From Arcticibacter tournemirensis (GTDB taxonomy: Bacteria; Bacteroidota; Bacteroidia; Sphingobacteriales; Sphingobacteriaceae), in NCBI RefSeq assembly GCF_006716645.1, contig NZ_VFPL01000001.1:1674001-1738000 (forward strand): a stretch of 64,000 nt of DNA, given 5' to 3'. Of the stretch, positions 1-64,000 are shown one piece after another; position 1 is the stretch's first letter, and each line of letters begins with the position of its first letter. The notes below the pieces were generated by a model. That model was not told the origin of the DNA. It ran no database searches and saw only the letters and a list, made by a program, of their open reading frames with translations. The position numbers and the translations under genes were made by a program.

Positions 1-696
1 AAGTACGTCTATGGAAGCAATATCGGCTGGGTTAATAGCTGCGTTGGTAGGATCTTCAATTGGAAAGCCATCAATAACATAAAGAGGTGAGTTGCTTTGC
101 GTAACCGAGTTTGCTCCGCGGATCACGATATCCACTCCAGCTCCTGGTTGGCCCTCATTAGATGAAACGCTAACTCCGGCTACCCGGCCCGCTAATGCAT
201 CCTCAAATGATGCGACCGGAGCTCTGTTCATATCCTCAATGTCAACTTTTCCGACAGATCCCGTGAGGTCCTTCCTGTTTACTGTCCCATATCCGATTAC
301 TACTACCTCATTCAGAGATTGAATATTCTCTCTTAATATCACGTCGATTACTCGTCTTGATCCAGCAACCTCTTCTAACGGATAAAAGCCGACGTAGCTG
401 AACACGAGAACACTTGATCCTGAAGGTACCTTTATTTGGTACTTCCCATTTATGTCAGTAGCAGATGAAATAGCTGTTCCTATTACCCTGATACTCACTC
501 CGGGTAATAGCTGATTTGCTTTATCTCTGACTACTCCACTAATTGTTATCTCCTGTTTAAAAATGGATATTGGAGATTCGCGTTTCAAGGATAATGAACT
601 TCCGTGTGAGAAAGTCGGTGTTACCCAAAGGACTAAAGAAAGGATTAACAAGCGTCGCAGACACGATTTGTTTAACAAACTCATTGGATTAATCAT
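1..696 (-). CDS. SusC/RagA-type TonB-dependent receptor, N-terminal part (cut by window edge)
   Basis: Reading the minus strand from the ATG at 696 gives 232 uninterrupted codons running off the left edge. The product starts with a hydrophobic export signal (about residues 13-30). A carboxypeptidase-like beta-sandwich domain follows (ITISGVVRDKANQLLPGVSI, about 51-120), then the TonB box/plug region with NEVVVIGYGTVNRKDLTGSV and the plug motif LAGRVAGVSV. This order is the standard SusC layout without an STN domain. Such proteins are outer-membrane channels that import glycans or peptides with a SusD partner. A second ATG at 684 is also possible. The LacI-type gene upstream on the same strand and operator-like palindromes in the gap suggest local control. 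The substrate cannot be told. Confidence 0.9.
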   Translation of the reverse strand, partial: MINPMSLLNKSCLRRLLILSLVLWVTPTFSHGSSLSLKRESPISIFKQEITISGVVRDKANQLLPGVSIRVIGTAISSATDINGKYQIKVPSGSSVLVFSYVGFYPLEEVAGSRRVIDVILRENIQSLNEVVVIGYGTVNRKDLTGSVGKVDIEDMNRAPVASFEDALAGRVAGVSVSSNEGQPGAGVDIVIRGANSVTQSNSPLYVIDGFPIEDPTNAAINPADIASIDVL

Positions 697-734
697 TTAA
701 TGCTAATTGTTGGCGTGATTTAAAGAAAGGCTCC

Positions 735-746
735 GGGTGCGTACCC
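735..746. promoter_or_regulatory. operator-like palindrome GGGTGCGTACCC
   Basis: A 12-bp near-palindrome centred on CG, 39 bases upstream of the susC start. It shares the CGTAC core with the sites at 845-856 and 2114-2125. LacI-family operators are typically palindromes with a central CpG; assignment to the neighbouring regulator is inference. Confidence 0.4.
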
Positions 747-844
747 GTTTTTAAAAATCTTTTCAAGAGGATTGTGAAAGAACTCATATTTAAATTTTAG
801 TGAAAATGATGCTATGAACGCGAATGGTTATTATTTCTTTCTAC

Positions 845-856
845 GGTTACGTACAC
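845..856. promoter_or_regulatory. operator-like palindrome GGTTACGTACAC
   Basis: The reverse complement GTGTACGTAACC matches the site upstream of the regulator gene (GTGTACGTAAAC at 2114-2125) at 11 of 12 positions. Its position in front of susC and the match in front of the regulator gene make it a good candidate LacI-family operator. Confidence 0.5.
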
Positions 857-1006
857 GAAAATAGATTATCCAATTTAAACATGCAAATAATAGTTAATAT
901 TTGTTAAAAAAAGATTTTATAAGCAGGATTTGGCGCTTTAGTGACTTGTGGATTTAATTTTGATCAAAATATATAGTTTTTATTAAATAAATTTAAGTAT
1001 AAAGCA

Positions 1007-2071
1007 TTAATTTCTATAAAATTGGTAATTTTCACATGTAATAATATCAATTGGCATATAATACGTGCGGTCTATGGAGGCGGAATGAACAAGATGGTTA
1101 TATAGAAACATAATACCCCTGTATCCCTGTTCCTGAGGTTTCTGACAGATCAGGAAGTCAATTTTTTGTCTTTTGAGGTAGTCGATATTTTCCTTTATAA
1201 AATCATAACCTATTAAAACGATATCCCTGATGCCTGATTCTTCCAAAAACCGGGAAACAACAGAAACTCTCGAATTGGTTACAAATATGAGTCTCACATC
1301 TTTTGCCTGAAGAGCAAGTGTCAACTCCTTTTTTACCGAAGGATAATCTGTCCGCCTGATATCAGCCTTGGCTATACTCATTGATTTGCCATTTTCGCTA
1401 AAATATGCGCGAAATCCTTCTTCCTTGCGCAACAGATGATGGTGGTTGTCCATCTCCTGTGAAATATTCACAATTAGAATTTTATCCTCGTTGTTTATTA
1501 AATAATTGGCAAGATGAGCCCCAAGATATCCGCTACGATAAAGATCGGGCCCTATGTAGGAAAGGCAATTTGTACCTGGAACATCTGAGTTTATAAATAT
1601 ATAGGGTATGTCCCTCTTCTGGCACGCTTCAACAAATTCTTTTGACTCTTCCACAAACATGGGAGCCAGGAGCACGCCATCGTAATAGTCCTTTAAGACA
1701 TTTCTGGCCTGCGCATGAAACGAGGCCTTATCATTCTGATCGAACAGAAATTTTTCAACTGTTATACCGTACGCCTTAATTTCCGCTTCAGCCTGAGAAA
1801 CTCCCGTCAGAGGAGCATCCCAGTAGTCGGTTTCGGACGAGACAGAAGGTATAAGTACAGCTATACGAAGCACTTTTTTTGAGGCAAGTCTTCTGGCCAT
1901 GATGTTTGGACGATAGTCTAGTTCCGCTATAATCGCATTTATCTTATCTTTTGTCTTCAAAGATACTCCTGTCCGATTATGCAATACACGGTCTACTGTA
2001 GCTATGGAAACATTTGCCCGGCGCGCTATCTCTTTTACACCGACCAGCTCCGTATCATTATTTTCTGTCAT
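1007..2071 (-). CDS. LacI/GalR-family transcriptional regulator
   Basis: 354 residues. The N-terminus carries a LacI-type helix-turn-helix (VKEIARRANVSIATVDRVLH, about residues 12-31) followed by the hinge region (YRPNIMARRLASKK). The rest is a periplasmic-binding-protein-like ligand domain containing LRIAVLIPS, GVLLAPMF and DIVLIGYDFI. The lone VDRVLHNRTGVS variant in place of the usual VSRALN is typical of Bacteroidota sugar regulators whose ligand domain resembles ribose-binding proteins. The gene lies directly upstream of the partial susC on the same strand, 310 bases apart, and probably controls it. The site at 2114-2125, 43 bases before its own start, suggests autoregulation. The ligand is unknown. 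Confidence 0.9.
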   Translation of the reverse strand: MTENNDTELVGVKEIARRANVSIATVDRVLHNRTGVSLKTKDKINAIIAELDYRPNIMARRLASKKVLRIAVLIPSVSSETDYWDAPLTGVSQAEAEIKAYGITVEKFLFDQNDKASFHAQARNVLKDYYDGVLLAPMFVEESKEFVEACQKRDIPYIFINSDVPGTNCLSYIGPDLYRSGYLGAHLANYLINNEDKILIVNISQEMDNHHHLLRKEEGFRAYFSENGKSMSIAKADIRRTDYPSVKKELTLALQAKDVRLIFVTNSRVSVVSRFLEESGIRDIVLIGYDFIKENIDYLKRQKIDFLICQKPQEQGYRGIMFLYNHLVHSASIDRTYYMPIDIITCENYQFYRN

Positions 2072-2113
2072 ATTCAGGAAATGGTAATAAATAATAAAAT
2101 ACGAAAATACAAT

Positions 2114-2125
2114 GTGTACGTAAAC
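2114..2125. promoter_or_regulatory. operator-like palindrome GTGTACGTAAAC upstream of regulator gene
   Basis: A 12-bp palindrome (GTnTAC-GTAnAC) located 43-54 bases before the start of the LacI-type gene. It matches the reverse complement of 845-856 at 11 of 12 positions. Probable autoregulatory operator; inferred from position and similarity only. Confidence 0.5.
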
Positions 2126-2227
2126 GAGAAGAAATAATCTTCAAATTTTGGATAAACAGATAAGTCTTTTTGACGGAGATCCGCTTCGTAGAGGATAAAA
2201 CCGTGTCTGCAGTAAGAAACTGGCCCG

Positions 2228-3064
2228 CTATTTTAAAAATTGACGGATAAGAGTTTCCGTTTTGAGCATGTGTTTTATTTCCGCATATGGAACGAGCAGT
2301 TCCGTTTTTCCATCTGCATAGGGCTTTATTTCGTATTCGTTGTACAAGAACATAATTCCCTGAGGTGTGAAAACGTAGTTATTTGCAAGGCTAAACCTGT
2401 TGTTTTCAAAGAAATATGCGTTCGGCTTTAAAGGCTGGCCAGGATTCAGTCCCTCATTCTTTTTGAATATACGTTCAGCAACTTTCACTAAACAGTCCTG
2501 GTAATTATCATTTATAACGTCGTCGATGAAAATCATCTTTTTGTTTCTGATGTCGTAATTAAAAAAGTGGGTAAATGAGGCGCCATGGGCTCCGCCGCTG
2601 TAAGTATATGCATCCAACTGTAGAGTGAGGAGGTTGCCGAGCTCCTCCATGACCTTGGTAGAACTGATTAACCCGTATTTCCGTCCCTGCGAGTAGGGCT
2701 CTTTTTTAAATTCCTCGTATTTATCCATAAACTCCTCAGTTTGCTTATCAAGAGAAGGCATTACTGATGGATCCGTTCTTTCGAACGGATAAATTGCAAG
2801 AAGCATCGTCCTGATGGAATCGTTTAAAACCGGGTGATTGTCAAAAACATGATATTTAATGTTGACGATTCTGCAGTTTTTTTCCCTGGAAGTATCACAT
2901 TCCGGATCGTCCTTCGTGATTGTTTTAAGAGTGTAGGTAACTGTGTCGAAGTCCAAACCCGGGCTTTTGCTGCTCTTTAGTTTATTCTGTGGTGTATTAT
3001 TGCAAGCGGAGAGTAACGCTAATACGATTGATAGCGGATATATAAGTGAATTAAAGATCTTCAT
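2228..3064 (-). CDS. DUF3298/RsiV-like lipoprotein
   Basis: 278 residues when started at the ATG at 3064. The frame stays open upstream into the end of ccsBA, but that extension has no signal and lies inside the ccsBA coding region. The start at 3064 gives a lipoprotein signal ending LLSAC (Cys21) and has an AAGAGA-like element before it. The middle and C-terminus show the DUF4163/DUF3298 pattern: a beta-rich domain with YTYSGGAHGASFTHFFNYDI and a closing ...YEIKPYADG...VPYAEIKHML. Relatives are the extracellular domain of the anti-sigma factor RsiV and the PdaC N-terminal region; the role of the stand-alone lipoprotein is not known. It follows ccsBA by 38 bases and may be co-transcribed with the nrf operon. 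Confidence 0.85.
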   Translation of the reverse strand: MKIFNSLIYPLSIVLALLSACNNTPQNKLKSSKSPGLDFDTVTYTLKTITKDDPECDTSREKNCRIVNIKYHVFDNHPVLNDSIRTMLLAIYPFERTDPSVMPSLDKQTEEFMDKYEEFKKEPYSQGRKYGLISSTKVMEELGNLLTLQLDAYTYSGGAHGASFTHFFNYDIRNKKMIFIDDVINDNYQDCLVKVAERIFKKNEGLNPGQPLKPNAYFFENNRFSLANNYVFTPQGIMFLYNEYEIKPYADGKTELLVPYAEIKHMLKTETLIRQFLK

Positions 3065-3102
3065 TGAGTCTCTTAACATCATCATGCTGTAAATGTTTAG
3101 TA

Positions 3103-6100
3103 TTATACTATCAACATTTTCTTTTCCTGCTCTTGCATCTTGCGGTATTTTAGCACAGATATAACCGAAATAAGAAGCAGGATGCCTACTGCCCAGTACA
3201 CCCAAACCGGTATGGGCACAGGATCTCCGGCAGCGTATGAATGAAGGCCCGAGAGGTAGTAGTTCACGCCAAACGATGTCATGACGATAGAAGAAAAAGC
3301 CCATAGACTGGCCAGGCTATAGGTAAGCATATTCTTCAGCGCCGGAATCAGACGGAGGTGCAATACAAAGGCATATACAATAACCGATATAAGCGCCCAC
3401 GTTTCTTTCGGATCCCATGCCCAGTATCTGCCCCAGCTTTCATTCGCCCATACGCCTCCAAGAAAAGTACCTATCGTTAGCAGGAATAAGCCGATGGTAG
3501 CCGACATTTCGCTTACAATAGTTAACTCCTGCATGCTTATCCACCAGTTTGGTTTAGGGGATGCGGGCTTAAAAATGAGCAAAAGCAGGCTAAGCAGCCC
3601 GAGTATAGCAGTCAACGCCAGGGGCGCATAAGAGCTTACAATGATAGCCACATGAATTTTGAGCCAGTATGAATGCAGTACGGGCATCAGGTTGGTGATT
3701 TCAGGATTTAGCCAGTCGAGGAAACTTACGAAAAGCAATGTGCCCGAAAACAGCAGTGCCAGCGGAACTGTAAACTTCGACTTTGCCGAAAAGATCAGGC
3801 CAAATAGCAGCACACCCCATGCAACAAAAACGAGCATTTCGAAGCCGTCGCTCCAGGGTGGATGCTTTGCGATATACCATCGCAAGCCAAGATGGAAGGT
3901 AAAGATCAGGAGTCCCAGCCAGCTCAACGCCTTTCCGGCAATCCAGCCCCATGTTATGAGCTTCGACTCTTTAAATAACATCAATATCACGAGGGCAAGC
4001 ATCAATATGCCTGTTAACCAGAAAGGGCCAAACAGTTTATTGCCGAGGCTTAATTTGTTGTAAAGGAGTTCGGCTTTAATGAGGCGCTCTTCCGGATATA
4101 CTTTTTTTCCTGCTTTCTGCTGAAAGAGGTGCATATAACTTAGCGCCTCATCGGCCTGTGTCCAGTTTCTTTCCTGCAAGCCCTTTTGCAAGCCCGAAAG
4201 ATACAGGGCAGTAATATTTTCAACAAAGCGAGCATCTTCTTCAGCAAATCCCTTTTGCGATTGCTGACTGGTAAACCAGGTATTGTTCGGGTCGTCTTTG
4301 TTCGGGAAGATACGCAGGAAGTCGCCGGTAAGAAGAGCATAGAATATATTAAACCGCTCATCTGTTTTAAGCAGTTCTTTATGCCCTTCGTTCCGCTCTG
4401 CCGGTTTAAGTTTGTTGGCCTCCTCTACCAGGTCCTGAAGCAGGTATTCGCCATCCTTATTAACAAAATCGCTGAAACTGATCCTTTCCGCCGGTTTTAT
4501 TCCAAGGGCCAGGAATGCCAGGTGAGATTTTTCTTTGTCGATCCGGATAAGTGGAAGCCTGCTTGATAACACCGGATCCATCTGCACTGCCAGCAGGAAT
4601 TGTTCAGGACTAAGTTTCGCACCACCGGAACTGTCGGGGAGGGCGATAGACGACTTGCCATTTAACTTGCGCAGAATTTCATTGGCAAGCGTATTGAGCG
4701 GCTTCATGCGCCCATCCAGGTCCTGGACGATAAGTTTTCCATATTCAGCCGCTTTTTCTGCAGGTACCAGGGGTAGTGTACCCGGCGACTGCGCGTTTGC
4801 GGATATGCACAAGAAGGTAAGGAGAGCAGTTAAGGCTGCGCCCGTTCTTTTTCGTATCGCTGTCAGTTTTTTATTCACGAGCCGGAAACGACTACCCTTG
4901 GTAAATAGTGTCAGAAACATACCAAGGCCGAGTAAGGTATATCCGAGGTAAGTGAGGTAGGTGCCGGGACGGTCACGGTTTACAGATAATACCGTACCTT
5001 TCTCGTCGGTGTCGTACGAGGACTGGTAAAAGCGGTATCCTTTGTAATCGAGTACATTATTCATAAATACCCGAAACCGGAAGTCATTTTCTGAATCCGT
5101 CACTCGTAGTTCGCTTGCATAACTCTCGGGACTCTGACTGCCGGGATAGCGCTCCAGCTGAAAATCTCTCAGATGAAGATTAAAGGGGAGTTTCTTAGCT
5201 TTAGGACCATAGGTCACCATATACTGTTTCCCTTTGTAAGTGAAGGGCTGCCATGAAGGATCAAGGCTGCTCATTCTGATATAGCTATCAACCAAGGGTT
5301 TTCCATGCTCGTCCGTTACTTTCAGCTTCACAACTTCTGGCAGATTCTTCGCCAGCTTTTCGTCTTTCTCTTGCCGGTATTTCAGCGTAGCCTTCTCATG
5401 AATCGCTTTTACAAGAAAAGCCACTCCTTCTGCCTGGTAGAGTGAGCGGAGCTTCAGGGGCTTGGTTTCTCCGGCGTGAAGTACGCCAATCTGCTGCGTT
5501 GCCATGTCCATCTGCTGCAGATGAACGGCCGAATGGATCATCCACGTTTTGCCCTGTTTAAATATCTTAACGGGATTCCGGCTGCCTTTTTGCGTTCCGA
5601 GTGAAAGTCCGCCCATCTGCAGTCCGTTGCCCTCTTTTATAACGTAATCTTGTCTTCCCTCTCCTGATGCCACTGCAAATTCCAGAAAAGTATCAGAGCC
5701 TGCCACGATCTCTTCTCTGGCGCCCGTTGTATACTCCTCAAAAATTACGGTAAATGTTTCATCGCCGAGGTTTGCCGAAGTAGCTTGAGGTTTGAAATTA
5801 TGGCTGATCAGTGTGACCGGCTTTTGAAACTGTTTTCCAGATCCTTTATCTATTTGTTTGAGCTGCAGATAGCGTGCGTTGGTGTAGAAAGTGTCTTCCT
5901 TTTGCCCCTCCCGGATATGAATGACGCCTTCTTCGCTGAAATACCTTGTCACACCAGCTCCTATGATGATGATGACAAATGCGATGTGAAATAAGCCGAT
6001 AGGCCACCTGTTTCTGTGAAAAAGTTTGTATTGCCTGATGTGGGCCAGGAAATTAACAGCGAGCCAGAGCAGAATGAACTCAAACCACCATGTCTCGTAT

Positions 6101-6228
6101 ACCAGTCCCCGGGCCACCGCTGTGCCATGGTCATTTTCGATAAAGGTGGCCACGGCCATAGCAGCGGCAAATGCAATAAGTAGTACAAGGGAAGTGCGGG
6201 TGGAAGTCAGGAATTTATAATATGTCAT
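3103..6228 (-). CDS. ccsBA: Fused cytochrome c maturation protein CcsBA (ResB-CcsA, System II)
   Basis: 1041 residues. The N-terminal part is ResB/CcsB-like, with membrane helices at about 12-30, 40-60 and 75-95, a large periplasmic domain, and another helix around 430. The C-terminal part is CcsA/CcmC-like with many helices and the tryptophan-rich haem-handling motif WGRYWAWDPKETWA (about 930-945). Conserved His residues sit in HLGLRWYIAKHPPWSDG and HSYWLKIHVAI. The protein carries haem across the membrane and attaches it to CxxCH motifs of exported apocytochromes. Fused CcsBA proteins of about 1000 residues are known in Bacteroidota and epsilonproteobacteria. It starts 6 bases after nrfA, so its clients are very likely the multihaem proteins NrfA and NrfH, including perhaps the CxxCK haem. 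Confidence 0.93.
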   Translation of the reverse strand: MTYYKFLTSTRTSLVLLIAFAAAMAVATFIENDHGTAVARGLVYETWWFEFILLWLAVNFLAHIRQYKLFHRNRWPIGLFHIAFVIIIIGAGVTRYFSEEGVIHIREGQKEDTFYTNARYLQLKQIDKGSGKQFQKPVTLISHNFKPQATSANLGDETFTVIFEEYTTGAREEIVAGSDTFLEFAVASGEGRQDYVIKEGNGLQMGGLSLGTQKGSRNPVKIFKQGKTWMIHSAVHLQQMDMATQQIGVLHAGETKPLKLRSLYQAEGVAFLVKAIHEKATLKYRQEKDEKLAKNLPEVVKLKVTDEHGKPLVDSYIRMSSLDPSWQPFTYKGKQYMVTYGPKAKKLPFNLHLRDFQLERYPGSQSPESYASELRVTDSENDFRFRVFMNNVLDYKGYRFYQSSYDTDEKGTVLSVNRDRPGTYLTYLGYTLLGLGMFLTLFTKGSRFRLVNKKLTAIRKRTGAALTALLTFLCISANAQSPGTLPLVPAEKAAEYGKLIVQDLDGRMKPLNTLANEILRKLNGKSSIALPDSSGGAKLSPEQFLLAVQMDPVLSSRLPLIRIDKEKSHLAFLALGIKPAERISFSDFVNKDGEYLLQDLVEEANKLKPAERNEGHKELLKTDERFNIFYALLTGDFLRIFPNKDDPNNTWFTSQQSQKGFAEEDARFVENITALYLSGLQKGLQERNWTQADEALSYMHLFQQKAGKKVYPEERLIKAELLYNKLSLGNKLFGPFWLTGILMLALVILMLFKESKLITWGWIAGKALSWLGLLIFTFHLGLRWYIAKHPPWSDGFEMLVFVAWGVLLFGLIFSAKSKFTVPLALLFSGTLLFVSFLDWLNPEITNLMPVLHSYWLKIHVAIIVSSYAPLALTAILGLLSLLLLIFKPASPKPNWWISMQELTIVSEMSATIGLFLLTIGTFLGGVWANESWGRYWAWDPKETWALISVIVYAFVLHLRLIPALKNMLTYSLASLWAFSSIVMTSFGVNYYLSGLHSYAAGDPVPIPVWVYWAVGILLLISVISVLKYRKMQEQEKKMLIV

Positions 6229-6234
6229 CCAGTA

Positions 6235-7722
6235 TTAGTTAAGCATATTTACTTTTTGCTTTGCTTCCCTGGCTTTTCCTTCTTTGAGCCATTTAGGTAC
6301 TACCTGTTCAAGGAAATTTGCTTTCTCCATTTTCTCTTTTTCGAGATCTACTCCTATATACGCCTGAAGGGCGGCTTTGCTGTTCAGGTCCGGCATTTTT
6401 ACAGGCTGGTTATAACCAAGGGATGCGAGAACCCTTGCCAGTTCAATCCTTGCTTCCTGAATGATAGCAGAACCAGAAGCGAGGATACGGCTTGATTCGA
6501 GCGGAGCGTGGAATCCGGCGCCGTGCGAAGCTGCTATGTAATCCCAGCGCCACTGCGCGTGTCTGATCCCTTTCAGGATCTTTGCCATCTGGGGTTCTTT
6601 AGCTCCCAGCTTCCAGGCTTTCTCTGCCTCGAGGTGTGCCATCGCTATATGACGTTGTAGTTGAGATATGCCTTGTTTTACTTTAGTTTGCCGTTCGTAA
6701 ACATCGCTTACCAGGTCGGATACTTTTTCCCTATGGCATACAAAGCAGGAGTTTTCGACGTTGGAGAGCGGCGAGCCTATGTGGTGGTCCGTAAATTTCT
6801 GTCCACCTTCTGTTCCATAAGGCATATGGCAGTCGGCACATGAAACCCCTCTTTTTGCATGTACGCCGAATGAGTAGATTTCGAAGTCGGGATGCTGAGC
6901 TTTGAGCATTTTCGCTTTACTCAAAGGGTGTACCCAGTCGGCAAATTCAATCTTGTCGTAATAAGCTTCCATCGCTTCAACGGTATGGCCATCTTTCCAT
7001 GGAAAAGTGACATACTGGGCTTTTTCTTTACCTGGCTTGTGCTTATCGAAATAATATTCCACATGACACTGCGCACAAACAAGCGAGCGCATTTCCTGGT
7101 GTGAGGCTTTATTGATATCGCGTCCCATAGCCTGAAAAGCTTCTACTAATGCAGGTCGGGTGATCGTTAAATTCATCGTTTTTGGGTCGTGGCAATCAGC
7201 ACAACCAATCGGATTAATGATCTGGCTGCCGAAATCTGACAATTTCTTGCTGTAAAACTCTGTTACGCCGAGTTCCTTCATCAGCCGGGGAACATCCGGG
7301 CTTTTGCATGTCCAGCAGGTGCTTGGCATTGCCCCGGAACCCGGCTCTTTAGGAGCCCCGATCCTCACCGAAGCGAGCACATCCCTTACCGCGTGATTAT
7401 GCCCCCGGGGCTGGTTGTATCCTTTGCTGAAGGCATAGCCAGCCCATAGAATGATCGTCTCGGGATTTTCCTCTAAAGCATCACGAAATCCGCTGGTGTT
7501 GTATTTGCTTTTAAACGTAGTATCCTGAGTTTTCTGGTACGACTGATACTGCCGGGGATAGTTTAATCCCCAAAGTGAATCACGCGGCTCTATGCCTTTA
7601 ATCTCAACCCGGGGGTGATAAGCAAATCTTGCCTCTGTCTTCCTGTCCATAACAGAATAAACAAGCATGGACAGTAAAAACACTATTAACACGGTCGCGA
7701 TAAAAAGGATCCAGTTTCTCAT
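6235..7722 (-). CDS. nrfA: Ammonia-forming cytochrome c nitrite reductase, catalytic subunit
   Basis: 495 residues, the usual NrfA length. An N-terminal hydrophobic segment (about 4-24) acts as export signal or anchor. Five haem-binding motifs are visible: the catalytic CWTCK (136-140) with Lys as proximal ligand, and CADCH (174-178), CAQCH (216-220), CADCH (295-299) and CFVCH (326-330). Active-site elements follow: Tyr in VEYYF after the third motif and His in TDHHIGSP (about 311-318). It reduces nitrite to ammonium with six electrons in the periplasm. nrfH lies 7 bases upstream and ccsBA 6 bases downstream, a compact operon. Confidence 0.97.
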   Translation of the reverse strand: MRNWILFIATVLIVFLLSMLVYSVMDRKTEARFAYHPRVEIKGIEPRDSLWGLNYPRQYQSYQKTQDTTFKSKYNTSGFRDALEENPETIILWAGYAFSKGYNQPRGHNHAVRDVLASVRIGAPKEPGSGAMPSTCWTCKSPDVPRLMKELGVTEFYSKKLSDFGSQIINPIGCADCHDPKTMNLTITRPALVEAFQAMGRDINKASHQEMRSLVCAQCHVEYYFDKHKPGKEKAQYVTFPWKDGHTVEAMEAYYDKIEFADWVHPLSKAKMLKAQHPDFEIYSFGVHAKRGVSCADCHMPYGTEGGQKFTDHHIGSPLSNVENSCFVCHREKVSDLVSDVYERQTKVKQGISQLQRHIAMAHLEAEKAWKLGAKEPQMAKILKGIRHAQWRWDYIAASHGAGFHAPLESSRILASGSAIIQEARIELARVLASLGYNQPVKMPDLNSKAALQAYIGVDLEKEKMEKANFLEQVVPKWLKEGKAREAKQKVNMLN

Positions 7723-7729
7723 CTTTAAA

Positions 7730-8374
7730 TTATTTGGATTGTGCTGTTTTCTGTTCGTTCATCGATTCTTTGAGCCAGTCAGGTACTATCTTCGTTTCGG
7801 GAGTTGTATAGGCACGGATGGGTTCTATTTGAAAACCGACAGACGAGAGACTTTTTACTCTTCCGTGAGGTACCTCCCTGTGGCATTCCCAGCAGGTCCG
7901 GTCTGTCCTTTTTTCATAATGGTCTTCCACAAAGCCAGCCATCTTTGCGTCTGTAACCTGGTCCTGATGACAGCGGATGCAATTATCCTGTATGACCTCC
8001 ACAGAAGCTCCTTTCGCTTTTATGACCTGTGGTTCTGCGCGAAGTGTGAAAATGGAAGCATGATACAGTCCATCTTTCGCCTTAAAGTAATATTTATTAA
8101 AAACGTTGTTATGAGGCACATGACAATCGTTGCAATGTGCAACCTCGCGGTGCGAACTATGATTCCAGGTGATATATTGAGGCGTCATCAAATGGCAGTT
8201 TACACAAGCTTGCGGATCGTCTGACAGATAGGAAGCAGCATTACTAAGCCTTATGATATATAGTCCCAAACCCACAAAAGAAGCAACTGCCATTATAGCG
8301 GCCGGCCGCCATTTTCTGGGTGGTATTAAGCTGTATTTGAAAAGAAAACGTTTGAATTTACGAAATCTAGCCAT
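7730..8374 (-). CDS. nrfH: Tetrahaem cytochrome c quinol dehydrogenase NrfH
   Basis: 214 residues with one N-terminal membrane helix (about 24-43) and four CxxCH motifs: CVNCH (57-61), CNDCH (81-85), CIRCH (132-136) and CWECH (161-165). Met63 directly after the first motif fits the CxxCHxM arrangement of NrfH, where this Met ligates haem 1. The protein takes electrons from menaquinol and passes them to NrfA in a membrane complex. It is the first gene of nrfH-nrfA-ccsBA. A C-terminal tail of about 45 residues after the last haem motif is longer than a minimal NrfH. Confidence 0.95.
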   Translation of the reverse strand: MARFRKFKRFLFKYSLIPPRKWRPAAIMAVASFVGLGLYIIRLSNAASYLSDDPQACVNCHLMTPQYITWNHSSHREVAHCNDCHVPHNNVFNKYYFKAKDGLYHASIFTLRAEPQVIKAKGASVEVIQDNCIRCHQDQVTDAKMAGFVEDHYEKRTDRTCWECHREVPHGRVKSLSSVGFQIEPIRAYTTPETKIVPDWLKESMNEQKTAQSK

Positions 8375-8584
8375 TGGTTAGCTCTTTTAATGTGCCCCTT
8401 CTCAACCATTCCCCCTTCGAATGATGTCTAAGATACTCAAAATACTTCTTTAATAACATATAGTAAAGAAGATGGTTTTAGAGAATAGTGCAATAAGGCA
8501 CAATAGTCCCTGGAGGTTCATAGGTTACCTGAATTAAGGTTTGAGGCCGTGCTTTTGTATTATCGCAGGGTGTAAGGTGTCGGG

Positions 8585-8616
8585 CCTTTAAAGATTCCGT
8601 ATAGGAACTTTAAAGG
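8585..8616. repeat. 13-bp-stem inverted repeat between cold-shock gene and nrfH
   Basis: Arms CCTTTAAAG (8585-8593) and CTTTAAAGG (8608-8616) continue inward as TTCC (8595-8598) and GGAA (8604-8607), with one bulged A and a 5-nt loop. No T-run follows on either strand, so it is not a classical terminator. It may end the upstream cold-shock gene transcript or be a regulatory element in front of nrfH. Confidence 0.55.
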
Positions 8617-8643
8617 AATAACAACCAGAGGTATATTAACAAG

Positions 8644-9099
8644 CTATTTGATAACTTTTTTAACTCTTACCGCATTTAAGCCTTTTTGGCCCTTTTCGGT
8701 TTCGAACGTAACTTTGTCGTTCTCTTTTACAGGTTCGGTCAAGCCGTTAATATGAACAAAAATACTTTCCTGGCTCTGCAGGTCGTTGATAAAGCCGTAA
8801 CCTTTAGCTTCGTTGAAATGTGTTACCACTCCATTTCTGATTGCATCTTCAGGCACATATTCCTGCCGGGCAATACCGATCTGAATATCCTCGGTGTTGA
8901 TTTTTTGTTTTTTACCAGGATCTGGAGGTGTTGATGAAATATTTCCATTCTCATCCACGTAAGCCATCATTTCTTCCAGGCTTTTTCCTTTGTCAGAATT
9001 CGCTTTGCGGTCCTCTGCTTTTTCCTTTTTTTCCTTTTGCTTTTTTAATCTTTTCTTTTCTTTTTCTTTTTTGCTAAACGTTTCCGTTGATCTACCCAT
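8644..9099 (-). CDS. Cold-shock-domain protein with Lys-rich N-terminal extension
   Basis: 151 residues. The C-terminal about 65 residues are a cold-shock domain with the RNP1-like motif KGYGFI and RNP2-like IFVHI, starting GVVTHFNEAKGYGFI and ending KGLNAVRVKKV. The first 45 residues are almost only Lys, Glu, Arg and Asp (KKEKEKKRLKKQKEKKEKAE), a disordered or helical charged tail, then a linker. The domain binds single-stranded RNA or DNA; the tail may add nonspecific nucleic-acid affinity. Proteins of this layout are frequent in Bacteroidota. It is one of three cold-shock genes within 11 kb. Confidence 0.9.
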   Translation of the reverse strand: MGRSTETFSKKEKEKKRLKKQKEKKEKAEDRKANSDKGKSLEEMMAYVDENGNISSTPPDPGKKQKINTEDIQIGIARQEYVPEDAIRNGVVTHFNEAKGYGFINDLQSQESIFVHINGLTEPVKENDKVTFETEKGQKGLNAVRVKKVIK

Positions 9100-9229
9100 A
9101 GTATTAATCGTATTGTATTAAAATTGTTGCTGAAATAGCACTGCAAATATTCTCTTTATATTTTATAAAAGACAATTTGCGAAAATGTTTTTATAATTAC
9201 TTCTTATTTATTTGTTATTTGATAGATGA

Positions 9230-9268
9230 TATAAAATAAAAAAGCATTCTCCTCAAAAGGAGAATGCT
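9230..9268 (-). terminator. Intrinsic terminator of the 9291 cold-shock gene
   Basis: A perfect hairpin, AGCATTCTCCT (9243-9253) with AGGAGAATGCT (9258-9268), lies 22 bases after the stop codon on the minus strand. It is followed in the minus-strand direction by TTTTTATTTTA. Confidence 0.85.
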
Positions 9269-9290
9269 AGACAAATGACTTTATAGTAAA

Positions 9291-9482
9291 TTAAGCTATC
9301 TTTACATTTACTGCGTTAAGCCCTTTACGGCCTTCTTCGACATCATAGGTCACGGTGTCGTTTTCACGGATATTATCAATCAATCCTGAAGCGTGAACGA
9401 AAATTTCACTACCGCCATTTTCAGGTGTGATAAATCCAAAACCTTTACTCTCATTAAAAAATTTTACTTTTCCTTGTTGCAT
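9291..9482 (-). CDS. Cold-shock protein, CspA family
   Basis: 63 residues, a complete minimal cold-shock domain. It begins MQQGKVKFFNESKGFGFITP with RNP1 KGFGFI, has RNP2 EIFVHASGL, and ends KGLNAVNVKIA. It is a small single-strand nucleic-acid-binding beta barrel acting as an RNA chaperone in the cytoplasm. About 190 untranslated bases lie upstream before the Dabb gene, enough for the long leader typical of csp mRNAs, and a strong terminator follows. Very similar to the protein at 19182-19376. Confidence 0.93.
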   Translation of the reverse strand: MQQGKVKFFNESKGFGFITPENGGSEIFVHASGLIDNIRENDTVTYDVEEGRKGLNAVNVKIA

Positions 9483-9676
9483 TATTTCATTAATTTTTAT
9501 AAAATTAGTTAAAATAATTTAATTCTGCAATAATTTACTTCCCGCCAGAGGCACGGTCCCTCTATATTTGTTCTGACCGAACACTCTATTCCCTGCAGAG
9601 ATATTACGTTAGTATCGTGTTGAACAGCCAGTCGCAGGGGTTGACACCAGGGTGATATTTTTTAAGGATCTCCTTG

Positions 9677-10087
9677 TTATACAGTTACTGAGTCGTATAC
9701 AATTACTTTTTCCCAGAGATGACTGCAATCTTTAATAAACTGAAGATGGATAGGGTGAGTCTGGTAAACAGCCTGGCTATTGAGGTCACTAAAGAAAATG
9801 AGTTCCGACACCGACCAGCTGTTGTCTACAACGTCGCGCTTTTCGGTGCCGGCAACAATACCTACACGGATTTCTTTCACTGTTTCTATCTTCGACAATG
9901 TTTTCAGTCCGGTAATTAATTTATCCCGGTCTTCTGGTGATGCCGGATTCTTTAACCAAAAGAATACCTGGTGGACTACCGGATATTTTTTTTGAACTTT
10001 CGTTAATGTAATAGCTGATGCTGCGACTGTCCCTGCGGCAACAGTGGCGGCGGTGGCAATAAATTTTCTTCTGTTAGTTTTGCTCAT
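9677..10087 (-). CDS. Tat-exported Dabb-domain (stress-responsive A/B barrel) protein
   Basis: 136 residues. The N-terminus is a twin-arginine signal (NRRKFIATAATVAAGTVAASA). The mature part has the dimeric alpha/beta-barrel pattern: an opening strand HQVFFWLKNPAS, a helix with DRDKLITGLKTL, and the closing HPIHLQFIKDC. Dabb proteins are small ferredoxin-like-fold dimers; some are enzymes, many have no assigned role. A Tat signal on such a domain is common in Bacteroidota. It is flanked by the divergently oriented copper cluster and by a csp gene, with no sign of an operon. Confidence 0.87.
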   Translation of the reverse strand: MSKTNRRKFIATAATVAAGTVAASAITLTKVQKKYPVVHQVFFWLKNPASPEDRDKLITGLKTLSKIETVKEIRVGIVAGTEKRDVVDNSWSVSELIFFSDLNSQAVYQTHPIHLQFIKDCSHLWEKVIVYDSVTV

Positions 10088-10192
10088 AGCTGTATATGTG
10101 AAGGCTTAATTTACAAATAATTAATTGAAAAGAACTTTTACTCTTTATGGGATTTTGCTTCTAAAAGCTATTTCTATAAGTTTGTGTCGGGT

Positions 10193-10573
10193 ATGTTTTA
10201 TAGAGTAGCAGCAATTCTTCTGATTCCCCTGGTTATAGGCGTTAGCTTTTCGCGCCTGTTCGTTTATGCCTCTTTTGAAATAAACAGGGATTATATAGCT
10301 GCAGCTTTATGTGAGAATAAAGATAAGCCCTGGTTGCACTGCGAAGGGAAATGTTATCTGACAAAGAAGTTGAGGCAGGTTGAAGAAAAAGAAAAAAGTC
10401 AGGAGCGACAGCAGCAGAAAAACCTTATTCAGGATGCATTCCTTCCTCAGAAGTTCAACGTGCTATTTTTAACAAAGCTCATCAGGATAATCGGAATAAG
10501 AAATCCCGCGTTCATTCTTGGGAAACACTACGCTCTCATCTTTCAGCCGCCAAGGTTTTATTCTATTTCTTAA
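10193..10573 (+). CDS. Small membrane-anchored Cys/Lys-rich protein upstream of copper genes
   Basis: 126 residues from the ATG at 10193; a GTG at 10184 in frame would add three residues. It has an N-terminal membrane helix (about 4-22), then a short extracytoplasmic domain with the pattern ALCENKDKPWLHCEGKCYL (three Cys and one His), followed by a charged KKLRQVEEKEKSQERQQQK segment. I do not recognise a named family, but short proteins with this CxNKDKP..HCxGKC pattern are often found beside copper-related TonB receptors in Bacteroidota. The Cys/His cluster fits a metal-binding role, which is inference. It precedes the YtkA-like lipoprotein and the OprC-like receptor. Confidence 0.75.
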   Translation: MFYRVAAILLIPLVIGVSFSRLFVYASFEINRDYIAAALCENKDKPWLHCEGKCYLTKKLRQVEEKEKSQERQQQKNLIQDAFLPQKFNVLFLTKLIRIIGIRNPAFILGKHYALIFQPPRFYSIS

Positions 10574-10731
10574 CCTTCAGGATGGCGTTGATATGCAAAG
10601 TTCGGTCATCGATTGTTGTGTATCATTTTCGCCAGCGCTTGTCTGTTAAGACGAGTGAATAGAGATATCTTTTGTCTGTTTAATAACATTTAAAACCCTG
10701 CGCTATTGCGTCGTGGTCATACTATTTTAAT

Positions 10732-11514
10732 ATGAAAAAAATACTGTTGCTCATTATATCGGCTACCATTCTCCTTGGTTCATGTAAAAAAGATCACAAG
10801 GCGGAACCTGAACCTGTGAAAATTAAGATTGCAGAAAAAACAACGTCAGGCGGGCTTCGTATTGCTCTTTGGGCTGATAAAAGCGAATTCACTGTGGCCT
10901 ATAATAAAGTTTATGTCAGCCTTGCAAAGCCCGACGGCTCGGAGGTAAACGATGCAAGCCTAACTTATCATCCGCTGATGAATATGATATCTATGCAGCA
11001 TTCCAGTCCGGTAGAACAGCCTGTGTACATAAGTACAGAGCACCTTTATGGGGGAGCTGTGGTCTTTTCAATGCCTTCGGGTGAAATGGGAAGCTGGCAA
11101 CTGACCGTCAATGTAAATAATGAACCGGTCGTTTTTGATGTTGCGGTAGCGCCGCTACCATCGGGCACCAAGTATACGGGGACGTTTGTTGGTACAGATG
11201 GAAATAGTTACACGGTTTCATTGGTAGAGCCGGTATTGCCTAAAATCGGTATCAATGATATCGATGTGCTTGTAAACAGAAGAGCAGATATGATGAATTT
11301 TCCTGCCGATGAGGGCTTTATCATTGAGTTAAACCCCGAAATGCCTTCGATGGGGCACGGTTCTCCCAACAATGTTAACCCGGCCCATAAAAGCAACGGG
11401 CATTATAAAGGAAAGGTCAATTTTACTATGACGGGCGACTGGCGTCTGCATCTAAAATTAAAGAAAGGTGAAACTGTGGTTGTAGAGGATGCAGCACTGG
11501 ATCTTTTCTTCTGA
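10732..11514 (+). CDS. YtkA/FixH-like Met/His-rich lipoprotein, putative copper-binding
   Basis: 260 residues with a lipoprotein signal ending LLGSC (Cys18). Two beta-sandwich repeats resembling YtkA/FixH domains are visible, each with Met/His clusters: HPLMNMISMQHSS in the first and MPSMGHGS plus KSNGHYKGKVNFTMTGDW in the second. This HPxM...M...H pattern is seen in periplasmic copper-handling proteins. The gene is 45 bases upstream of the OprC-like receptor and probably in the same operon. A role as cell-surface or periplasmic copper carrier feeding or receiving from the receptor is inferred from motifs and context. Confidence 0.8.
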   Translation: MKKILLLIISATILLGSCKKDHKAEPEPVKIKIAEKTTSGGLRIALWADKSEFTVAYNKVYVSLAKPDGSEVNDASLTYHPLMNMISMQHSSPVEQPVYISTEHLYGGAVVFSMPSGEMGSWQLTVNVNNEPVVFDVAVAPLPSGTKYTGTFVGTDGNSYTVSLVEPVLPKIGINDIDVLVNRRADMMNFPADEGFIIELNPEMPSMGHGSPNNVNPAHKSNGHYKGKVNFTMTGDWRLHLKLKKGETVVVEDAALDLFF

Positions 11515-11558
11515 TGAACAATGCATGTCGTTTGGCTTTGCCTCTAATTGTGAATTAA

Positions 11559-13592
11559 ATGAGAAACTACATAGTAGTGGCCTGCGGTATTATTGCCGCA
11601 TGCCAATCTGCTTTTGCGCAGAAAACTGATTCGTCCGTAAATTACAATGTTTATAAATCATTGTTGCTGAGAGAGGTTTATATACAACCCGGTAAAAGTG
11701 TATCGCAGTCTAACGAGGAGCTGCAGACGGGAGGCCTTCAGGCTTTGTCCGATCAGATTCTGGAGAGAAACCCGGGAATTAATATGATTCGCAGAGGGAA
11801 CTTTGCAATGGAACCTTCCATCAGAAGCTTAAGCGGAGGCCGTATAACAATGACAATAGACGGAATGCGCATTTTCGGGGCTTGTACTGACCGGATGGAT
11901 CCGGTCAGTTCGTATATAGAACCTACAAACCTGGAAAGTATCCTTGTGAGTTTTAGTCCCGGTGAAGACCTACATGGCACCAGTATCGGCGGTGGCGTTG
12001 ATTTTAAACTTAAAGAGCCGAAGTTTACTGAAGGAAGTCAGCTGAACGGCATGGTCGGTTCTGGGTTTGAATCGAACGGCAATGCCGGTCAGTTATTGGC
12101 CGGCATTGAATACAGTAGCGCGGACTTTGCCTTCCATGCTGACGGGATTTATCGCAGAAGCAGTAATTACCACGCCGGAAGGGGAACCGAAGTGTTCTTT
12201 TCTCAGTATCAAAAGTGGAATGGCAATATATCTGTAAAGGCAAAAACAGGTCTGAATAGCTACATAAAGGCCGATTACGTTCAGGACGAAGGTCGTGATA
12301 TCGGCTATCCCGCGCTTACTATGGATGTTGGTTTCGCCAAAGCGAAGATTGCGGCCTTATCCTATATGCAAAAGGATCCGGAGACACATACGATGTGGGA
12401 GACGAAAGTGTACTATAATTTTATTGATCATGCGATGGACGACACAAGGCGGCCTGTTGAACAGGTGGCTATGCACATGGACATGCCCGGGACATCACGT
12501 ACATTCGGTGCCTTTTCTTCCATTTCTTTTAAGCTTCGGGAGCACCATTATTTTAAGTTTCAACTCGATGGGTTCAGCAATAAGCTAAGTGCAGAAATGA
12601 CAATGTATCCTGAAAACGCGGCCCCGATGTTTATGTATACGCTGCCCGATCCGGCCCGCACCAGCATAGGGTTTGATTTCTCAGATAAGGTTTTCTTAAA
12701 TAGCCGTGCCAGCATTAAAATAGGAGGGAGGCTTGAATATCTGCATGATTTTCTTTTTACACAGGCCGGAAAGGATCAGGTGTCCGGGTTGTACAACGGA
12801 GATATTTCCCGGCAGAGGTGGATGAAGAATCTGAGTATTCAGGGTAGTTTTCATGTTAGTCCACGGTTTGATCTCTCAGCGCAGGTTGCTGCAGGCGCCC
12901 GCGCGCCCACTCTTCAGGAGGAATATAGTTTCTATATTTATGACCGTTTAGACGGACATGATTATATCGGAAATCCTCAGTTAAAACAGGAAAAGTCCAT
13001 TAATTTAGATCTCAATGCCAATTTCCACACAAAGGAATTTAAGGCCGAGACAAATGTATTCAGCTATTTTCTACGCGACTACATTACAGGGAGCATACTT
13101 CCTGGTTACAGCACTATGACCATTGGCGCCAACGGTGTCAAGCAATTTATCAATATCTCTTCAGCAAGGCTATACGGTGCTGCTTTAGCGTTAAGTTGGT
13201 CTCCTTTTCCAGCATTTAACATTACAAGCACCAACACGTATACCAGAGGTACAGATCACAGAGCCAATGCTCTCCTTTTAATTGCCCCGTTAAAAAGTGT
13301 TAATACAGTGTCTTTCCAGGCAGGCAGGGGAACAATCTTTCATGTTGAATCTGTAAGCAATGCAAGGCAAAATCGTGTGAATACCGAGCTATATGGAGAA
13401 ACTCCTACGAAGGGATCAACCATTCTGAATTTTGGTGCTAGCAGAAACCTGTTGTTTACTCCTGCAAAAGTGTTAAAGTTAAGCGGAGGAGTTACAAACC
13501 TGATGGATAGTCAATACTCGCAGCATCTTGATATAATGAAGGTTTTGCGGCCGGGCAGGAACTTTTTTGTCCGCATGACTTTGCTGTTTTGA
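11559..13592 (+). CDS. TonB-dependent copper receptor (OprC/NosA-like)
   Basis: 677 residues with a signal peptide (about 1-20), a plug domain and a 22-strand-type barrel ending in an aromatic residue (VRMTLLF). It is shorter than SusC and lacks a carboxypeptidase-like domain. In the plug the motif CTDRM gives Cys109 and Met113 (CxxxM); NFIDHAMDD gives His291 and Met293 (HxM). OprC of Pseudomonas aeruginosa binds copper through exactly such a CxxxM plus HxM set with a similar spacing. The two preceding genes encode Met/His/Cys-rich exported proteins. Together these indicate an outer-membrane copper importer. Confidence 0.88.
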   Translation: MRNYIVVACGIIAACQSAFAQKTDSSVNYNVYKSLLLREVYIQPGKSVSQSNEELQTGGLQALSDQILERNPGINMIRRGNFAMEPSIRSLSGGRITMTIDGMRIFGACTDRMDPVSSYIEPTNLESILVSFSPGEDLHGTSIGGGVDFKLKEPKFTEGSQLNGMVGSGFESNGNAGQLLAGIEYSSADFAFHADGIYRRSSNYHAGRGTEVFFSQYQKWNGNISVKAKTGLNSYIKADYVQDEGRDIGYPALTMDVGFAKAKIAALSYMQKDPETHTMWETKVYYNFIDHAMDDTRRPVEQVAMHMDMPGTSRTFGAFSSISFKLREHHYFKFQLDGFSNKLSAEMTMYPENAAPMFMYTLPDPARTSIGFDFSDKVFLNSRASIKIGGRLEYLHDFLFTQAGKDQVSGLYNGDISRQRWMKNLSIQGSFHVSPRFDLSAQVAAGARAPTLQEEYSFYIYDRLDGHDYIGNPQLKQEKSINLDLNANFHTKEFKAETNVFSYFLRDYITGSILPGYSTMTIGANGVKQFINISSARLYGAALALSWSPFPAFNITSTNTYTRGTDHRANALLLIAPLKSVNTVSFQAGRGTIFHVESVSNARQNRVNTELYGETPTKGSTILNFGASRNLLFTPAKVLKLSGGVTNLMDSQYSQHLDIMKVLRPGRNFFVRMTLLF

Positions 13593-13751
13593 TATGCCCT
13601 GTCGACAAAAGTATAAGTAATTGCAGCAAATGTTTTAATTTGAGCGTATCTAAAATCGTTAGAATTGAGAAGTTTTAATTGACAGGTCACGCAGGGCCGG
13701 AAGTGATCCCATACTGTTTTTATCCTGAGGGCCGCTAAAGCGAAAGTAGGT

Positions 13752-15806
13752 ATGAAATATATTAAGTTACTTGTTACTTCAATCGTTGCTATTTTCTCCT
13801 CAGCCTCTATGGCGCAGAAAAAGCCTAATATCATTGTGATCCTGGCAGATGATATGGGCTTTTCGGATATCGGAAGTTATGGAGGTGAGATACAGACGCC
13901 AAATATAGATAAATTGGCTTCAGAAGGGATACGTTACAAACAGTTCTACAATGCTGCCCGGTGCTGCCCTACGAGGGCTTCTCTTGTAACAGGTCTTTAT
14001 CCGCATCAGGCAGGGATGGGATGGATGGCAGCCGCAGATCTGGGCACTCCTGAATATCAGGGAACAATTAATAATAAATGTGTAACCATTGCCGAAGTTT
14101 TAAAGACAGCAGGCTATTCAACCTACATGACAGGCAAATGGCACCTTACAAACGAACGGAAAATTGATGGAATGGTTACCGATAGCTGGCCGATGCAACG
14201 TGGATTTGATCACTATTTCGGAATTATCCCAGGGGGAGCGAACTACTACACCCCTACGTTATACAGTAATAACAGGAAGTATCCGGCCCCTGCAAATTTC
14301 TATTTAACCACAGCTATTTCGGATACCAGCGTGAAGTATATAGATCAGCATTTTTCGCAAAAAGGTACCGAACCCATGTTCATGTATGTAGCGTATACAT
14401 CTCCGCACTGGCCTCTGCATGCTTTACAAAAGGATATCGATAAGTATAAAGACCTGTATAAGGCAGGATGGGATAAGATGAGAAGGAGCCGCTTTGAGCG
14501 ACAGAAGGAGTTAGGACTAATGCCGAAGGATGCCGTGATGAGTCCCCGTGATGAAAAGATAGAAGCCTGGGATTCTCTGTCCGAAGAGAAGAAAAACGAG
14601 ATGGCTATGCGGATGGCTATATACGCTGCCCAGATTGACGTTATGGATAATGGAATTGGTAAGATAGTGCAAAAGCTAAAGGAAAAGAATCAACTGGATA
14701 ATACCTTAATCTTCTTCCTGAGCGATAATGGAGCCTGTGCCGAGTTCATTAGTAGCGGCAAGAGCAAAGAAGTAGATGGCAGGGAAGATACGTTTGAAAG
14801 TTATCGCATTAACTGGGCTAATGTAAGCAGCACACCGTTTAAGGAATATAAGCATTTTACACACGAAGGCGGCATTGCAACTCCCTTGATTGTACACTGG
14901 CCGAAAGGGATCGCCTCCTCTTTGAACAATAAATTTGTAGGCGAGTACGGGCATCTGACCGATATCATGGCTACCTGTGTTGATGTTGCCCAGGCCAGCT
15001 ATCCTTCGAAGTTCAGGGGAAATGCGATCATTCCAATGCAGGGAAAAAGTCTTGTTCCTCATTTCTCCGGTAAAAGCAATAACAGGGGCGTTATCTATTG
15101 GGAACATGAAGCAAATATTGCAGTGAGGGATGGAAAATGGAAGCTTGTTGCAAAAACAGCCGAAAATGAAGAACTTTCAAAAGATGCCCTGGAGCTCTAC
15201 GATATGAATGCGGACCCTGTTGAAATGCATAACCTGGCTTCGAAGTATCCGGAAAGGGTAAGTTCATTATACGAGGGATGGTTAAAATGGGCCAGGAGTA
15301 TAAATGCCTTTCCATTGGATACGAGGGAATACAACATAAGGGCGCAGGAGTATAGAAAACAGGTTAACGGCTCTTTTGACGACAATCTTGGCGGCTGGAC
15401 AGTGAAGAAAAATCAGGCACTTCGCGGCAGTATTGACGTGGATACTACTTCTCAAATAAGCGGGAAGAATTCAGCAAGGATCTCTGTAACCGAACCGGGC
15501 GAAAGGCTGGCCGCCCTGTCAATGAACTGGAGATTTGCTTCTAAAAAAGGAGAAAAATATATGATACGATTAAAAACCAAAGCGGCCGGGAACTCCTCGT
15601 ACATTTTGCGCCTCGAAAAACCATCCGGCGAAGCGAAGTTAATCGATCAGGTAATAAACGCATCTGACAAGGTTGTCTCGATGAACACAGGTGTCGTTGA
15701 AGTTTCTGAGAACGGGCCGTATCAGTTAAGTCTATACTTTGGTAAGCTAAATAGGGGAGATGTGATTTGGGTTGACGACATTGACCTTATAAAATTGAGA
15801 AATTAA
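13752..15806 (+). CDS. Type I (formylglycine-dependent) sulfatase with C-terminal jelly-roll-like module
   Basis: 684 residues with a signal peptide ending about residue 21 (SASMAQ). The sulfatase core starts KPNIIVILADDMGFSDIG, where the Asp pair binds Ca2+. The maturation motif is CCPTRAS, so Cys71 is the residue converted to formylglycine (CxPxR). TGKWHL and FLSDNGACAEF supply further active-site residues. The core ends near residue 530; the last about 145 residues (from NGSFDDNLGGWTV to WVDDIDLIKL) look like a CBM-type beta jelly roll. It removes sulfate esters from a glycan or small molecule, in periplasm or on the surface. No anaerobic or FGE maturase gene is in the window. Substrate unknown. 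Confidence 0.92.
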   Translation: MKYIKLLVTSIVAIFSSASMAQKKPNIIVILADDMGFSDIGSYGGEIQTPNIDKLASEGIRYKQFYNAARCCPTRASLVTGLYPHQAGMGWMAAADLGTPEYQGTINNKCVTIAEVLKTAGYSTYMTGKWHLTNERKIDGMVTDSWPMQRGFDHYFGIIPGGANYYTPTLYSNNRKYPAPANFYLTTAISDTSVKYIDQHFSQKGTEPMFMYVAYTSPHWPLHALQKDIDKYKDLYKAGWDKMRRSRFERQKELGLMPKDAVMSPRDEKIEAWDSLSEEKKNEMAMRMAIYAAQIDVMDNGIGKIVQKLKEKNQLDNTLIFFLSDNGACAEFISSGKSKEVDGREDTFESYRINWANVSSTPFKEYKHFTHEGGIATPLIVHWPKGIASSLNNKFVGEYGHLTDIMATCVDVAQASYPSKFRGNAIIPMQGKSLVPHFSGKSNNRGVIYWEHEANIAVRDGKWKLVAKTAENEELSKDALELYDMNADPVEMHNLASKYPERVSSLYEGWLKWARSINAFPLDTREYNIRAQEYRKQVNGSFDDNLGGWTVKKNQALRGSIDVDTTSQISGKNSARISVTEPGERLAALSMNWRFASKKGEKYMIRLKTKAAGNSSYILRLEKPSGEAKLIDQVINASDKVVSMNTGVVEVSENGPYQLSLYFGKLNRGDVIWVDDIDLIKLRN

Positions 15807-15908
15807 TGAAATCAACCCGGGTGCCGGGGATGAGTTTTAAATGGTTTAATCAAAAAATCAATAACCTGGGGGATTATCTTCATTAAAGTAATACCTTTAC
15901 AGGCAAAC

Positions 15909-16250
15909 ATGGAAGAAAGAAAATATTTAGCGACCTGGAACAGATATCTTCCGGTCATTCGTCTGCATCTTAAAAAAAGTCTCACAGAAGAACAAAGCTT
16001 TAAATTAAACATAACGGATTTTGAATCAGCGGGGGGCAGGGGAAAATCAGGTTATACTTTTAATCTGGCCCTTGAAAATGGAAAAGTGTCCAATAACATC
16101 AGTGGTTCTGCTGTTGCGCGCGATCTTTATGAAGCTCTGAAATCCGATGAGGCGATAAAAATGTTGTTGCAGAATAAGAGTGTAAAGATAAGTGTCGGAA
16201 AATCCTTTGTGCTGAGCATAAAGACCAGTCATATTTCTGCGTATAAATAG
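15909..16250 (+). CDS. Conserved-looking small protein of unknown function
   Basis: 113 residues, no signal peptide or membrane helix. It starts MEERKYLATWNRYLPVIRLH and alternates predicted strands and helices; a basic N-terminal helix is followed by ITDFESAGGRGKSGYTFNL and a C-terminal KSVKISVGKSFVLSIKTS. I do not recognise the family. Codon use and length suggest a real gene, and a bidirectional terminator lies 105 bases downstream. It stands alone between the sulfatase and the convergent pntA. Confidence 0.65.
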   Translation: MEERKYLATWNRYLPVIRLHLKKSLTEEQSFKLNITDFESAGGRGKSGYTFNLALENGKVSNNISGSAVARDLYEALKSDEAIKMLLQNKSVKISVGKSFVLSIKTSHISAYK

Positions 16251-16354
16251 GAGAACCCTGTATAAGCAGCAGGTATCCGGAGCTATGTTAGCGATAGCTC
16301 ATATTCTGAAGCTACAAGAACGTTGATCTGCCGGAATATTGCCGACAATAACTG

Positions 16355-16387
16355 AAAGAGCGGGTACAATAAAGTGCCCGCTCTTTT
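16355..16387. terminator. Bidirectional terminator between 15909 gene and pntA
   Basis: Arms AAAGAGCGGG (16355-16364) and CCCGCTCTTT (16377-16386), extended inward by three more pairs with one G-T wobble. T-rich arm ends on both strands fit termination of both convergent genes. Confidence 0.8.
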
Positions 16388-16430
16388 GCAAAAAGGTTTT
16401 TTTTATTACCTGTGTTGTTTCCACGCTCCC

Positions 16431-17571
16431 TTAAACAAGGTTCGATTGCTTTTCCAGAACCGATCTGGTAAACTCATGAACCAGTTCGCCCTGATGAGTA
16501 ATCAAGGTTCCTTTCGTGATCTCTTCCTCCAGATGAAGGTTAAATCCTTCGGGTGTGGCAAGGTGAAGAAGAAGCGTTGAAATATTAGCGGCATAAAGTT
16601 GGCTGGCATTAACAGGGACCCTTGAAGGGAGATCTGCCTCGCCAATGATGGTTACGCCGTATTTGACAATGGTCTTATTGTATTGAGACAGCTCGCAATT
16701 ACCTCCTGATTCTACTGCCAGATCGACGATTACAGAACCGCTTTTCATCGATTTAACCATTTCTTCTGTAACGAGGATAGGCGACTTTCTGCCCATTACC
16801 AATGCAGTGGTAATAACAATGTCTGCTTCCTTTATTTTGCTTTGAATCAGTTCCTTTTGCTTTTGCAGGAACTCCTGAGAAACTTCACGTGCATAGCCGC
16901 CCTGGATTTTTACGTCTCCGGCGCCTTCAACCGTGAGAAAGCGGCCTCCCAGGGATTCAACCTGTTCCTTGGTCTCGGGTCTGACGTCTGACACCTCAAC
17001 CACCGCTCCAAGTCGTTTCGCGGTAGCAATGGCCTGCAACCCCGCAACGCCGGCTCCAAATATAAGTACCTTCGCAGGTTTAACAGTTCCCGCAGCAGTC
17101 ATCATGAGGGGGAACACTTTTCCGAGCGCATCTGCTGCCAGTATCACAGCTTTATAGCCGGCAATATTGGCTTGAGAGCTAAGGGCATCCATTTTTTGAG
17201 CCCTTGAAATCCTGGGAACAGCATCCATTGAGAATGCAGTGATTTTTCGTGCAATAAATATCTCGATTAGTTCGGGTCTTAAATAAGCATGCAGCATGGA
17301 TATACATGCAGTGCCTTCTTTCATCTGACCAGCTTCCTCCACGGAGGGTGCATCGACTTTTAATAATACATCGCAGTCATAAACTTCTTTTACAGAAGCA
17401 GCAATCTCAGCACCTGCCAATTCATAACTTTCGTCGGAAAAAAACGATCTTTCGCCTGCACCACTTTCAATTAAAATGTTAAATCCTTTTTTAACGAGTT
17501 GGTTTACGATATCGGGGGTTAGGGCCACCCTGTTTTCGAGAAGTTTCGACTCTTTTAGAACGCCTATCTTC
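16431..17571 (-). pseudogene. pntA: NAD(P) transhydrogenase subunit alpha, start codon split by IS insertion
   Basis: The minus strand codes for PntA domain 1 residues 2-380. It contains RVALTPDIV near the N-terminus, the nucleotide-binding loop FGAGVAGLQAIATAKRLGA followed by VSDVRPE, and VMGRKSPILVTEEM near the end. The reading frame opens as PKIGVLKES; the upstream in-frame codons have no ATG, GTG or TTG. The missing A and T of the start codon lie on the far side of the insertion element, at 18999-19000, giving ATGAAGATAG there. So the element separated start codon, ribosome site and promoter from the gene. Residual translation could only begin at the GTG at 17528, losing about 15 residues. 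Neither pntAB nor pntB follows; a terminator is 45 bases downstream. Confidence 0.9.
17564..17571. repeat. Target-site duplication CTATCTTC (left copy)
   Basis: Eight bases identical to 18991-18998, flanking the insertion element. It overlaps codons 1-4 of pntA on the minus strand. Eight-bp duplications are the rule for the ISL3 family. Confidence 0.92.
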
Positions 17572-17637
17572 GGAACAGGGACAAAAGTTGTGGAGAGAAG
17601 AGTAAAAGTAAGATATTAGCGGGCATAAAATCCATAA

Positions 17638-18003
17638 ATGCACGAGTCGTTTAAAGCCCTACTTCCCTTGATTATTCCTGAAGGAGTATCCGATTATTTC
17701 CAATTGACAGATCACAAAAAAGACACTAGCGGGATTCATATTTACCTGGAAGAGATCAACTCCACTCCGGTGGAATACAAGACCAGTAAGTTGCTCTCAA
17801 AGGGCTTCTTTGATGAAGTCATTCTGCAGGACTTTCCTATACGGGGACAAGAAGTGTATTTGCATGTTAAGCGACGCAGATGGTGGAATCTGGATACAGG
17901 AAAGGTCGTTCACCGGGATTGGCGTGTTGTGGCAACAGGAACGCGGATCACCAGTGATTTCGCGGCTTTTTTAAAAGCAATCAGCCGATACCCAGCCGCA
18001 TAG
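17638..18003 (+). CDS. ISAon1-family transposase N-terminal region protein
   Basis: 121 residues, first reading frame of the element. It has the hallmark HRDWRVVATGTRITSDFAAFLKAI near its C-terminus and RGQEVYLHVKRRRWW in the middle, matching the N-terminal region proteins of the ISAon1 group (zinc-finger-less DNA-binding half of the ISL3 transposase). It starts at ATG 17638 and ends at TAG 18003, overlapping the open part of the second frame by about 29 bases. Confidence 0.88.
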   Translation: MHESFKALLPLIIPEGVSDYFQLTDHKKDTSGIHIYLEEINSTPVEYKTSKLLSKGFFDEVILQDFPIRGQEVYLHVKRRRWWNLDTGKVVHRDWRVVATGTRITSDFAAFLKAISRYPAA

Positions 18004-18967
18004 TCTACAGACGATTGCCTCCTTTTACGGGATCAAAGGGAAGAAGCTGCAGCGCTATTATCGCGATCAACTCAGTGAATACAAGAATTGGGAGCACTGT
18101 ACCGATGCCCGTAAAGGCCTGATCTTCCCACAGAACATCGGTCCTTATCTCTCTATAGATGAGACCAGTCTTTCCCAGGGTGAGCTCTATACGGTGGTCA
18201 CCAATAAAGAAGCCAGAGGCAAAAAGGGCACTCTGGTTGCCATTATGGAAGGTACCCGTTCAGAGAACATCATTCCACTGCTTCAAAAGATCCCCCAAAG
18301 ACTGCGAAATAAGGTCAGAGAGATCACCCTGGATCTGGCGGGCAACATGAGTCTGATCGCTAAAAAGTGCTTCCCTTTGGCCTCTCAGGTCATTGATCGC
18401 TTTCATGTGCAGCAGTTAGCCACAGAAGCGCTGCAGGAAATACGGATCAAATACCGCTGGGAAGCCATTGATGCAGAGAATCAGGCTCTGGAAGAAGCCA
18501 AAGCAAGTAAAACAAACTATTCACCTGAAGTATTATCCAATGGAGATACCTTAAAGCAGTTACTGGCCAGAAGCCGCTATCTGCTCTACAAGGACCAGCA
18601 AAACTGGAGTGCAGAACAGGCAGAGCGGGCTTCCCTGCTCTTTGAGCGATATCCTTCCCTGGAGAAAGCCTATCAGCTAACCCGGGGCTTATCCTGGATA
18701 TTCAGCAATACCAAAGATAAGCTCTACGCCTTTGCAAGACTGGCCCGATGGAATGAGAAGGTGGAGCAATCCGGCTTTAAATCTTTTAATACCATTGCCA
18801 GAACCATCACGCTCCACCACAACAATATCCTGAACTACTTTGATAACCGAAGTACAAACGCTTCGGCCGAATCGTTCAACGCCAAAATTAAAGCTTTCAG
18901 AGCCCAATACAGAGGCGTAGGAAATGTAAACTTTTTCCTCTTCAGACTCATGAAATTATTTGCTTAG
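17975..18967 (+). CDS. ISL3-family DDE transposase (ISAon1-like), start codon uncertain
   Basis: The frame is open from 17975, just after an in-frame TAA at 17972, to the TAG at 18967. The conserved start of the protein reads SFYGIKGKKLQRYYRDQLSE, well upstream of the first conventional start codon (GTG 18194). Catalytic residues fit ISL3: Asp in LSIDETSLSQGELY, Asp in VIDRFHVQ, and Glu in NASAESFNAKIKAF. No ATG exists in the open part before 18194, so translation must use a rare start (ATT 18014, CTG) or a +1 shift from the first frame. The coordinates give the open frame, not a proven start. Confidence 0.82.
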   Translation, partial: KQSADTQPHSLQTIASFYGIKGKKLQRYYRDQLSEYKNWEHCTDARKGLIFPQNIGPYLSIDETSLSQGELYTVVTNKEARGKKGTLVAIMEGTRSENIIPLLQKIPQRLRNKVREITLDLAGNMSLIAKKCFPLASQVIDRFHVQQLATEALQEIRIKYRWEAIDAENQALEEAKASKTNYSPEVLSNGDTLKQLLARSRYLLYKDQQNWSAEQAERASLLFERYPSLEKAYQLTRGLSWIFSNTKDKLYAFARLARWNEKVEQSGFKSFNTIARTITLHHNNILNYFDNRSTNASAESFNAKIKAFRAQYRGVGNVNFFLFRLMKLFA

Positions 18968-18990
18968 TCCACAGGTTTTGGAACAGATCC

Positions 18991-18998
18991 CTATCTTC
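18991..18998. repeat. Target-site duplication CTATCTTC (right copy)
   Basis: Right copy of the 8-bp repeat at 17564-17571. Read on the minus strand with the next two bases (18999-19000) it restores ATGAAGATAG, the original start of pntA. The promoter and leader of pntA should lie between here and about 19120. Confidence 0.92.
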
Positions 18999-19121
18999 AT
19001 TGATTAGTTATTTAAGAATTACCGGCTTAAACCGGCAATCGTAAGACAATGTTAAGCAACAAAGTTTACTATAGCAAGGCAGAGGGGGACTGATTTTGAA
19101 GAAATGACGCAGATCATTATT

Positions 19122-19155
19122 GTTAAACAAAAAAGTCCCGGCGAAAGCCGGGACT
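19122..19155 (-). terminator. Intrinsic terminator of the 19182 cold-shock gene
   Basis: Perfect 9-bp stem AGTCCCGGC (19134-19142) and GCCGGGACT (19147-19155) with a GAAA/TTTC loop, followed on the minus strand by TTTTTTGTTTAAC. Confidence 0.88.
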
Positions 19156-19181
19156 GGTACGATTAATGATTTATGTATTAA

Positions 19182-19376
19182 TTAAATAACTTCTACATTT
19201 ACCGCGTTCAGGCCTTTTTTACCCTTCTCAACTTCGTACTTCACATGATCGTTTTCACGGATCTCATCAATCAGGCCTGTAGAATGAACAAAGATATCAG
19301 GCTCACCATTAGATGGTACGATGAATCCAAAACCTTTAGTTGCATTGAAAAATTTTACTGTTCCTTCTTTTTGCAT
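19182..19376 (-). CDS. Cold-shock protein, CspA family
   Basis: 64 residues from the ATG at 19376, beginning MQKEGTVKFFNATKGFGFIV with RNP1 KGFGFI and RNP2 DIFVHSTGL, ending KGLNAVNVEVI. The frame stays open upstream to 19499, but that part does not resemble a csp and would hide the natural N-terminus. A small RNA chaperone, closely similar to the product of 9291-9482 and to the C-terminus of 8644-9099. A strong terminator follows. It lies just upstream of the displaced pntA promoter region, on the same strand. Confidence 0.93.
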   Translation of the reverse strand: MQKEGTVKFFNATKGFGFIVPSNGEPDIFVHSTGLIDEIRENDHVKYEVEKGKKGLNAVNVEVI

Positions 19377-19711
19377 TACTTTAAATATTAATAAAGCCTG
19401 CAAGGTATGGATTATAATCCAAATTCTTCTGATTTTCAAATAATTATTTTCCGGAGATGCTTTTTTGCCCGTCGGTACAAAAACACTGAGCACCGGCATG
19501 ATCCGCCCGTGGTAATTAATTTTATTCGCTGTTTTTATCAGGAACTGTAACAGAATTAGTTTTCTTTTGTTATTATCAAAGCCATTACTTTATTTAATTT
19601 TTTTAACGCTCTTGTGCGGTAATTAAAAAAATGAAGTGCTTTTATTAAAAAAAATGCAAAATATCAACGTTGGAGTTCATATATTAGTATTCCTATTCAA
19701 TTTAATGTGTA

Positions 19712-20320
19712 TTGGGTAAAGCAACAGGCATAAAGAAATTTACAGATGAACAGCTTTTAGCTGGGATTCGTAATTCTGATTACGAAATTTTTACCATACT
19801 TTATTCAGGCTACTTCCAAAGCCTATCCCTTGTGTCGATGAAATACGTAAAGGACGTTTTTATCGCGGAGGGAATCGTACAAGACGTATTTGTCAGGATG
19901 TGGGAGGATCCAACCCTTATCGAAACTGTTAAATCGATCCGGCCTTATCTATATCGTTCGGTAATAAACCATTCGATCAACTATATCAACCGGCAAAAAA
20001 GTATTGAACAGCACCACCTGAGGATAGCCGATCAAATGGAAGATGTAAACATCGAAACCCTTCATGAAGAGCAGGAACTCAAAAAGATTATTTATGCTGA
20101 GATTGATCGTCTGCCCGGGCAATGCAAAAGAATTTTTAAAATGAGCCGGTTCGAAGGCCTAAAATACAGAGAGATCGCTGCCGAACTGAATATTTCAGAG
20201 AGAACCGTTGAAAATCACATTGCCAACGCACTGAAAATATTAAGATCCCGCTTATTAGTAAACACCACCGGCAGAGGTGGACTGTATCAAATGAAAATCC
20301 TTATGTTTTTGGCTTTTTAA
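19712..20320 (+). CDS. ECF sigma factor (FecI-type) of the Bacteroidota sigma-70 expansion
   Basis: 202 residues. Region 2 is visible as YSGYFQSLSLVSMKYVKD...AEGIVQDVFVRMWED and region 4 as LPGQCKRIFKMSRFEGLKYREIAAELNISERTVENHIANALKILR, a helix-turn-helix. The frame begins with TTG at 19712; an in-frame TAA lies nine bases earlier and no ATG is available before residue 44, so TTG is the likely start. It directs RNA polymerase to the following locus when its anti-sigma partner FecR (192 bases downstream) receives a signal from the SusC receptor. Confidence 0.9.
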   Translation: MGKATGIKKFTDEQLLAGIRNSDYEIFTILYSGYFQSLSLVSMKYVKDVFIAEGIVQDVFVRMWEDPTLIETVKSIRPYLYRSVINHSINYINRQKSIEQHHLRIADQMEDVNIETLHEEQELKKIIYAEIDRLPGQCKRIFKMSRFEGLKYREIAAELNISERTVENHIANALKILRSRLLVNTTGRGGLYQMKILMFLAF

Positions 20321-20512
20321 GTGCTTTTCTTGTTTTTTTATTATAAATCAGAGTAAATAACCTTTGTTGTTGTTTGTTTTAATTCTGTTTATATAACATT
20401 TACGGTATTTAATTTGGCTATTCGTGAAATCTTTAAAATAAACCAACTTTTTCGTGATCTTTTCTAGGGGTATAGGTAGTGGTTATTTGTCTTTGTTAAG
20501 TATTTGTAAATA

Positions 20513-21484
20513 ATGATGAGTGAAAATAAGGATTTTTTAATAAAGATTGTTCAGTTTTTAAATGATCCCACAAACGAAAGTCTGGCCGCTGAAGTAAATG
20601 ACTGGAGAAACGCTTCACAGGGAAACGAAGAGTTTTTTCAGCAGATAACTCAGCTATGGAATATGTCGTCAGGTTTGCAGGATCTGGATTCCCTGAATAC
20701 CGACGAGGCAGTAGAACGTTTATCGATCAGATTGGGATATCCGCCGGTCGAAAAGCAACATGGTTTTATCTGGTTCAGAAATATAGCTGCCGCTGTATTA
20801 CTTGCAGTTCTAGGCTATTGGGCGTATCATTCTGTGACGGAGGTTAGCTATCTTACGAAAACTACAGGTGCCATAATCGATTCTGTTTTATTACAGGACG
20901 GGACCCGCATATACCTCGCAGAGAATAGCAGTGTCAGGTATCCGGAAGAAATAAAAGGAAAAACAAGGAAGGTATATCTTCTCAAAGGAGAAGCCTTTTT
21001 TAAAGTGTCAAAAGATTCAATACGCCCGTTTGTTGTTGCAATCGATTCTTCGAAAGTAACAGTGTTGGGCACATCATTTAATATAAGTTACGCTCATGAG
21101 CAGATCGGCCTGTCCGTAAGGACGGGTAAGGTTAAATTCGAGGCACCTAACGGAAAAGAAACCTCTATACTAACGGCGGGCGACGGTCTGATCTATCACA
21201 GGCAAAGGGGCGTAACAGATCATTTTTTTGATGGCAGCGGGTCTGATTACGCCTGGCTGACGCATGAATTGAGCTTCGTTGATGCCTCTTTATCCCAAGT
21301 TTTTAAAAGCCTTGAAAAATATTACAAAGTAAAATTCAATGTCGAAGATTCATTGTCATCTTACAATAAATTCAACGCGACTTTTAAAGACAATGAGCTG
21401 GATGCAATACTTTTAATTCTTGAAGAAACCTATCCGCTTCAGATAACCCGTCAGGGCAGCCTTATCACTATCCGGAAAAAATAA
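20513..21484 (+). CDS. FecR-family anti-sigma factor
   Basis: 323 residues. A cytoplasmic N-terminal part of about 85 residues precedes a single membrane helix (IAAAVLLAVLGYWAYHSV, about 85-103). The periplasmic FecR domain shows TKTTGAIIDSVLLQDGTRIYL, GEAFFKVSKDSIRPFVVAIDS and TVLGTSFNI. The C-terminal DUF4974-type domain ends FKDNELDAILLILEETYPLQITRQGSLITI. It holds the ECF sigma factor and releases it when contacted by the STN domain of the SusC protein encoded next. Confidence 0.94.
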   Translation: MMSENKDFLIKIVQFLNDPTNESLAAEVNDWRNASQGNEEFFQQITQLWNMSSGLQDLDSLNTDEAVERLSIRLGYPPVEKQHGFIWFRNIAAAVLLAVLGYWAYHSVTEVSYLTKTTGAIIDSVLLQDGTRIYLAENSSVRYPEEIKGKTRKVYLLKGEAFFKVSKDSIRPFVVAIDSSKVTVLGTSFNISYAHEQIGLSVRTGKVKFEAPNGKETSILTAGDGLIYHRQRGVTDHFFDGSGSDYAWLTHELSFVDASLSQVFKSLEKYYKVKFNVEDSLSSYNKFNATFKDNELDAILLILEETYPLQITRQGSLITIRKK

Positions 21485-21527
21485 GACAAAACATATAATA
21501 CCAAATCAACAACTCAACAGGATTACT

Positions 21528-24500
21528 ATGAACGAAAACCTTTACAAAAAGAAGAAGCGAAGATTGGAGCTTCTGCTGCTCATTGCAGTCATGGTATGTT
21601 CAGTTTTTACAGTCAATGCAGAAATGAACACTCAACATGGCGGCCTGGCATCGCAGAGGCTGGGAGATTTTATTAAAAGTCTGGAAAAGCAGTACCAGGT
21701 AAGTTTTGTATACGATGCCTCTCAGATTAACAAAGAAAGCATCATAGAAGCCGATAAAAATGCTTCGCCCCTCGAAAGAGCACTAAAACAGCTGCTTTCA
21801 AGCGGTATCACCTATAAGATCATAGATAATAAAGTAATCCTTAAAAAAGCTGAGCCTCACAAACCTCAGCAGGCAAAGGATATAGTTGTCAGAGGCACCG
21901 TAACCATCCAAACCAAAACGGGAGCAGAAACCACTCCCGGTATTTACGTTCTTGAAAAAGGAACAAAGAATGGTACTGCAACCGGAATGAACGGTGAGTA
22001 TTCAATCCGCGTGAAAGATGGGGCAACGCTGGTGTTTTCGATGATTGGCTACAAGAGTCAGGAAGTGCCAGTGAACAACAGGACGACAATTAATGTAACC
22101 TTACAGGAGGATGTGAGTGCGCTGGAAGAGGTGGTTGTGACTGGATATCAGAATATAAACCGTAGGTTATTTACAGGGGCGGCCGTAGGCTTGAAAGGTG
22201 CGGATGTGAAACAGGAAGGTGTTGTTGACATCAGCAGAATGCTTGAAGGGCGTGCTGCCGGGGTATCAGTGCAGAATGTTTCAGGGACATTTGGTACGGC
22301 GCCTAAGATCAGGGTTCGCGGAGCCACTTCGATCAATGGTGATAATAAACCATTGTGGGTTATTGACGGGATTGTACTGGAAGACATTGTCAATATTTCG
22401 AACGACCAGCTCTCATCAGGAGATCCGACGACGCTTATTGGCTCTTCAGTGGCGGGAATCAACTCGGATGATATAGAGACCTTCCAGATTCTCAAAGATG
22501 CGTCGGCCACTGCACAGTATGGAGCCAGGGCAATGAACGGTGTAATCGTAATTACAACTAAAAAAGGGAAGTTAGGAACGCCTGTTGTTTCATATACCGG
22601 CAATTTTTCTACTCAGGCCAAGCCATCCTATAATGATTACAACTTGTTGAATTCCTATGATCAGATGTCGGTATACTCTGAATTACAACGTAAAGGCTGG
22701 CTCAATTTATCGGATGTGTCGCGCAAAGCCAATGGCGGCGTATACACCAAAATGTATGATATGATCAATACCTATGATGAAGCTAGCGGACAGTTTCTTC
22801 TAAAGAATGATCAGGCATCCCGGGAAGCATTTTTAACACGGTATGCACAAAGTAACACCAACTGGTTTGATATTTTATTCCGCCAGTCGTTAATGCAGGA
22901 GCATTCCTTAAGTATATCTTCAGGTACCGACAAATCCCTGCTTTATTTTTCCACGAGCTATCTGAACGATCAGGGAGCGGCCATGGGAAATAGCGTGAAC
23001 CGCTACACGGGCAATTTACGGGCAACCTTCAACCTTTCTAAGAAATTTACTCTCGATGCAATTACTACCGGATCGATAAGACAACAGAAGGCGCCGGGAA
23101 CGGTTACCCGAACAGGTAATCCGGTAGAAGGTACTTATAACCGCGATTTTGACATCAACCCTTTCAGCTATGCTCTGAATACAAGCCGTACTACTACAGC
23201 ATACGATGAGAATGGTAATCTGGAGTATTTCAGAATGAACTTTGCGCCCTTTAATATCCTTCACGAATTAGATAATAATACGCTCGATCTTCATATGCTT
23301 GATCTGAAATTTCAGGGAACTGCAACGTATAGATTTAACGAGCATATAACGAACTCCATTCTTGGAGCTATTCGTTACGTTAAAACGGGAAGGGAACATA
23401 AGGTGACGGAGAATGCAAATATGGCACTCGCCTATCGTGCGATGGATGATGCTACGGTCAGGGAAAACAATCGGTTTTTGTATTCTGATCCCGACGATCC
23501 CAATGCTTTGCCTTATTCTATATTACCTGAAGGCGGATTTTACAATACTACAGACGATTATCTCATAAATTACAATCTGAGGAATACGTTCAGCTGGAAT
23601 TCAAAGTTCAACGATAAACATTCCCTTGATGTGACGGCTATCCAGGAACTGAAATTTGCCGACCGCCAGAATAAATTCAATACAGGTTATGGATATCAGT
23701 TCGATAATGGCGGTATTCCATATATAAGTCCGGCTGCAATTAAACGTGCTGTTGAAGGAGGGCTTGATTATTATGGTATGGAAATGAAATACGATCGTTA
23801 CCTCGCTTTCTCCGGGACAGCGCTCTATTCCTATAATAGGAAGTACATCCTTCAGCTCGTTGGTCGTTATGATGGTTCTAACCAGATGGGAAGTACTTCT
23901 ACCGCAAGGTGGTTTCCTACATGGAATATAAGCGGTACCTGGAATGTGGACGAAGAGCAGTTCATGGAAAAAGTTCCTGCTATAAGCAGCCTTCGATTGC
24001 GCGGTGGGTATGGATTAACTGGAAGTATGGGACCGGCTACAAATTCTGCCCTCGTATTGCAGAACGTGAATACGACAAGGCCCTACCTTAACGAAATTGA
24101 ACCTGCGATTAATATAAAATATCTCGAGAATTCTGAACTTACATGGGAGAAACAGTACGATGCAAGTATGGGACTGGAAGTGGGATTATTTAAAGATCGC
24201 CTGAATTTCGTGCTTGAAGGATATAAGCGAAAAGGCTTTGACCTGATCGGGAGTATCAGAACTTCGGGAGTCGGAGGAGAAGAGGTTAAAAAGGCCAACT
24301 ATGCCGACATGAAATCTCACGGTGTTGACGTAGCCATTACAGGTATATGGTCAAAAAATCCAAAGGGCATTAGTGGTTCTTCTACCTTTACGATGGGCTA
24401 TAACAAGAATGAGATTACCAATCTTAAATATCAGCCTCTTGTAAACGACCTGATAATCCCCGAAGGCGGTCCAATGGAGGGCCACGCCGTGCGCGGGCTT

Positions 24501-25142
24501 TATTCCGTTCAATATAAGGGATTAGACGAAACGGGGGTACCTCAGTTTTTAAATGAAAAAGGTGAGCTCTCAGAGAACGTTTACTTTCAAAGTATGGAGA
24601 CCGCATACTTAAAATACGAGGGATCTGTAGATCCATTGTATACAGGTGGATTGTTCAATACCATAAGTTATAAGAATTTTAATCTATCTGCCCTGGTTAC
24701 TTTCCAGGCGGGAAATAAAATCAGGCTGTATTCAAGCTATTCAGGTGAATATTCGGATATGAGCGCTCTGCCAAAGGAATTTGTTGAACGATGGGTTTTA
24801 CCGGGGGATAATGGGGGGCCAGCTATTATTGATAAATATATCTCTGATGATCTGTCGGATATTGCAGCTTATCCTTATAACGCATATAACCGTTCTGATG
24901 AACGTGTCGCCGACGGTGGATTTGTTAGATTGAAACAATTAACGTTAGGCTACACTCTTCCCCTTGCATGGTCTAAATCTATTGGAACAAGAAGCCTTTC
25001 GCTAACCCTCGCATCAAATAATGTTTGGCTGATCTACTCAGACTCAAAACTGAAAGGGCAGGACCCCGAGTTCTTTAGCTCAGGCGGAGTAGCACTTCCT
25101 GTACCGCGCCAGTATACATTGTCGTTAAAGGTTGGTTTTTAA
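21528..25142 (+). CDS. SusC/RagA-type TonB-dependent receptor with STN signalling domain
   Basis: 1204 residues. A signal peptide (about 14-32) is followed by a secretin/TonB short N-terminal domain (about 35-100, GDFIKSLEKQYQVSFVYD... through ITYKIIDNKVILKK), a carboxypeptidase-like domain (about 123-200), the plug with EEVVVTGYQNINRRLFTGA and GRAAGVSVQNVSG, and a long barrel ending RQYTLSLKVGF. The STN domain is the part that talks to FecR, so this receptor should turn on its own operon when substrate binds. It is the outer-membrane import channel of the SusD partner 13 bases downstream. Confidence 0.95.
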   Translation: MNENLYKKKKRRLELLLLIAVMVCSVFTVNAEMNTQHGGLASQRLGDFIKSLEKQYQVSFVYDASQINKESIIEADKNASPLERALKQLLSSGITYKIIDNKVILKKAEPHKPQQAKDIVVRGTVTIQTKTGAETTPGIYVLEKGTKNGTATGMNGEYSIRVKDGATLVFSMIGYKSQEVPVNNRTTINVTLQEDVSALEEVVVTGYQNINRRLFTGAAVGLKGADVKQEGVVDISRMLEGRAAGVSVQNVSGTFGTAPKIRVRGATSINGDNKPLWVIDGIVLEDIVNISNDQLSSGDPTTLIGSSVAGINSDDIETFQILKDASATAQYGARAMNGVIVITTKKGKLGTPVVSYTGNFSTQAKPSYNDYNLLNSYDQMSVYSELQRKGWLNLSDVSRKANGGVYTKMYDMINTYDEASGQFLLKNDQASREAFLTRYAQSNTNWFDILFRQSLMQEHSLSISSGTDKSLLYFSTSYLNDQGAAMGNSVNRYTGNLRATFNLSKKFTLDAITTGSIRQQKAPGTVTRTGNPVEGTYNRDFDINPFSYALNTSRTTTAYDENGNLEYFRMNFAPFNILHELDNNTLDLHMLDLKFQGTATYRFNEHITNSILGAIRYVKTGREHKVTENANMALAYRAMDDATVRENNRFLYSDPDDPNALPYSILPEGGFYNTTDDYLINYNLRNTFSWNSKFNDKHSLDVTAIQELKFADRQNKFNTGYGYQFDNGGIPYISPAAIKRAVEGGLDYYGMEMKYDRYLAFSGTALYSYNRKYILQLVGRYDGSNQMGSTSTARWFPTWNISGTWNVDEEQFMEKVPAISSLRLRGGYGLTGSMGPATNSALVLQNVNTTRPYLNEIEPAINIKYLENSELTWEKQYDASMGLEVGLFKDRLNFVLEGYKRKGFDLIGSIRTSGVGGEEVKKANYADMKSHGVDVAITGIWSKNPKGISGSSTFTMGYNKNEITNLKYQPLVNDLIIPEGGPMEGHAVRGLYSVQYKGLDETGVPQFLNEKGELSENVYFQSMETAYLKYEGSVDPLYTGGLFNTISYKNFNLSALVTFQAGNKIRLYSSYSGEYSDMSALPKEFVERWVLPGDNGGPAIIDKYISDDLSDIAAYPYNAYNRSDERVADGGFVRLKQLTLGYTLPLAWSKSIGTRSLSLTLASNNVWLIYSDSKLKGQDPEFFSSGGVALPVPRQYTLSLKVGF

Positions 25143-25154
25143 TCGTAAGAAAAG

Positions 25155-26612
25155 ATGAAAAGAATAATATATATAGTGCTGTTTCTATCGCTCGGGTTTA
25201 CCGGGTGCGAAAAATATCTGGATCAGGCTCCCGATCAACGATCAGAGCTGACCTCTCCCGAAAAGGTTTCTCAATTGCTGGTATCAGCTTATCCTCAGAA
25301 TGCCTACATGGTTTTTACCGAGTCTATATCTGATAACAGTGACGATAAAGGAGCCGGTGAAATTGGTGTTGAAAATCACGACCCTTACTTTTTTCAGGAT
25401 CTTCAAACTCAGTCGGATGATACGCCGGATGATTACTGGAGAGCGTGTTATAAAGCTATTGCTGCAACTAACGTTGCCCTCGAAGCAATAGAAAAAGCGC
25501 CCGATCCGCAGCGATATACTGCGCAGCGCGGAGAAGCTCTTTTAGCAAGAGCATATTCACATTTTATGCTGGTTTCGCTTTTTGCTAAAACGTATGATGA
25601 AACAACAGCTTCATCTGATTTGGGCATACCTTATGTGACAGAACCCGAAACTGAGGTGATAAAGCAATATGACCGCTCTACTGTAGCAAATGTGTATAAA
25701 AAAATAGAAGAGGATCTGAAAGCAGGACTGCCCTTACTTCAAAATCAGTACAAATCACCGAAATACCATTTTACTACCGCCGCCGCTCATGCCTTTGCCG
25801 CCCGCTTTTACTTATTTAAAAAGGATTACCAGAAAGTAATAGATCACGCTAACGCAGCATTCCCCGGCACCACTATTCAGAATAATTTAAGGCCGGTAAA
25901 CAGCACTTACAGACAAATGAACGATGCTGAAGCGAGGGCTCAATTAAACAATCAGGCGTCACTATCAGCAAATTTATTACTGGCTGAGCAGTTTTCATTG
26001 TATGGTTATTACAATATCTATGCACGTTACAGGTACGGCCCAAGTAATGATATTCTTTACAGTACTGTTTACGCAGCTAACGCTTCAGGTGCTCCCTGGG
26101 CGTGGTCTTCTATGGTAGTTCAGTATAGTGCGAATGACCCGTTCCTGGCGAAGTACGGTACCCGGATGAAGCTGGCAAGCCTGAACGCTAATTACGGTGA
26201 TCCTTACTGTATCACTCCGTTGCTAACGACAGACGAACTGCTGTTTAACAGGGCCGAAGCCAGTGTTATGACCGGCAATTTTGCAGCAGCTATCACCGAC
26301 CTCAATATGTTTCTCAGCCAGAATATTGAAGGATATATTGCCGGCGGGGATGATTTAACTGAAGAAAAAGTGAAAGAGTTTTATGAAACGGATGATACTA
26401 AAGAAGCATTGATCAAAACCATCCTTGATTTCAAGCGTACCGCTTTTCTTCATGAAGGGATGCGCTGGTTTGATATACTTCGTCATAAGTTGACAGTGGT
26501 GCATCGTACCGTAGACGGACAAGAGATGATCCTTGGTCCCGACGATCCCAGAAGAGTATTTCAGTTACCGGTGGAAGTTCAAAGTGCTGGTTTAGTGTTA
26601 AATCCAAGATAA
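25155..26612 (+). CDS. SusD/RagB-type nutrient-binding lipoprotein
   Basis: 485 residues with a lipoprotein signal ending GFTGC (Cys18) followed by EKYLDQAPDQRS, the classic SusD opening. Helical TPR-like repeats follow, with RAEASVMTG in the second half and LDFKRTAFLHEGMRWFDILRHKL near the end. SusD proteins sit as a lid on the SusC barrel and bind the ligand at the surface. It is shorter than the starch SusD at 37379. Coupled to the receptor upstream by a 12-base gap. Confidence 0.94.
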   Translation: MKRIIYIVLFLSLGFTGCEKYLDQAPDQRSELTSPEKVSQLLVSAYPQNAYMVFTESISDNSDDKGAGEIGVENHDPYFFQDLQTQSDDTPDDYWRACYKAIAATNVALEAIEKAPDPQRYTAQRGEALLARAYSHFMLVSLFAKTYDETTASSDLGIPYVTEPETEVIKQYDRSTVANVYKKIEEDLKAGLPLLQNQYKSPKYHFTTAAAHAFAARFYLFKKDYQKVIDHANAAFPGTTIQNNLRPVNSTYRQMNDAEARAQLNNQASLSANLLLAEQFSLYGYYNIYARYRYGPSNDILYSTVYAANASGAPWAWSSMVVQYSANDPFLAKYGTRMKLASLNANYGDPYCITPLLTTDELLFNRAEASVMTGNFAAAITDLNMFLSQNIEGYIAGGDDLTEEKVKEFYETDDTKEALIKTILDFKRTAFLHEGMRWFDILRHKLTVVHRTVDGQEMILGPDDPRRVFQLPVEVQSAGLVLNPR

Positions 26613-26626
26613 TTAGTCAAGAAAAG

Positions 26627-27496
26627 ATGAAAAAGATATTCATTTATATAATGGTTTTCCTTTCTGTTGGAGTTGCTGTTACCTCGTGTAGTAAAGATGA
26701 AGATGTGGATTTAAGCGCTCCTATTTTAGGGCTCGGAGGTGACAAATGGGTGAAAAACGATATAGATAAATGGCTTGACACCGCCTTTGTTGATCCATAC
26801 AACATCGAGGTGAAATATAGGTGGGATCCTTTCGAAGTGGACGTCAATAAAACCCTTGTTCCCGTGTTTGAGGATATGGTGGTTCCTGTAATGAGTATGG
26901 TTAAGATTACCTGGATAGAGCCTTATAACAAAGTAATTGACCCTGCCTTTATCAAGAAATATTGCCCTAAACAATTTCAGCTGGTAGGTAGCGCCGAGTG
27001 GAACACTAACAACACCATTACGCTGGGAACGGCCGAAGGTGGCCGGAAGATCGTTCTGTTTCAGATAAATTCTTACGATGAAACCGACCGCGAGCAGATA
27101 GAACAGATGTTACATACTATCCAGCATGAATTTGCTCATATCCTGCACCAGAATAAGGAATTCTCTACTGAATACAGAAACATTACCCCTTTAGGATATT
27201 CTGCTAACTGGCAGTTGGATACTAATCCAACCAAGGCTCTGAATGAAGGTTTTGTTACCCCTTATTCCAGATCGAATGAGTTTGAAGACTTTGTTGAAAT
27301 GGTTTCTACCATGCTGGTAATGGGTAAACCGCGTTACGATACAATGATCAACGGAATTACCAATGCTACAGGAAAAGCCAATTTGCGAAAGAAAGAGCAA
27401 ATGGTGGTAGATTATTTTAAAAATTCATGGGCAATCGATTTTTATCAGCTTCAAACAGAAGTGCAGCTCGGGATACAAAAGGTGATGACACGATAA
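26627..27496 (+). CDS. Substrate-import-associated zinc metallohydrolase lipoprotein
   Basis: 289 residues, lipoprotein signal ending VTSC (Cys21). The zinc-binding motif HEFAH is at 167-171 (HTIQHEFAHILHQNKEF), and the segment ITPLGYSANWQ follows. Proteins of this family (known as substrate import-associated zinc metallohydrolases) are nearly always encoded directly after susC/susD pairs in Bacteroidota and probably process peptides or protein-bound ligands at the cell surface. It starts 14 bases after susD. The substrate is not known. Confidence 0.92.
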   Translation: MKKIFIYIMVFLSVGVAVTSCSKDEDVDLSAPILGLGGDKWVKNDIDKWLDTAFVDPYNIEVKYRWDPFEVDVNKTLVPVFEDMVVPVMSMVKITWIEPYNKVIDPAFIKKYCPKQFQLVGSAEWNTNNTITLGTAEGGRKIVLFQINSYDETDREQIEQMLHTIQHEFAHILHQNKEFSTEYRNITPLGYSANWQLDTNPTKALNEGFVTPYSRSNEFEDFVEMVSTMLVMGKPRYDTMINGITNATGKANLRKKEQMVVDYFKNSWAIDFYQLQTEVQLGIQKVMTR

Positions 27497-27518
27497 GTAA
27501 GAACGGACTATAAAGAAA

Positions 27519-28781
27519 TTGAATATGAAAAAAATATTATTGGGTATTCTTGCTTTTTCTCTGTTGCTGGGAGCCTGCAAGAAAGACGATACGGTAAACC
27601 CTGAGGATAAGCCAGATGCAAAACTGATTAAAGTACTGGATGATTATAAATCGCAGTTGACAGGCGCACAATTTGGCTGGAAGGCATACCTCATGCCTGA
27701 TGGAGGAGGTGTATATTCTTTCCTTTTTAAATTCGATGAGAACGAAAGAGTTCAAATGCTCTCGGACATAGACCCATCATTCGAAGATGCCGCCTTTGAA
27801 AGCTCATACAGGCTTAAGGCAATACAACGGCCTTCCCTCTTTTTTGATACATATTCGTACATCCATTTATTAGCAGATCCGGATAGGCCGTTTGAGGGTT
27901 CGTATGGAACTGGTCAATACTCAGATTTTGAATTTTCATTTGTTTCGGCAAAAGAGGACACCATTACACTTGAAGGCAATTATAATCATAGTAAACTGTT
28001 GTTAATAAAAGCCAAGTCGCAGGACGAGTTCGATGACTTTATGGGCAATATCCAGGCAGTAGCCGGGAACTTTTCTAAATTGAGGACATATTTTAAGAGA
28101 ATGACCGTTGGGGGAGTGGAATATGAGTTAAATATTAATCCGGCTCAAAAAGCTATCTCTTTTGCTTATTCCGATGGAGGGAGTATCAAGAGTCATAGTT
28201 CGTTTTTTTATATTGATGGAAACAATGTCGTTCTCACTGATCCATTTGTCAATGGAGGAACAACGATATCGAGCCTTTCAGGTGTAAGTTACAATGCATC
28301 TGGATTTATCAGTGCTTCGATCAATGGAAGTACAGTACAAATTGTAGAAGCTATTCAGCCAATGTCTTATGACTTAAATGCAGCCTCACGATTTAATTCG
28401 GTTGAAAGGCAATATATTTCTTACGATGGTTTTACGAGAGATGGAAATCCAGACTCGTATAATATCAAGTCGATTCCTGGACTCAGCTTTTTGCTTTTGT
28501 GGACAAAATACAGTCCCTCATACGACCTGGCAGGGTTCACCTTTGGTAATTCAATCAGATATGGGCCTGCCGTTACGCCTCAGGTCAAGTCTGATGGGAA
28601 AGTATACTATACCTTTTTAGGAACTCTTGGGTCTATTCCTGCCGCGTACCGCTCCATTGTTCTTAATACCGGAAATGCGTTTGGAGAAGAACAATCGGGT
28701 TTTTATGTTATCCAGGTAAGCAATAATACTTACGATCTTGTGAGCGCAGATGATGCCAGAAAGTGGATACGTTTCGAGTAG
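27519..28781 (+). CDS. DUF4302-family lipoprotein
   Basis: 420 residues with lipoprotein signal ending LLLGAC (Cys20) and KKDD after it; an ATG two codons later (MKKILL) is equally likely as start. The opening of the mature protein, AKLIKVLDDYKSQLTGAQFGWKAYLMPDGGGVYSFLFKFDENERV, is typical of DUF4302, a family of surface lipoproteins of unknown function found in SusCD loci with a zinc metallohydrolase. The rest is beta-rich. It follows the metallohydrolase by 22 bases. Probable ligand-binding accessory protein of this uptake system. Confidence 0.88.
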   Translation: MNMKKILLGILAFSLLLGACKKDDTVNPEDKPDAKLIKVLDDYKSQLTGAQFGWKAYLMPDGGGVYSFLFKFDENERVQMLSDIDPSFEDAAFESSYRLKAIQRPSLFFDTYSYIHLLADPDRPFEGSYGTGQYSDFEFSFVSAKEDTITLEGNYNHSKLLLIKAKSQDEFDDFMGNIQAVAGNFSKLRTYFKRMTVGGVEYELNINPAQKAISFAYSDGGSIKSHSSFFYIDGNNVVLTDPFVNGGTTISSLSGVSYNASGFISASINGSTVQIVEAIQPMSYDLNAASRFNSVERQYISYDGFTRDGNPDSYNIKSIPGLSFLLLWTKYSPSYDLAGFTFGNSIRYGPAVTPQVKSDGKVYYTFLGTLGSIPAAYRSIVLNTGNAFGEEQSGFYVIQVSNNTYDLVSADDARKWIRFE

Positions 28782-28832
28782 TTAGTATTGGAATGTATTG
28801 AGGCTGACTAAGGGGTTAAGTAATATCGTATA

Positions 28833-29171
28833 ATGGACGAATTAATAAATCAAAGAAATCTATTAATACTATTGGGCCTGATCTTTATTGCCCAACAGTT
28901 TTATAGAAAGTCCGAAAGATTCAAAAGCAGGCCGTTCGTTGTAATCGGCATATTGATTGATATCGCGGTTCTAATATGGCTCGGGAAGGAGCTTAGCAGT
29001 GGCCTGCCTTGGATTTTCTTTAGTGTGTATATTTTTATGAATGCCTTTTCCTGGTATTTTTTGCTTTATCCAGAGCAAAAAGAGAGAGGCGTTTATAAGG
29101 TTTATTATTGCATTGAGGTTTTAACCGGAGTGGGCCTCTCAGTCTTTTTTTATTATTATTATATACGTTAA
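28833..29171 (+). CDS. Small membrane protein of unknown function
   Basis: 112 residues, mostly hydrophobic, with four probable membrane helices (about 8-20, 32-50, 56-75 and 90-110). The termini carry NQRN and YYYYYIR. I do not recognise the family. It comes 51 bases after the DUF4302 gene and ends 50 bases before a strong terminator, so it is likely the last gene of the ECF-controlled operon. Confidence 0.65.
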   Translation: MDELINQRNLLILLGLIFIAQQFYRKSERFKSRPFVVIGILIDIAVLIWLGKELSSGLPWIFFSVYIFMNAFSWYFLLYPEQKERGVYKVYYCIEVLTGVGLSVFFYYYYIR

Positions 29172-29220
29172 GCTTAAGAAGCTCAAAACAATCTTATAAA
29201 GAGCGTTTATATGACTGACT

Positions 29221-29260
29221 TACGGGAGGAAATGTTTTGATCATTTCCTCCCGTATTTGT
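29221..29260 (+). terminator. Intrinsic terminator closing the SusCD operon
   Basis: Perfect 14-bp stem TACGGGAGGAAATG (29221-29234) and CATTTCCTCCCGTA (29242-29255), followed by TTTGTT. Confidence 0.85.
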
Positions 29261-29449
29261 TATCTGACATCCCCTAAGGATAAGCTACTATTTGAGGTAC
29301 TAGCTTATCTGATTTTTTAATCAGGTATTTTAAAAACTTTAATAAGCCAACCAGAATAGTGTAACGCTTGATACTTCTCCGTTAGTATTTCCGGGTGCCT
29401 GGCTATTAAATGCGTAAAAATTACCATTTTTGCGTTAATACACTCGAAT

Positions 29450-29941
29450 ATGAAATCCAGGCTTATATACAACCTCAGTGTTTTTGTTTTGATCACCTTT
29501 TGTCAGGCGGCTTCCGCACAGTACAAGCCTTCTCCTGTAATCCCTGATTTTACCTTTCAAACAATGGATGGGCGCTCATTTACGCAGCGTGATCTCATAA
29601 ATAACAAAAAGATAATCTTTATCCTTTTTGATGTTACATGCGACCATTGTCAGCATGAAATGCAGGATATAGGTAGGAGGTATGCCGATTTCAAGAATGT
29701 TGTTTTTTATCTTGTCTCGATGGATACAAAGCCTGCTATTCTCAAGTTTATGTCGTCGTACGGCCGGTTCCTTAATGGAAAACCCGGTGTGACGATTCTT
29801 CACGATTATAAACCCGAGTTTGTGCAAAAGTTTGGGCCTGACAAGTTTCCTGCAATCTTTGTTTACTCGGAAAAAAGACACCTGATTAAGTATCTGAGCG
29901 GACAGAAAGATGTCGCGGAGATCGTGAAAGCGACAAAGTGA
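29450..29941 (+). CDS. TlpA-like exported thioredoxin-fold protein
   Basis: 163 residues with a signal peptide (about 1-23, ending ASAQ). The AhpC/TSA-thioredoxin fold starts IPDFTFQTMDGRSFTQRDL; the redox motif is CDHC (Cys64 and Cys67) in FDVTCDHCQHEMQDI, and a cis-Pro region KFPAIFVYS follows. It would exchange thiols and disulfides in the periplasm. A Cys-x-x-Cys with Asp-His between is common in TlpA-like Bacteroidota proteins. It is separated from the preceding operon by a terminator, so it has its own promoter. Confidence 0.85.
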   Translation: MKSRLIYNLSVFVLITFCQAASAQYKPSPVIPDFTFQTMDGRSFTQRDLINNKKIIFILFDVTCDHCQHEMQDIGRRYADFKNVVFYLVSMDTKPAILKFMSSYGRFLNGKPGVTILHDYKPEFVQKFGPDKFPAIFVYSEKRHLIKYLSGQKDVAEIVKATK

Positions 29942-30422
29942 AAGTTTCTGATTGGAGTGCAGTGAAGGATGAAATACTCGTTAGGGCAAAGACAAACGCA
30001 CGGAACTTTCAGAAGGTCCGGGTTTTAAGGGTTGTGCTTTTGTACTTTTTTCTTTGACCGCAAAGAAAAAAGCTACCAAAAAAGAAACTCGTTGCTGCTT
30101 TCATTGCTTTGAAAGAGGCTGCTGATACGAAGTTTAGAGCTGCCGCAATGAAAAAGGCCGCAAGATCGGTTATGGCAGGGTGGTGATGGTAAATCGGAAT
30201 AAGGGATAGGGACATAATATAGAGGAACAAAAGATAGATACAGAGTTGACGTATTTGGTTATTACCGCCGTAATGAAGATGTTAGCAGGCCAGTAATAGC
30301 AAAATGGAAACAGAAGATAGGGCTAGAATATTTAGTTGTTGATTGCAAACCGAACGCTAGTTTGGGCTTAGTAATTGAAAAGTAAAAGATGCTGCTTTTT
30401 TCATAAATTAGAACCTTTATTT
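29942..30422. other. 480-bp stretch without a convincing gene
   Basis: Holds one perfect inverted repeat (30045-30072) and a short open stretch (about 30060-30186) coding for Lys/Ala-rich residues with no start codon and no family resemblance. No promoter could be assigned to the downstream kinase. Confidence 0.5.
30045..30072. repeat. 12-bp inverted repeat, CTTTTTTCTTTG / CAAAGAAAAAAG
   Basis: Perfect arms at 30045-30056 and 30061-30072 with loop ACCG. Similar A/T-rich hairpins around CTTTGACCGCAAAG-like cores recur between genes in Pedobacter-type genomes as I recall; no second copy was found in this window. Confidence 0.5.
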
Positions 30423-32891
30423 ATGGGAGAAGAATATAGTTTTCTACGCGGAGGTGGGAGTATGGGGGGGCTTATACGGAATAAGGATTGGTCGGAAACT
30501 TCATTGGGGGACATATCAATATGGCCTCAAAGTCTTCGTTCGGCTGTGAGTATATGTTTAGGCGCTAGTTTCCCTGTTTGCATTTATTGGGGTGAGGAGC
30601 TTTCCCTTATCTATAACGATGCCTGGAGCGTAATACCGGCGCAGAAGCATCCCTGGGCTCTGGGTCGTACCGCAAAAGAAGTATGGCCTGAACTTTGGCC
30701 CAGAATAGGAGCCATGTTTCAAAGTGTATTAAGGGACGGAGTTTCTACACATTCTAAAAGCGAACTTTTGTTTATGGAGCGGGCTGACTACGTGGAGGAA
30801 ACATATTATGATTATGATTTCAGTCCGATACGTGGTGAAGATGGAAATGTTGCAGGTGTATTTAATGCAGGTCTTGAGACAACCGCTCATATCCTTTCAG
30901 AACGACGTACTGCTTTGCTTCATAATCTATTTAACAGCGTTTATATAGAAAATTCAGAGGAGTCTGTCTTTTCGAAAGCGGGAAACGAAATAAAGAAGCT
31001 GCCGCATGATATTCCGTGTTTCATCTTGTTTGCAAAGCAGGGGGATATGCCTGTTCCCGCTGTTTGGCATGGTGTGGAAGTCGCAGGAGATAATATGGTA
31101 TTACCTTTTGAAGAGGTTGTGGCAAAGGGAGATGCTCCACTCGTTGACATGCGGCAAATTATGTCCATTGAGCGGAGTGAAAAAGTGTGGCCACTGGCTT
31201 GCAGTAAGGCTAAACTATTGCCACTAAAACTATCGTCTGGCGAGATTTGTGGGTTTTTCCTGGCGGGAATTAGTCCGAATCGCCCCTTTGACAATGACTA
31301 TCAGGTTTTTTTACAGACGATCGCTGCGCATATTTCGTCTGCTATAACGAACGTAAGGGCCCAAAAGGAACGCGCGCACTCTGTCAGGCAACTGCGTAGC
31401 CTCTTTGTTCATGCACCTGTTGCAATAGCATTGCTTCGGGGACCGGATTTTATCGTGGAGGTAGCTAATGAACGTGTTTTAGAGATCTGGGGAAGGACGG
31501 CAGACATTGTGGGTTTTCCCTTATTCGAAGTGTTGCCAGAGGTGGTTGGGACACCTATTGAAGAAATACTAAAAGAAGTATACTCAACAGGAAGGAGGTT
31601 TTCGGCGGGAGAATACCAGGTTGATTTAATCCGTAACGGACATCTGGAGAATCTTTTTGTGAATTTTGTATACGAACCTCTGGTGAATAGCAACGGGTTG
31701 GTTGAGGGTATTATAACAGTTGCACATGAGATAACCGATTTAGTGACTGCCAGAAAGCAGGCTCAGAACAATGCAGAATACCTTGCCGAGTTGATGAAGC
31801 AAAAGGATGAGTTTCTCAGCATTGCCAGTCACGAGTTAAAAACTCCGGTGACAAGTGTAAAGGCTTATATTCAGTTATGCCAAAGAGTACTTAACTCACA
31901 GGAGAGAGCCCTTGTTTTTGTTAATAAGGCCTCAGACCAGGTTAACCGGCTGGAGAAGCTTATCTCAGACTTGCTTGATGTATCTAAGATTAATGCCGGG
32001 AAAATGGTATATAATCTGGAGCCTTTTGACTTCAATTTATTACTTAAGGAAAGCATAGAAAGTGTGCAACACACCTCGCCGAAGCATCACATTATACTTG
32101 AAAGTTCAGAGGATGCTGTTGTTAGTGGCGACAGGTTGCGCATAGAACAGGTCATTAATAATTTTCTTACGAATGCCGTGAAGTACTCACCAAATTCAGA
32201 CAGAGTTATTATAAGATCAGAAGTCAGACAAAATAACGTCATCGTAAGCGTGCAGGATTTCGGGATAGGAATAGAGCGGGAACACATAAACAAGCTGTTC
32301 GACCGGTTTTACCGCGTAGAGAATACCGCCATGAAGTACCAGGGGCTGGGATTGGGACTTTATATTTCTTCAGAAATTCTTAAACGCCATAATGGGAGTT
32401 TTTGGATTGAAAGCGAGCCGGGCAAGGGATCTATATTTTATTTTCGTATTCCTGTCAACATGCCTGGGGAGGAAGTGCCCCAGGTGATAGATAACGGAAT
32501 GTACTATAAAGACCCGCAGCTTAATATTCGATATAATAGAGAGAAATCGCGCGTCGAGGTGGAGTGGACAGGCTTCCAGGATCTTGAGTCGGTGAAGCAC
32601 GGCTGTATGGTGATACTTAGATTTCTGAAAGCGAATAACTGCTCTTCAGTTCTAAATGATAATCGCCTTGTAGAAGGCAATTGGTCCGAAGCATCTGACT
32701 GGCTTGCCTTTGAATGGTTTCCTACGATGGAAGCCGCAGGACTGAAATTTCTTGCATGGATACTTTCTTCGAGTACTTTCAGTGAGCTGGCTGCACGAAA
32801 AAGCATAGAGATGGTTAATGGTAATTTTACTACAGAGTTTTTTACAGATATATCAGAAGCAGAACAGTGGCTGGACAGATTAAGTGACTAA
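30423..32891 (+). CDS. PAS-GAF-PAS sensor histidine kinase with C-terminal STAS/SpoIIAA-like module
   Basis: 822 residues from ATG 30423; a TTG at 30375 could add 16 residues of low quality. No membrane helix, so cytoplasmic. A PAS domain at about 20-150, a GAF-like region (160-315) and a second PAS (330-450) precede the kinase core. HisKA: FLSIASHELKTPVTSVKAY with phospho-acceptor His470. ATPase: INNFLTNAVKYSP (N box), VQDFGIGIE (G1), YQGLGLGLYIS (G2). After the kinase comes about 125 residues (YNREKSRVEVEWTGFQDL...AARKSIEM) that resemble stand-alone STAS/SpoIIAA-like proteins of Bacteroidota. No response regulator is encoded nearby. Confidence 0.88.
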   Translation: MGEEYSFLRGGGSMGGLIRNKDWSETSLGDISIWPQSLRSAVSICLGASFPVCIYWGEELSLIYNDAWSVIPAQKHPWALGRTAKEVWPELWPRIGAMFQSVLRDGVSTHSKSELLFMERADYVEETYYDYDFSPIRGEDGNVAGVFNAGLETTAHILSERRTALLHNLFNSVYIENSEESVFSKAGNEIKKLPHDIPCFILFAKQGDMPVPAVWHGVEVAGDNMVLPFEEVVAKGDAPLVDMRQIMSIERSEKVWPLACSKAKLLPLKLSSGEICGFFLAGISPNRPFDNDYQVFLQTIAAHISSAITNVRAQKERAHSVRQLRSLFVHAPVAIALLRGPDFIVEVANERVLEIWGRTADIVGFPLFEVLPEVVGTPIEEILKEVYSTGRRFSAGEYQVDLIRNGHLENLFVNFVYEPLVNSNGLVEGIITVAHEITDLVTARKQAQNNAEYLAELMKQKDEFLSIASHELKTPVTSVKAYIQLCQRVLNSQERALVFVNKASDQVNRLEKLISDLLDVSKINAGKMVYNLEPFDFNLLLKESIESVQHTSPKHHIILESSEDAVVSGDRLRIEQVINNFLTNAVKYSPNSDRVIIRSEVRQNNVIVSVQDFGIGIEREHINKLFDRFYRVENTAMKYQGLGLGLYISSEILKRHNGSFWIESEPGKGSIFYFRIPVNMPGEEVPQVIDNGMYYKDPQLNIRYNREKSRVEVEWTGFQDLESVKHGCMVILRFLKANNCSSVLNDNRLVEGNWSEASDWLAFEWFPTMEAAGLKFLAWILSSSTFSELAARKSIEMVNGNFTTEFFTDISEAEQWLDRLSD

Positions 32892-32930
32892 TTATAAAAA
32901 AATGATATTAGATTGTAAATGTACTTGTCG

Positions 32931-32945
32931 TACAAAAATTTTGTA
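32931..32945. promoter_or_regulatory. AT-rich palindrome upstream of the LacI-type regulator
   Basis: TACAAAA-A-TTTTGTA, 60 bases before the regulator start, with ACTT/AAGT further out on both sides. It could be a binding site or part of a weak terminator for the kinase gene. It does not resemble the CGGGAACGTTCCCG sites near susC. Confidence 0.3.
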
Positions 32946-33005
32946 TAAGTTTACAGTCGTTTTTAGCGGTAACCTCGCATAAGAAGTGTTAATCATTACT
33001 GTTAA

Positions 33006-34040
33006 ATGGATTCCATTAATATCAAACAATTAGCCGAAAAACTCAATCTTTCGACATCTACAGTGTCCAGGGCATTCCGGGGGCATAGTGATATTAATAA
33101 AGAAACTAAAGAGAAGATTCTTGCTATGGCCCGGGAGCTTAATTACCAGCCCAATCACATGGCTAGTAATTTGCGGGATAAAAAGAGTCGGACGATCGCG
33201 GTTATCGTGCCCGAGATAGCCAATAATTTTTTCTCACGGGCGATTAACGGAATCGAAAGGGTTGCGAGAGATAATGGTTACCATGTGCAGATATACCTAA
33301 CGAATGATGATTTTGATCGGGAGGTTGCTTTTATCTCCCAGTTGCACAATGGCAGGGTAGACGGGATTATAATGTCAGTTACCGGCGAAGCAAATGATCA
33401 CAGCTACATGCACAAGTTTCGGAAAAAGAGCATTCCTCTGGTGTTTTTTGATCGCATGTATGATGACATAAATGCTTCTAAAGTGTCTACCAACGATTAT
33501 GATAGCAGCTTTGCTGCTACAAAACACTTAATTGACAAAGGCTGTACACGAATAGTGTATCTCGTTGTGAATAAAAACCTCTCCATAGGAAAGATGAGAA
33601 TGCAGGGGTATAAGGATGCGTTGGAATCTGCGGGATTACCGTTTGTAGAAAATCTGGTGATTGATTGCAGTAATGAGCTGATTCATAATATCGATATACT
33701 TGAAGGCGTTTTCAGAGTAATTAAACCGGATGGTGTATTTGCTTCTGTGGAGAGATTGGCGATTGCAAGTTATTATGTGTGTCATAATATGAACCTTAAA
33801 ATAGGTGATGACATTAAGATCATTTGTTTTTCCAGTCTCGAAATAGCTTCCCTGCTGAACCCACCCTTATCCACAATAACTCAACCTGCTTATGACATGG
33901 GCGTGGAGGCCGCAAAAATTCTTTTCAGGCAGCTCGGAATGATAGAAGAACGAACTGGGAATAACGACGAAAATGTATCAGAACAGGTTGTTCTCCAATC
34001 GGATCTTGTAATCAGACAGTCCACTTTAGGGTTAAAATAA
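33006..34040 (+). CDS. LacI-family regulator of the starch/maltodextrin locus
   Basis: 344 residues. The HTH is canonical (IKQLAEKLNLSTSTVSRAFRG, about residues 5-25), followed by the hinge NYQPNHMASNLRDKKS. The ligand domain has IAVIVPEIANNFFSRAINGIE, VPLVFFDRM-like IPLVFFDRMYDDI, and SDLVIRQST at the end. It lies 350 bases upstream of susC in the same direction. Two palindromes with CGTT centres in that gap are its probable targets. Bacteroidota maltose loci are often controlled by such a LacI-type protein rather than SusR. The effector is likely a maltooligosaccharide, which is inference. Confidence 0.93.
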   Translation: MDSINIKQLAEKLNLSTSTVSRAFRGHSDINKETKEKILAMARELNYQPNHMASNLRDKKSRTIAVIVPEIANNFFSRAINGIERVARDNGYHVQIYLTNDDFDREVAFISQLHNGRVDGIIMSVTGEANDHSYMHKFRKKSIPLVFFDRMYDDINASKVSTNDYDSSFAATKHLIDKGCTRIVYLVVNKNLSIGKMRMQGYKDALESAGLPFVENLVIDCSNELIHNIDILEGVFRVIKPDGVFASVERLAIASYYVCHNMNLKIGDDIKIICFSSLEIASLLNPPLSTITQPAYDMGVEAAKILFRQLGMIEERTGNNDENVSEQVVLQSDLVIRQSTLGLK

Positions 34041-34127
34041 ATTCAGCAAATACACTTTATTTGTCTGAAATCTGGAGTTGCAGGTTGTACTATTTATTTA
34101 GTTTTCAACATTTATTAACAACTGTTT

Positions 34128-34141
34128 CGGTATCGTTCCCG
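34128..34141. promoter_or_regulatory. Upstream LacI-type operator candidate CGGTATCGTTCCCG
   Basis: Matches the perfect palindrome at 34310-34323 at 12 of 14 positions. The two centres are 182 bp apart, a distance that would allow DNA looping by a tetrameric or paired dimeric repressor. Confidence 0.5.
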
Positions 34142-34309
34142 TAAATGTGATTGCGGGGTTAAATTTGCTTAATCGATTTACCTCTTTTTTCAAATTAATG
34201 ATTTTCAATATGTTATGAATTTTACATGCTGTGTGTAAACTGTACACTTAGTATCAGTGCGGATGCTTGGTAATTTTTGTGGAAAACTTATTGCCGTTTT
34301 TCTTTTTTT

Positions 34310-34323
34310 CGGGAACGTTCCCG
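34310..34323. promoter_or_regulatory. LacI-type operator CGGGAACGTTCCCG at the susC promoter
   Basis: A perfect 14-bp palindrome with central CpG, 67 bases before the susC start and immediately upstream of the -7-like TAACTTTA. A repressor bound here would cover the spacer between the -33 and -7 elements. It is the best operator candidate for the regulator at 33006-34040. Confidence 0.65.
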
Positions 34324-34390
34324 ATTAACTTTACAAAGTATTAAGCATTAGTGTGACTAACCACATATGTTGAACTTAAAATAAAATTAA

Positions 34391-37357
34391 ATGAAAAAAC
34401 ATTACATGAAGAGCGTGTTTCTTCTGCTCAGTCTCGTCCTGTTTTCGATCCAGGGGTTTTCCCAGACCGGAAGTATCAGTGGACAAGTAGTAGACGAAAA
34501 GGGGCAGCCCCTTCCGGGCGCGTCAGTTAGTATCAAGAATATTAACAGGGGAACCTCTACTGATGAAAAAGGAGTGTTTAGGTTGAATGCCGTGGCTAAT
34601 GGTAGTTATGTCCTCACCGTTAGTTTTATCGGATACCAGGTTTTGGAAACACAGGTGACGGTAAACGGAGAAAAGAGGGTGGCTTTGAAGCTGGTGCCCA
34701 ATGCTCAGAACCTCACTGAGGTGGTTGTAATTGGGTACGGTACACAAAGAAGGAAAGAAGTTACCGGATCTATTTCCACAGTAAGTTCGAAGGATTTTCA
34801 AAAAGGTAATATAACGACACCTGAACAGCTTATAGTAGGTAAGGTAGCAGGGGTGCAGGTTACAACCAATGGCGGACAGCCTGGTAGTGGAAGTACCATC
34901 CGTATCAGAGGTGGAGCGTCTTTAAATGCCAGCAATGATCCTTTGATCGTGATAGACGGGGTGCCTGTAAGCAACGCCACTATTCCTGGTGTTAGTAACC
35001 CTCTGGCAATGATCAATCCTAACGACATTGAGACATTTACTGTACTGAAAGACGCAAACGCAACAGCAATTTATGGATCACGTGCATCGAATGGTGTTAT
35101 TTTAATTACCACCAAAAAAGGGAAGAGTGGAGCTCCCTCGATAAACTTCAGTAGTCAGAATTCAATAGCTACTGTTGCAAAGAAAGTGGATGTTCTAACA
35201 GCAGATGAAGTGAGAACATACGTAAACGCAAACGGTTCGGATGCGCTCAAGGCTTTGCTGGGAACAGCGAATACGGACTGGCAGGACGAGGTCTTCAGAA
35301 ATGCAGCGACTACTGATAATAACTTAAGTATATCAGGTACATCGAAGAATATGCCTTACCGCGTTTCTTTTGGGTATCTGAATCAAAATGGTACGCTGAT
35401 TACCGATAAATTAGAAAGGGGAACCGCTGGTCTTAGCCTCAATCCCCGCTTCCTTGATAACCATCTGAAGGTGGATTTTAATGTTAAGAATTCCCTGGCA
35501 ATCTCGCAGTTTGCCAATCAGGATGCAATTTCCGGTGCTGTTCAGTTTAACCCCACCTGGGCTGTAAACAGTGCAAACAGTACTTATGGAGGCTATTTTG
35601 AATGGTTAAGGCCGGATGGTACCTTAAATCCGAATGCTCCCAGAAACCCTGTCGGTGCGGTTAGGTTGAAAGATGACAGTGGTAATACAATGCGTAGTTT
35701 TGGCAATCTGCAACTAGATTATTCTTTCCATTTTCTTCCCGAGTTACACGCCAATGTGAACGTGGGTTATGATGTGTCAAGAGGCAAAGGTATTGTATAT
35801 ATTCCAGCAGAGGCTGCTATCAGCTTTAGCACCAGGGGGAACTACAATCGGTATAAATCGACCATTTCTAATAACGTAGTGGAAGCTTATCTGAATTATA
35901 ATAAGGATATCTCTTCAATAAATAGCAATATCAATGCGACTGCAGGTTACGGCTACTATGCTAACCGTACCAAGAATTACAATTTTGCAAGCTACGAGGC
36001 TGACGGAAAAACGGTTAAAAGTACTCCGAAGTTTCCGTTTGACATTCCTGAAAACAGACTGTTGTCCTATTACGGACGTTTAATATATACCTTAAATAAC
36101 CGGTATATCTTCTCAGGAACTGTCCGTACCGATGGTTCTTCACGGTTCAGCGAAGACAACCGTTGGGGGGTATTTCCTTCAGCCGCTTTCACATGGAGAA
36201 TTAATGAAGAAGGCTTCCTGAAAGGCACAAATGCATTATCAGATCTGAAATTGCGTTTAAGCTATGGCGTTACCGGGCAGCAGGAAGGTATTGCTAATTA
36301 TTCCTACCTGTCAAATTACTCAGTAAGTAATAATGAGGCTATGTATCAGATTGGCGATACCTATTATTACATGAATGCGCCGGTTGCTTATGATGAGGAT
36401 ATTAAGTGGGAAACAACAGAAACCTATAACGCTGGTATCGATTACGGTTTCCTGAACGGACGTATCAATGGTAGCATCGACGTTTATAGAAAGAAAACAA
36501 AGGATCTTCTAAGTGTAATTCCTATTCCTATCGGATCTAATTTTAGCAATCAGCTGCTGACAAATGTTGGAAATATGGAAGCAGATGGAGTAGAGCTAGC
36601 CATTAACGCGAAGCCTATATTGAAAAAGGACTTTTCATGGGACCTGGGCTTTAACTTTACCTATAATAAGACGAAAGTGACCAATCTTACAGCCTCTTAC
36701 AATCCCGATTATATGGTTTCGGTAGGAGATATAACCGGCTCTACCGGCAACAAGATCCAGGCACATGCTCTCAACCGTTCTCCTTTCTCATATTATGTAT
36801 GGAAACAAGTGTACGACGAAAGTGGAAAACCTTTGAGTGGGGTTTATGCTGATCTGGATGGTGACGGAACCATTACGGAGGCCGATAAATATTTTTATAA
36901 GTCACCTCTTCCGAAGTACAGCCTTGGTTTTTCGACATCTGTGTCGTTACGCAAATGGACGCTTAGCACGGTGCTGAGATCGAATATTGGAAACTATATT
37001 TATGACAACGTAAGCTCAAATCTTTCTTCTAGGACAGTGATCCTGGATGCTACTTCGGGCGTTGTGAACAATGTAGTAAGAGATTTCCTGAACACAGGGT
37101 TCTCGGCTAATCAATACTATTCGGACTATTATGTAAAGAACGCTTCATTCCTCAAAATGGATAATCTGGGGCTCGCTTATGATGCAGGTAATATCGCTAG
37201 AAATGGTAAGATGAATCTGACCATATCAGCGAACGTGCAGAACGTGTTTGTAATATCAGATTACGAAGGTGTTGATCCGGAGAATAATAAGGGTATAGAT
37301 TACAAGTTTTATCCAAGACCAAGGACCTATGTACTGGGACTTAATGTTGGTTTCTAA
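34391..37357 (+). CDS. susC: SusC-type TonB-dependent receptor of the starch/maltodextrin locus
   Basis: 988 residues. Signal peptide ends about residue 25 (GFSQ). A carboxypeptidase-like domain (GSISGQVVDEKGQPLPGASV, about 27-110) is followed by the plug starting NLTEVVVIGYGTQRRKEVTG and VGKVAGVQVTTNGG, then the barrel ending RPRTYVLGLNVGF. No STN domain, in line with LacI-type rather than ECF control. With SusD it forms the outer-membrane importer for maltodextrins. The gene heads the operon susC-susD-susE-GH13-pgmB-GH65-GH13-transporter-GH13. Confidence 0.94.
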   Translation: MKKHYMKSVFLLLSLVLFSIQGFSQTGSISGQVVDEKGQPLPGASVSIKNINRGTSTDEKGVFRLNAVANGSYVLTVSFIGYQVLETQVTVNGEKRVALKLVPNAQNLTEVVVIGYGTQRRKEVTGSISTVSSKDFQKGNITTPEQLIVGKVAGVQVTTNGGQPGSGSTIRIRGGASLNASNDPLIVIDGVPVSNATIPGVSNPLAMINPNDIETFTVLKDANATAIYGSRASNGVILITTKKGKSGAPSINFSSQNSIATVAKKVDVLTADEVRTYVNANGSDALKALLGTANTDWQDEVFRNAATTDNNLSISGTSKNMPYRVSFGYLNQNGTLITDKLERGTAGLSLNPRFLDNHLKVDFNVKNSLAISQFANQDAISGAVQFNPTWAVNSANSTYGGYFEWLRPDGTLNPNAPRNPVGAVRLKDDSGNTMRSFGNLQLDYSFHFLPELHANVNVGYDVSRGKGIVYIPAEAAISFSTRGNYNRYKSTISNNVVEAYLNYNKDISSINSNINATAGYGYYANRTKNYNFASYEADGKTVKSTPKFPFDIPENRLLSYYGRLIYTLNNRYIFSGTVRTDGSSRFSEDNRWGVFPSAAFTWRINEEGFLKGTNALSDLKLRLSYGVTGQQEGIANYSYLSNYSVSNNEAMYQIGDTYYYMNAPVAYDEDIKWETTETYNAGIDYGFLNGRINGSIDVYRKKTKDLLSVIPIPIGSNFSNQLLTNVGNMEADGVELAINAKPILKKDFSWDLGFNFTYNKTKVTNLTASYNPDYMVSVGDITGSTGNKIQAHALNRSPFSYYVWKQVYDESGKPLSGVYADLDGDGTITEADKYFYKSPLPKYSLGFSTSVSLRKWTLSTVLRSNIGNYIYDNVSSNLSSRTVILDATSGVVNNVVRDFLNTGFSANQYYSDYYVKNASFLKMDNLGLAYDAGNIARNGKMNLTISANVQNVFVISDYEGVDPENNKGIDYKFYPRPRTYVLGLNVGF

Positions 37358-37378
37358 AAATATTGAAAGGAATTAAAA

Positions 37379-38965
37379 ATGATCAATCGTAATTATAAAA
37401 TATTGGCTATGGCAACGGTGTTGTTGCTGGCCTTCAGTTCCTGCAAGAAGGATTTAGATCTAACGCCTACGAACGATATAACAGGCGATAAGGCATATGC
37501 AGATTTTAACGGATACAGAAGCGGAGTTGCTAAAGTATATGGAAGTTATGCAACACCAAGTAACACTGGAACGAATACCAGTGATGTTGCTGGGCAGGAT
37601 CCCGGATTTGCGGATTTCTTAAGAGGGTATTGGAACTTGCAGGAGTTGCCTACTGATGAAGCTGCTTGCGCATGGATTGGTGATGCCGGTGGTGGTATCC
37701 AGGGTCTGGATTATAACAGCTATGTGCCATCGAATGTATTGATATTGGGTATGTATGCCCGTAGTCTATATCAAATATCTGTGGTCAATGAGTTTCTAAG
37801 AGAGAGTACCGACGCAAAGGTTGCCTCGAGAGGGATTAGCGGAAATGACGCCCAGGAGATTAAATATTTTGCAGCCGAAGCTCGTTTTATCCGTGCATTT
37901 CAATACTGGCTGTTGATGGATCTTTTCGGAAATCCTCCTTTTATAACAGAGGAAAACAAAGTAGGAAAAGAATCGCCACAGCAGATCACCCGTGCAAAAC
38001 TGTTTGAATACGTTGAATCTGAATTATTAGCTATTGAGCCTTTACTGAAAGAAACCAACGAATATGGTCGTGTTACAAAGGCTGCTGATTGGGCATTATT
38101 AGCGAGATTATATCTTAATGCAGGGGTTTATACTGGTACAATCAAATACAATGAGGCTGCACAGTATGCTGCAAAGGTTATTTCTTCAGGTCGTTATTCA
38201 TTACATCCTGTGTACGCAAATCTGTTTAAAGGGGATAATGATAAGAATAATCCTGAGGTAATTCTTTCCATCAATTATGATGGGGTTAAAACCCAGAATT
38301 ATGGCGGAACTACTTACCTCATCAATGCGGCAGTAAACGGAGATATGGGGCCGGCTGGATTTGGTATTCCTAATGGCGGATGGGGCGGTAACCGCAGTCG
38401 TCCGAACCTTCCAAACTTATTTGGCGACTATAAGAATACCAAGGATAAGAGAGCGATGTTCTGGGGCGATACTCCGAATATCACCGATATTTCGGTATTC
38501 AAACAGGGACTGGCAGTTGTGAAGTTTACAAACCTCACCTCAACCGGCGCAACCCCGGCATCAGTAGGTGGTACCTATTGTTCTACAGACTTCCCATTAT
38601 TCCGTCTTGCTGAGATGTATCTGGTTTACGCTGAAGCAGTAGCCAGAGGTGGTTCAGGAAGCACAGCTACTGCACTGGGCTATCTTAATTTGCTCCGTCA
38701 GAGAGCTTATGGGGATGCATCCGGAAACCTTAGTTCCTTTACCGTTGACGATATTCTCAATGAAAGAGGAAGAGAATTATACTGGGAAGGATTCAGACGC
38801 ACGGATCTTATAAGATATGGTAAATATACATCTGATTCCTACTTATGGCCATTTAAGGGAGGCGTAGCTAGCGGAAGAGGTCTTGAAGCTCATAAAGCGC
38901 TATACCCATTACCGATCAGTGATGTCATCGCTAACACGAATCTTACTCAAAACCCCGGTTATTAA
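37379..38965 (+). CDS. susD: SusD-type starch/maltodextrin-binding lipoprotein
   Basis: 528 residues, lipoprotein signal ending AFSSC (Cys22) then KKDLDLTPTNDITGDKAY. The SusD helical core includes YFAAEARFIRAFQYWLLMDLFGNPPF, DWALLARLYLNAGVYTG, FPLFRLAEMYLVYAEAVARGG and the closing ERGRELYWEGFRRTDLIRYGKYT. It sits at the cell surface over the SusC barrel and binds the glycan. It follows susC by 21 bases. Assignment to starch rests on the enzymes downstream. Confidence 0.93.
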   Translation: MINRNYKILAMATVLLLAFSSCKKDLDLTPTNDITGDKAYADFNGYRSGVAKVYGSYATPSNTGTNTSDVAGQDPGFADFLRGYWNLQELPTDEAACAWIGDAGGGIQGLDYNSYVPSNVLILGMYARSLYQISVVNEFLRESTDAKVASRGISGNDAQEIKYFAAEARFIRAFQYWLLMDLFGNPPFITEENKVGKESPQQITRAKLFEYVESELLAIEPLLKETNEYGRVTKAADWALLARLYLNAGVYTGTIKYNEAAQYAAKVISSGRYSLHPVYANLFKGDNDKNNPEVILSINYDGVKTQNYGGTTYLINAAVNGDMGPAGFGIPNGGWGGNRSRPNLPNLFGDYKNTKDKRAMFWGDTPNITDISVFKQGLAVVKFTNLTSTGATPASVGGTYCSTDFPLFRLAEMYLVYAEAVARGGSGSTATALGYLNLLRQRAYGDASGNLSSFTVDDILNERGRELYWEGFRRTDLIRYGKYTSDSYLWPFKGGVASGRGLEAHKALYPLPISDVIANTNLTQNPGY

Positions 38966-38980
38966 TAAAATCTGAAAGAC

Positions 38981-40069
38981 ATGAAAGCGATATTTAATAG
39001 ATTATTTTTATTCCTTGCTGCGTCGCTGCTGTTTGTCTCCTGTGAGAAAGACGAAACCAAGGTAGTAGCTACAGGAGGAACTTCTCCTCAGCTAACGGTA
39101 ACTCAGAGCAAACAGGTTCTGACAGAAGCACAAAAGAACGATACGGCTGTGGTCTTTTCGTGGACAAAACCCGATTTCGGTTACAGTGCTGCCGTAAGTT
39201 ATTCGATACAATTTGCAAAAAAGGGAACCAATTTTACACCCGCTAAAACAGTTTATCTAAGCAATGTACAGCGTAAGGGATATACTGTAGCTGAAATGAA
39301 TGCAATTGCTGCTGAAATCGGATTGGCTGCTTTTACAGCCGGAGAAATGGAAGTGAGAGTAAGCGGTGAGATATCTGCGGAAATAGCGGCTGTTACTTCA
39401 AATACAGCCACAGTGAATATCACTCCCTACTTATCAGAGCCGGAGTATCAGGTGATCTTTATGGTTGGTGACGCTACTGAAGGAGGCTGGGATAATGCTA
39501 AAGGAACAGCGATGTTCAGAGATGACAACGATGCCTTTATCTACACATTCACCGGGCGTTTTAAAGCCGGAAACCTGAAGTTTCTCGGTATTTCCGGAAA
39601 GTGGGCACCTCAGTGGGGCGCAAATGCACAGGGTGGTGTTGCATTCAGGGCAAAAGATGCAGATCCTGATCCGGGCTCGTTTAGCGTGCCTGCCGACGGC
39701 TACTATACTGTGATCTTAAACATTCGTAACAATGTCTTTTCGATCACTCCTTTTGACGCATCGGCAACTACTTCATATAGCTCCATCGGAACGATTGGCG
39801 ATTTTAATTCATGGTCAGATATAGCGCCAATGAGTAGTTCATCATTCAATCCGCATTTCTGGCATTCTAAACAGACATTCGGAGCCAGTACAGGCTTGAA
39901 ATTCAGAATAGCATCAGGCTGGAGCGTCAACTGGGGACCTGCAAAAGGCCATGAAACTGAATTGCGCGGAAAGGGAGTAGCTGGCGGTGAGAATCTGACG
40001 GTACCCGCCGGCACTTACCAGGTGTACTTCGATGATATCACCGGACATTACGTGTTCGTTAAAGAATAG
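38981..40069 (+). CDS. susE: SusE-like surface starch-binding lipoprotein
   Basis: 362 residues, lipoprotein signal ending LFVSC (Cys21). The N-terminal SusE Ig-like domain (about 35-150) reads LTEAQKNDTAVVFSWTKPDFGYSAAVSYSIQF. Two beta-sandwich starch-binding-type repeats follow: EYQVIFMVGDATEGGWDNAKGTAMFRDD... with a KFLGISGKWAPQWG segment, then SIGTIGDFNSWSDIAPM... ending VPAGTYQVYFDDITGHYVFVKE. This matches SusE/SusF architecture, with fewer C-terminal domains than SusF. It would hold starch chains near SusCD. Confidence 0.9.
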   Translation: MKAIFNRLFLFLAASLLFVSCEKDETKVVATGGTSPQLTVTQSKQVLTEAQKNDTAVVFSWTKPDFGYSAAVSYSIQFAKKGTNFTPAKTVYLSNVQRKGYTVAEMNAIAAEIGLAAFTAGEMEVRVSGEISAEIAAVTSNTATVNITPYLSEPEYQVIFMVGDATEGGWDNAKGTAMFRDDNDAFIYTFTGRFKAGNLKFLGISGKWAPQWGANAQGGVAFRAKDADPDPGSFSVPADGYYTVILNIRNNVFSITPFDASATTSYSSIGTIGDFNSWSDIAPMSSSSFNPHFWHSKQTFGASTGLKFRIASGWSVNWGPAKGHETELRGKGVAGGENLTVPAGTYQVYFDDITGHYVFVKE

Positions 40070-40159
40070 TGACAAAGGCAATGCAGGCACGGCATGTTCT
40101 GCCTGCACTGCTTTTTGTATAGACTAAATCCTACAAATGCGATCAACGAGAAATCACAA

Positions 40160-42076
40160 ATGAAATTAAGTCCTCTCAAAAATAACGGTAAAGCTGTGAG
40201 AAGCAAGTCTGTAAAAGCAGGTAGTACTACAATGTTTCTATTCTTCTTTTTTAGTTTGCTATTCTCTACAGTTGTTTTCGCTCAAATTCCCTCACTCGAG
40301 CGGGTAGAACCTTCCTTCTGGTGGGCCGGGATGAAGAATCCTGAATTACAATTGGTGGTTCACGGGAAGAATATTTCGGAACGGGAAGTGAATCTGAGTT
40401 ATGCCGGTGTGAAACTGGCAAAGGTGCACAAGGTTGAAAATCCGAATTATCTGTTTGTTGATCTTCTGATCGCCCCGGAGACAGCTCCCGGAATCTTTAC
40501 ACTTAATTTTGAGAAGAAAGGTGCAAAAAGATTATCATACAAGTATGAGTTAAAGGCGCGCGATACATCTCCAAACAGGATTCAGGGCGTAACGAATAAA
40601 GATTTTATTTATCTCATCATGCCCGACCGCTTTGCTAACGGGGATAAGAAAAACGATGTTGTTAAGGGAATGCAGGAAACTGCTCTAAACAGGGACTCGA
40701 TGTATTACCGCCATGGCGGCGATATTCAGGGTATCATTGATCACCTCGATTATTTCCAGGATCTTGGCGTTACGGCCTTATGGCTTAACCCTGTGCTGGA
40801 GAATGATCAGCCGCGCACTTCTTATCACGGTTACGCAAATACCGAAAATTATAAGATCGATCGTCGCTACGGATCGAATGAACTCTACAAAAAGCTGGTA
40901 GACGAATGTCATTCAAGGGGAATGAAAATGATCAAAGACCTTGTCCATAACCATCTTGGAAGTCAGCACTGGATTATAAAAGACATGCCTTCCAGGGATT
41001 GGGTTCATCAGTGGCCTTCTTATACGAAGTCTTCTTTCCGGGATCAGGTTTTGTTTGACCCTTATGCTGCCGAATCAGAAAAGAAACTGATGACCGACGG
41101 CTGGTTTGATAATCATATGCCGGATATGAATCAGGCAAACCCATTTGTAAGGAAGTACTTTACACAAAGTCATATCTGGTGGATTGAGTATGCCGGACTG
41201 GATGGCTTCCGCCTGGATACATACGCTTATAATGATGCTGAGTTTATGGCAGAATGGGCAAAAGAAATTAAAAGAGAATATCCGCGCTTCACCTTCTTTG
41301 CCGAGACATGGGTGCACGGCGTACCTAATCAGGCATTTTTTACACAAGGAAATACTATAAACCGGGGCTTCGATACGGAACTTCCGGGAGTAACCGACTT
41401 TCAATGTCTGTGGGGCATAAATGAAGCTTTAAACGGAAAGTTTGGATGGGATGAAGGCATTACAAAACTCTATACTACTATTGCCAGTGACTTTGTTTAT
41501 CAGGATCCGACGAGAAATGTTGTTTTTCTTGATAATCACGATTTGAGCCGTTTTTATTCGGTCGTTGGAGAAGATTTCAATAAGTATAAATCGGGCATCG
41601 CATGGCTGCTCACCACCAGGGGAATTCCGCAGATGTATTATGGTACCGAAATTCTGATGAAGAATTTTTCCAATCCTGATGGTCTAGTACGTGAAGATTT
41701 TAAGGGCGGTTGGACGGAAGACAAGGTGAACAAGTTTAAAGCAGAAGGCCGTTCTGAGAAGGAGAACGAAGCTTACAATTTTGTCCGCACCCTGGCAAAT
41801 TACCGTAGAAATAATCCGGTGCTTCAGACTGGTAAGCTTATGCAATACGTACCTGAAAATGGCATATATGTGTATTTCAGATACAATGATGATAAAACTG
41901 TGATGATTATCATGAACAGTAACGACAAAGAAGGAAGTGTCAATACCGCAAGGTTCACTGAACGGGTGTCGGGTTACAGCAGTGCTGTGAATGTAATTTC
42001 GCAGGAGAACATTGGGGCTCTGCAAACTATAAAAGTTCCCGCTAAAACCACATTGGTACTCGAGTTAAAGAAATAA
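40160..42076 (+). CDS. GH13 neopullulanase/cyclomaltodextrinase-type alpha-amylase (SusA-like)
   Basis: 638 residues from ATG 40160; the frame is open from 40094 but the upstream part is not signal-like. A long signal region ends about residue 42 (VVFAQ). The N-terminal beta domain of cyclomaltodextrinases (RVEPSFWWAGMKNPELQLVV, about 48-130) precedes the (beta/alpha)8 barrel. Catalytic residues: Asp353 in GFRLDTY (nucleophile), Glu382 in FFAETWV (acid/base), Asp461 in FLDNHDLSRF; region I is DLVHNHLG. It should hydrolyse maltodextrins or pullulan in the periplasm. It begins 90 bases after susE and ends one base before pgmB. Confidence 0.93.
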   Translation: MKLSPLKNNGKAVRSKSVKAGSTTMFLFFFFSLLFSTVVFAQIPSLERVEPSFWWAGMKNPELQLVVHGKNISEREVNLSYAGVKLAKVHKVENPNYLFVDLLIAPETAPGIFTLNFEKKGAKRLSYKYELKARDTSPNRIQGVTNKDFIYLIMPDRFANGDKKNDVVKGMQETALNRDSMYYRHGGDIQGIIDHLDYFQDLGVTALWLNPVLENDQPRTSYHGYANTENYKIDRRYGSNELYKKLVDECHSRGMKMIKDLVHNHLGSQHWIIKDMPSRDWVHQWPSYTKSSFRDQVLFDPYAAESEKKLMTDGWFDNHMPDMNQANPFVRKYFTQSHIWWIEYAGLDGFRLDTYAYNDAEFMAEWAKEIKREYPRFTFFAETWVHGVPNQAFFTQGNTINRGFDTELPGVTDFQCLWGINEALNGKFGWDEGITKLYTTIASDFVYQDPTRNVVFLDNHDLSRFYSVVGEDFNKYKSGIAWLLTTRGIPQMYYGTEILMKNFSNPDGLVREDFKGGWTEDKVNKFKAEGRSEKENEAYNFVRTLANYRRNNPVLQTGKLMQYVPENGIYVYFRYNDDKTVMIIMNSNDKEGSVNTARFTERVSGYSSAVNVISQENIGALQTIKVPAKTTLVLELKK

Positions 42077-42077
42077 T

Positions 42078-42728
42078 ATGTCCGAAATAAAAGCTTGTTT
42101 ATTTGATCTCGACGGGGTCATCGTGGATACCGCTGTGTATCATTATCGCGCCTGGAAACGCCTGGCGAACGAACTGGGGTTCGATTTTACAGAAGAAGAA
42201 AACGAGAAACTTAAGGGGATCAGCCGTGTCAGGTCTCTTGAACTTATCCTCGAATGGGGAGGTGTTGTAAAATCTGAAGAAGAGAGATCAGAACTGGCAA
42301 CACGAAAGAATGATTGGTATGTAGAAATGGTAAGCAGCATGGATCCGGAAGATATTTTACCTGGTGCAGCTGAGTTTCTCAGAAAAGTGAAAGCCGCAGG
42401 ATTAAAAACGGCACTTGGGTCGGCGAGTAAGAATTCGGGACTGATCCTTGAAAAAACAGGGCTCTTGTCACTTTTTGATGCAGTGTTGGACGGGAACTCG
42501 GTGACCACTTCAAAACCCGATCCTGAGATCTTTTTAAAGGGGGCCGAGGCCCTCGGAGTACGGCCGGAAAACTGTGTGGTTTTTGAGGATGCCGTGGCAG
42601 GCATTGAAGCGGCAAAAGCCGGAGGTATGAAGGCTGTTGGTATCGGGTCCGCTGAGATATTGAACAAAGCTGATCTTGTTGTCAGGGGACTCTTTGAAAT
42701 GAGTGTGGAACAGCTTGATAATTTATGA
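42078..42728 (+). CDS. pgmB: Beta-phosphoglucomutase (HAD superfamily)
   Basis: 216 residues. The HAD core motif is CLFDLDGVIVDTAVYHY: Asp10 nucleophile and Asp12 acid/base. The cap helices read AWKRLANELGFDFTEEENEKLKGISRVRSLE, motif II LGSASKNS, motif III/IV DGNSVTTSKPDPEIF and CVVFEDAVAGIEAAKAGGM. These are specific signs of beta-PGM. It converts beta-glucose 1-phosphate, released by the GH65 phosphorylase next to it, into glucose 6-phosphate in the cytoplasm. It starts one base after the stop of the preceding gene, so it is translationally coupled. Confidence 0.95.
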   Translation: MSEIKACLFDLDGVIVDTAVYHYRAWKRLANELGFDFTEEENEKLKGISRVRSLELILEWGGVVKSEEERSELATRKNDWYVEMVSSMDPEDILPGAAEFLRKVKAAGLKTALGSASKNSGLILEKTGLLSLFDAVLDGNSVTTSKPDPEIFLKGAEALGVRPENCVVFEDAVAGIEAAKAGGMKAVGIGSAEILNKADLVVRGLFEMSVEQLDNL

Positions 42729-42745
42729 GGTGAGATAAGTTTTAC

Positions 42746-45076
42746 ATGAAGAATTACATAAAAGTTGATGAGTGGAAAATCATAGAGGAAGGGTTTGATC
42801 CACATGTGAATAAGATATCAGAAAGTATCTTCAGCATTGGCAATGGCCGCATGGGGCAGAGAGCCAATTTTGAGGAAAAATATACAGGCGAAACGTTGCA
42901 GGGAAACTATGTCGCCGGAGTTTACTATCCCGATAAGACCAGGGTAGGCTGGTGGAAAAATGGCTATCCTGAATACTTTGCAAAAGTGCTTAATGCGGCA
43001 AACTGGATAGGAATCGACATCCGGATTGGCAATGAGACTCTTGATCTCAATACATGTAAGGTAAAAGAATTCAGCCGGATACTTCACATGAAGGAGGGCT
43101 ACCTGGAGCGTTCGTTTATCGCAGAGCTTTCAGGAGGAAGGGAGGTGAAAGTTCATTCCAGGCGTTTTTGCAGTATTGTAGATGATGAAACCGGGGCTAT
43201 ATTTTACTCTGTAACCCCCCTGAACTTTAGTGATGTGGTAACTATCACTCCTTTTGTCGACGGAGATGTGAAAAATGCAGACTCGAATTATGACGAAAAG
43301 TTCTGGGATGAAGTTCATCAGGAAACTGGTGATAAAAGCGCCCTGCTGGTAATGCGTACTAAAAAAACAGGATTTAATGTATGCACCGGTATGATGTTCA
43401 GCGTGGTTTCTGCCGACGGACAAGGCGACTATCCCTCTCAACCATTCAGCCGTAATAAGTACGTTGCTCATGAAGTAGAGGTTAACGGTGTAGAGGGTAA
43501 GGAGATTACAGTACGTAAATATGTAGCTAACCTTTCATCTGAAAACTACCCTGTTGAAATCTTAAGAGATGAATGCCAGAAGACGCTTCGTAGAATCGCA
43601 GCCAAAGGCTTCGATAAAATGCTCGTTGAGCAGGCGGCGGCCTGGGCCCTGAAATGGCAGGAAAGTGATATAGTGATAGAGGGCGATGCGGCAGCGCAGC
43701 AGGGAATCCGTTTTAATATCTTTCAGCTCAATCAAACTTATACCGGTGAGGATGCACGGCTCAATATTGGGCCAAAAGGGTTTACAGGCGAGAAGTATGG
43801 TGGTTCTACTTACTGGGATACTGAGGCTTATTGCGTGCCTTTTTATCTCGCTACAGCTCCTCCTGATGTTACGCGAAACCTGTTGATCTATAGATATAAA
43901 CATCTGGAAAAGGCTATTGAGAATGCAGCAAAGTTAGGTTTTACTAATGGTGCGGCTCTTTATCCCATGGTTACCATGAACGGTGAGGAGTGCCACAACG
44001 AATGGGAGATAACGTTCGAGGAGATTCACCGCAACGGAGCTATAGCGTACGCGATTTTCAATTATATCCGCTATACAGGCGATAAGGAATACCTAACAGA
44101 CTATGGACTGGAAGTGCTGATTGGTATTGCACGCTTCTGGCGCCAGCGGGTAAACTGGAGCTCCGACCGGAACCAGTACGTTATGCTGGGAGTTACGGGG
44201 CCGAATGAGTATGAGAATAATGTGAATAACAACTGGTATACCAGCACCATTGCATGCTGGTGTATGGAGTATGCTATAGAGGCGATGGGCTATGTACGGG
44301 AAAGCAACGCGGAGAAATACCGATCCCTCGTTTCAAAACTGCACCTTAACGAACATGAAGAAACCTCTGCCTGGAAGCATATTATTGATAATATGTATTT
44401 TCCGGAGAGCAAGGAGCTGGGTGTGTTCCTTCAGCAGGACGGTTACCTCGACAAGGAACAAACGCTGGTAAAGGATCTGAATGAAGCGGAACGACCGCTG
44501 AATCAGAAATGGAGCTGGGACCGCATTCTGCGATCTGTATTTATTAAACAGGCTGATGTACTGCAGGGTATATACTTTTTTGAAGAACGGTATGACGAGG
44601 CTACCATACGCAGAAATTTTGACTTCTACGAGCCACGGACGGTGCACGAAAGTTCTCTGTCTCCCTGTGTTCATGCGATACTTGCCGCTAAACTAGGGGA
44701 TGAGCAACGGGCATACGAGTTTTACCTCCGTACGTCAAGGCTGGATCTCGACGATTATAATAACGATACAGAGGATGGATTGCACATTACGTCTATGGCT
44801 GGTACCTGGATGAGTGTTGTTGAAGGCTTTGCGGGCATGAGAGTACGCAATGATGCCCTTCATTTTAATCCTTTTCTTCCTGCAAAGTGGAGTTCATTTT
44901 CATTTAATATTCTATTTCGCGGAGCTATTTTGAATGTTAGGATTGAGCGCGAATATGTAACATTGAGTAACCAGTCTGAAAAGCCATTAACGGTTTGTGT
45001 CTTCGATAAGCCATATGAAGTAAACGGAGGAGGAGAGGTGCGCGCAGAGTATAAGCCCGTTGCGGGAAATGTCTGA
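42746..45076 (+). CDS. GH65 family glycoside phosphorylase, probably maltose phosphorylase
   Basis: 776 residues, usual GH65 length. The N-terminal beta-sandwich (about 1-270) starts EWKIIEEGFDPHVNKISESIFSIGNGRMG; the (alpha/alpha)6 barrel carries YGGSTYWDTEAY and the catalytic acid Glu488 in GVTGPNEYENNVNNNWYT. SSLSPCVHAILAAKLGD and the C-terminal small domain follow. No signal peptide, so cytoplasmic. It splits maltose with phosphate to glucose plus beta-glucose 1-phosphate, which pgmB uses. Other alpha-glucobiose phosphorylases (trehalose, kojibiose) are possible on family grounds; the starch context favours maltose. Confidence 0.92.
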   Translation: MKNYIKVDEWKIIEEGFDPHVNKISESIFSIGNGRMGQRANFEEKYTGETLQGNYVAGVYYPDKTRVGWWKNGYPEYFAKVLNAANWIGIDIRIGNETLDLNTCKVKEFSRILHMKEGYLERSFIAELSGGREVKVHSRRFCSIVDDETGAIFYSVTPLNFSDVVTITPFVDGDVKNADSNYDEKFWDEVHQETGDKSALLVMRTKKTGFNVCTGMMFSVVSADGQGDYPSQPFSRNKYVAHEVEVNGVEGKEITVRKYVANLSSENYPVEILRDECQKTLRRIAAKGFDKMLVEQAAAWALKWQESDIVIEGDAAAQQGIRFNIFQLNQTYTGEDARLNIGPKGFTGEKYGGSTYWDTEAYCVPFYLATAPPDVTRNLLIYRYKHLEKAIENAAKLGFTNGAALYPMVTMNGEECHNEWEITFEEIHRNGAIAYAIFNYIRYTGDKEYLTDYGLEVLIGIARFWRQRVNWSSDRNQYVMLGVTGPNEYENNVNNNWYTSTIACWCMEYAIEAMGYVRESNAEKYRSLVSKLHLNEHEETSAWKHIIDNMYFPESKELGVFLQQDGYLDKEQTLVKDLNEAERPLNQKWSWDRILRSVFIKQADVLQGIYFFEERYDEATIRRNFDFYEPRTVHESSLSPCVHAILAAKLGDEQRAYEFYLRTSRLDLDDYNNDTEDGLHITSMAGTWMSVVEGFAGMRVRNDALHFNPFLPAKWSSFSFNILFRGAILNVRIEREYVTLSNQSEKPLTVCVFDKPYEVNGGGEVRAEYKPVAGNV

Positions 45077-45121
45077 ACTAAAGAACATCAACAGCGTAAA
45101 AAGAGGACAATATTTTTAAAT

Positions 45122-46984
45122 ATGAAAAAGCCGGTTTCTGTTATCCGTTGTACAAATTCGTCCTTTTCGGGCATGCGGGCACTTATATTTTTCTTTGCTG
45201 CACTATTTTTGACTGCCTGTGGTGGTCAATCTAAACACAAGGAAAGTATGGCATCAAATCAGAGGTCCGCTGATACCATCAGGAAGGATAAGATTGTTAT
45301 TTATCAGATGATGGTTCGCCTGTTTGGTAATAAGAACACGACCAATAAGCTTTACGGCTCGAAGGATGAAAACGGGACTGGTAAATTTGAAGATATTACA
45401 GATAAGGCGCTGGATGAGTTAAAGAAGCTTGGGATATCCCATGTATGGTACACAGGGGTAATTGAGCATGCTACTATGACGGATTATTCCTCTTTTGGGA
45501 TAAAGCCCGATGATCCGGATATTGTAAAAGGCCGCGCCGGATCTCCTTATGCTATAAAAGACTATTACGACGTGGATCCTGATCTGGCTGTTAATGTGAA
45601 AAACAGAATGGCTGAATTTGAGAAATTGGTAGAAAGGACGCATAAGAAGGAGATGAAGGTGATTATTGACTTTGTACCGAATCATGTTGCCCGCACATAT
45701 AACTCAGACGCAAAACCTAATGGGATTCGTGATTTTGGTGCGGATGACGATAAGAGCAAAGTGTTTGATCCGCGGAACGATTTTTACTACATACCGGGTA
45801 AGTCGTTTGTCGTCCCCAAGGGCACAAATGCGGGAGGCGATGAATTTAAAAGTCCGTTGAAAGACGGAAAGTTTAGTGAAACGCCCGCAAAAGCAACAGG
45901 AAATAATGTTTTTTCTGCAAGCCCCGGACTAGGCGACTGGTCTGAAACTATTAAACTCAATTACGGCGTGGATTATCAGAATGGAGAAAAGGCACAGTTC
46001 GATCCCATTCCGCCGGTATGGACAAAGATGAGGGATATCCTGCTTTTTTGGGCCGGGAAGAAAGTAGACGGGTTCAGATGCGATGTAGCAGAGATGGTTC
46101 CTGTGCAGTTTTGGAACTGGGTAATCCCCCAGGTAAAGAAGGATCATCCGGAGATCTTGTTTATCGCAGAGGCCTATAATCCCAAAGAGTATAAGAAATA
46201 TCTCAGCGTTGGTAAGTTTGATTATCTCTACGATAAGGTCGGCTTATACGATGCTCTGAAGAGATTGATAAGAAATGAGGCAAAAGCCGACGTGAAAGAT
46301 ATCAGCCATGTTTGCAACGTCGAGAGTAAGGGCTTTTCATCCAGGATGCTGCGCTTTCTCGAAAATCATGACGAAGAGCGTATAGCTTCGGCTGGTTTTG
46401 CCGGAAATCCATGGCCTGCGGTGCCTGCCATGGTGATATCGGCTACTTTATCCGGAGGCCCGGTGATGATTTATTTCGGTCAGGAAGTAGGTGAGCCTGG
46501 TAAAGGCATAGAGGGCTTTGGCGGCGAAGATAACCGTACTTCTATTTTTGATTACTGGGGAGTGCCCGAACATCAGAAATGGATGAACGGCGGAGCTTTT
46601 GATGGCGCACTTTTATCGCCCGACCAGAAAAAACTAAGAGAGTTCTATTCAACGCTATTGAAGTTCAGTGCTGCTAGTCCCGCGATAACAAAGGGTAGTT
46701 TTTTGGAGCTCAAAGGGGAGAAGGGCTGGAGTAAAAAAGCATATGCTTTCATTCGGTATACAGCAAAGGAGCGGGTACTTGTAGTAGCTAATTTTGACAG
46801 GAAAAAAGAATTGAACACCACGATTTATCTTCCTGATTCGTTGTTGCAAAAGATAAAGACAAACTCAGGCAAGCCTCTTATTGTGAATGGTGTTCTAAGC
46901 GGCAGTTCTTATACTATAAAGGATCTAAAAGCTGGAGTGCCGGTAAAGGTTGGCCCTTCGCAGGCAGAGATCCTGAGTTTTTGA
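45122..46984 (+). CDS. GH13 alpha-amylase-family lipoprotein
   Basis: 620 residues with a lipoprotein signal ending LFLTAC (Cys33). The catalytic barrel starts DKIVIYQMMVRLFGN, region I is DFVPNHVAR (184-191), nucleophile Asp321 in GFRCDVAEM, acid/base Glu350 in FIAEAYNP, and Asp417 in FLENHDEER. A C-terminal beta domain closes the chain. The variant region IV ENHDEER and the insert after DFVPNHVA distinguish it from SusA- and SusG-type enzymes. Membrane-anchored, it probably cuts maltodextrins at the outer or inner membrane. 45 bases after the GH65 gene. Confidence 0.9.
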   Translation: MKKPVSVIRCTNSSFSGMRALIFFFAALFLTACGGQSKHKESMASNQRSADTIRKDKIVIYQMMVRLFGNKNTTNKLYGSKDENGTGKFEDITDKALDELKKLGISHVWYTGVIEHATMTDYSSFGIKPDDPDIVKGRAGSPYAIKDYYDVDPDLAVNVKNRMAEFEKLVERTHKKEMKVIIDFVPNHVARTYNSDAKPNGIRDFGADDDKSKVFDPRNDFYYIPGKSFVVPKGTNAGGDEFKSPLKDGKFSETPAKATGNNVFSASPGLGDWSETIKLNYGVDYQNGEKAQFDPIPPVWTKMRDILLFWAGKKVDGFRCDVAEMVPVQFWNWVIPQVKKDHPEILFIAEAYNPKEYKKYLSVGKFDYLYDKVGLYDALKRLIRNEAKADVKDISHVCNVESKGFSSRMLRFLENHDEERIASAGFAGNPWPAVPAMVISATLSGGPVMIYFGQEVGEPGKGIEGFGGEDNRTSIFDYWGVPEHQKWMNGGAFDGALLSPDQKKLREFYSTLLKFSAASPAITKGSFLELKGEKGWSKKAYAFIRYTAKERVLVVANFDRKKELNTTIYLPDSLLQKIKTNSGKPLIVNGVLSGSSYTIKDLKAGVPVKVGPSQAEILSF

Positions 46985-47063
46985 TGAAGAATTAAAACTT
47001 CATTTTACTTATATCGTAGAACTTACTACTTACAACTTAAAACGTATAACTTACAACCAATAT

Positions 47064-48416
47064 ATGAACAATATTATTGAGAAGCCGCGGCTCTCTTTCT
47101 GGCAAATATGGAATATGAGCTTTGGCTTTTTTGGAATCCAGTTTGGTTTTGCTCTCCAGAATGGGAACGCCTCAAGAATTTTGCAAACCTTTGGTGCCGA
47201 TGTAGAACACCTGTCTCTCTTTTGGTTGGCAGCCCCTATTACAGGGATGATTGTTCAGCCGATTATTGGGCATTACAGTGATCGCACATGGAACAGGCTG
47301 GGCCGGCGACGCCCGTATTTCCTTAGCGGAGCGCTGCTTGCCGCCCTTGCATTGATATTTATGCCTAACTCGGCTTTCCTTGCCTATTTGCTGCCTCCCA
47401 TACTCGTCGGTGCTGGTTTATTAATGCTGATGGACGCTTCGTTTAATGTAGCAATGGAGCCTTTTCGCGCGCTTGTGGCGGATAATCTTCCAGACTCGCA
47501 GCGTAGCGTAGGGTTTTCCGTTCAGACGTTCCTGATCGGCGCAGGTGCAGTTCTAGGATCATGGCTTCCTTATATCTTTTCAGAATACTGTGGAGTTTCC
47601 AAAATAGCGGAGCCGGGGCACGTTCCCGAAAATGTGGTTTATTCCTTTTATGTAGGAGCGGCTGTGCTGGTGGCAACGCTATTGTGGACCGTTATAACGA
47701 CAAAAGAGTATTCACCCGAAGAACGTTTGCAGTTTCATCCGGAAGAAGGGGACGCAGACGCTGATGAGAAAAAGGGAATTCTGTCTATTTTCACCGACTT
47801 TTCGAAGATGCCGGTTACAATGCGTCAACTTGGGTTGGTACAGTTTTTCTCCTGGTTTGCCTTATTTTCCATGTGGGTGTTTACGACGCCAGCGGTTGCC
47901 GAGCATATTTATAAAGTTGCCCCCGGTGATACGTCATCTGTTCGTTTTGCCGACGCCGCCAATTGGGTGGGGATTCTATTCGGCATTTACAATGCGGTAT
48001 CGGCAGGCTACGCTTTGTTGCTGCCTGCTATATCACGTATGACCAGCCGCAAGATAGCCCACGCATTTTCACTCACGGCTGGTGGTTTAGGACTTTTGTC
48101 CATTTACTTCATTCAGGATCCTAAAATGCTCATCTTTTCCATGGTCGGCATCGGTTTGGCATGGGGTAGTATTCTGGCTATGCCTTACGCGATATTATCC
48201 GGCTCTATTCCGGCTCGCAAGATGGGTGTTTATATGGGCATCTTTAACTTCTTTATCACCTTTCCACAGATTGTGAACGGGTTTTTCGGGGGTATTATGG
48301 TGAAACAGCTGTTTCATGGACAGGCGATTTATGCCCTGGTGCTGGGTGGTATCCTGATGATTCTCGGCGCTGTTTCAGTATTGTATGTACAGGATGGGAA
48401 AAAGCTGAAGAAATAG
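47064..48416 (+). CDS. SLC45/GPH-type MFS sugar transporter, probably maltose/maltodextrin:H+ symporter
   Basis: 450 residues and 12 predicted membrane helices. The motif SDRTWNRLGRRRPYFLSGALL after helix 2 is the RxGRR signature of plant sucrose and SLC45 transporters. WQIWNMSFGFFGIQFGFALQNGNASRIL at the N-terminus is typical of Bacteroidota maltose transporters. It would carry maltose or short maltodextrins across the inner membrane to the GH65 phosphorylase. The central loop (EEGDADADEKKGILS) is acidic. It follows the lipoprotein amylase by 79 bases that contain short ACTTACAAC repeats. Confidence 0.92.
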   Translation: MNNIIEKPRLSFWQIWNMSFGFFGIQFGFALQNGNASRILQTFGADVEHLSLFWLAAPITGMIVQPIIGHYSDRTWNRLGRRRPYFLSGALLAALALIFMPNSAFLAYLLPPILVGAGLLMLMDASFNVAMEPFRALVADNLPDSQRSVGFSVQTFLIGAGAVLGSWLPYIFSEYCGVSKIAEPGHVPENVVYSFYVGAAVLVATLLWTVITTKEYSPEERLQFHPEEGDADADEKKGILSIFTDFSKMPVTMRQLGLVQFFSWFALFSMWVFTTPAVAEHIYKVAPGDTSSVRFADAANWVGILFGIYNAVSAGYALLLPAISRMTSRKIAHAFSLTAGGLGLLSIYFIQDPKMLIFSMVGIGLAWGSILAMPYAILSGSIPARKMGVYMGIFNFFITFPQIVNGFFGGIMVKQLFHGQAIYALVLGGILMILGAVSVLYVQDGKKLKK

Positions 48417-48500
48417 GAGAAGCGCAAACCGCTAAAGATATTTATTACTAACCGATTGATAATCCGGCTAAAGCTGATGCTTTAGCTTAAATGAACTGCT

Positions 48501-51101
48501 ATGAAAAAAATTATCGTACTCTTCCTTTTACCATTGCTAATTATCTCAGCGTGCAAGAAGAGAAACCCTGCCGAGGATCCTGAAATCCCGGGAACAGAAA
48601 TACCGGCAGGAACGGAGGCGGGACTGATGACTTTCGCTCCTTATTTTCCTTCGGGAGATGAAGCTCTCACAATCACGCTTGATGCCTCTAAAGGCAATGA
48701 GGGGCTAAAAGGTATCTCCGGGGATGTCTATATTTATGCTGGTTTGATAACCGACAAGAGTACAGGCCCCGGCGACTGGAAATATGTGAAGAGCAGCTCT
48801 TTCAATACTGCTGATCCTGCTTCAAAAATGACTCCTGCCGGCAATAATATTTTCAAGATCACACTCACCCCACGTTCATTTTTCAACGTTCCGCCCAGCG
48901 AGAAGATCTTGAAGGTGGTGATGGTTTTCAGGAATACTGATGGAAGCCGGGTCGCCAGAAATAAAGATAACAGCGATATTTATCTGCCGCTTACGGAAGC
49001 GGGGAAGCTGGCCGTTCGCTTTATAACTCCCGAGTTTGAGCCATTGTTTACTCCCGAGCCGGCGGTTAAGATACAAATGCTTGGACAAGAGCTAAGCGTG
49101 ACAGCGGTTTCTTCTAAAGCTGCCGATCTTACTTTAACTCTCAATGGAACCAGCTTTGCTACTGCTGCAAATACTACCTCCATCAGCGGAAAAGTAAGTA
49201 TAAGCGGTACCGGGTCGCAACTAGTAAAAGTGAGAGCTGCAGATGGAAGTGCAACAGCTGAAGCCTCCTTTACACTTGCTGTGAATGGAACTGTGCAGGA
49301 AGCTAACCTTCCTGCAGGCGCCAGGGATGGCGTTACCTTTATAAATGGCGGGCGGTCAGCTATCGTCAGTCTTTATGCACCGGGGAAACAGTTTGCCTAT
49401 CTGATAGGCGACTTTAATGAATGGAAAGCAGATGCCGCTTACTTTATGAAACGTACGCCCGATGGCAACCGGTGGTGGATCCAGGTAGATAACCTTAATC
49501 CGCAAACTGAATATGCATATCAGTTTTGGGTAGACGGAATGTTAAAGGTTGCCGATCCTTATTGCGAAAAGGTGCTCGATCCTCAGAATGATTCTTATAT
49601 CCCGGCTTCCACGTACCCCGGCCTAAAGGCTTATCCTACTGGAAAGACAACTGGGATCGTGAGCGTAATGCAGGGTACTCCTGCAAGCTATTCGTGGAGA
49701 ACCACAAACTTTAACAGGCCGCAGAAGAAAGATCTTGTTATTTACGAGTTACATCTCCGTGATTTTCTAAGTTCGGGTAATTACAGTACACTGAAGGATA
49801 CTTTAAATTATCTTTCGCGTCTGGGGGTAAATGCCATTGAGCTGATGCCTGTAAACGAGTTTGAAGGCAATTCAAGCTGGGGTTACAATACCTCTTTCTA
49901 CTTCGCTGCTGATAAGTATTATGGAACCAAGGTGGCCCTTCAGGCGTTTATCGATGAGTGTCATACGCGGGGGATCGCTGTAATTCTTGACATGGTGCTG
50001 AATCACTCGTTTGGTCAGTCGCCTATGGTGCAGCTCTATTTCGATAATGCAACTGGTAAGCCCTCTGCTAATAGTCCCTGGTTTAATGCCAATCCTACAC
50101 ATCCCTTTAATGTTGGTTACGACTTCAATCACGAGAGTGCAGCGACAAAACATTTCGTAAAGAACGTGATAGAGTTCTGGATGAAAGAGTATAAGGTAGA
50201 TGGCTTCCGGTTTGATCTTTCAAAGGGTTTTACCCAGAAGAACTCCGGTACATCCGATGCTTCTGTAAACGCCTGGAGCGCCTACGATGGCAGCCGCGTG
50301 CAGATATGGAAAGAATATAATACGTTTATAAAATCTATTGACCCTGATTTTTACGTAATTCTGGAACATTTTGCTGCGGATGCGGAGGAGAAAGAACTAT
50401 CGGATGCGGGGATGCTTTTGTGGAATAACCTCAATTATAATTTCAATGAGGCTACCATGGGGTACGTAGCAAATTCGGATTTCTCGCGGGCGTTTTACGA
50501 CCGGCATAGTTTTACCCAGCCCTACAATCTCGTTACTTATATGGAGAGCCATGATGAAGAACGTTTAATGTATAAAAATCTTCAGTATGGAAATGTCTCT
50601 GGAACATATAGTATAAAAAATCTTAATACAGCTCTGAAGAGACAGCAACTGGCAGCCGCTTTCTTACTTGCAGTACCTGGTCCGAAGATGATCTGGCAAT
50701 TTGGAGAGCTGGGCTATGATGTGTCTATTGAACAGAACGGGCGGACAGGGGAGAAGCCAATCCACTGGGAGTACAAGAGTAATTCGGGAAGAAAAGAATT
50801 ATACAGTGTTTATTCTAAACTGATAAAGCTAAAAAAGAGCAATGCAGTGTTTTCAAGCACAAACTTCCAGTACAGCCTGAATTCGGGTGTGAAGTATATT
50901 GTACTGAAAAGTCCGACTGCGAATGTATTTGTAGTAGGAAATTTTGATGTGGTCTCTAAGCAGGCAAGTATTGACCTTCCGATAGGGGGAAACTGGTACG
51001 ACTGCCTTTCAGACCAAACGATTAGTGTTTCAGGTTCGAGTTATTCTTCAACGCTCGCTCCCGGCGAATATCACATTTATAGCAGCACGCCGCTTTATTA
51101 A
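48501..51101 (+). CDS. GH13 alpha-amylase/pullulanase-type lipoprotein with CBM48-like domain
   Basis: 866 residues, lipoprotein signal ending IISAC (Cys18). Order of domains: a beta domain (about 40-165, with GLMTFAPYFPSGDEALTITLDASKG), a second Ig-like domain (about 185-265), a CBM48-like domain (SLYAPGKQFAYLIGDFNEWKADAAY, about 290-370), the GH13 barrel and a C-terminal beta domain. Catalytic residues: region I DMVLNHSFGQ, Asp572 in GFRFDLSKG, Glu622 in VILEHFA, Asp685 in MESHDEERL. The layout resembles branching/debranching-type GH13 enzymes. It ends the starch operon at a strong terminator; its role is probably surface cleavage of branched starch. Confidence 0.9.
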   Translation: MKKIIVLFLLPLLIISACKKRNPAEDPEIPGTEIPAGTEAGLMTFAPYFPSGDEALTITLDASKGNEGLKGISGDVYIYAGLITDKSTGPGDWKYVKSSSFNTADPASKMTPAGNNIFKITLTPRSFFNVPPSEKILKVVMVFRNTDGSRVARNKDNSDIYLPLTEAGKLAVRFITPEFEPLFTPEPAVKIQMLGQELSVTAVSSKAADLTLTLNGTSFATAANTTSISGKVSISGTGSQLVKVRAADGSATAEASFTLAVNGTVQEANLPAGARDGVTFINGGRSAIVSLYAPGKQFAYLIGDFNEWKADAAYFMKRTPDGNRWWIQVDNLNPQTEYAYQFWVDGMLKVADPYCEKVLDPQNDSYIPASTYPGLKAYPTGKTTGIVSVMQGTPASYSWRTTNFNRPQKKDLVIYELHLRDFLSSGNYSTLKDTLNYLSRLGVNAIELMPVNEFEGNSSWGYNTSFYFAADKYYGTKVALQAFIDECHTRGIAVILDMVLNHSFGQSPMVQLYFDNATGKPSANSPWFNANPTHPFNVGYDFNHESAATKHFVKNVIEFWMKEYKVDGFRFDLSKGFTQKNSGTSDASVNAWSAYDGSRVQIWKEYNTFIKSIDPDFYVILEHFAADAEEKELSDAGMLLWNNLNYNFNEATMGYVANSDFSRAFYDRHSFTQPYNLVTYMESHDEERLMYKNLQYGNVSGTYSIKNLNTALKRQQLAAAFLLAVPGPKMIWQFGELGYDVSIEQNGRTGEKPIHWEYKSNSGRKELYSVYSKLIKLKKSNAVFSSTNFQYSLNSGVKYIVLKSPTANVFVVGNFDVVSKQASIDLPIGGNWYDCLSDQTISVSGSSYSSTLAPGEYHIYSSTPLY

Positions 51102-51147
51102 AAGCAAGAAGGGCGTCGTTCAAAAACGACGCTCTTCTTGCTTTTAA
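51098..51147. terminator. Bidirectional terminator closing the starch operon and rpoN
   Basis: A 23-bp stem, arms 51098-51120 and 51125-51147, with one G-T wobble and loop CAAA. The left arm begins inside the stop codon of the GH13 gene. T/A-rich ends on both strands fit termination of the convergent rpoN transcript as well. Confidence 0.9.
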
Positions 51148-51208
51148 TAGCTGTTGGCTGTTGGTTATTAGCTATTGGCTTTCACCTTTTAGCATCATCT
51201 CGACTCCC

Positions 51209-52684
51209 TTACAGCTCTTTCCTCAGCCGGGCTACCGGGATATTCATAGCTTCACGGTATTTGGCAACGGTGCGTCGGGCGATGTTATATCCTTTTTCTT
51301 TAAGTATTTCTGCTAGTTTCTCATCAGCCAGGGGATGACGCTTATCTTCATTGCCTATACATTCTTCGAGGATCTTCTTCACTTCTTTATTCGATACCTC
51401 TTCTCCGCTCTCCGTCTGTATGGCTTCAGAAAAGAAAGATTTCAGCAGGAAGGTGCCAAATTCCGTTTGTACATATTTTGAATTTGCCACCCGTGAAACG
51501 GTAGAGATGTCCATCCCGATCTTGTCGGCGATATCCTTCAGGATCATGGGGCGTAGATTTCTTTCGTCGCCGGTAAGGAAGTAATCGTACTGGTAATGCA
51601 TAATTGCATTCATCGTCTTCAAAAGCGTCTGTTGTCGCTGCTTGATGGCGTCGATAAACCATTTTGCCGAGTCGAGTTTCTGCTTTACGAATTGTACAGC
51701 TTCTTTGAGCTTTTTATCTTTCTGTGAAGCCTTATCGTAGTGTTCAAACATTTCCTGGTAAGACCGGCTTACCTTTAGCTCGGGTGCATTCTGCGAATTG
51801 AGCGTCAAGATAAGAAAGCCGTCATTGTTTGAGATGTGAAAGTCGGGGATGACCTGAAGCTGTTTTGTGTTTACCTCACTCGAATCGCCCGGCTTAGGAT
51901 TAAGTTTTAAGATCTCATTTACGATCTCGCGAAGTTCTTCGGAGCTGATATTCAATGCCCGTTCAAGCTTTTCATAATGCTTTCTTGTGAACTCATCAAG
52001 ATACTGTTCGACAATTTTAATCGCTTTCAGAATAATCGGATTAGTCTGATCTTTCTTTCTGAGCTGAATAAGAAGACATTCCTGTAAATCGCGCGCGCCA
52101 ATGCCTGCAGGTTCAAAAGACTGTATTACTTTCAGCATCTCCTCCACCTCTTCTTCTTCTGCGAAAATATTCTGCGAAAAAGCAAGGTCGTCTATTAAAG
52201 ATGTGATAGAACGCCGTAAATATCCATCATCGTCAAGGCTTCCGATCAGTTGTTGTCCTATCTGGAAATCTTTATCAGAAAGCGGGATAAGATCTAATTG
52301 TTGCTGGAGATTCTCATAAAAAGAACTTTGCACAGCAATTGGTATTTCTTTACGTTCCTCGTCGTCGTCCCCATTATGATCATATTTGGAGCCATAGTCG
52401 TTGAGGTTATCTTCCTGAAGATAGTCGTCTATATTGAACTCATCGGGTTCATCATGACTTTCTTCTTTATCATAATTTGTATCGTCAGGATCTTTATCAG
52501 GATATTGTTCAATAGGTTCGTTCAGATTCGTAAGGCTAAGATCTTCAAGCGCTGGATTCTCTTCAAGCTCCTCCTTAATACGGGCATCGAGCGCAACCGT
52601 TGGCACCTGCAATAGCTTAATAAACTGTATCTGCTGAGGAGACAGCTTCTGAAGAAGTTTCTGTTGTAAGTTTTGTCTTAGCAT
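51209..52684 (-). CDS. rpoN: RNA polymerase sigma-54 factor
   Basis: 491 residues. Region I starts MLRQNLQQKLLQKLSPQQIQFIKLLQVP, the Gln/Leu-rich activator-interacting part. An acidic region II follows (about 55-110, rich in Asp, Glu and Asn). The core-binding domain includes GIGARDLQECLLIQL, the HTH DISTVSRVANSKYVQTEFG, and the C-terminal RpoN box ARRTVAKYRE (469-478). Sigma-54 needs an AAA+ activator; none is encoded in this window. It is convergent with the starch operon. Confidence 0.97.
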   Translation of the reverse strand: MLRQNLQQKLLQKLSPQQIQFIKLLQVPTVALDARIKEELEENPALEDLSLTNLNEPIEQYPDKDPDDTNYDKEESHDEPDEFNIDDYLQEDNLNDYGSKYDHNGDDDEERKEIPIAVQSSFYENLQQQLDLIPLSDKDFQIGQQLIGSLDDDGYLRRSITSLIDDLAFSQNIFAEEEEVEEMLKVIQSFEPAGIGARDLQECLLIQLRKKDQTNPIILKAIKIVEQYLDEFTRKHYEKLERALNISSEELREIVNEILKLNPKPGDSSEVNTKQLQVIPDFHISNNDGFLILTLNSQNAPELKVSRSYQEMFEHYDKASQKDKKLKEAVQFVKQKLDSAKWFIDAIKQRQQTLLKTMNAIMHYQYDYFLTGDERNLRPMILKDIADKIGMDISTVSRVANSKYVQTEFGTFLLKSFFSEAIQTESGEEVSNKEVKKILEECIGNEDKRHPLADEKLAEILKEKGYNIARRTVAKYREAMNIPVARLRKEL

Positions 52685-52995
52685 AAATATTGTGCCAAAA
52701 TTACATATTATAATTTATATGGCGTAGAACCCGTTTTTAAACTCTGTAATGTTGTTGTAACAGAATTTAAGAAACTAGGTTTGTTTGGAAGTTAAAAGTT
52801 TAAAGTAAGTTGAAAGCTCAAAGTTGAAAGTTGAAAGCTGAGGGGTGATAGATGAAAGCCAAAAGGTCAAAGGTCAAAACTGAAAGCCGAAAGTCGGCTA
52901 TTGACAGCCGGGAGTTAAGCGTAGGTATAGCGACAATGGGAACGGTGACCTGTTTATGATATCCGAATCTCGTCAAATTCCCGTAGATTCGTATC
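52685..52995. other. 311-bp gap with degenerate AAAGTTGAAAG-like repeats
   Basis: Between the divergent rpoN and ribE genes. From about 52789 to 52915 the plus strand is a string of imperfect 8-11-base units of the kind AAAGTTGAAAG and AAAGGTCAAAG. No FMN-riboswitch-like structure was seen in front of ribE. Confidence 0.55.
52789..52915. repeat. Degenerate tandem A/G-rich repeats
   Basis: Units such as GTTGAAAGCTC, AAAGTTGAAAG, AAAGGTCAAAGGTCAAAAC and GAAAGCCGAAAGTC follow one another. Such runs are common between genes in Sphingobacteriaceae and look like decayed tandem repeats. Confidence 0.6.
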
Positions 52996-53580
52996 ATGTT
53001 TACAGGTATTATCGAAGCTGCGGGTGAAGTAGTTGAACTGCAGAAAGAAGGCGGAAATCTCCATATTACAGTCTGTTCCGCTATTTCAAACGAATTGAAA
53101 ATTGATCAGTCGGTAGCTCACAACGGTGTCTGCCTTACTGTTGTGGCAATAGGCGATAACACGCATACTGTTACCGCAATAGAGGAAACGCTTTCAAAAA
53201 CCAATCTCAATACTCTGGTGGCAGGCGACCTTGTGAACCTTGAACGTTGTATGCAGATGAATGGCCGCCTCGACGGCCATATCGTTCAGGGACATGTAGA
53301 TCAGACTGCTGTTTGTACCAGTGTTAAAGAAATGGATGGAAGCTGGTTCTACACATTCAGCTACGATCCTTCTTACGGCAACATAACTGTCGAGAAAGGC
53401 TCAATTACTGTTAACGGAGTTAGCCTGACGGTTGTTAATTCAAATGATGACCACTTTTCGGTTGCCATTATCCCTTACACTCACGAGCATACCAACTTCA
53501 AAAATGTGAAGTTGAACGATGTCGTAAATCTTGAATTTGATATCATCGGAAAATACGTAGCTAAATTGTTTCGTAAGTAG
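52996..53580 (+). CDS. ribE: Riboflavin synthase, alpha chain
   Basis: 194 residues made of two lumazine-binding beta-barrel repeats. The first starts MFTGIIEAAGEV and has the hallmark HNGVCLTVV; the second starts GHIVQGHVDQTA and has VNGVSLTVVN. The enzyme dismutates two molecules of 6,7-dimethyl-8-ribityllumazine to riboflavin and the pyrimidine precursor. It stands alone, without other rib genes nearby, as usual in Bacteroidota. Its stop codon abuts the stop codon of the convergent TPR gene with no gap. Confidence 0.96.
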   Translation: MFTGIIEAAGEVVELQKEGGNLHITVCSAISNELKIDQSVAHNGVCLTVVAIGDNTHTVTAIEETLSKTNLNTLVAGDLVNLERCMQMNGRLDGHIVQGHVDQTAVCTSVKEMDGSWFYTFSYDPSYGNITVEKGSITVNGVSLTVVNSNDDHFSVAIIPYTHEHTNFKNVKLNDVVNLEFDIIGKYVAKLFRK

Positions 53581-54732
53581 CTATTTGGTTATTTCCCTTA
53601 GTCGTGTCTCTGCATAAACAATGTAGGGCCTTTGTTTTGCGTTCTGCGACACCGCTGTTTTTAAAAATTTCCTGAAATAGATCGCAGCCTTCTGTTTGTT
53701 TTTAAGTGCCTGGTCGTAAAGGTTAGCAATCATATAATAGGTGAACGCATTTTCTTCAAACTGCAGGCTTTTAAGGTAAGAATTCAGAGCGCCTGTGGCC
53801 TGTTTAAGTTTTTCCTGCGAATCACCTGCCTCTGTGTAGTAGTTACCTACATTTGGAGAAATAGACGATTGGATAGTCTTTCTGAAATATTTTACGGCGT
53901 TGCTGTGATCATTCAGATTCTTATAGCTCTTGGCCGTAAAGTATAGCGAGCTTTCTTTTTCTAAACCTAATTTTTCGATAGACTGAAATGTCTCTATACA
54001 TTTTTTATATTGTTTGATGTAGTAATATCCCTCACCGAGCCAGTTAATGACGATCATCGATCCGTCGCCTGCTTTTATAAGTTTGGTGCAGAGTTGAACC
54101 AGTTCGGTCCAGCTGTCGCGCGAGTAGGCCAGTTTCGCTTTTGTACGGATTAATAACAGATTGGTGGTGTCTGCCTTAATTGCATTGCTTAATACTGTGT
54201 CAGCTTTCCCAAACTGTTTCGTTTGAATATATAGATTAGCCAGATCATAAGCGACATCGGCATCGTAACTATTGAGATGGTTGGCGCGACTTAGATAGCC
54301 AACCGTGTTACTATCACCCGTAATTTCACCTATCTGCCCCAACTGTTTATAAACGGTAAAGTTGAGCGTGTCGCGGAGCACTAGCTTTTTAAGATAGTAT
54401 GTAGCTTGATGGTAATTTCCCCTTTTTAGCTGAACATTCGCCAGGTTTGATAGTAGTGTATTATTAAGGGTGTCTTTATCATAAAGTGCAGTATAATTTC
54501 TTTCAGCTTCGGCTAAGTTTCCAGCCATGTAATTGCAGTAGGCCAGCCTGGACAGGGCTTTAACATCGCTCACATCATCGTGATACACTGATTTTATAAA
54601 GAGTGCAGCCTCTTGATATCTCTGGGTCTGCATCAGATCCAGCAACTTTTCATTATCAAGAGCTCCAGGGGTTTGTGCATTTGTATTAATCGCGAGTACA
54701 ATCAGCAAAGTAGGAAGGATTATTTTAATCAT
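53581..54732 (-). CDS. Exported tetratricopeptide-repeat protein
   Basis: 383 residues with a signal peptide (about 1-19, ending NTNAQ). At least eight TPR-like helix pairs are visible, for example AYCNYMAGNLAEAERNYTALY, ANVQLKRGNYHQATYYLKKL, YYIKQYKKCIETFQSIEKLG and AKSYKNLNDHSNAVKYFRKT. TPR arrays mediate protein contacts; here in the periplasm. I cannot assign a partner. The gene is convergent with ribE, stop codon to stop codon. Confidence 0.88.
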   Translation of the reverse strand: MIKIILPTLLIVLAINTNAQTPGALDNEKLLDLMQTQRYQEAALFIKSVYHDDVSDVKALSRLAYCNYMAGNLAEAERNYTALYDKDTLNNTLLSNLANVQLKRGNYHQATYYLKKLVLRDTLNFTVYKQLGQIGEITGDSNTVGYLSRANHLNSYDADVAYDLANLYIQTKQFGKADTVLSNAIKADTTNLLLIRTKAKLAYSRDSWTELVQLCTKLIKAGDGSMIVINWLGEGYYYIKQYKKCIETFQSIEKLGLEKESSLYFTAKSYKNLNDHSNAVKYFRKTIQSSISPNVGNYYTEAGDSQEKLKQATGALNSYLKSLQFEENAFTYYMIANLYDQALKNKQKAAIYFRKFLKTAVSQNAKQRPYIVYAETRLREITK

Positions 54733-55044
54733 GGCTAAGGGTTTTGAGGTTAAACAACTAATTTCGTAGTTCTATAACGAGTTTTTTAGTTTAAAAGTAT
54801 AGGGGTTGTATTTCCGGGCAACCAACTTAATTCTAAAGACGTCTATGGGAGTTCACAAGACGTAAAAATCCACGAATAGGTACTGAGTTTTCTCAGTAGG
54901 ACGGCCCGATTTAGACGCCAGCCGAATGTCGTGATTGAAAAAATGTTAATAATAGAAGTTTTTCTCCGGTGAATATTTTAAGTATTATATTTTTACGGGA
55001 TATAATTAACGATATGGTAAAAATTAACTTTTTTATTTAAAATA
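54733..55044. other. Gene-free region upstream of the TPR gene and first tRNA-like unit
   Basis: AT-rich, with no open frame worth naming. It must contain the minus-strand promoter of the TPR gene. No clear hairpin or repeat was seen apart from the promoter of the tRNA-like unit that starts at its right end. Confidence 0.4.
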
Positions 55045-55076
55045 TTTGCAAAATATTGCCACTGCCTTTATCTTTG
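55045..55076 (+). promoter_or_regulatory. Bacteroidota-type promoter of first tRNA-like gene
   Basis: TTTG (55045-55048) and TATCTTTG (55069-55076, fits TAnnTTTG) separated by 20 bases, the housekeeping promoter pattern of Bacteroidota. The same two elements with the same spacing precede the second copy. Confidence 0.7.
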
Positions 55077-55110
55077 TATCAACAAGTTCTTTAAACGACA
55101 ACGTTAATAA

Positions 55111-55220
55111 TGTAGGGTGGTGAAACTGGCAGACACACCTCCTTGTCTCGGTGGCGGAGATTATGGGAAATCCGGAAACGGCCTAACCACTCCTTGAAGG
55201 TTCGACTCCTTCCCCTACAG
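55111..55220 (+). tRNA. tRNA-like RNA with Leu-type body and oversized variable arm, copy 1
   Basis: 110 nt fold as a tRNA: acceptor stem TGTAGGG/CCCTACA (7 pairs), G at the discriminator position, D arm GTG...CAC with the GG of the D loop, T arm GAAGG-TTCGACT-CCTTC. The D arm matches those of tRNA-Leu. The anticodon arm is poor: CCTCC/GGTGG has a T-T mismatch and its 7-nt loop TTGTCTC would give anticodon GTC with T at position 37. The variable region is about 41 nt, with outer GGAG/CTCC and a CCG-GAAA-CGG tetraloop hairpin, far beyond a normal class II tRNA. It may be a divergent tRNA or a tRNA-mimicking RNA; decoding identity is not assigned. Confidence 0.55.
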
Positions 55221-55290
55221 CTCCTTTCATATAATTTAGGTTTATAATTGGTTAGTTTGAGCTCTCGCCCATCGGGAGCTTTATTTTTTT
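55221..55290 (+). terminator. 3' trailer and terminator of tRNA-like copy 1
   Basis: A trailer of about 40 nt followed by the hairpin AGCTCTCG-CCCAT-CGGGAGCT (55260-55280) and TTATTTTTTT. The same trailer and hairpin follow copy 2. Confidence 0.8.
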
Positions 55291-55404
55291 CAAGCCTTTT
55301 ATTGCTTTATTCAAATATTGTAAATACTATCAAGGCGGGATAACGAAAATTTCCTTCATGTTTTATTTGCTCTGCAGCTGAAGATCATGAATATTAAAAC
55401 TGCT

Positions 55405-55430
55405 CAAAATAAAAAAGCCGGATTTCCGGC
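55405..55430 (-). terminator. Minus-strand terminator-like hairpin between the two tRNA-like units
   Basis: GCCGG-ATTT-CCGGC (55417-55430); on the minus strand it is followed by TTTTTTATTTTG. No gene is seen to its right on that strand before the second unit, so the transcript it would end is unknown. Confidence 0.45.
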
Positions 55431-55610
55431 GACCAGTACAGCTAACTTGGCGGAATAATTGAGACTAAAAAAAAGTGGTCGTTTGTATGCTAATTAAGCC
55501 GACACTGTTAAAGGCTTTTAATTAAGGATATATTTTAACAATGGGAAATACGTATGTTTTGTGGGTTTTTGTTGATATATTGATAAGTTTTAATATTTTT
55601 ATTTAAAATA

Positions 55611-55642
55611 TTTGCAATTTATATATTAAGGCATTATCTTTG
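55611..55642 (+). promoter_or_regulatory. Bacteroidota-type promoter of second tRNA-like gene
   Basis: TTTG (55611-55614) and TATCTTTG (55635-55642) with a 20-base spacer, identical in elements and spacing to the promoter of copy 1, though the spacer sequence differs. Confidence 0.7.
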
Positions 55643-55678
55643 TTTCATTAAGTTCTTAAAAAGACAGAATAACAATAC

Positions 55679-55786
55679 TGTAGGATGGTGGAACAGGCAA
55701 ACACACCTCCTTGTCTCGGTGGCGGAGATTATGGGAATCCGGAAACGGCTAACTACTCCCTGAAGGTTCGACTCCTTCTCCTACAG
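55679..55786 (+). tRNA. tRNA-like RNA with Leu-type body and oversized variable arm, copy 2
   Basis: 108 nt, about 90% identical to copy 1. The acceptor pair 7 changes from G-C to A-T on both sides (TGTAGGA/TCCTACA), a compensatory change that supports the fold. D-loop bases differ, while the whole central part (D stem 3' side through the start of the variable arm) is unchanged. The variable region is two bases shorter. T arm identical. This copy has the same promoter layout and terminator as copy 1, 568 bases upstream, so both look expressed. Confidence 0.55.
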
Positions 55787-55856
55787 CTCCTTTCATATAA
55801 TTTAGGTTTATAATTGGTTAGTTTGAGCTCTCGCCCATCGGGAGCTTATTTTTTTT
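55787..55856 (+). terminator. 3' trailer and terminator of tRNA-like copy 2
   Basis: Same trailer as copy 1 over about 60 bases, hairpin AGCTCTCG-CCCAT-CGGGAGCT (55826-55846) and a following run TTATTTTTTTT. Confidence 0.8.
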
Positions 55857-55941
55857 GACCTCCAGTGTCTTCACATGCTGCGGATTGCGTGAAATAGGCT
55901 CCTTGTATGCTTTTTTCCTATGAATATACGGTCGCTATCGT

Positions 55942-56622
55942 TTAGTTTAAATGGAAGTTTTGTTCTTTTCCGCTCGTGATCTTTGAAGCAAATATGAGTG
56001 AAATAATAATGAGTCCGGTAACAATGGAAAGTACAATCTGGAGGCTGGATATCATCGATGCCGCGGCCACCTTTCCATTTGAGTCTTTGATAAGTTCGCC
56101 GCCAACTGTCGTCTGAATCCGCGTTAAAAGCACAAGCTGCTTTATTGTAGCTTCGTGGGTCTTTTTTCCTTCCGATTCATACAAGGCGAGGGCGACGTCT
56201 TTAGATCCAGTACCGCTTAAATTAATGATCTTTCTTTCGATTTGATTATAGGCGTGTACTTTGTTGCGCAGGTTGTTCAGATATTCCTGCTCTTTATTCA
56301 CAAGGTATGTTTTCTCAAATCTATTGATCAGTGACTTAATGTTTTTATTGTGTTGGTCAAGCTGTTTTTTTAGTTCGGCAAGCTGTAGATCGTGAGATCT
56401 CAGAAACTGTTCTGCTAGAAAGCGTTTACCATATAAATGTTCGGAAAGATAGAAAATATCGGTGGCAGGTATGAGGCGGTCGTTATAAATAGAGGTAACA
56501 GAGCGGTTCATATCGGCAACGTTCTTTCTTTCAAGGAAAGTGAAGAATACGATCATTAACATGATGCCGCAGAGCACGGTAGCAGCTTTCAACTTCTGCT
56601 GAATAGCGAATGTCCATTTCAT
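55942..56622 (-). CDS. Two-helix membrane protein with MCP-type four-helix-bundle sensor domain, no effector
   Basis: 226 residues. Membrane helices at about 13-30 and 190-212 enclose a periplasmic, helical 4HB_MCP-like domain (ERKNVADMNRSVTSIYNDRLIPATDIFYLSEHLY...). In chemoreceptors and kinases this domain is followed by a HAMP and an output domain; here the protein ends 14 residues after the second helix (KITSGKEQNFHLN). So it is either an independent sensor that works through a partner or a truncated chemoreceptor. The coding region is clean and the flanks show no remnant of an output domain. Confidence 0.82.
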   Translation of the reverse strand: MKWTFAIQQKLKAATVLCGIMLMIVFFTFLERKNVADMNRSVTSIYNDRLIPATDIFYLSEHLYGKRFLAEQFLRSHDLQLAELKKQLDQHNKNIKSLINRFEKTYLVNKEQEYLNNLRNKVHAYNQIERKIINLSGTGSKDVALALYESEGKKTHEATIKQLVLLTRIQTTVGGELIKDSNGKVAAASMISSLQIVLSIVTGLIIISLIFASKITSGKEQNFHLN

Positions 56623-56795
56623 AATCTAATCCCCGGCAGACTGGTCGCTGCCATTAAAAAAAAGTTAAACAGAGTATGTTTAAAGCCGGTTAGCAGGCCT
56701 TTATATAGTTATAACGATCAGAACCTGTTTGTTATATATAAATATAGGAAAGTTTTTTTGAGTGCGACTTGCTTTTTTTATTCAACCTTCTTTCT

Positions 56796-56999
56796 TTAAA
56801 GAGAGCTCAGTTCACTGACTTGTGTGGGTACCCAGTTCTCACCGTCTCTGGAAAAAGTAACCACATAGGTGTGGGTTACTCCATGGTCATCATCCAGGTC
56901 GACGGCTATATCTATTTTCTCATCTGTTATGCTTTCTGCATTCTTCTCCCTGGCGGACGCCTTGCTGATTATTTCTTCGTCGGTATGTGCTCTTTCCAT
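56796..56999 (-). CDS. Small acidic protein of unknown function
   Basis: 67 residues: MERAHTDEEIISKASAREKN followed by DIAVDLDDDHGVTHTYVVTF and a C-terminal GENWVPTQVSEL. The upstream AGGAATAAAAACTT offers a plausible ribosome site. The plus strand is also open here (56769-57026) but gives a hydrophobic, low-complexity product and has no good start context, so the minus-strand frame is preferred. No family recognised. Confidence 0.45.
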   Translation of the reverse strand: MERAHTDEEIISKASAREKNAESITDEKIDIAVDLDDDHGVTHTYVVTFSRDGENWVPTQVSELSSL

Positions 57000-57067
57000 A
57001 AGTTTTTATTCCTAATAAACTTTTAAAACCTGTAAAAGTTTACTGTTAAATAAAGTAGTTTTATAGA

Positions 57068-57517
57068 ATGAACGAGTATACTATGGATGAATTTATGAAA
57101 ATTGCAATTGAGGAAGCGCGAATTGGTCTGGCCGAAGGAGGAATCCCTATTGGATCTGTGTTGGTAAAAGACGGGAGGGTAGTGTCGCGGGGTCATAACA
57201 AGCGGGTGCAGGAAGACAATCCCATTCTGCATGGTGAAATGGACTGTCTCAATAATGCAGGGCGTATCGGCAGTTATCGCGATACTGTAATTTATTCGAC
57301 TTTGATGCCTTGCTTTATGTGCGCCGGTACAATCGTTCAATTTAAGATACCTAAAGTTATTGTAGGTGAATCAAAAACGTTTAATGGCGCCCGTGAATTT
57401 ATGGAATCGCACGGGGTGGAGGTTATTGATCTCGCCCTTCCGGAGTGTATAAAGATGATGGAAGATTTTATAAACGAAAAACCGCAGCTCTGGAATGAGG
57501 ATATTATGGAATTGTAG
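57068..57517 (+). CDS. Cytosine-deaminase-like nucleobase deaminase (Fcy1-type)
   Basis: 149 residues, the CDA fold. Zinc ligands: His in LHGEMDCLNNAGR with catalytic Glu (HxE), and PCFMCAG (PCxxC). The N-terminal EEARIGLAEGGIPIGSVLVKDG, the phrase GRIGSYRDTVIYSTLMPC and the ending FINEKPQLWNEDI follow the sequence of yeast cytosine deaminase Fcy1 more closely than bacterial TadA or guanine deaminase, as far as I recall that sequence. It would deaminate cytosine or a related base to the keto form in the cytoplasm. Monocistronic by context. Specificity needs assay. Confidence 0.85.
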   Translation: MNEYTMDEFMKIAIEEARIGLAEGGIPIGSVLVKDGRVVSRGHNKRVQEDNPILHGEMDCLNNAGRIGSYRDTVIYSTLMPCFMCAGTIVQFKIPKVIVGESKTFNGAREFMESHGVEVIDLALPECIKMMEDFINEKPQLWNEDIMEL

Positions 57518-57609
57518 TGTGGGGAATAGTAACGACAGGAAATGCCTGTAAATAATAAAAGGCTTCCTTTTGAAGTCGCCTTTTACTTAATTAACTGTCC
57601 CGGTGGTTT

Positions 57610-58440
57610 TTATTTTATGTTTGGAATCGACAGAAGAGGCACACTGCTTCTGGCCGCCATTGCACATGTTTTACTTTTATGGGTCATTGAGTCCCAGAAA
57701 CCATATTTCTGAGGCACCATCACAAGCATATCAGCATTGAAATCTTCAATTCCTCTTTCAATACCTTTTATAACACTGCATCCATCCATGTCGTGGTAGG
57801 AATGATTAATACCATTAAGGTTGGTTTCGATTTCATTGTGTGTACCAGCTCCAACCAAAACTTCCTCCTGTGCCATCTTTTTTGCTTTTTCGACATGGAG
57901 AACCAGCACTTCTGCCTTTAACTCTGAGGCTACTTCATTGAGCATTTTCAGTGTGCTTAAAGCGAATTTGCAGTTATTATCGCAAGCAAACAAGATTTTA
58001 TGGATTCCTTTAAAGCTTACATTTTTAGGCACAACCAATACAGGATACTTCGCATGACGTATAACGGAAGTAGTTGTGTTTCCGAACAACTTCTGGTCGA
58101 ACGAGTTTCCACGCATCCCCATAACCACAAGATCTGCTTTGTGTTTTTCAACCTGTTTGTCAAGTTCCTCTTCGACATTCGAAATATTACTGTCCCATTC
58201 TGTCTTTATATCATAAAGACAGGAGATCCTGAGTGCTGCATACTCAAGAGACGCCCTGTTTGAAGCCATCATTTTTTCAACACCATCTGCGGGCATTAGC
58301 GTATTGGCTGCATGTGCAGGCAACATGAACGAATTGTATAAAACTATTTTAGCGTTAATGCATTTCGCCAGCGAAGCGGCATATTCAAGAGCATTATTGG
58401 CGTCCTTAGAAAGGTCTGTTGCTACGATTATAGTTTTCAT
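57610..58440 (-). CDS. Universal stress protein with two UspA domains
   Basis: 276 residues with two tandem Usp domains. The first begins MKTIIVATDLSKDANNALEYAASLAKCINA and carries the nucleotide-loop region VVMGMRGNSFDQKLFGNTTTSVI followed by HAKYPVLVVP; the second begins GIHKILFACDNNCKFALSTLKML and ends AARSSVPLLSIP. The second domain lacks an intact glycine-rich loop. Tandem Usp proteins are cytoplasmic stress-linked nucleotide binders; precise role unknown. Confidence 0.9.
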   Translation of the reverse strand: MKTIIVATDLSKDANNALEYAASLAKCINAKIVLYNSFMLPAHAANTLMPADGVEKMMASNRASLEYAALRISCLYDIKTEWDSNISNVEEELDKQVEKHKADLVVMGMRGNSFDQKLFGNTTTSVIRHAKYPVLVVPKNVSFKGIHKILFACDNNCKFALSTLKMLNEVASELKAEVLVLHVEKAKKMAQEEVLVGAGTHNEIETNLNGINHSYHDMDGCSVIKGIERGIEDFNADMLVMVPQKYGFWDSMTHKSKTCAMAARSSVPLLSIPNIK

Positions 58441-58652
58441 ATCTCTTAGGGTTATATCCTAAAGATAAGGAGAAAGGCGAAGGGAAAAAATGACATAAGT
58501 TGCTTAAAAAAGTGATATAGACAGGAATTTTAAAAAAGCCCGGTTTTTGACGCCGGAAGTGCTGATTTGAGTGCCCTTCTTCTTTAGTGCTGATGCTTCC
58601 CTTTCCGAAATTGATAATATTTATCTTGTAAATGCTTTTGTGATATTTTAAA

Positions 58653-58683
58653 TTGTTTCTTTTTGTTATTTATTTACATTTGA
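58653..58683 (+). promoter_or_regulatory. Possible Bacteroidota promoter of the GH36 gene
   Basis: ATTG (58653-58656, one mismatch to TTTG) and TACATTTG (58676-58683, fits TAnnTTTG) with a 19-base spacer, 62 bases before the start codon. It lies in the 305-bp gap 58441-58745, where nothing else was seen. Confidence 0.4.
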
Positions 58684-58745
58684 AAAGTTTCTTTTTGAAG
58701 GAAAAGGTATAATCTAATATCTGTTAATTACACTCTTTAGTTATA

Positions 58746-60905
58746 ATGAAGAAGTATTCCCTCCTGATCGCTTTTATGGTGGCGTCCATTATTTTAACGG
58801 CACAGGTATCGAACCAGACGAAGCAGATTGTCATAGAGACAAAAAATGTCACTCTGATATATACAGTGAACAGCAATCAGAAAGTCTACCAGAGTTACTT
58901 AGGGAAAAGGTTGTTGCCAGATAGTTATGCGCCTGTCAGGCCGGGCTATCACGAAGCTTACGTTCCCTCGGGATTGGATAATTTATTTGAGCCCGCTATT
59001 AAACTCACTCATACCGATGGAAATCCTTCTCTCGAATTGAAATACGCGGAAAGCAACAGCCAACAGGAAAGTGAGGCGGTAAAGCACACTGTTATCCGTT
59101 TGAAGGATCCCAAATACCCTGTTGAAGTCAATCTGCATTTTAAGGCGTACATGAATGAGGATATCATTAAAACCTGGACCGAGATACGGCATAGTGAAAG
59201 TAAGCCGGTTGTGTTGTCTAATTTCGCTTCATCAATGCTGCATTTTGATTCGCCTTCTTATTGGCTTTCGCAATTTCATGGGGTGAATAAAGCGGAGATG
59301 AAGATGCAGGAAAGCAGGCTTACCAGTGGTATAAAGATTATTGACAGCAAGCTCGGCACCAGGGCAGATATGTACCAGAGCCCTGTATTCTTTCTATCTC
59401 TGAATAAGCTGTCGGACGAGAACAGTGGAGAGCTGATTGCCGGAACCCTTGCCTGGACCGGAAACTTTCAATTCGCATTTGAACTGGATGAGAAGAACTC
59501 GCTGAGGGTTATTACGGGGATGAACCCATTTGGTTCGCAATACCAGCTGCAACCTAAACAATCTTTTATTACGCCGGAATTTATCTTTACATACAGCAAC
59601 GCTGGCAGAGGACAGGCTAGTAGGAACTTTCATAAATGGGCCCGGAACTATGGTGTGCTCGATGGGAACAAGCCCCGGCTTACCTTATTGAATAACTGGG
59701 AAGCGACTTTCTTTGATTTTAATCAGTCCAAGCTGGATACGTTAATCAATGATGCTTCGAACCTGGGTGCAGATATGTTCTTGCTGGATGACGGCTGGTT
59801 TGGTAATAAGTATCCGCGCGACAACGATAAGGCGGGCTTAGGCGACTGGCAGGAAGATAAAAGGAAGCTGCCGGAAGGAATTGCTCACCTCGTAAAAGAG
59901 GCAACAGCGAAAGGGGTGAAATTTGGGATTTGGCTCGAGCCAGAGATGGTGAATCCCAAAAGTGAGCTGTACGAAAAACACCCGGACTGGATATTAAAAC
60001 TGCCTAACCGTGATGAGCATTATTACAGGACACAGCTTGTGCTTGATATGACGAATCCTAAAGTACAGGAGTTTGTTTATAACCTGGTGGATGGAATGCT
60101 TACAAAGAATCCGGCAATAGCTTATATTAAATGGGATTGCAACAGGATGATGACGAATACCTATTCGCCGTATTTAAAAGAAAACCAGTCGCACGTATAT
60201 ATAGAATATGTAATAGGATTATATAATACCTTCGCCCGTATCAGAGGCAAGTACCCTCATCTTCCGATGATGTTATGCTCGGGAGGAGGAGGTCGTACCG
60301 ATTACGGTGGCCTTAAATATTTTCAGGAATTTTGGCCAAGCGATAATACCGATGGGATGGAGCGGGTCTATATCCAGTGGGGATACTCGTATTTCTTCCC
60401 TTCGCTGGCGATTTGCAGTCACGTCACCACAATGGGGACGCAGTCGCTTAAGTTCAGGACAGATGTAGCGATGATGGGCAAACTCGGCTATGATATCCGG
60501 GTGAGCGAATTTTCTCCGGCTGAAATGGAATTTAGCAGGCAAGCTATACAAAACTATAAGCGCCTCAGTAACGTAATATGGCAGGGCGATCTCTATCGTT
60601 TGGTGTCTCCATATGAAGAAAAAAGGGCGGTGGTAATGTACGTTGACGAAAATAAAAGCAAAGCCGTTTTATTCGCATACACTTTAGAAACAAGAATGCG
60701 GGATGTATTTACGGTCGTTCACCTCGAAGGCCTCGATCCAAAAAAGAAATACACGGTCAAAGAGATTAATCTTATGCCGGGGACGAAATCTGCTTTTTAC
60801 GAGAACGGCAGAGCCTATACGGGTGAATATCTGATGAACGTGGGCATAAATGTGTCTTCCGTGAAGGCACTTACCAGCGCCGTATTCGAGATTACTGCTA
60901 ACTAA
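58746..60905 (+). CDS. GH36 alpha-galactosidase
   Basis: 719 residues with an N-terminal signal peptide (about 1-20, ILTAQ). N-terminal beta-sandwich (to about 310), then the barrel opening LTLLNNWEATFFDFNQSKLD. The nucleophile is Asp464 in IKWDCNRMM. The GH36 substrate-binding motif CSGGGGRTDYG and the acid/base motif SDNTD (532-536) follow, with YPHLPMMLCSGG between. LDDGWFGNKYPRDND and WLEPEMVNP are also typical of GH36. It cleaves terminal alpha-galactosides such as melibiose and raffinose. The exported location implies periplasmic action. It is not linked to a SusCD pair of its own. Confidence 0.93.
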   Translation: MKKYSLLIAFMVASIILTAQVSNQTKQIVIETKNVTLIYTVNSNQKVYQSYLGKRLLPDSYAPVRPGYHEAYVPSGLDNLFEPAIKLTHTDGNPSLELKYAESNSQQESEAVKHTVIRLKDPKYPVEVNLHFKAYMNEDIIKTWTEIRHSESKPVVLSNFASSMLHFDSPSYWLSQFHGVNKAEMKMQESRLTSGIKIIDSKLGTRADMYQSPVFFLSLNKLSDENSGELIAGTLAWTGNFQFAFELDEKNSLRVITGMNPFGSQYQLQPKQSFITPEFIFTYSNAGRGQASRNFHKWARNYGVLDGNKPRLTLLNNWEATFFDFNQSKLDTLINDASNLGADMFLLDDGWFGNKYPRDNDKAGLGDWQEDKRKLPEGIAHLVKEATAKGVKFGIWLEPEMVNPKSELYEKHPDWILKLPNRDEHYYRTQLVLDMTNPKVQEFVYNLVDGMLTKNPAIAYIKWDCNRMMTNTYSPYLKENQSHVYIEYVIGLYNTFARIRGKYPHLPMMLCSGGGGRTDYGGLKYFQEFWPSDNTDGMERVYIQWGYSYFFPSLAICSHVTTMGTQSLKFRTDVAMMGKLGYDIRVSEFSPAEMEFSRQAIQNYKRLSNVIWQGDLYRLVSPYEEKRAVVMYVDENKSKAVLFAYTLETRMRDVFTVVHLEGLDPKKKYTVKEINLMPGTKSAFYENGRAYTGEYLMNVGINVSSVKALTSAVFEITAN

Positions 60906-61221
60906 TGTCAAGAACCCCGAAACTTGCTCTCTTTATAGACGTATAGAAGGTCTGATAGAGAGAGTTCGCAGTGTAATCTATTTTAGACCGATGTATAAAC
61001 GTTGCCGGAAGAACGTCAAATTTCTTAAACCGCCTTTCATTCTCGGAGACAATAGTTTCGTATTGTTTTAATTTATATTATTTTTTTGTTTTGTTTTATT
61101 ATTTTGTAGTTTTGATTTAGTTAAAGAATTGTAATGACTAACCACAACTTAACCAATTGTTAAACTAGTCTTAATATTTCAATTAGCAATATTGCAAACG
61201 TTATAAATATTTAATTATTAA
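60906..61221. other. 316-bp gap in front of the OPA transporter
   Basis: No gene seen. The first part has an imperfect inverted repeat (CTCTCTTTATAGAC at about 60929 against GTCTGATAGAGAG at about 60951) that could end the GH36 transcript; the rest is very AT-rich with the promoter at 61085-61114. Confidence 0.45.
61085..61114 (+). promoter_or_regulatory. Possible Bacteroidota promoter of the transporter-susC operon
   Basis: TTTG (61085-61088) and TAGTTTTG (61107-61114) with an 18-base spacer, about 107 bases before the transporter start. Confidence 0.45.
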
Positions 61222-62559
61222 ATGAGTTTTTCATTGTTCGCACCGGCTAAGCATAAGCCTTTATTACCAGAAAAAGAAATAGACCAAACTTATAAAAAAC
61301 TTCGGTTACAAGTATTTGCTGGCATATTTTTAGGGTATGCAGGTTATTATCTTGTCAGGAAGAACTTTTCGATGGCTATGCCCGAGCTTATTGAACAAGG
61401 TTTTTCCAAAGGCGATCTGGGATTTGCACTTTCGGGGGTTTCAATTGCTTACGGATTAAGTAAGTTTCTTATGGGTAATATATCAGACAGGAGCAACGCC
61501 CGGCTTTTCCTTCCTGCAGGCCTTGCATTATCAGCTCTTTGTATGATCATCATGGGCGTATTTCCGTTTGCGACCAGTTCCATTGCCATCATGTTTGTTC
61601 TGTTGTTTATTAATGGATGGTTCCAGGGCATGGGCTGGCCTCCCTGCGGAAGAGTTGTGGTACACTGGTTCTCGCAAAAGGAGAGGGGTTTGAAGATGTC
61701 GGTATGGAATATTGCCCATAATGTCGGAGGTGGATTGGTGGGGCCTATGGCTATATTAGGCTTGATGATATTCGGCGCCTGGCAAAGTAATTTCTATTTC
61801 CCCGGGATTGTTGCGCTTGTTATCGCTGTGATTGCATATGCATTGGTAAGGGATACACCCCAATCCTGCGGCTTGCCACCTATAGAAGTTTATAAAAACG
61901 AGAAACCTGCCGATTATCAGCCGTCCCAGGAGCAGGAGCTGAGCGCTAAACGAATTTTTATTGACCACGTGTTCTTTAACCGCGCGCTCTGGTACATTGC
62001 CTTTGCGAACATATTTGTATATCTGGTTCGTTATGGTGTACTTGACTGGGCTCCAACGTATTTGAAAGAGGCCAAAGGCTTTTCTCTAAGCGAGTCAGGA
62101 TGGGCATATTTTGCGTATGAATATGCGGGTATTCCGGGCACCATCATTTGTGGATGGCTTAGTGACAAAGTGTTCAAGGGGCGACGGGCTCCCGCAACCA
62201 TTATATATATGGTTTTGGTGTTCATTGCTGTACTTGTGTACTGGAAGAATCCTCCGGGACATATTCTGATCGATAATATAGCCCTCATCACGATAGGATT
62301 CCTGATCTACGGTCCGGTAATGCTCATCGGTGTTCAGGCGCTGGATCTGGTTCCCAAAAAGGCGGCAGGCACAGCCGCCGGGTTTACAGGACTATTTGGA
62401 TACCTGGGTGGAGCCGTCTTTGCCAATATTGCCATAGGACATGTCGTAGATAAGTGGGGATGGGACGGCGGCTTTATCGTTTTGAGTTCAGCCTGCCTTC
62501 TGGCAATCGTATTTACGGCTTTCACCTGGAAAAGAGAATTAAGTAGTATAAAGCAATAA
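61222..62559 (+). CDS. OPA-family MFS transporter, GlpT-like (organophosphate:phosphate antiporter)
   Basis: 445 residues with 12 membrane helices. Family signatures: [37 protein letters not shown] in helices 1-2, the GlpT-type [22 protein letters not shown], and [48 protein letters not shown]. These match GlpT/UhpT-type proteins, which exchange glycerol 3-phosphate or hexose phosphates for phosphate at the inner membrane. It is 16 bases upstream of a susC gene and likely in one operon. In Bacteroidota such pairing often goes with a glycerophosphodiesterase. Confidence 0.9.
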
Positions 62560-62574
62560 TCAAACTTAAATAAT

Positions 62575-64000
62575 ATGTCTCAAAATTTACATCATTTCAA
62601 AGGGGGGGGCATTGGTATAAGAGTACTGGTGCTATCTTTTCTGCTTATAACGCTGGTCTCGCTAAGTTATGGCCAGCAACGCAAAAGTATAAGCGGGACA
62701 GTAAAAAGTGCGTCAGATGGTTTGCCGGTTATTGGCGCCTCTGTGAAGGTGAAAGGGACTACCCGTGGTACCTCCACCAATGTGAATGGCCAGTATACCA
62801 TTTCTGTAAGTAATAAAGAAACTCTGGTTTTTACTGCCATTGGATATAAAGCTAAAGAAGTGTTAGTAGGTGCACAAACAGTAGTTAACGTACAATTGGC
62901 GGAGGATGCTGTTCAGCTAAAGGAAGCTGTGGTTACAACAGCTTTGGGGATAAAGAGGGAAGTGAAAGCACTTGGTTATTCTGCTACGTCGATACAAGGA
63001 GAACAGCTGACAGAGGCACTATCGAACAACTGGACAGATGCTTTGTCGGGTAAAATAGCAGGTGTCAACCTTGTACGATCTAATGCAGGGCCTACTGGCT
63101 CTAATAAGATCATTTTAAGAGGAGAAAATAACTTAACAGGAGAAAATGACGCCCTTATCGTGGTTGATGGAGTCGTGATCAACCATGGAAGTGGTCGTAC
63201 AACGGGCACAGGAAGCGGTGCTTATTTGAGTTCAAATGATAGTCCCGTAGATTATGGAAGTGGTCTCAATGATATTAATCCTGAAGATATTGAAAGTGTA
63301 ACCGTGCTGAAAGGTCCGGGAGCTTCTGCTCTCTATGGACAGAGAGGAGCAAATGGAGCTATTATCATAACAACGAAATCGGGAAGCAAGTCAAAATCAA
63401 AGGGGTTGGGAATTACTTTTAATTCGAATACTTCCATTGAAAGTGTTTCAAGATGGCCTGAATACCAGTACGAATACGGACAAGGAACAGAAGGTAGCGA
63501 TTATTATTCTTTCGGGACTACTACCGATGGTTCAAGTACAAGGAGTACCAGTTCTGCCTGGGGGCCTAAATTCAACGGGCAGTCGTTTTTTCAGTACGAT
63601 CCAGTTACTCATACTGGAGCAACCGTCAGAACTCCCTGGGTCGCTTATCCTGATAATAGAAAGGACTATTTTGAAACTGGAAAAACTTTTACGAATAGTG
63701 TCAGCTTAAACGGGGGAACAGATAAGACGTCGGTGCGTTTTTCATTTACTAATGTTGATAATAGCTGGATTATTCCCAACACGGGCTACAACAGGAATAC
63801 AATTGCTCTGTCCGCAAGTACGAAGGTAACCGATAAATTTACTCTTTCAACGAAAATTAATTACACGAGAAAGTGGAGTGACAACCTACCGTCGACGGGA
63901 TATAATAACCAGTCAATTATGTATTGGAATATTGCCTGGGTACCAAACGGAAATCTTGACTGGTTAACGGATTATTGGCTTCCGGGAAAAGAGAATGTTT
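62575..64000 (+). CDS. SusC/RagA-type TonB-dependent receptor, N-terminal part (cut by window edge)
   Basis: Open from ATG 62575 to the right edge, 475 complete codons. A signal peptide (about 15-33, LLITLVSLSYG) precedes the carboxypeptidase-like domain (KSISGTVKSASDGLPVIGAS, about 37-110), then the plug: KEAVVTTALGIKREVKALGY, ALSGKIAGVNLVRSNAG, GPGASALYGQRGANGAIIITTK, and the start of the barrel. Codons 10-12 are a run of eight G residues (62602-62609) at the very start of the signal region. The OPA transporter lies directly upstream. Confidence 0.92.
   Translation, partial: MSQNLHHFKGGGIGIRVLVLSFLLITLVSLSYGQQRKSISGTVKSASDGLPVIGASVKVKGTTRGTSTNVNGQYTISVSNKETLVFTAIGYKAKEVLVGAQTVVNVQLAEDAVQLKEAVVTTALGIKREVKALGYSATSIQGEQLTEALSNNWTDALSGKIAGVNLVRSNAGPTGSNKIILRGENNLTGENDALIVVDGVVINHGSGRTTGTGSGAYLSSNDSPVDYGSGLNDINPEDIESVTVLKGPGASALYGQRGANGAIIITTKSGSKSKSKGLGITFNSNTSIESVSRWPEYQYEYGQGTEGSDYYSFGTTTDGSSTRSTSSAWGPKFNGQSFFQYDPVTHTGATVRTPWVAYPDNRKDYFETGKTFTNSVSLNGGTDKTSVRFSFTNVDNSWIIPNTGYNRNTIALSASTKVTDKFTLSTKINYTRKWSDNLPSTGYNNQSIMYWNIAWVPNGNLDWLTDYWLPGKENV
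62602..62609 (+). repeat. Homopolymeric G8 tract in the 5' end of susC
   Basis: Eight consecutive G within codons 10-12 of the susC frame. With eight the frame is open; a gain or loss of one G would shift it before the signal peptide. Confidence 0.9.

Follow-up and report, generated by a model that had tools for sequence, protein, structure and literature searches.

A widespread tRNA-like RNA of Bacteroidota with aspartate identity bases and a possible role in tRNA-dependent asparagine synthesis

A 64,000-nucleotide stretch of the Arcticibacter tournemirensis genome (5.66 Mb), here called the window, contains two forward-strand transcription units for an RNA that resembles a tRNA, and the question raised by this locus is what purpose such an RNA could serve. 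The first-pass annotation of the sequence had described two units 568 bases apart with the same promoter elements, RNAs of 110 and 108 nt, an identical trailer of about 60 bases and the same terminator, and each of these features was borne out, the distance being counted from start to start. The predicted promoters, TTTG-N20-TATCTTTG, lie at 55045..55076 (copy 1) and 55611..55642 (copy 2) with a spacer of exactly 20 bases, and their elements are what we take to be of the Bacteroidota type. The RNAs are located at 55111..55220 (copy 1, from the U1-A72 acceptor pair to G73) and 55679..55786 (copy 2), and score 136 and 118.8 bits, respectively, with covariance model R1, to whose construction both sequences contributed. 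In the alignment, the anticodon loops fall at 55143..55149 (TTGTCTC, with GUC at 55145-55147, U37 and C38) and 55711..55717 (GUC at 55713-55715). The long variable arm of copy 1 (55156..55193) is composed of a GGAG/CTCC stem, an inner TGG/CCA helix and a CCG-GAAA-CGG hairpin. The pyrimidine at position 37 and the GAAA-capped hairpin noted earlier are present in the alignment, as is the exchange at acceptor pair 7, which is G-C in one copy and A-U in the other. The description of the acceptor as normal needs correction, as it starts with U1-A72. The first 61 bases 3′ of G73 are identical between the units, and these include a conserved trailer core (55238..55255, AGGTTTATAATTGGTTAG, and 55804..55821), which forms an independent module, and a terminator hairpin with a CCCAT loop followed by a T run (55259..55281), recognized from sequence and folding and identical in copy 2 (55825..55847).

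The two tRNA-like genes are confirmed as real. They are not the self-contained pair that they had seemed: BLAST places four full copies in the host genome, the other two at 103710 and 105441 of contig 1. The window copies have a TPR protein, a chemotaxis-like sensor and a deaminase as neighbours, none of which recurs next to other copies in a cluster of at least three loci; the 41 loci compared include the flanks of a minority of the other copies in the window's family. A AGTTCTTTAAA-like string is found in the leader at window positions 55081-55105 and at loci L051, L055, L069 and L075; it resembles the boxA of rRNA leaders, and suggests that these transcripts may be subject to antitermination.

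Beyond the host, a BLAST search with copy 2 returned matches in 19 of 41 genomes (host included), with up to seven per genome. Model R1 was built from an alignment of 39 copies (A1). At E <= 1e-12 it matched 213 of 300 genomes of the order, all from the window's family among the matches listed, and in the class-wide covariance search that the first-pass annotation had proposed for Bacteroidota, the RNA was found in 66 of 395 genomes belonging to 19 families. A 22-base core pattern, whose loci were taken without individual checking by R1, matched Pedobacter, Chitinophaga, Algoriphagus, Cyclobacterium, Echinicola, Marivirga and Saprospiraceae among the matches listed. The RNA family is widespread in Bacteroidota and apparently undescribed so far, keyword searches restricted to open-access papers having found no earlier description. 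Tandem arrays with short spacers, of five copies in one genome (G009) and three in another (G544), would be expected if the RNAs are cut out in the manner of tRNAs.

The cloverleaf, with its 7-bp acceptor and its D, anticodon and T arms, has covariation support from 70 distinct sequences (alignment A2). With the cloverleaf and variable-arm stems imposed, 97.2% of cells are paired and 271 two-sided changes are observed against 70 in shuffles, although the alignment was made to fit this structure and is biased in its favour, and its sequences are related; none of 500 shuffles reaches the observed value, and sliding the pairing partners abolishes the signal. Helices 4-6, which make up the variable arm, also covary. 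A MAFFT alignment of 39 close relatives gave 41 two-sided cells against 7, again above all shuffles; no two-sided change falls within the anticodon stem among these relatives, and only the wider set supports that arm by such changes. Single-sequence folding yielded ordinary energies (z about -0.6) and minimum-energy folds other than the cloverleaf, and RNAalifold, applied to the close relatives, does not recover the anticodon arm. Taken together, the presence of the RNA in 19 of 41 genomes by BLAST and covariation above all 500 shuffles make it more than a product of chance. The T-T mismatch reported in the anticodon stem is present in both window copies, but is not general: it characterizes the window's family, and 51 of 91 sequences are free of a mismatch there. 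In most members from other families every pair of this stem is formed; their variable arm, which reaches about 100 nt, often contains conserved GGATAAAC, GGGTTGACCAC and GCTAAC.

It had also been stated that assignment to a known RNA family or a common tRNA class would undo the claim of an unusual RNA, and no clear assignment of this kind emerged. Rfam matched no family in the window or at 20 sister loci, and ARAGORN called no tRNA or tmRNA in the window or at 28 loci. One of the four host copies does pass the Rfam tRNA model RF00005 in a genome-wide search (34.9 bits against a cut-off of 29), the same copy being unmatched in the 20-locus search. The host tRNA-Leu resembles the RNA in its D arm and overall type II shape, but scores 40-51 bits with R1, whereas the 73 aligned members collected after the model was built reach at least 68 bits and are distinguished by G73 and a loop that is mostly of the Asp type. 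Selenocysteine tRNA, allo-tRNA, tmRNA and Y RNA (YrlA) were rejected as identities on the basis of the 7/5 acceptor branch and the lack of Rfam and ARAGORN matches. A mimic of the anti-Shine-Dalgarno sequence was likewise rejected, as CACCTCCTT, which the window's family has in its anticodon arm, is not conserved in other families. Two further host loci on contig 1, L092 (1474515-1474773) and L093 (1405627-1405905), hold truncated or altered tRNA-like sequences, both with AGACTCATAATCT; the Rfam tRNA model gives them about 30 bits, and ARAGORN does not call them.

Staphylococcal cell-wall tRNA-Gly and the Bacillus tRNA-Other are non-decoding tRNAs, while allo-tRNAs are characterized by an 8/4 or 9/3 branch. 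The RNA shares with all of these a tRNA shape without ordinary decoding, but they have other identities and no known link to AsnC or GatCAB, and differ in branch from its 7/5 arrangement. Its own identity can be sought in the bases that it conserves. U1-A72, G2-C71 and G73 are invariant in 91 of 91 distinct sequences, whereas acceptor pairs 3-7 vary with compensation; this joint invariance suggests that the acceptor end is used chemically. G34-U35-C36 together with C38 are present in 85 of 90 complete loops, the other five lacking the full GUC/C38 set. As excerpted, the literature gives the bacterial Asp identity set as G73, G10, G34, U35, C36 and C38, and describes G1-C72 as the normal first pair of bacterial tRNA-Asp, where it aids positioning of the 3′ end (PMC9976931); U1-A72 is the pair recognized by bacterial GatCAB (PMC4206432, excerpt). 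G10 is the AspRS determinant that is poorly kept, in only 43 of 91 sequences. The features required for decoding fare differently. Position 37 is a pyrimidine in 85 of 90 loops, U33 is kept in 80 and lost in 10, and U33 with a purine at 37 occurs in 5 of 90, so the family fails as a set of decoding tRNAs; of the 43 tRNAs of the host genome, 42 have U33 and all have a purine at 37. The RNA thus joins most of the Asp set to an amidotransferase signal, and drops the needs of decoding.

Of the identities first suggested, the non-decoding tRNA mimic is the one that agrees with these data, given that the loop bases read by AspRS are kept, purine 37 (and in some lineages U33) is lost, and the variable arm exceeds the usual size. 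A recoded tRNA is less favoured; the host genome encodes a normal tRNA-Asp(GUC). As a class, tRNA-Asp(GUC) shares G73, G34-U35-C36, C38 and G2-C71 with the RNA, but has G1-C72 in place of U1-A72 and differs from it in position 37, the variable arm and G10. The wider notion of a translating tRNA, be it an unusual tRNA-Asp isoacceptor or a recoding one, could draw on the cloverleaf with its intact D and T arms, the GUC anticodon, the frequent U33 and the single host copy above the Rfam cut-off. Nevertheless, it is rendered highly improbable by the pyrimidine at 37 and the losses of U33 when set against the host tRNAs, by the tRNA-Asp already present, and by the rejection of the RNA by ARAGORN.

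The reading preferred here is that the RNA probably serves tRNA-dependent asparagine synthesis as a dedicated tRNA that does not decode, with AspRS as the charging enzyme and GatCAB as the amidotransferase. To our knowledge, tRNA-dependent amino-acid synthesis takes place only on tRNAs that also decode. The RNA would be transcribed and trimmed like a tRNA, AspRS would load aspartate by way of G34-U35-C36, C38, G73 and G2-C71, and GatCAB would recognize U1-A72 and convert the bound aspartate to asparagine. Asparagine on a tRNA with a GUC anticodon would enter proteins at aspartate codons, which would explain the non-decoding features: pyrimidine 37, the large variable arm and, in some lineages, the loss of U33 or a mismatched anticodon stem may keep the Asn-charged RNA off the ribosome. 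Asparagine would then leave the RNA by a release step. As a rough estimate, spontaneous hydrolysis of the Asn-RNA is too slow to feed all protein synthesis; release must therefore be catalysed if the RNA is to do so, and this step is missing from the scheme. The closest published counterpart is tRNA-dependent asparagine synthesis on tRNA-Asn by AspRS and GatCAB, described in Bdellovibrio, Deinococcus and Thermus in the excerpted account (PMC4206432). The proposal calls on the same enzymes and the same U1-A72 signal, in genomes that have GatCAB (as GatB), lack E. coli-type AsnB and mostly lack AsnA; the difference is that the published route uses a decoding tRNA-Asn and a non-discriminating AspRS, whereas here a separate RNA with an Asp anticodon should be accepted by an ordinary AspRS.

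The genes beside the RNA bear on this proposal. A divergent regulator of the Lrp/AsnC family, 154-178 aa in length, lies 92-441 bases upstream of the RNA in 22 of the 41 loci examined, which comprise the window and 40 others, some of them from one genome. This regulator scores 188 bits with the NCBIfam AsnC model (below its cut-off of 227), 81 with LrpA and 66 with Lrp. In the host genome, asnC (contig 1, 103095-103550) faces the RNA copy at 103710, such that the window pair look like secondary copies. Viewed from the regulator, the RNA adjoins 27 of 40 asnC loci, the host genome among them; two loci have a degenerate or mini form (L403, L412), nine are without the RNA, and at L384 and L392 the sequence ends too near the gene for the RNA to be judged. 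Among the nine, G041 and G021 show only a trailer-like module facing asnC. In G441, where the RNA was not found, asnC is divergent from an E. coli-type asnB (L425:944-3247), which occupies the usual place of the RNA. An AsnC-like gene of G458 (196 bits; L431:665-2816) adjoins rpoN, in a genome with AsnA in which neither the RNA nor GatB was found. In E. coli, asnC and asnA are arranged divergently. There AsnC activates asnA unless L-asparagine is present (PMC4482635, excerpt). The loci are alike in that an AsnC-type regulator adjoins a gene proposed to form asparagine, and differ in that the neighbour here is an RNA gene and control by AsnC is putative; through it, the regulator beside one copy might tune the RNA to the asparagine supply.

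A second line of evidence comes from gene content, for which GatCAB is counted throughout by its GatB subunit alone. The host genome has one GatB, no match to AsnA (PF03590) and no match to Asn_synthase PF00733 at E <= 1e-20; another genome, G025, similarly has no match to the asparagine synthetase A or B families. In a class sample of 159 genomes (28 RNA-positive and 131 RNA-negative by R1), GatB is present in all 28 genomes with the RNA and in 93 of the 131 without it (p 4e-4, the genomes being related). AsnA is present in 0 of the 28 RNA-positive genomes and at least one PF00733 protein in 26, mostly of about 590-680 aa where listed, and some of these proteins might make asparagine. Owing to this frequency of PF00733, E. 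coli-type AsnB was searched for directly in a chosen set of 80 related genomes picked by RNA status (48 positive, 32 negative; E <= 1e-60). All 48 RNA-positive members have GatB, none has E. coli-type AsnB, and two (G526 and G674) have AsnA. Of the 32 RNA-negative members, 17 have AsnB, 6 have AsnA and 12 have GatB, while 4 have no match to any of these proteins. The exclusion of AsnB has a Fisher p of 6e-9 overall and 4e-5 within the window's family, values uncorrected for the relatedness of the genomes and for their selection by RNA status. Within that family, 18 of 18 RNA-positive genomes of the set (13 genera) have GatB and neither AsnA nor E. coli-type AsnB, 12 of 12 AsnB-positive genomes are without both the RNA and GatB, and one genus (g37) contains both states, RNA with GatB in one and AsnB without either in the other. 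In G526, which has AsnA, the RNA loop reads CTCTCTC, and in G469, which has AsnB, the RNA is degenerate and its anticodon arm is gone; both cases agree with replacement of the RNA by a synthetase.

The family, structure and invariant bases of the RNA, its AsnC neighbourhood, the co-occurrence with GatB and the exclusion of E. coli-type AsnB are computed results, and the RNA bases and the gene co-occurrence constitute two separate lines that point to conversion of aspartate to asparagine. A stronger version, put forward tentatively, is that of a purely metabolic tRNA in place of asparagine synthetase, from which free asparagine would be released for AsnRS; gain of AsnB would make the RNA and GatCAB dispensable, and both would be lost together. 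A motif scan of the fetched DNA found one AsnRS, in G378, and no AspRS, and a wider scan of 39 host-genome stretches found LysRS only. G378 also has the RNA and GatB, three other PF00733 proteins, and neither AsnA nor E. coli-type AsnB; with AsnRS present, free asparagine would be needed there. Genomes of similar content are on record: the same excerpted account describes certain genera of Bacteroidetes that lack an Asn synthetase and possess AsnRS, GlnRS and GatCAB (PMC4206432).

The asparagine could also be made on the RNA as proposed and then be passed to another acceptor, whether protein, peptide or lipid. The evidence from the identity bases serves this reading equally. Non-decoding tRNAs with such roles are known, the staphylococcal tRNA-Gly being used in cell-wall synthesis, and so lend it precedent. 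It is nonetheless very unlikely, for no transferase recurs beside the RNA, each neighbour family other than AsnC being limited to at most 4 of 41 loci, and the exclusion by AsnB points to asparagine supply.

Several genomes depart from the pattern. G674 has AsnA together with RNA copies of the usual loop, and G663 has an RNA loop without GUC and neither AsnA nor E. coli-type AsnB was found in it. Nine of the 12 GatB-positive RNA-negative genomes have neither AsnA nor E. coli-type AsnB. In the window's family, an intact RNA is missing from five genomes with GatB (the copy in G017 is broken), and four genomes outside it have GatB alone. GatB is thus not dependent on the RNA, which some genomes do without. 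Counting against the preferred asparagine pathway are, accordingly, these 12 RNA-negative GatB genomes, the partial retention of G10, U1-A72 in place of G1-C72, the five deviant loops, AsnA in two of the 48 RNA-positive genomes, PF00733 proteins in 26 of 28, and mini forms of the RNA that have no anticodon arm.

These mini forms are associated with the trailer. The trailer module spans 55221-55290 and 55787-55856 in the window, and is found elsewhere at L153-L192. Its core, TTTAGGTTTATAATTGGTTAGT with at most two mismatches, occurs in 12 of 26 genomes (host included) against 0 for a reversed control, and stands 3′ of full RNAs, of mini tRNA-like forms, or directly of promoters. Some modules of G011 begin almost at +1 of the promoter, and G008, in which the tRNA-like RNA was not found, has 20 trailer copies. 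The terminator stems change by compensation, with the loop, CCCAT or CTCCCCG, mostly constant. At 20 trailer loci, Rfam gave no family above cut-off and two far-below-cut-off matches that were taken as chance. From these sequence comparisons, the trailer is best seen as a putative second, independent small RNA, sometimes made behind the tRNA-like part. A mobile element is disfavoured as an explanation, as promoters and heads differ and the stems change by compensation. At six trailer loci of G008 (L156, L160, L161, L164, L166 and L191), a promoter-like sequence, TTGTAACAAAACGGG...GCGTTATATAG, recurs ahead of the module and may serve an alternative sigma factor. Mini heads that retain the acceptor and T arm but have neither a normal D arm nor a normal anticodon arm, most of them found through the trailer module, precede the trailer at L094 (host contig 1, 655446-655530), L167, L171, L178, L181 and L184, and the mini head of G010 (L167, L412) faces asnC.

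Across much of the window's family the core of the trailer and the loop of its terminator are conserved; they are also found apart from the tRNA-like part, and the mini forms retain the acceptor and T arm. This is what would be expected if the tRNA top half were a mere handle, processed by RNase P and tRNase Z to free the 3′ trailer as a small RNA. However, outside the window's family only L223, L245 and L246 show a similar trailer, several copies inside it lack one, and trailer-less copies still keep the anticodon loop and the variable arm. As GUC/C38 and the link to GatB would also be left unexplained, there is little reason to credit this handle.

The main alternative to the preferred reading is a regulatory RNA in the same pathway. 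As a decoy or sensor, the AsnC-linked RNA would bind AspRS or GatCAB, charged or uncharged, and report or adjust the balance of Asp and Asn, with asparagine itself made on tRNA-Asn by a non-discriminating AspRS. The AsnC neighbourhood is compatible with such a role, as are the resemblance of the conserved, independent trailer to a small RNA and the host tRNA-Asn, which likewise reads as U1-A72; moreover, for genomes with a comparable gene content the published route is that of GatCAB and a non-discriminating AspRS acting on tRNA-Asn, as far as the excerpt goes (PMC4206432). Such a regulator is judged unlikely, as the joint invariance of U1-A72, G2-C71 and G73 suggests chemical use of the acceptor end, and the joint loss of the RNA and GatB in genomes with AsnB is easier to reconcile with a substrate than with a tuner.

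If the asparagine pathway is correct, the RNA would be a carrier split off for metabolism, and would show an amino acid being made on a dedicated RNA in present-day organisms. It would explain how asparagine is supplied in those Bacteroidota that have no recognizable asparagine synthetase, A. tournemirensis among them, and would provide a first function for an RNA gene that is present in 19 families of the class and has so far gone unannotated.
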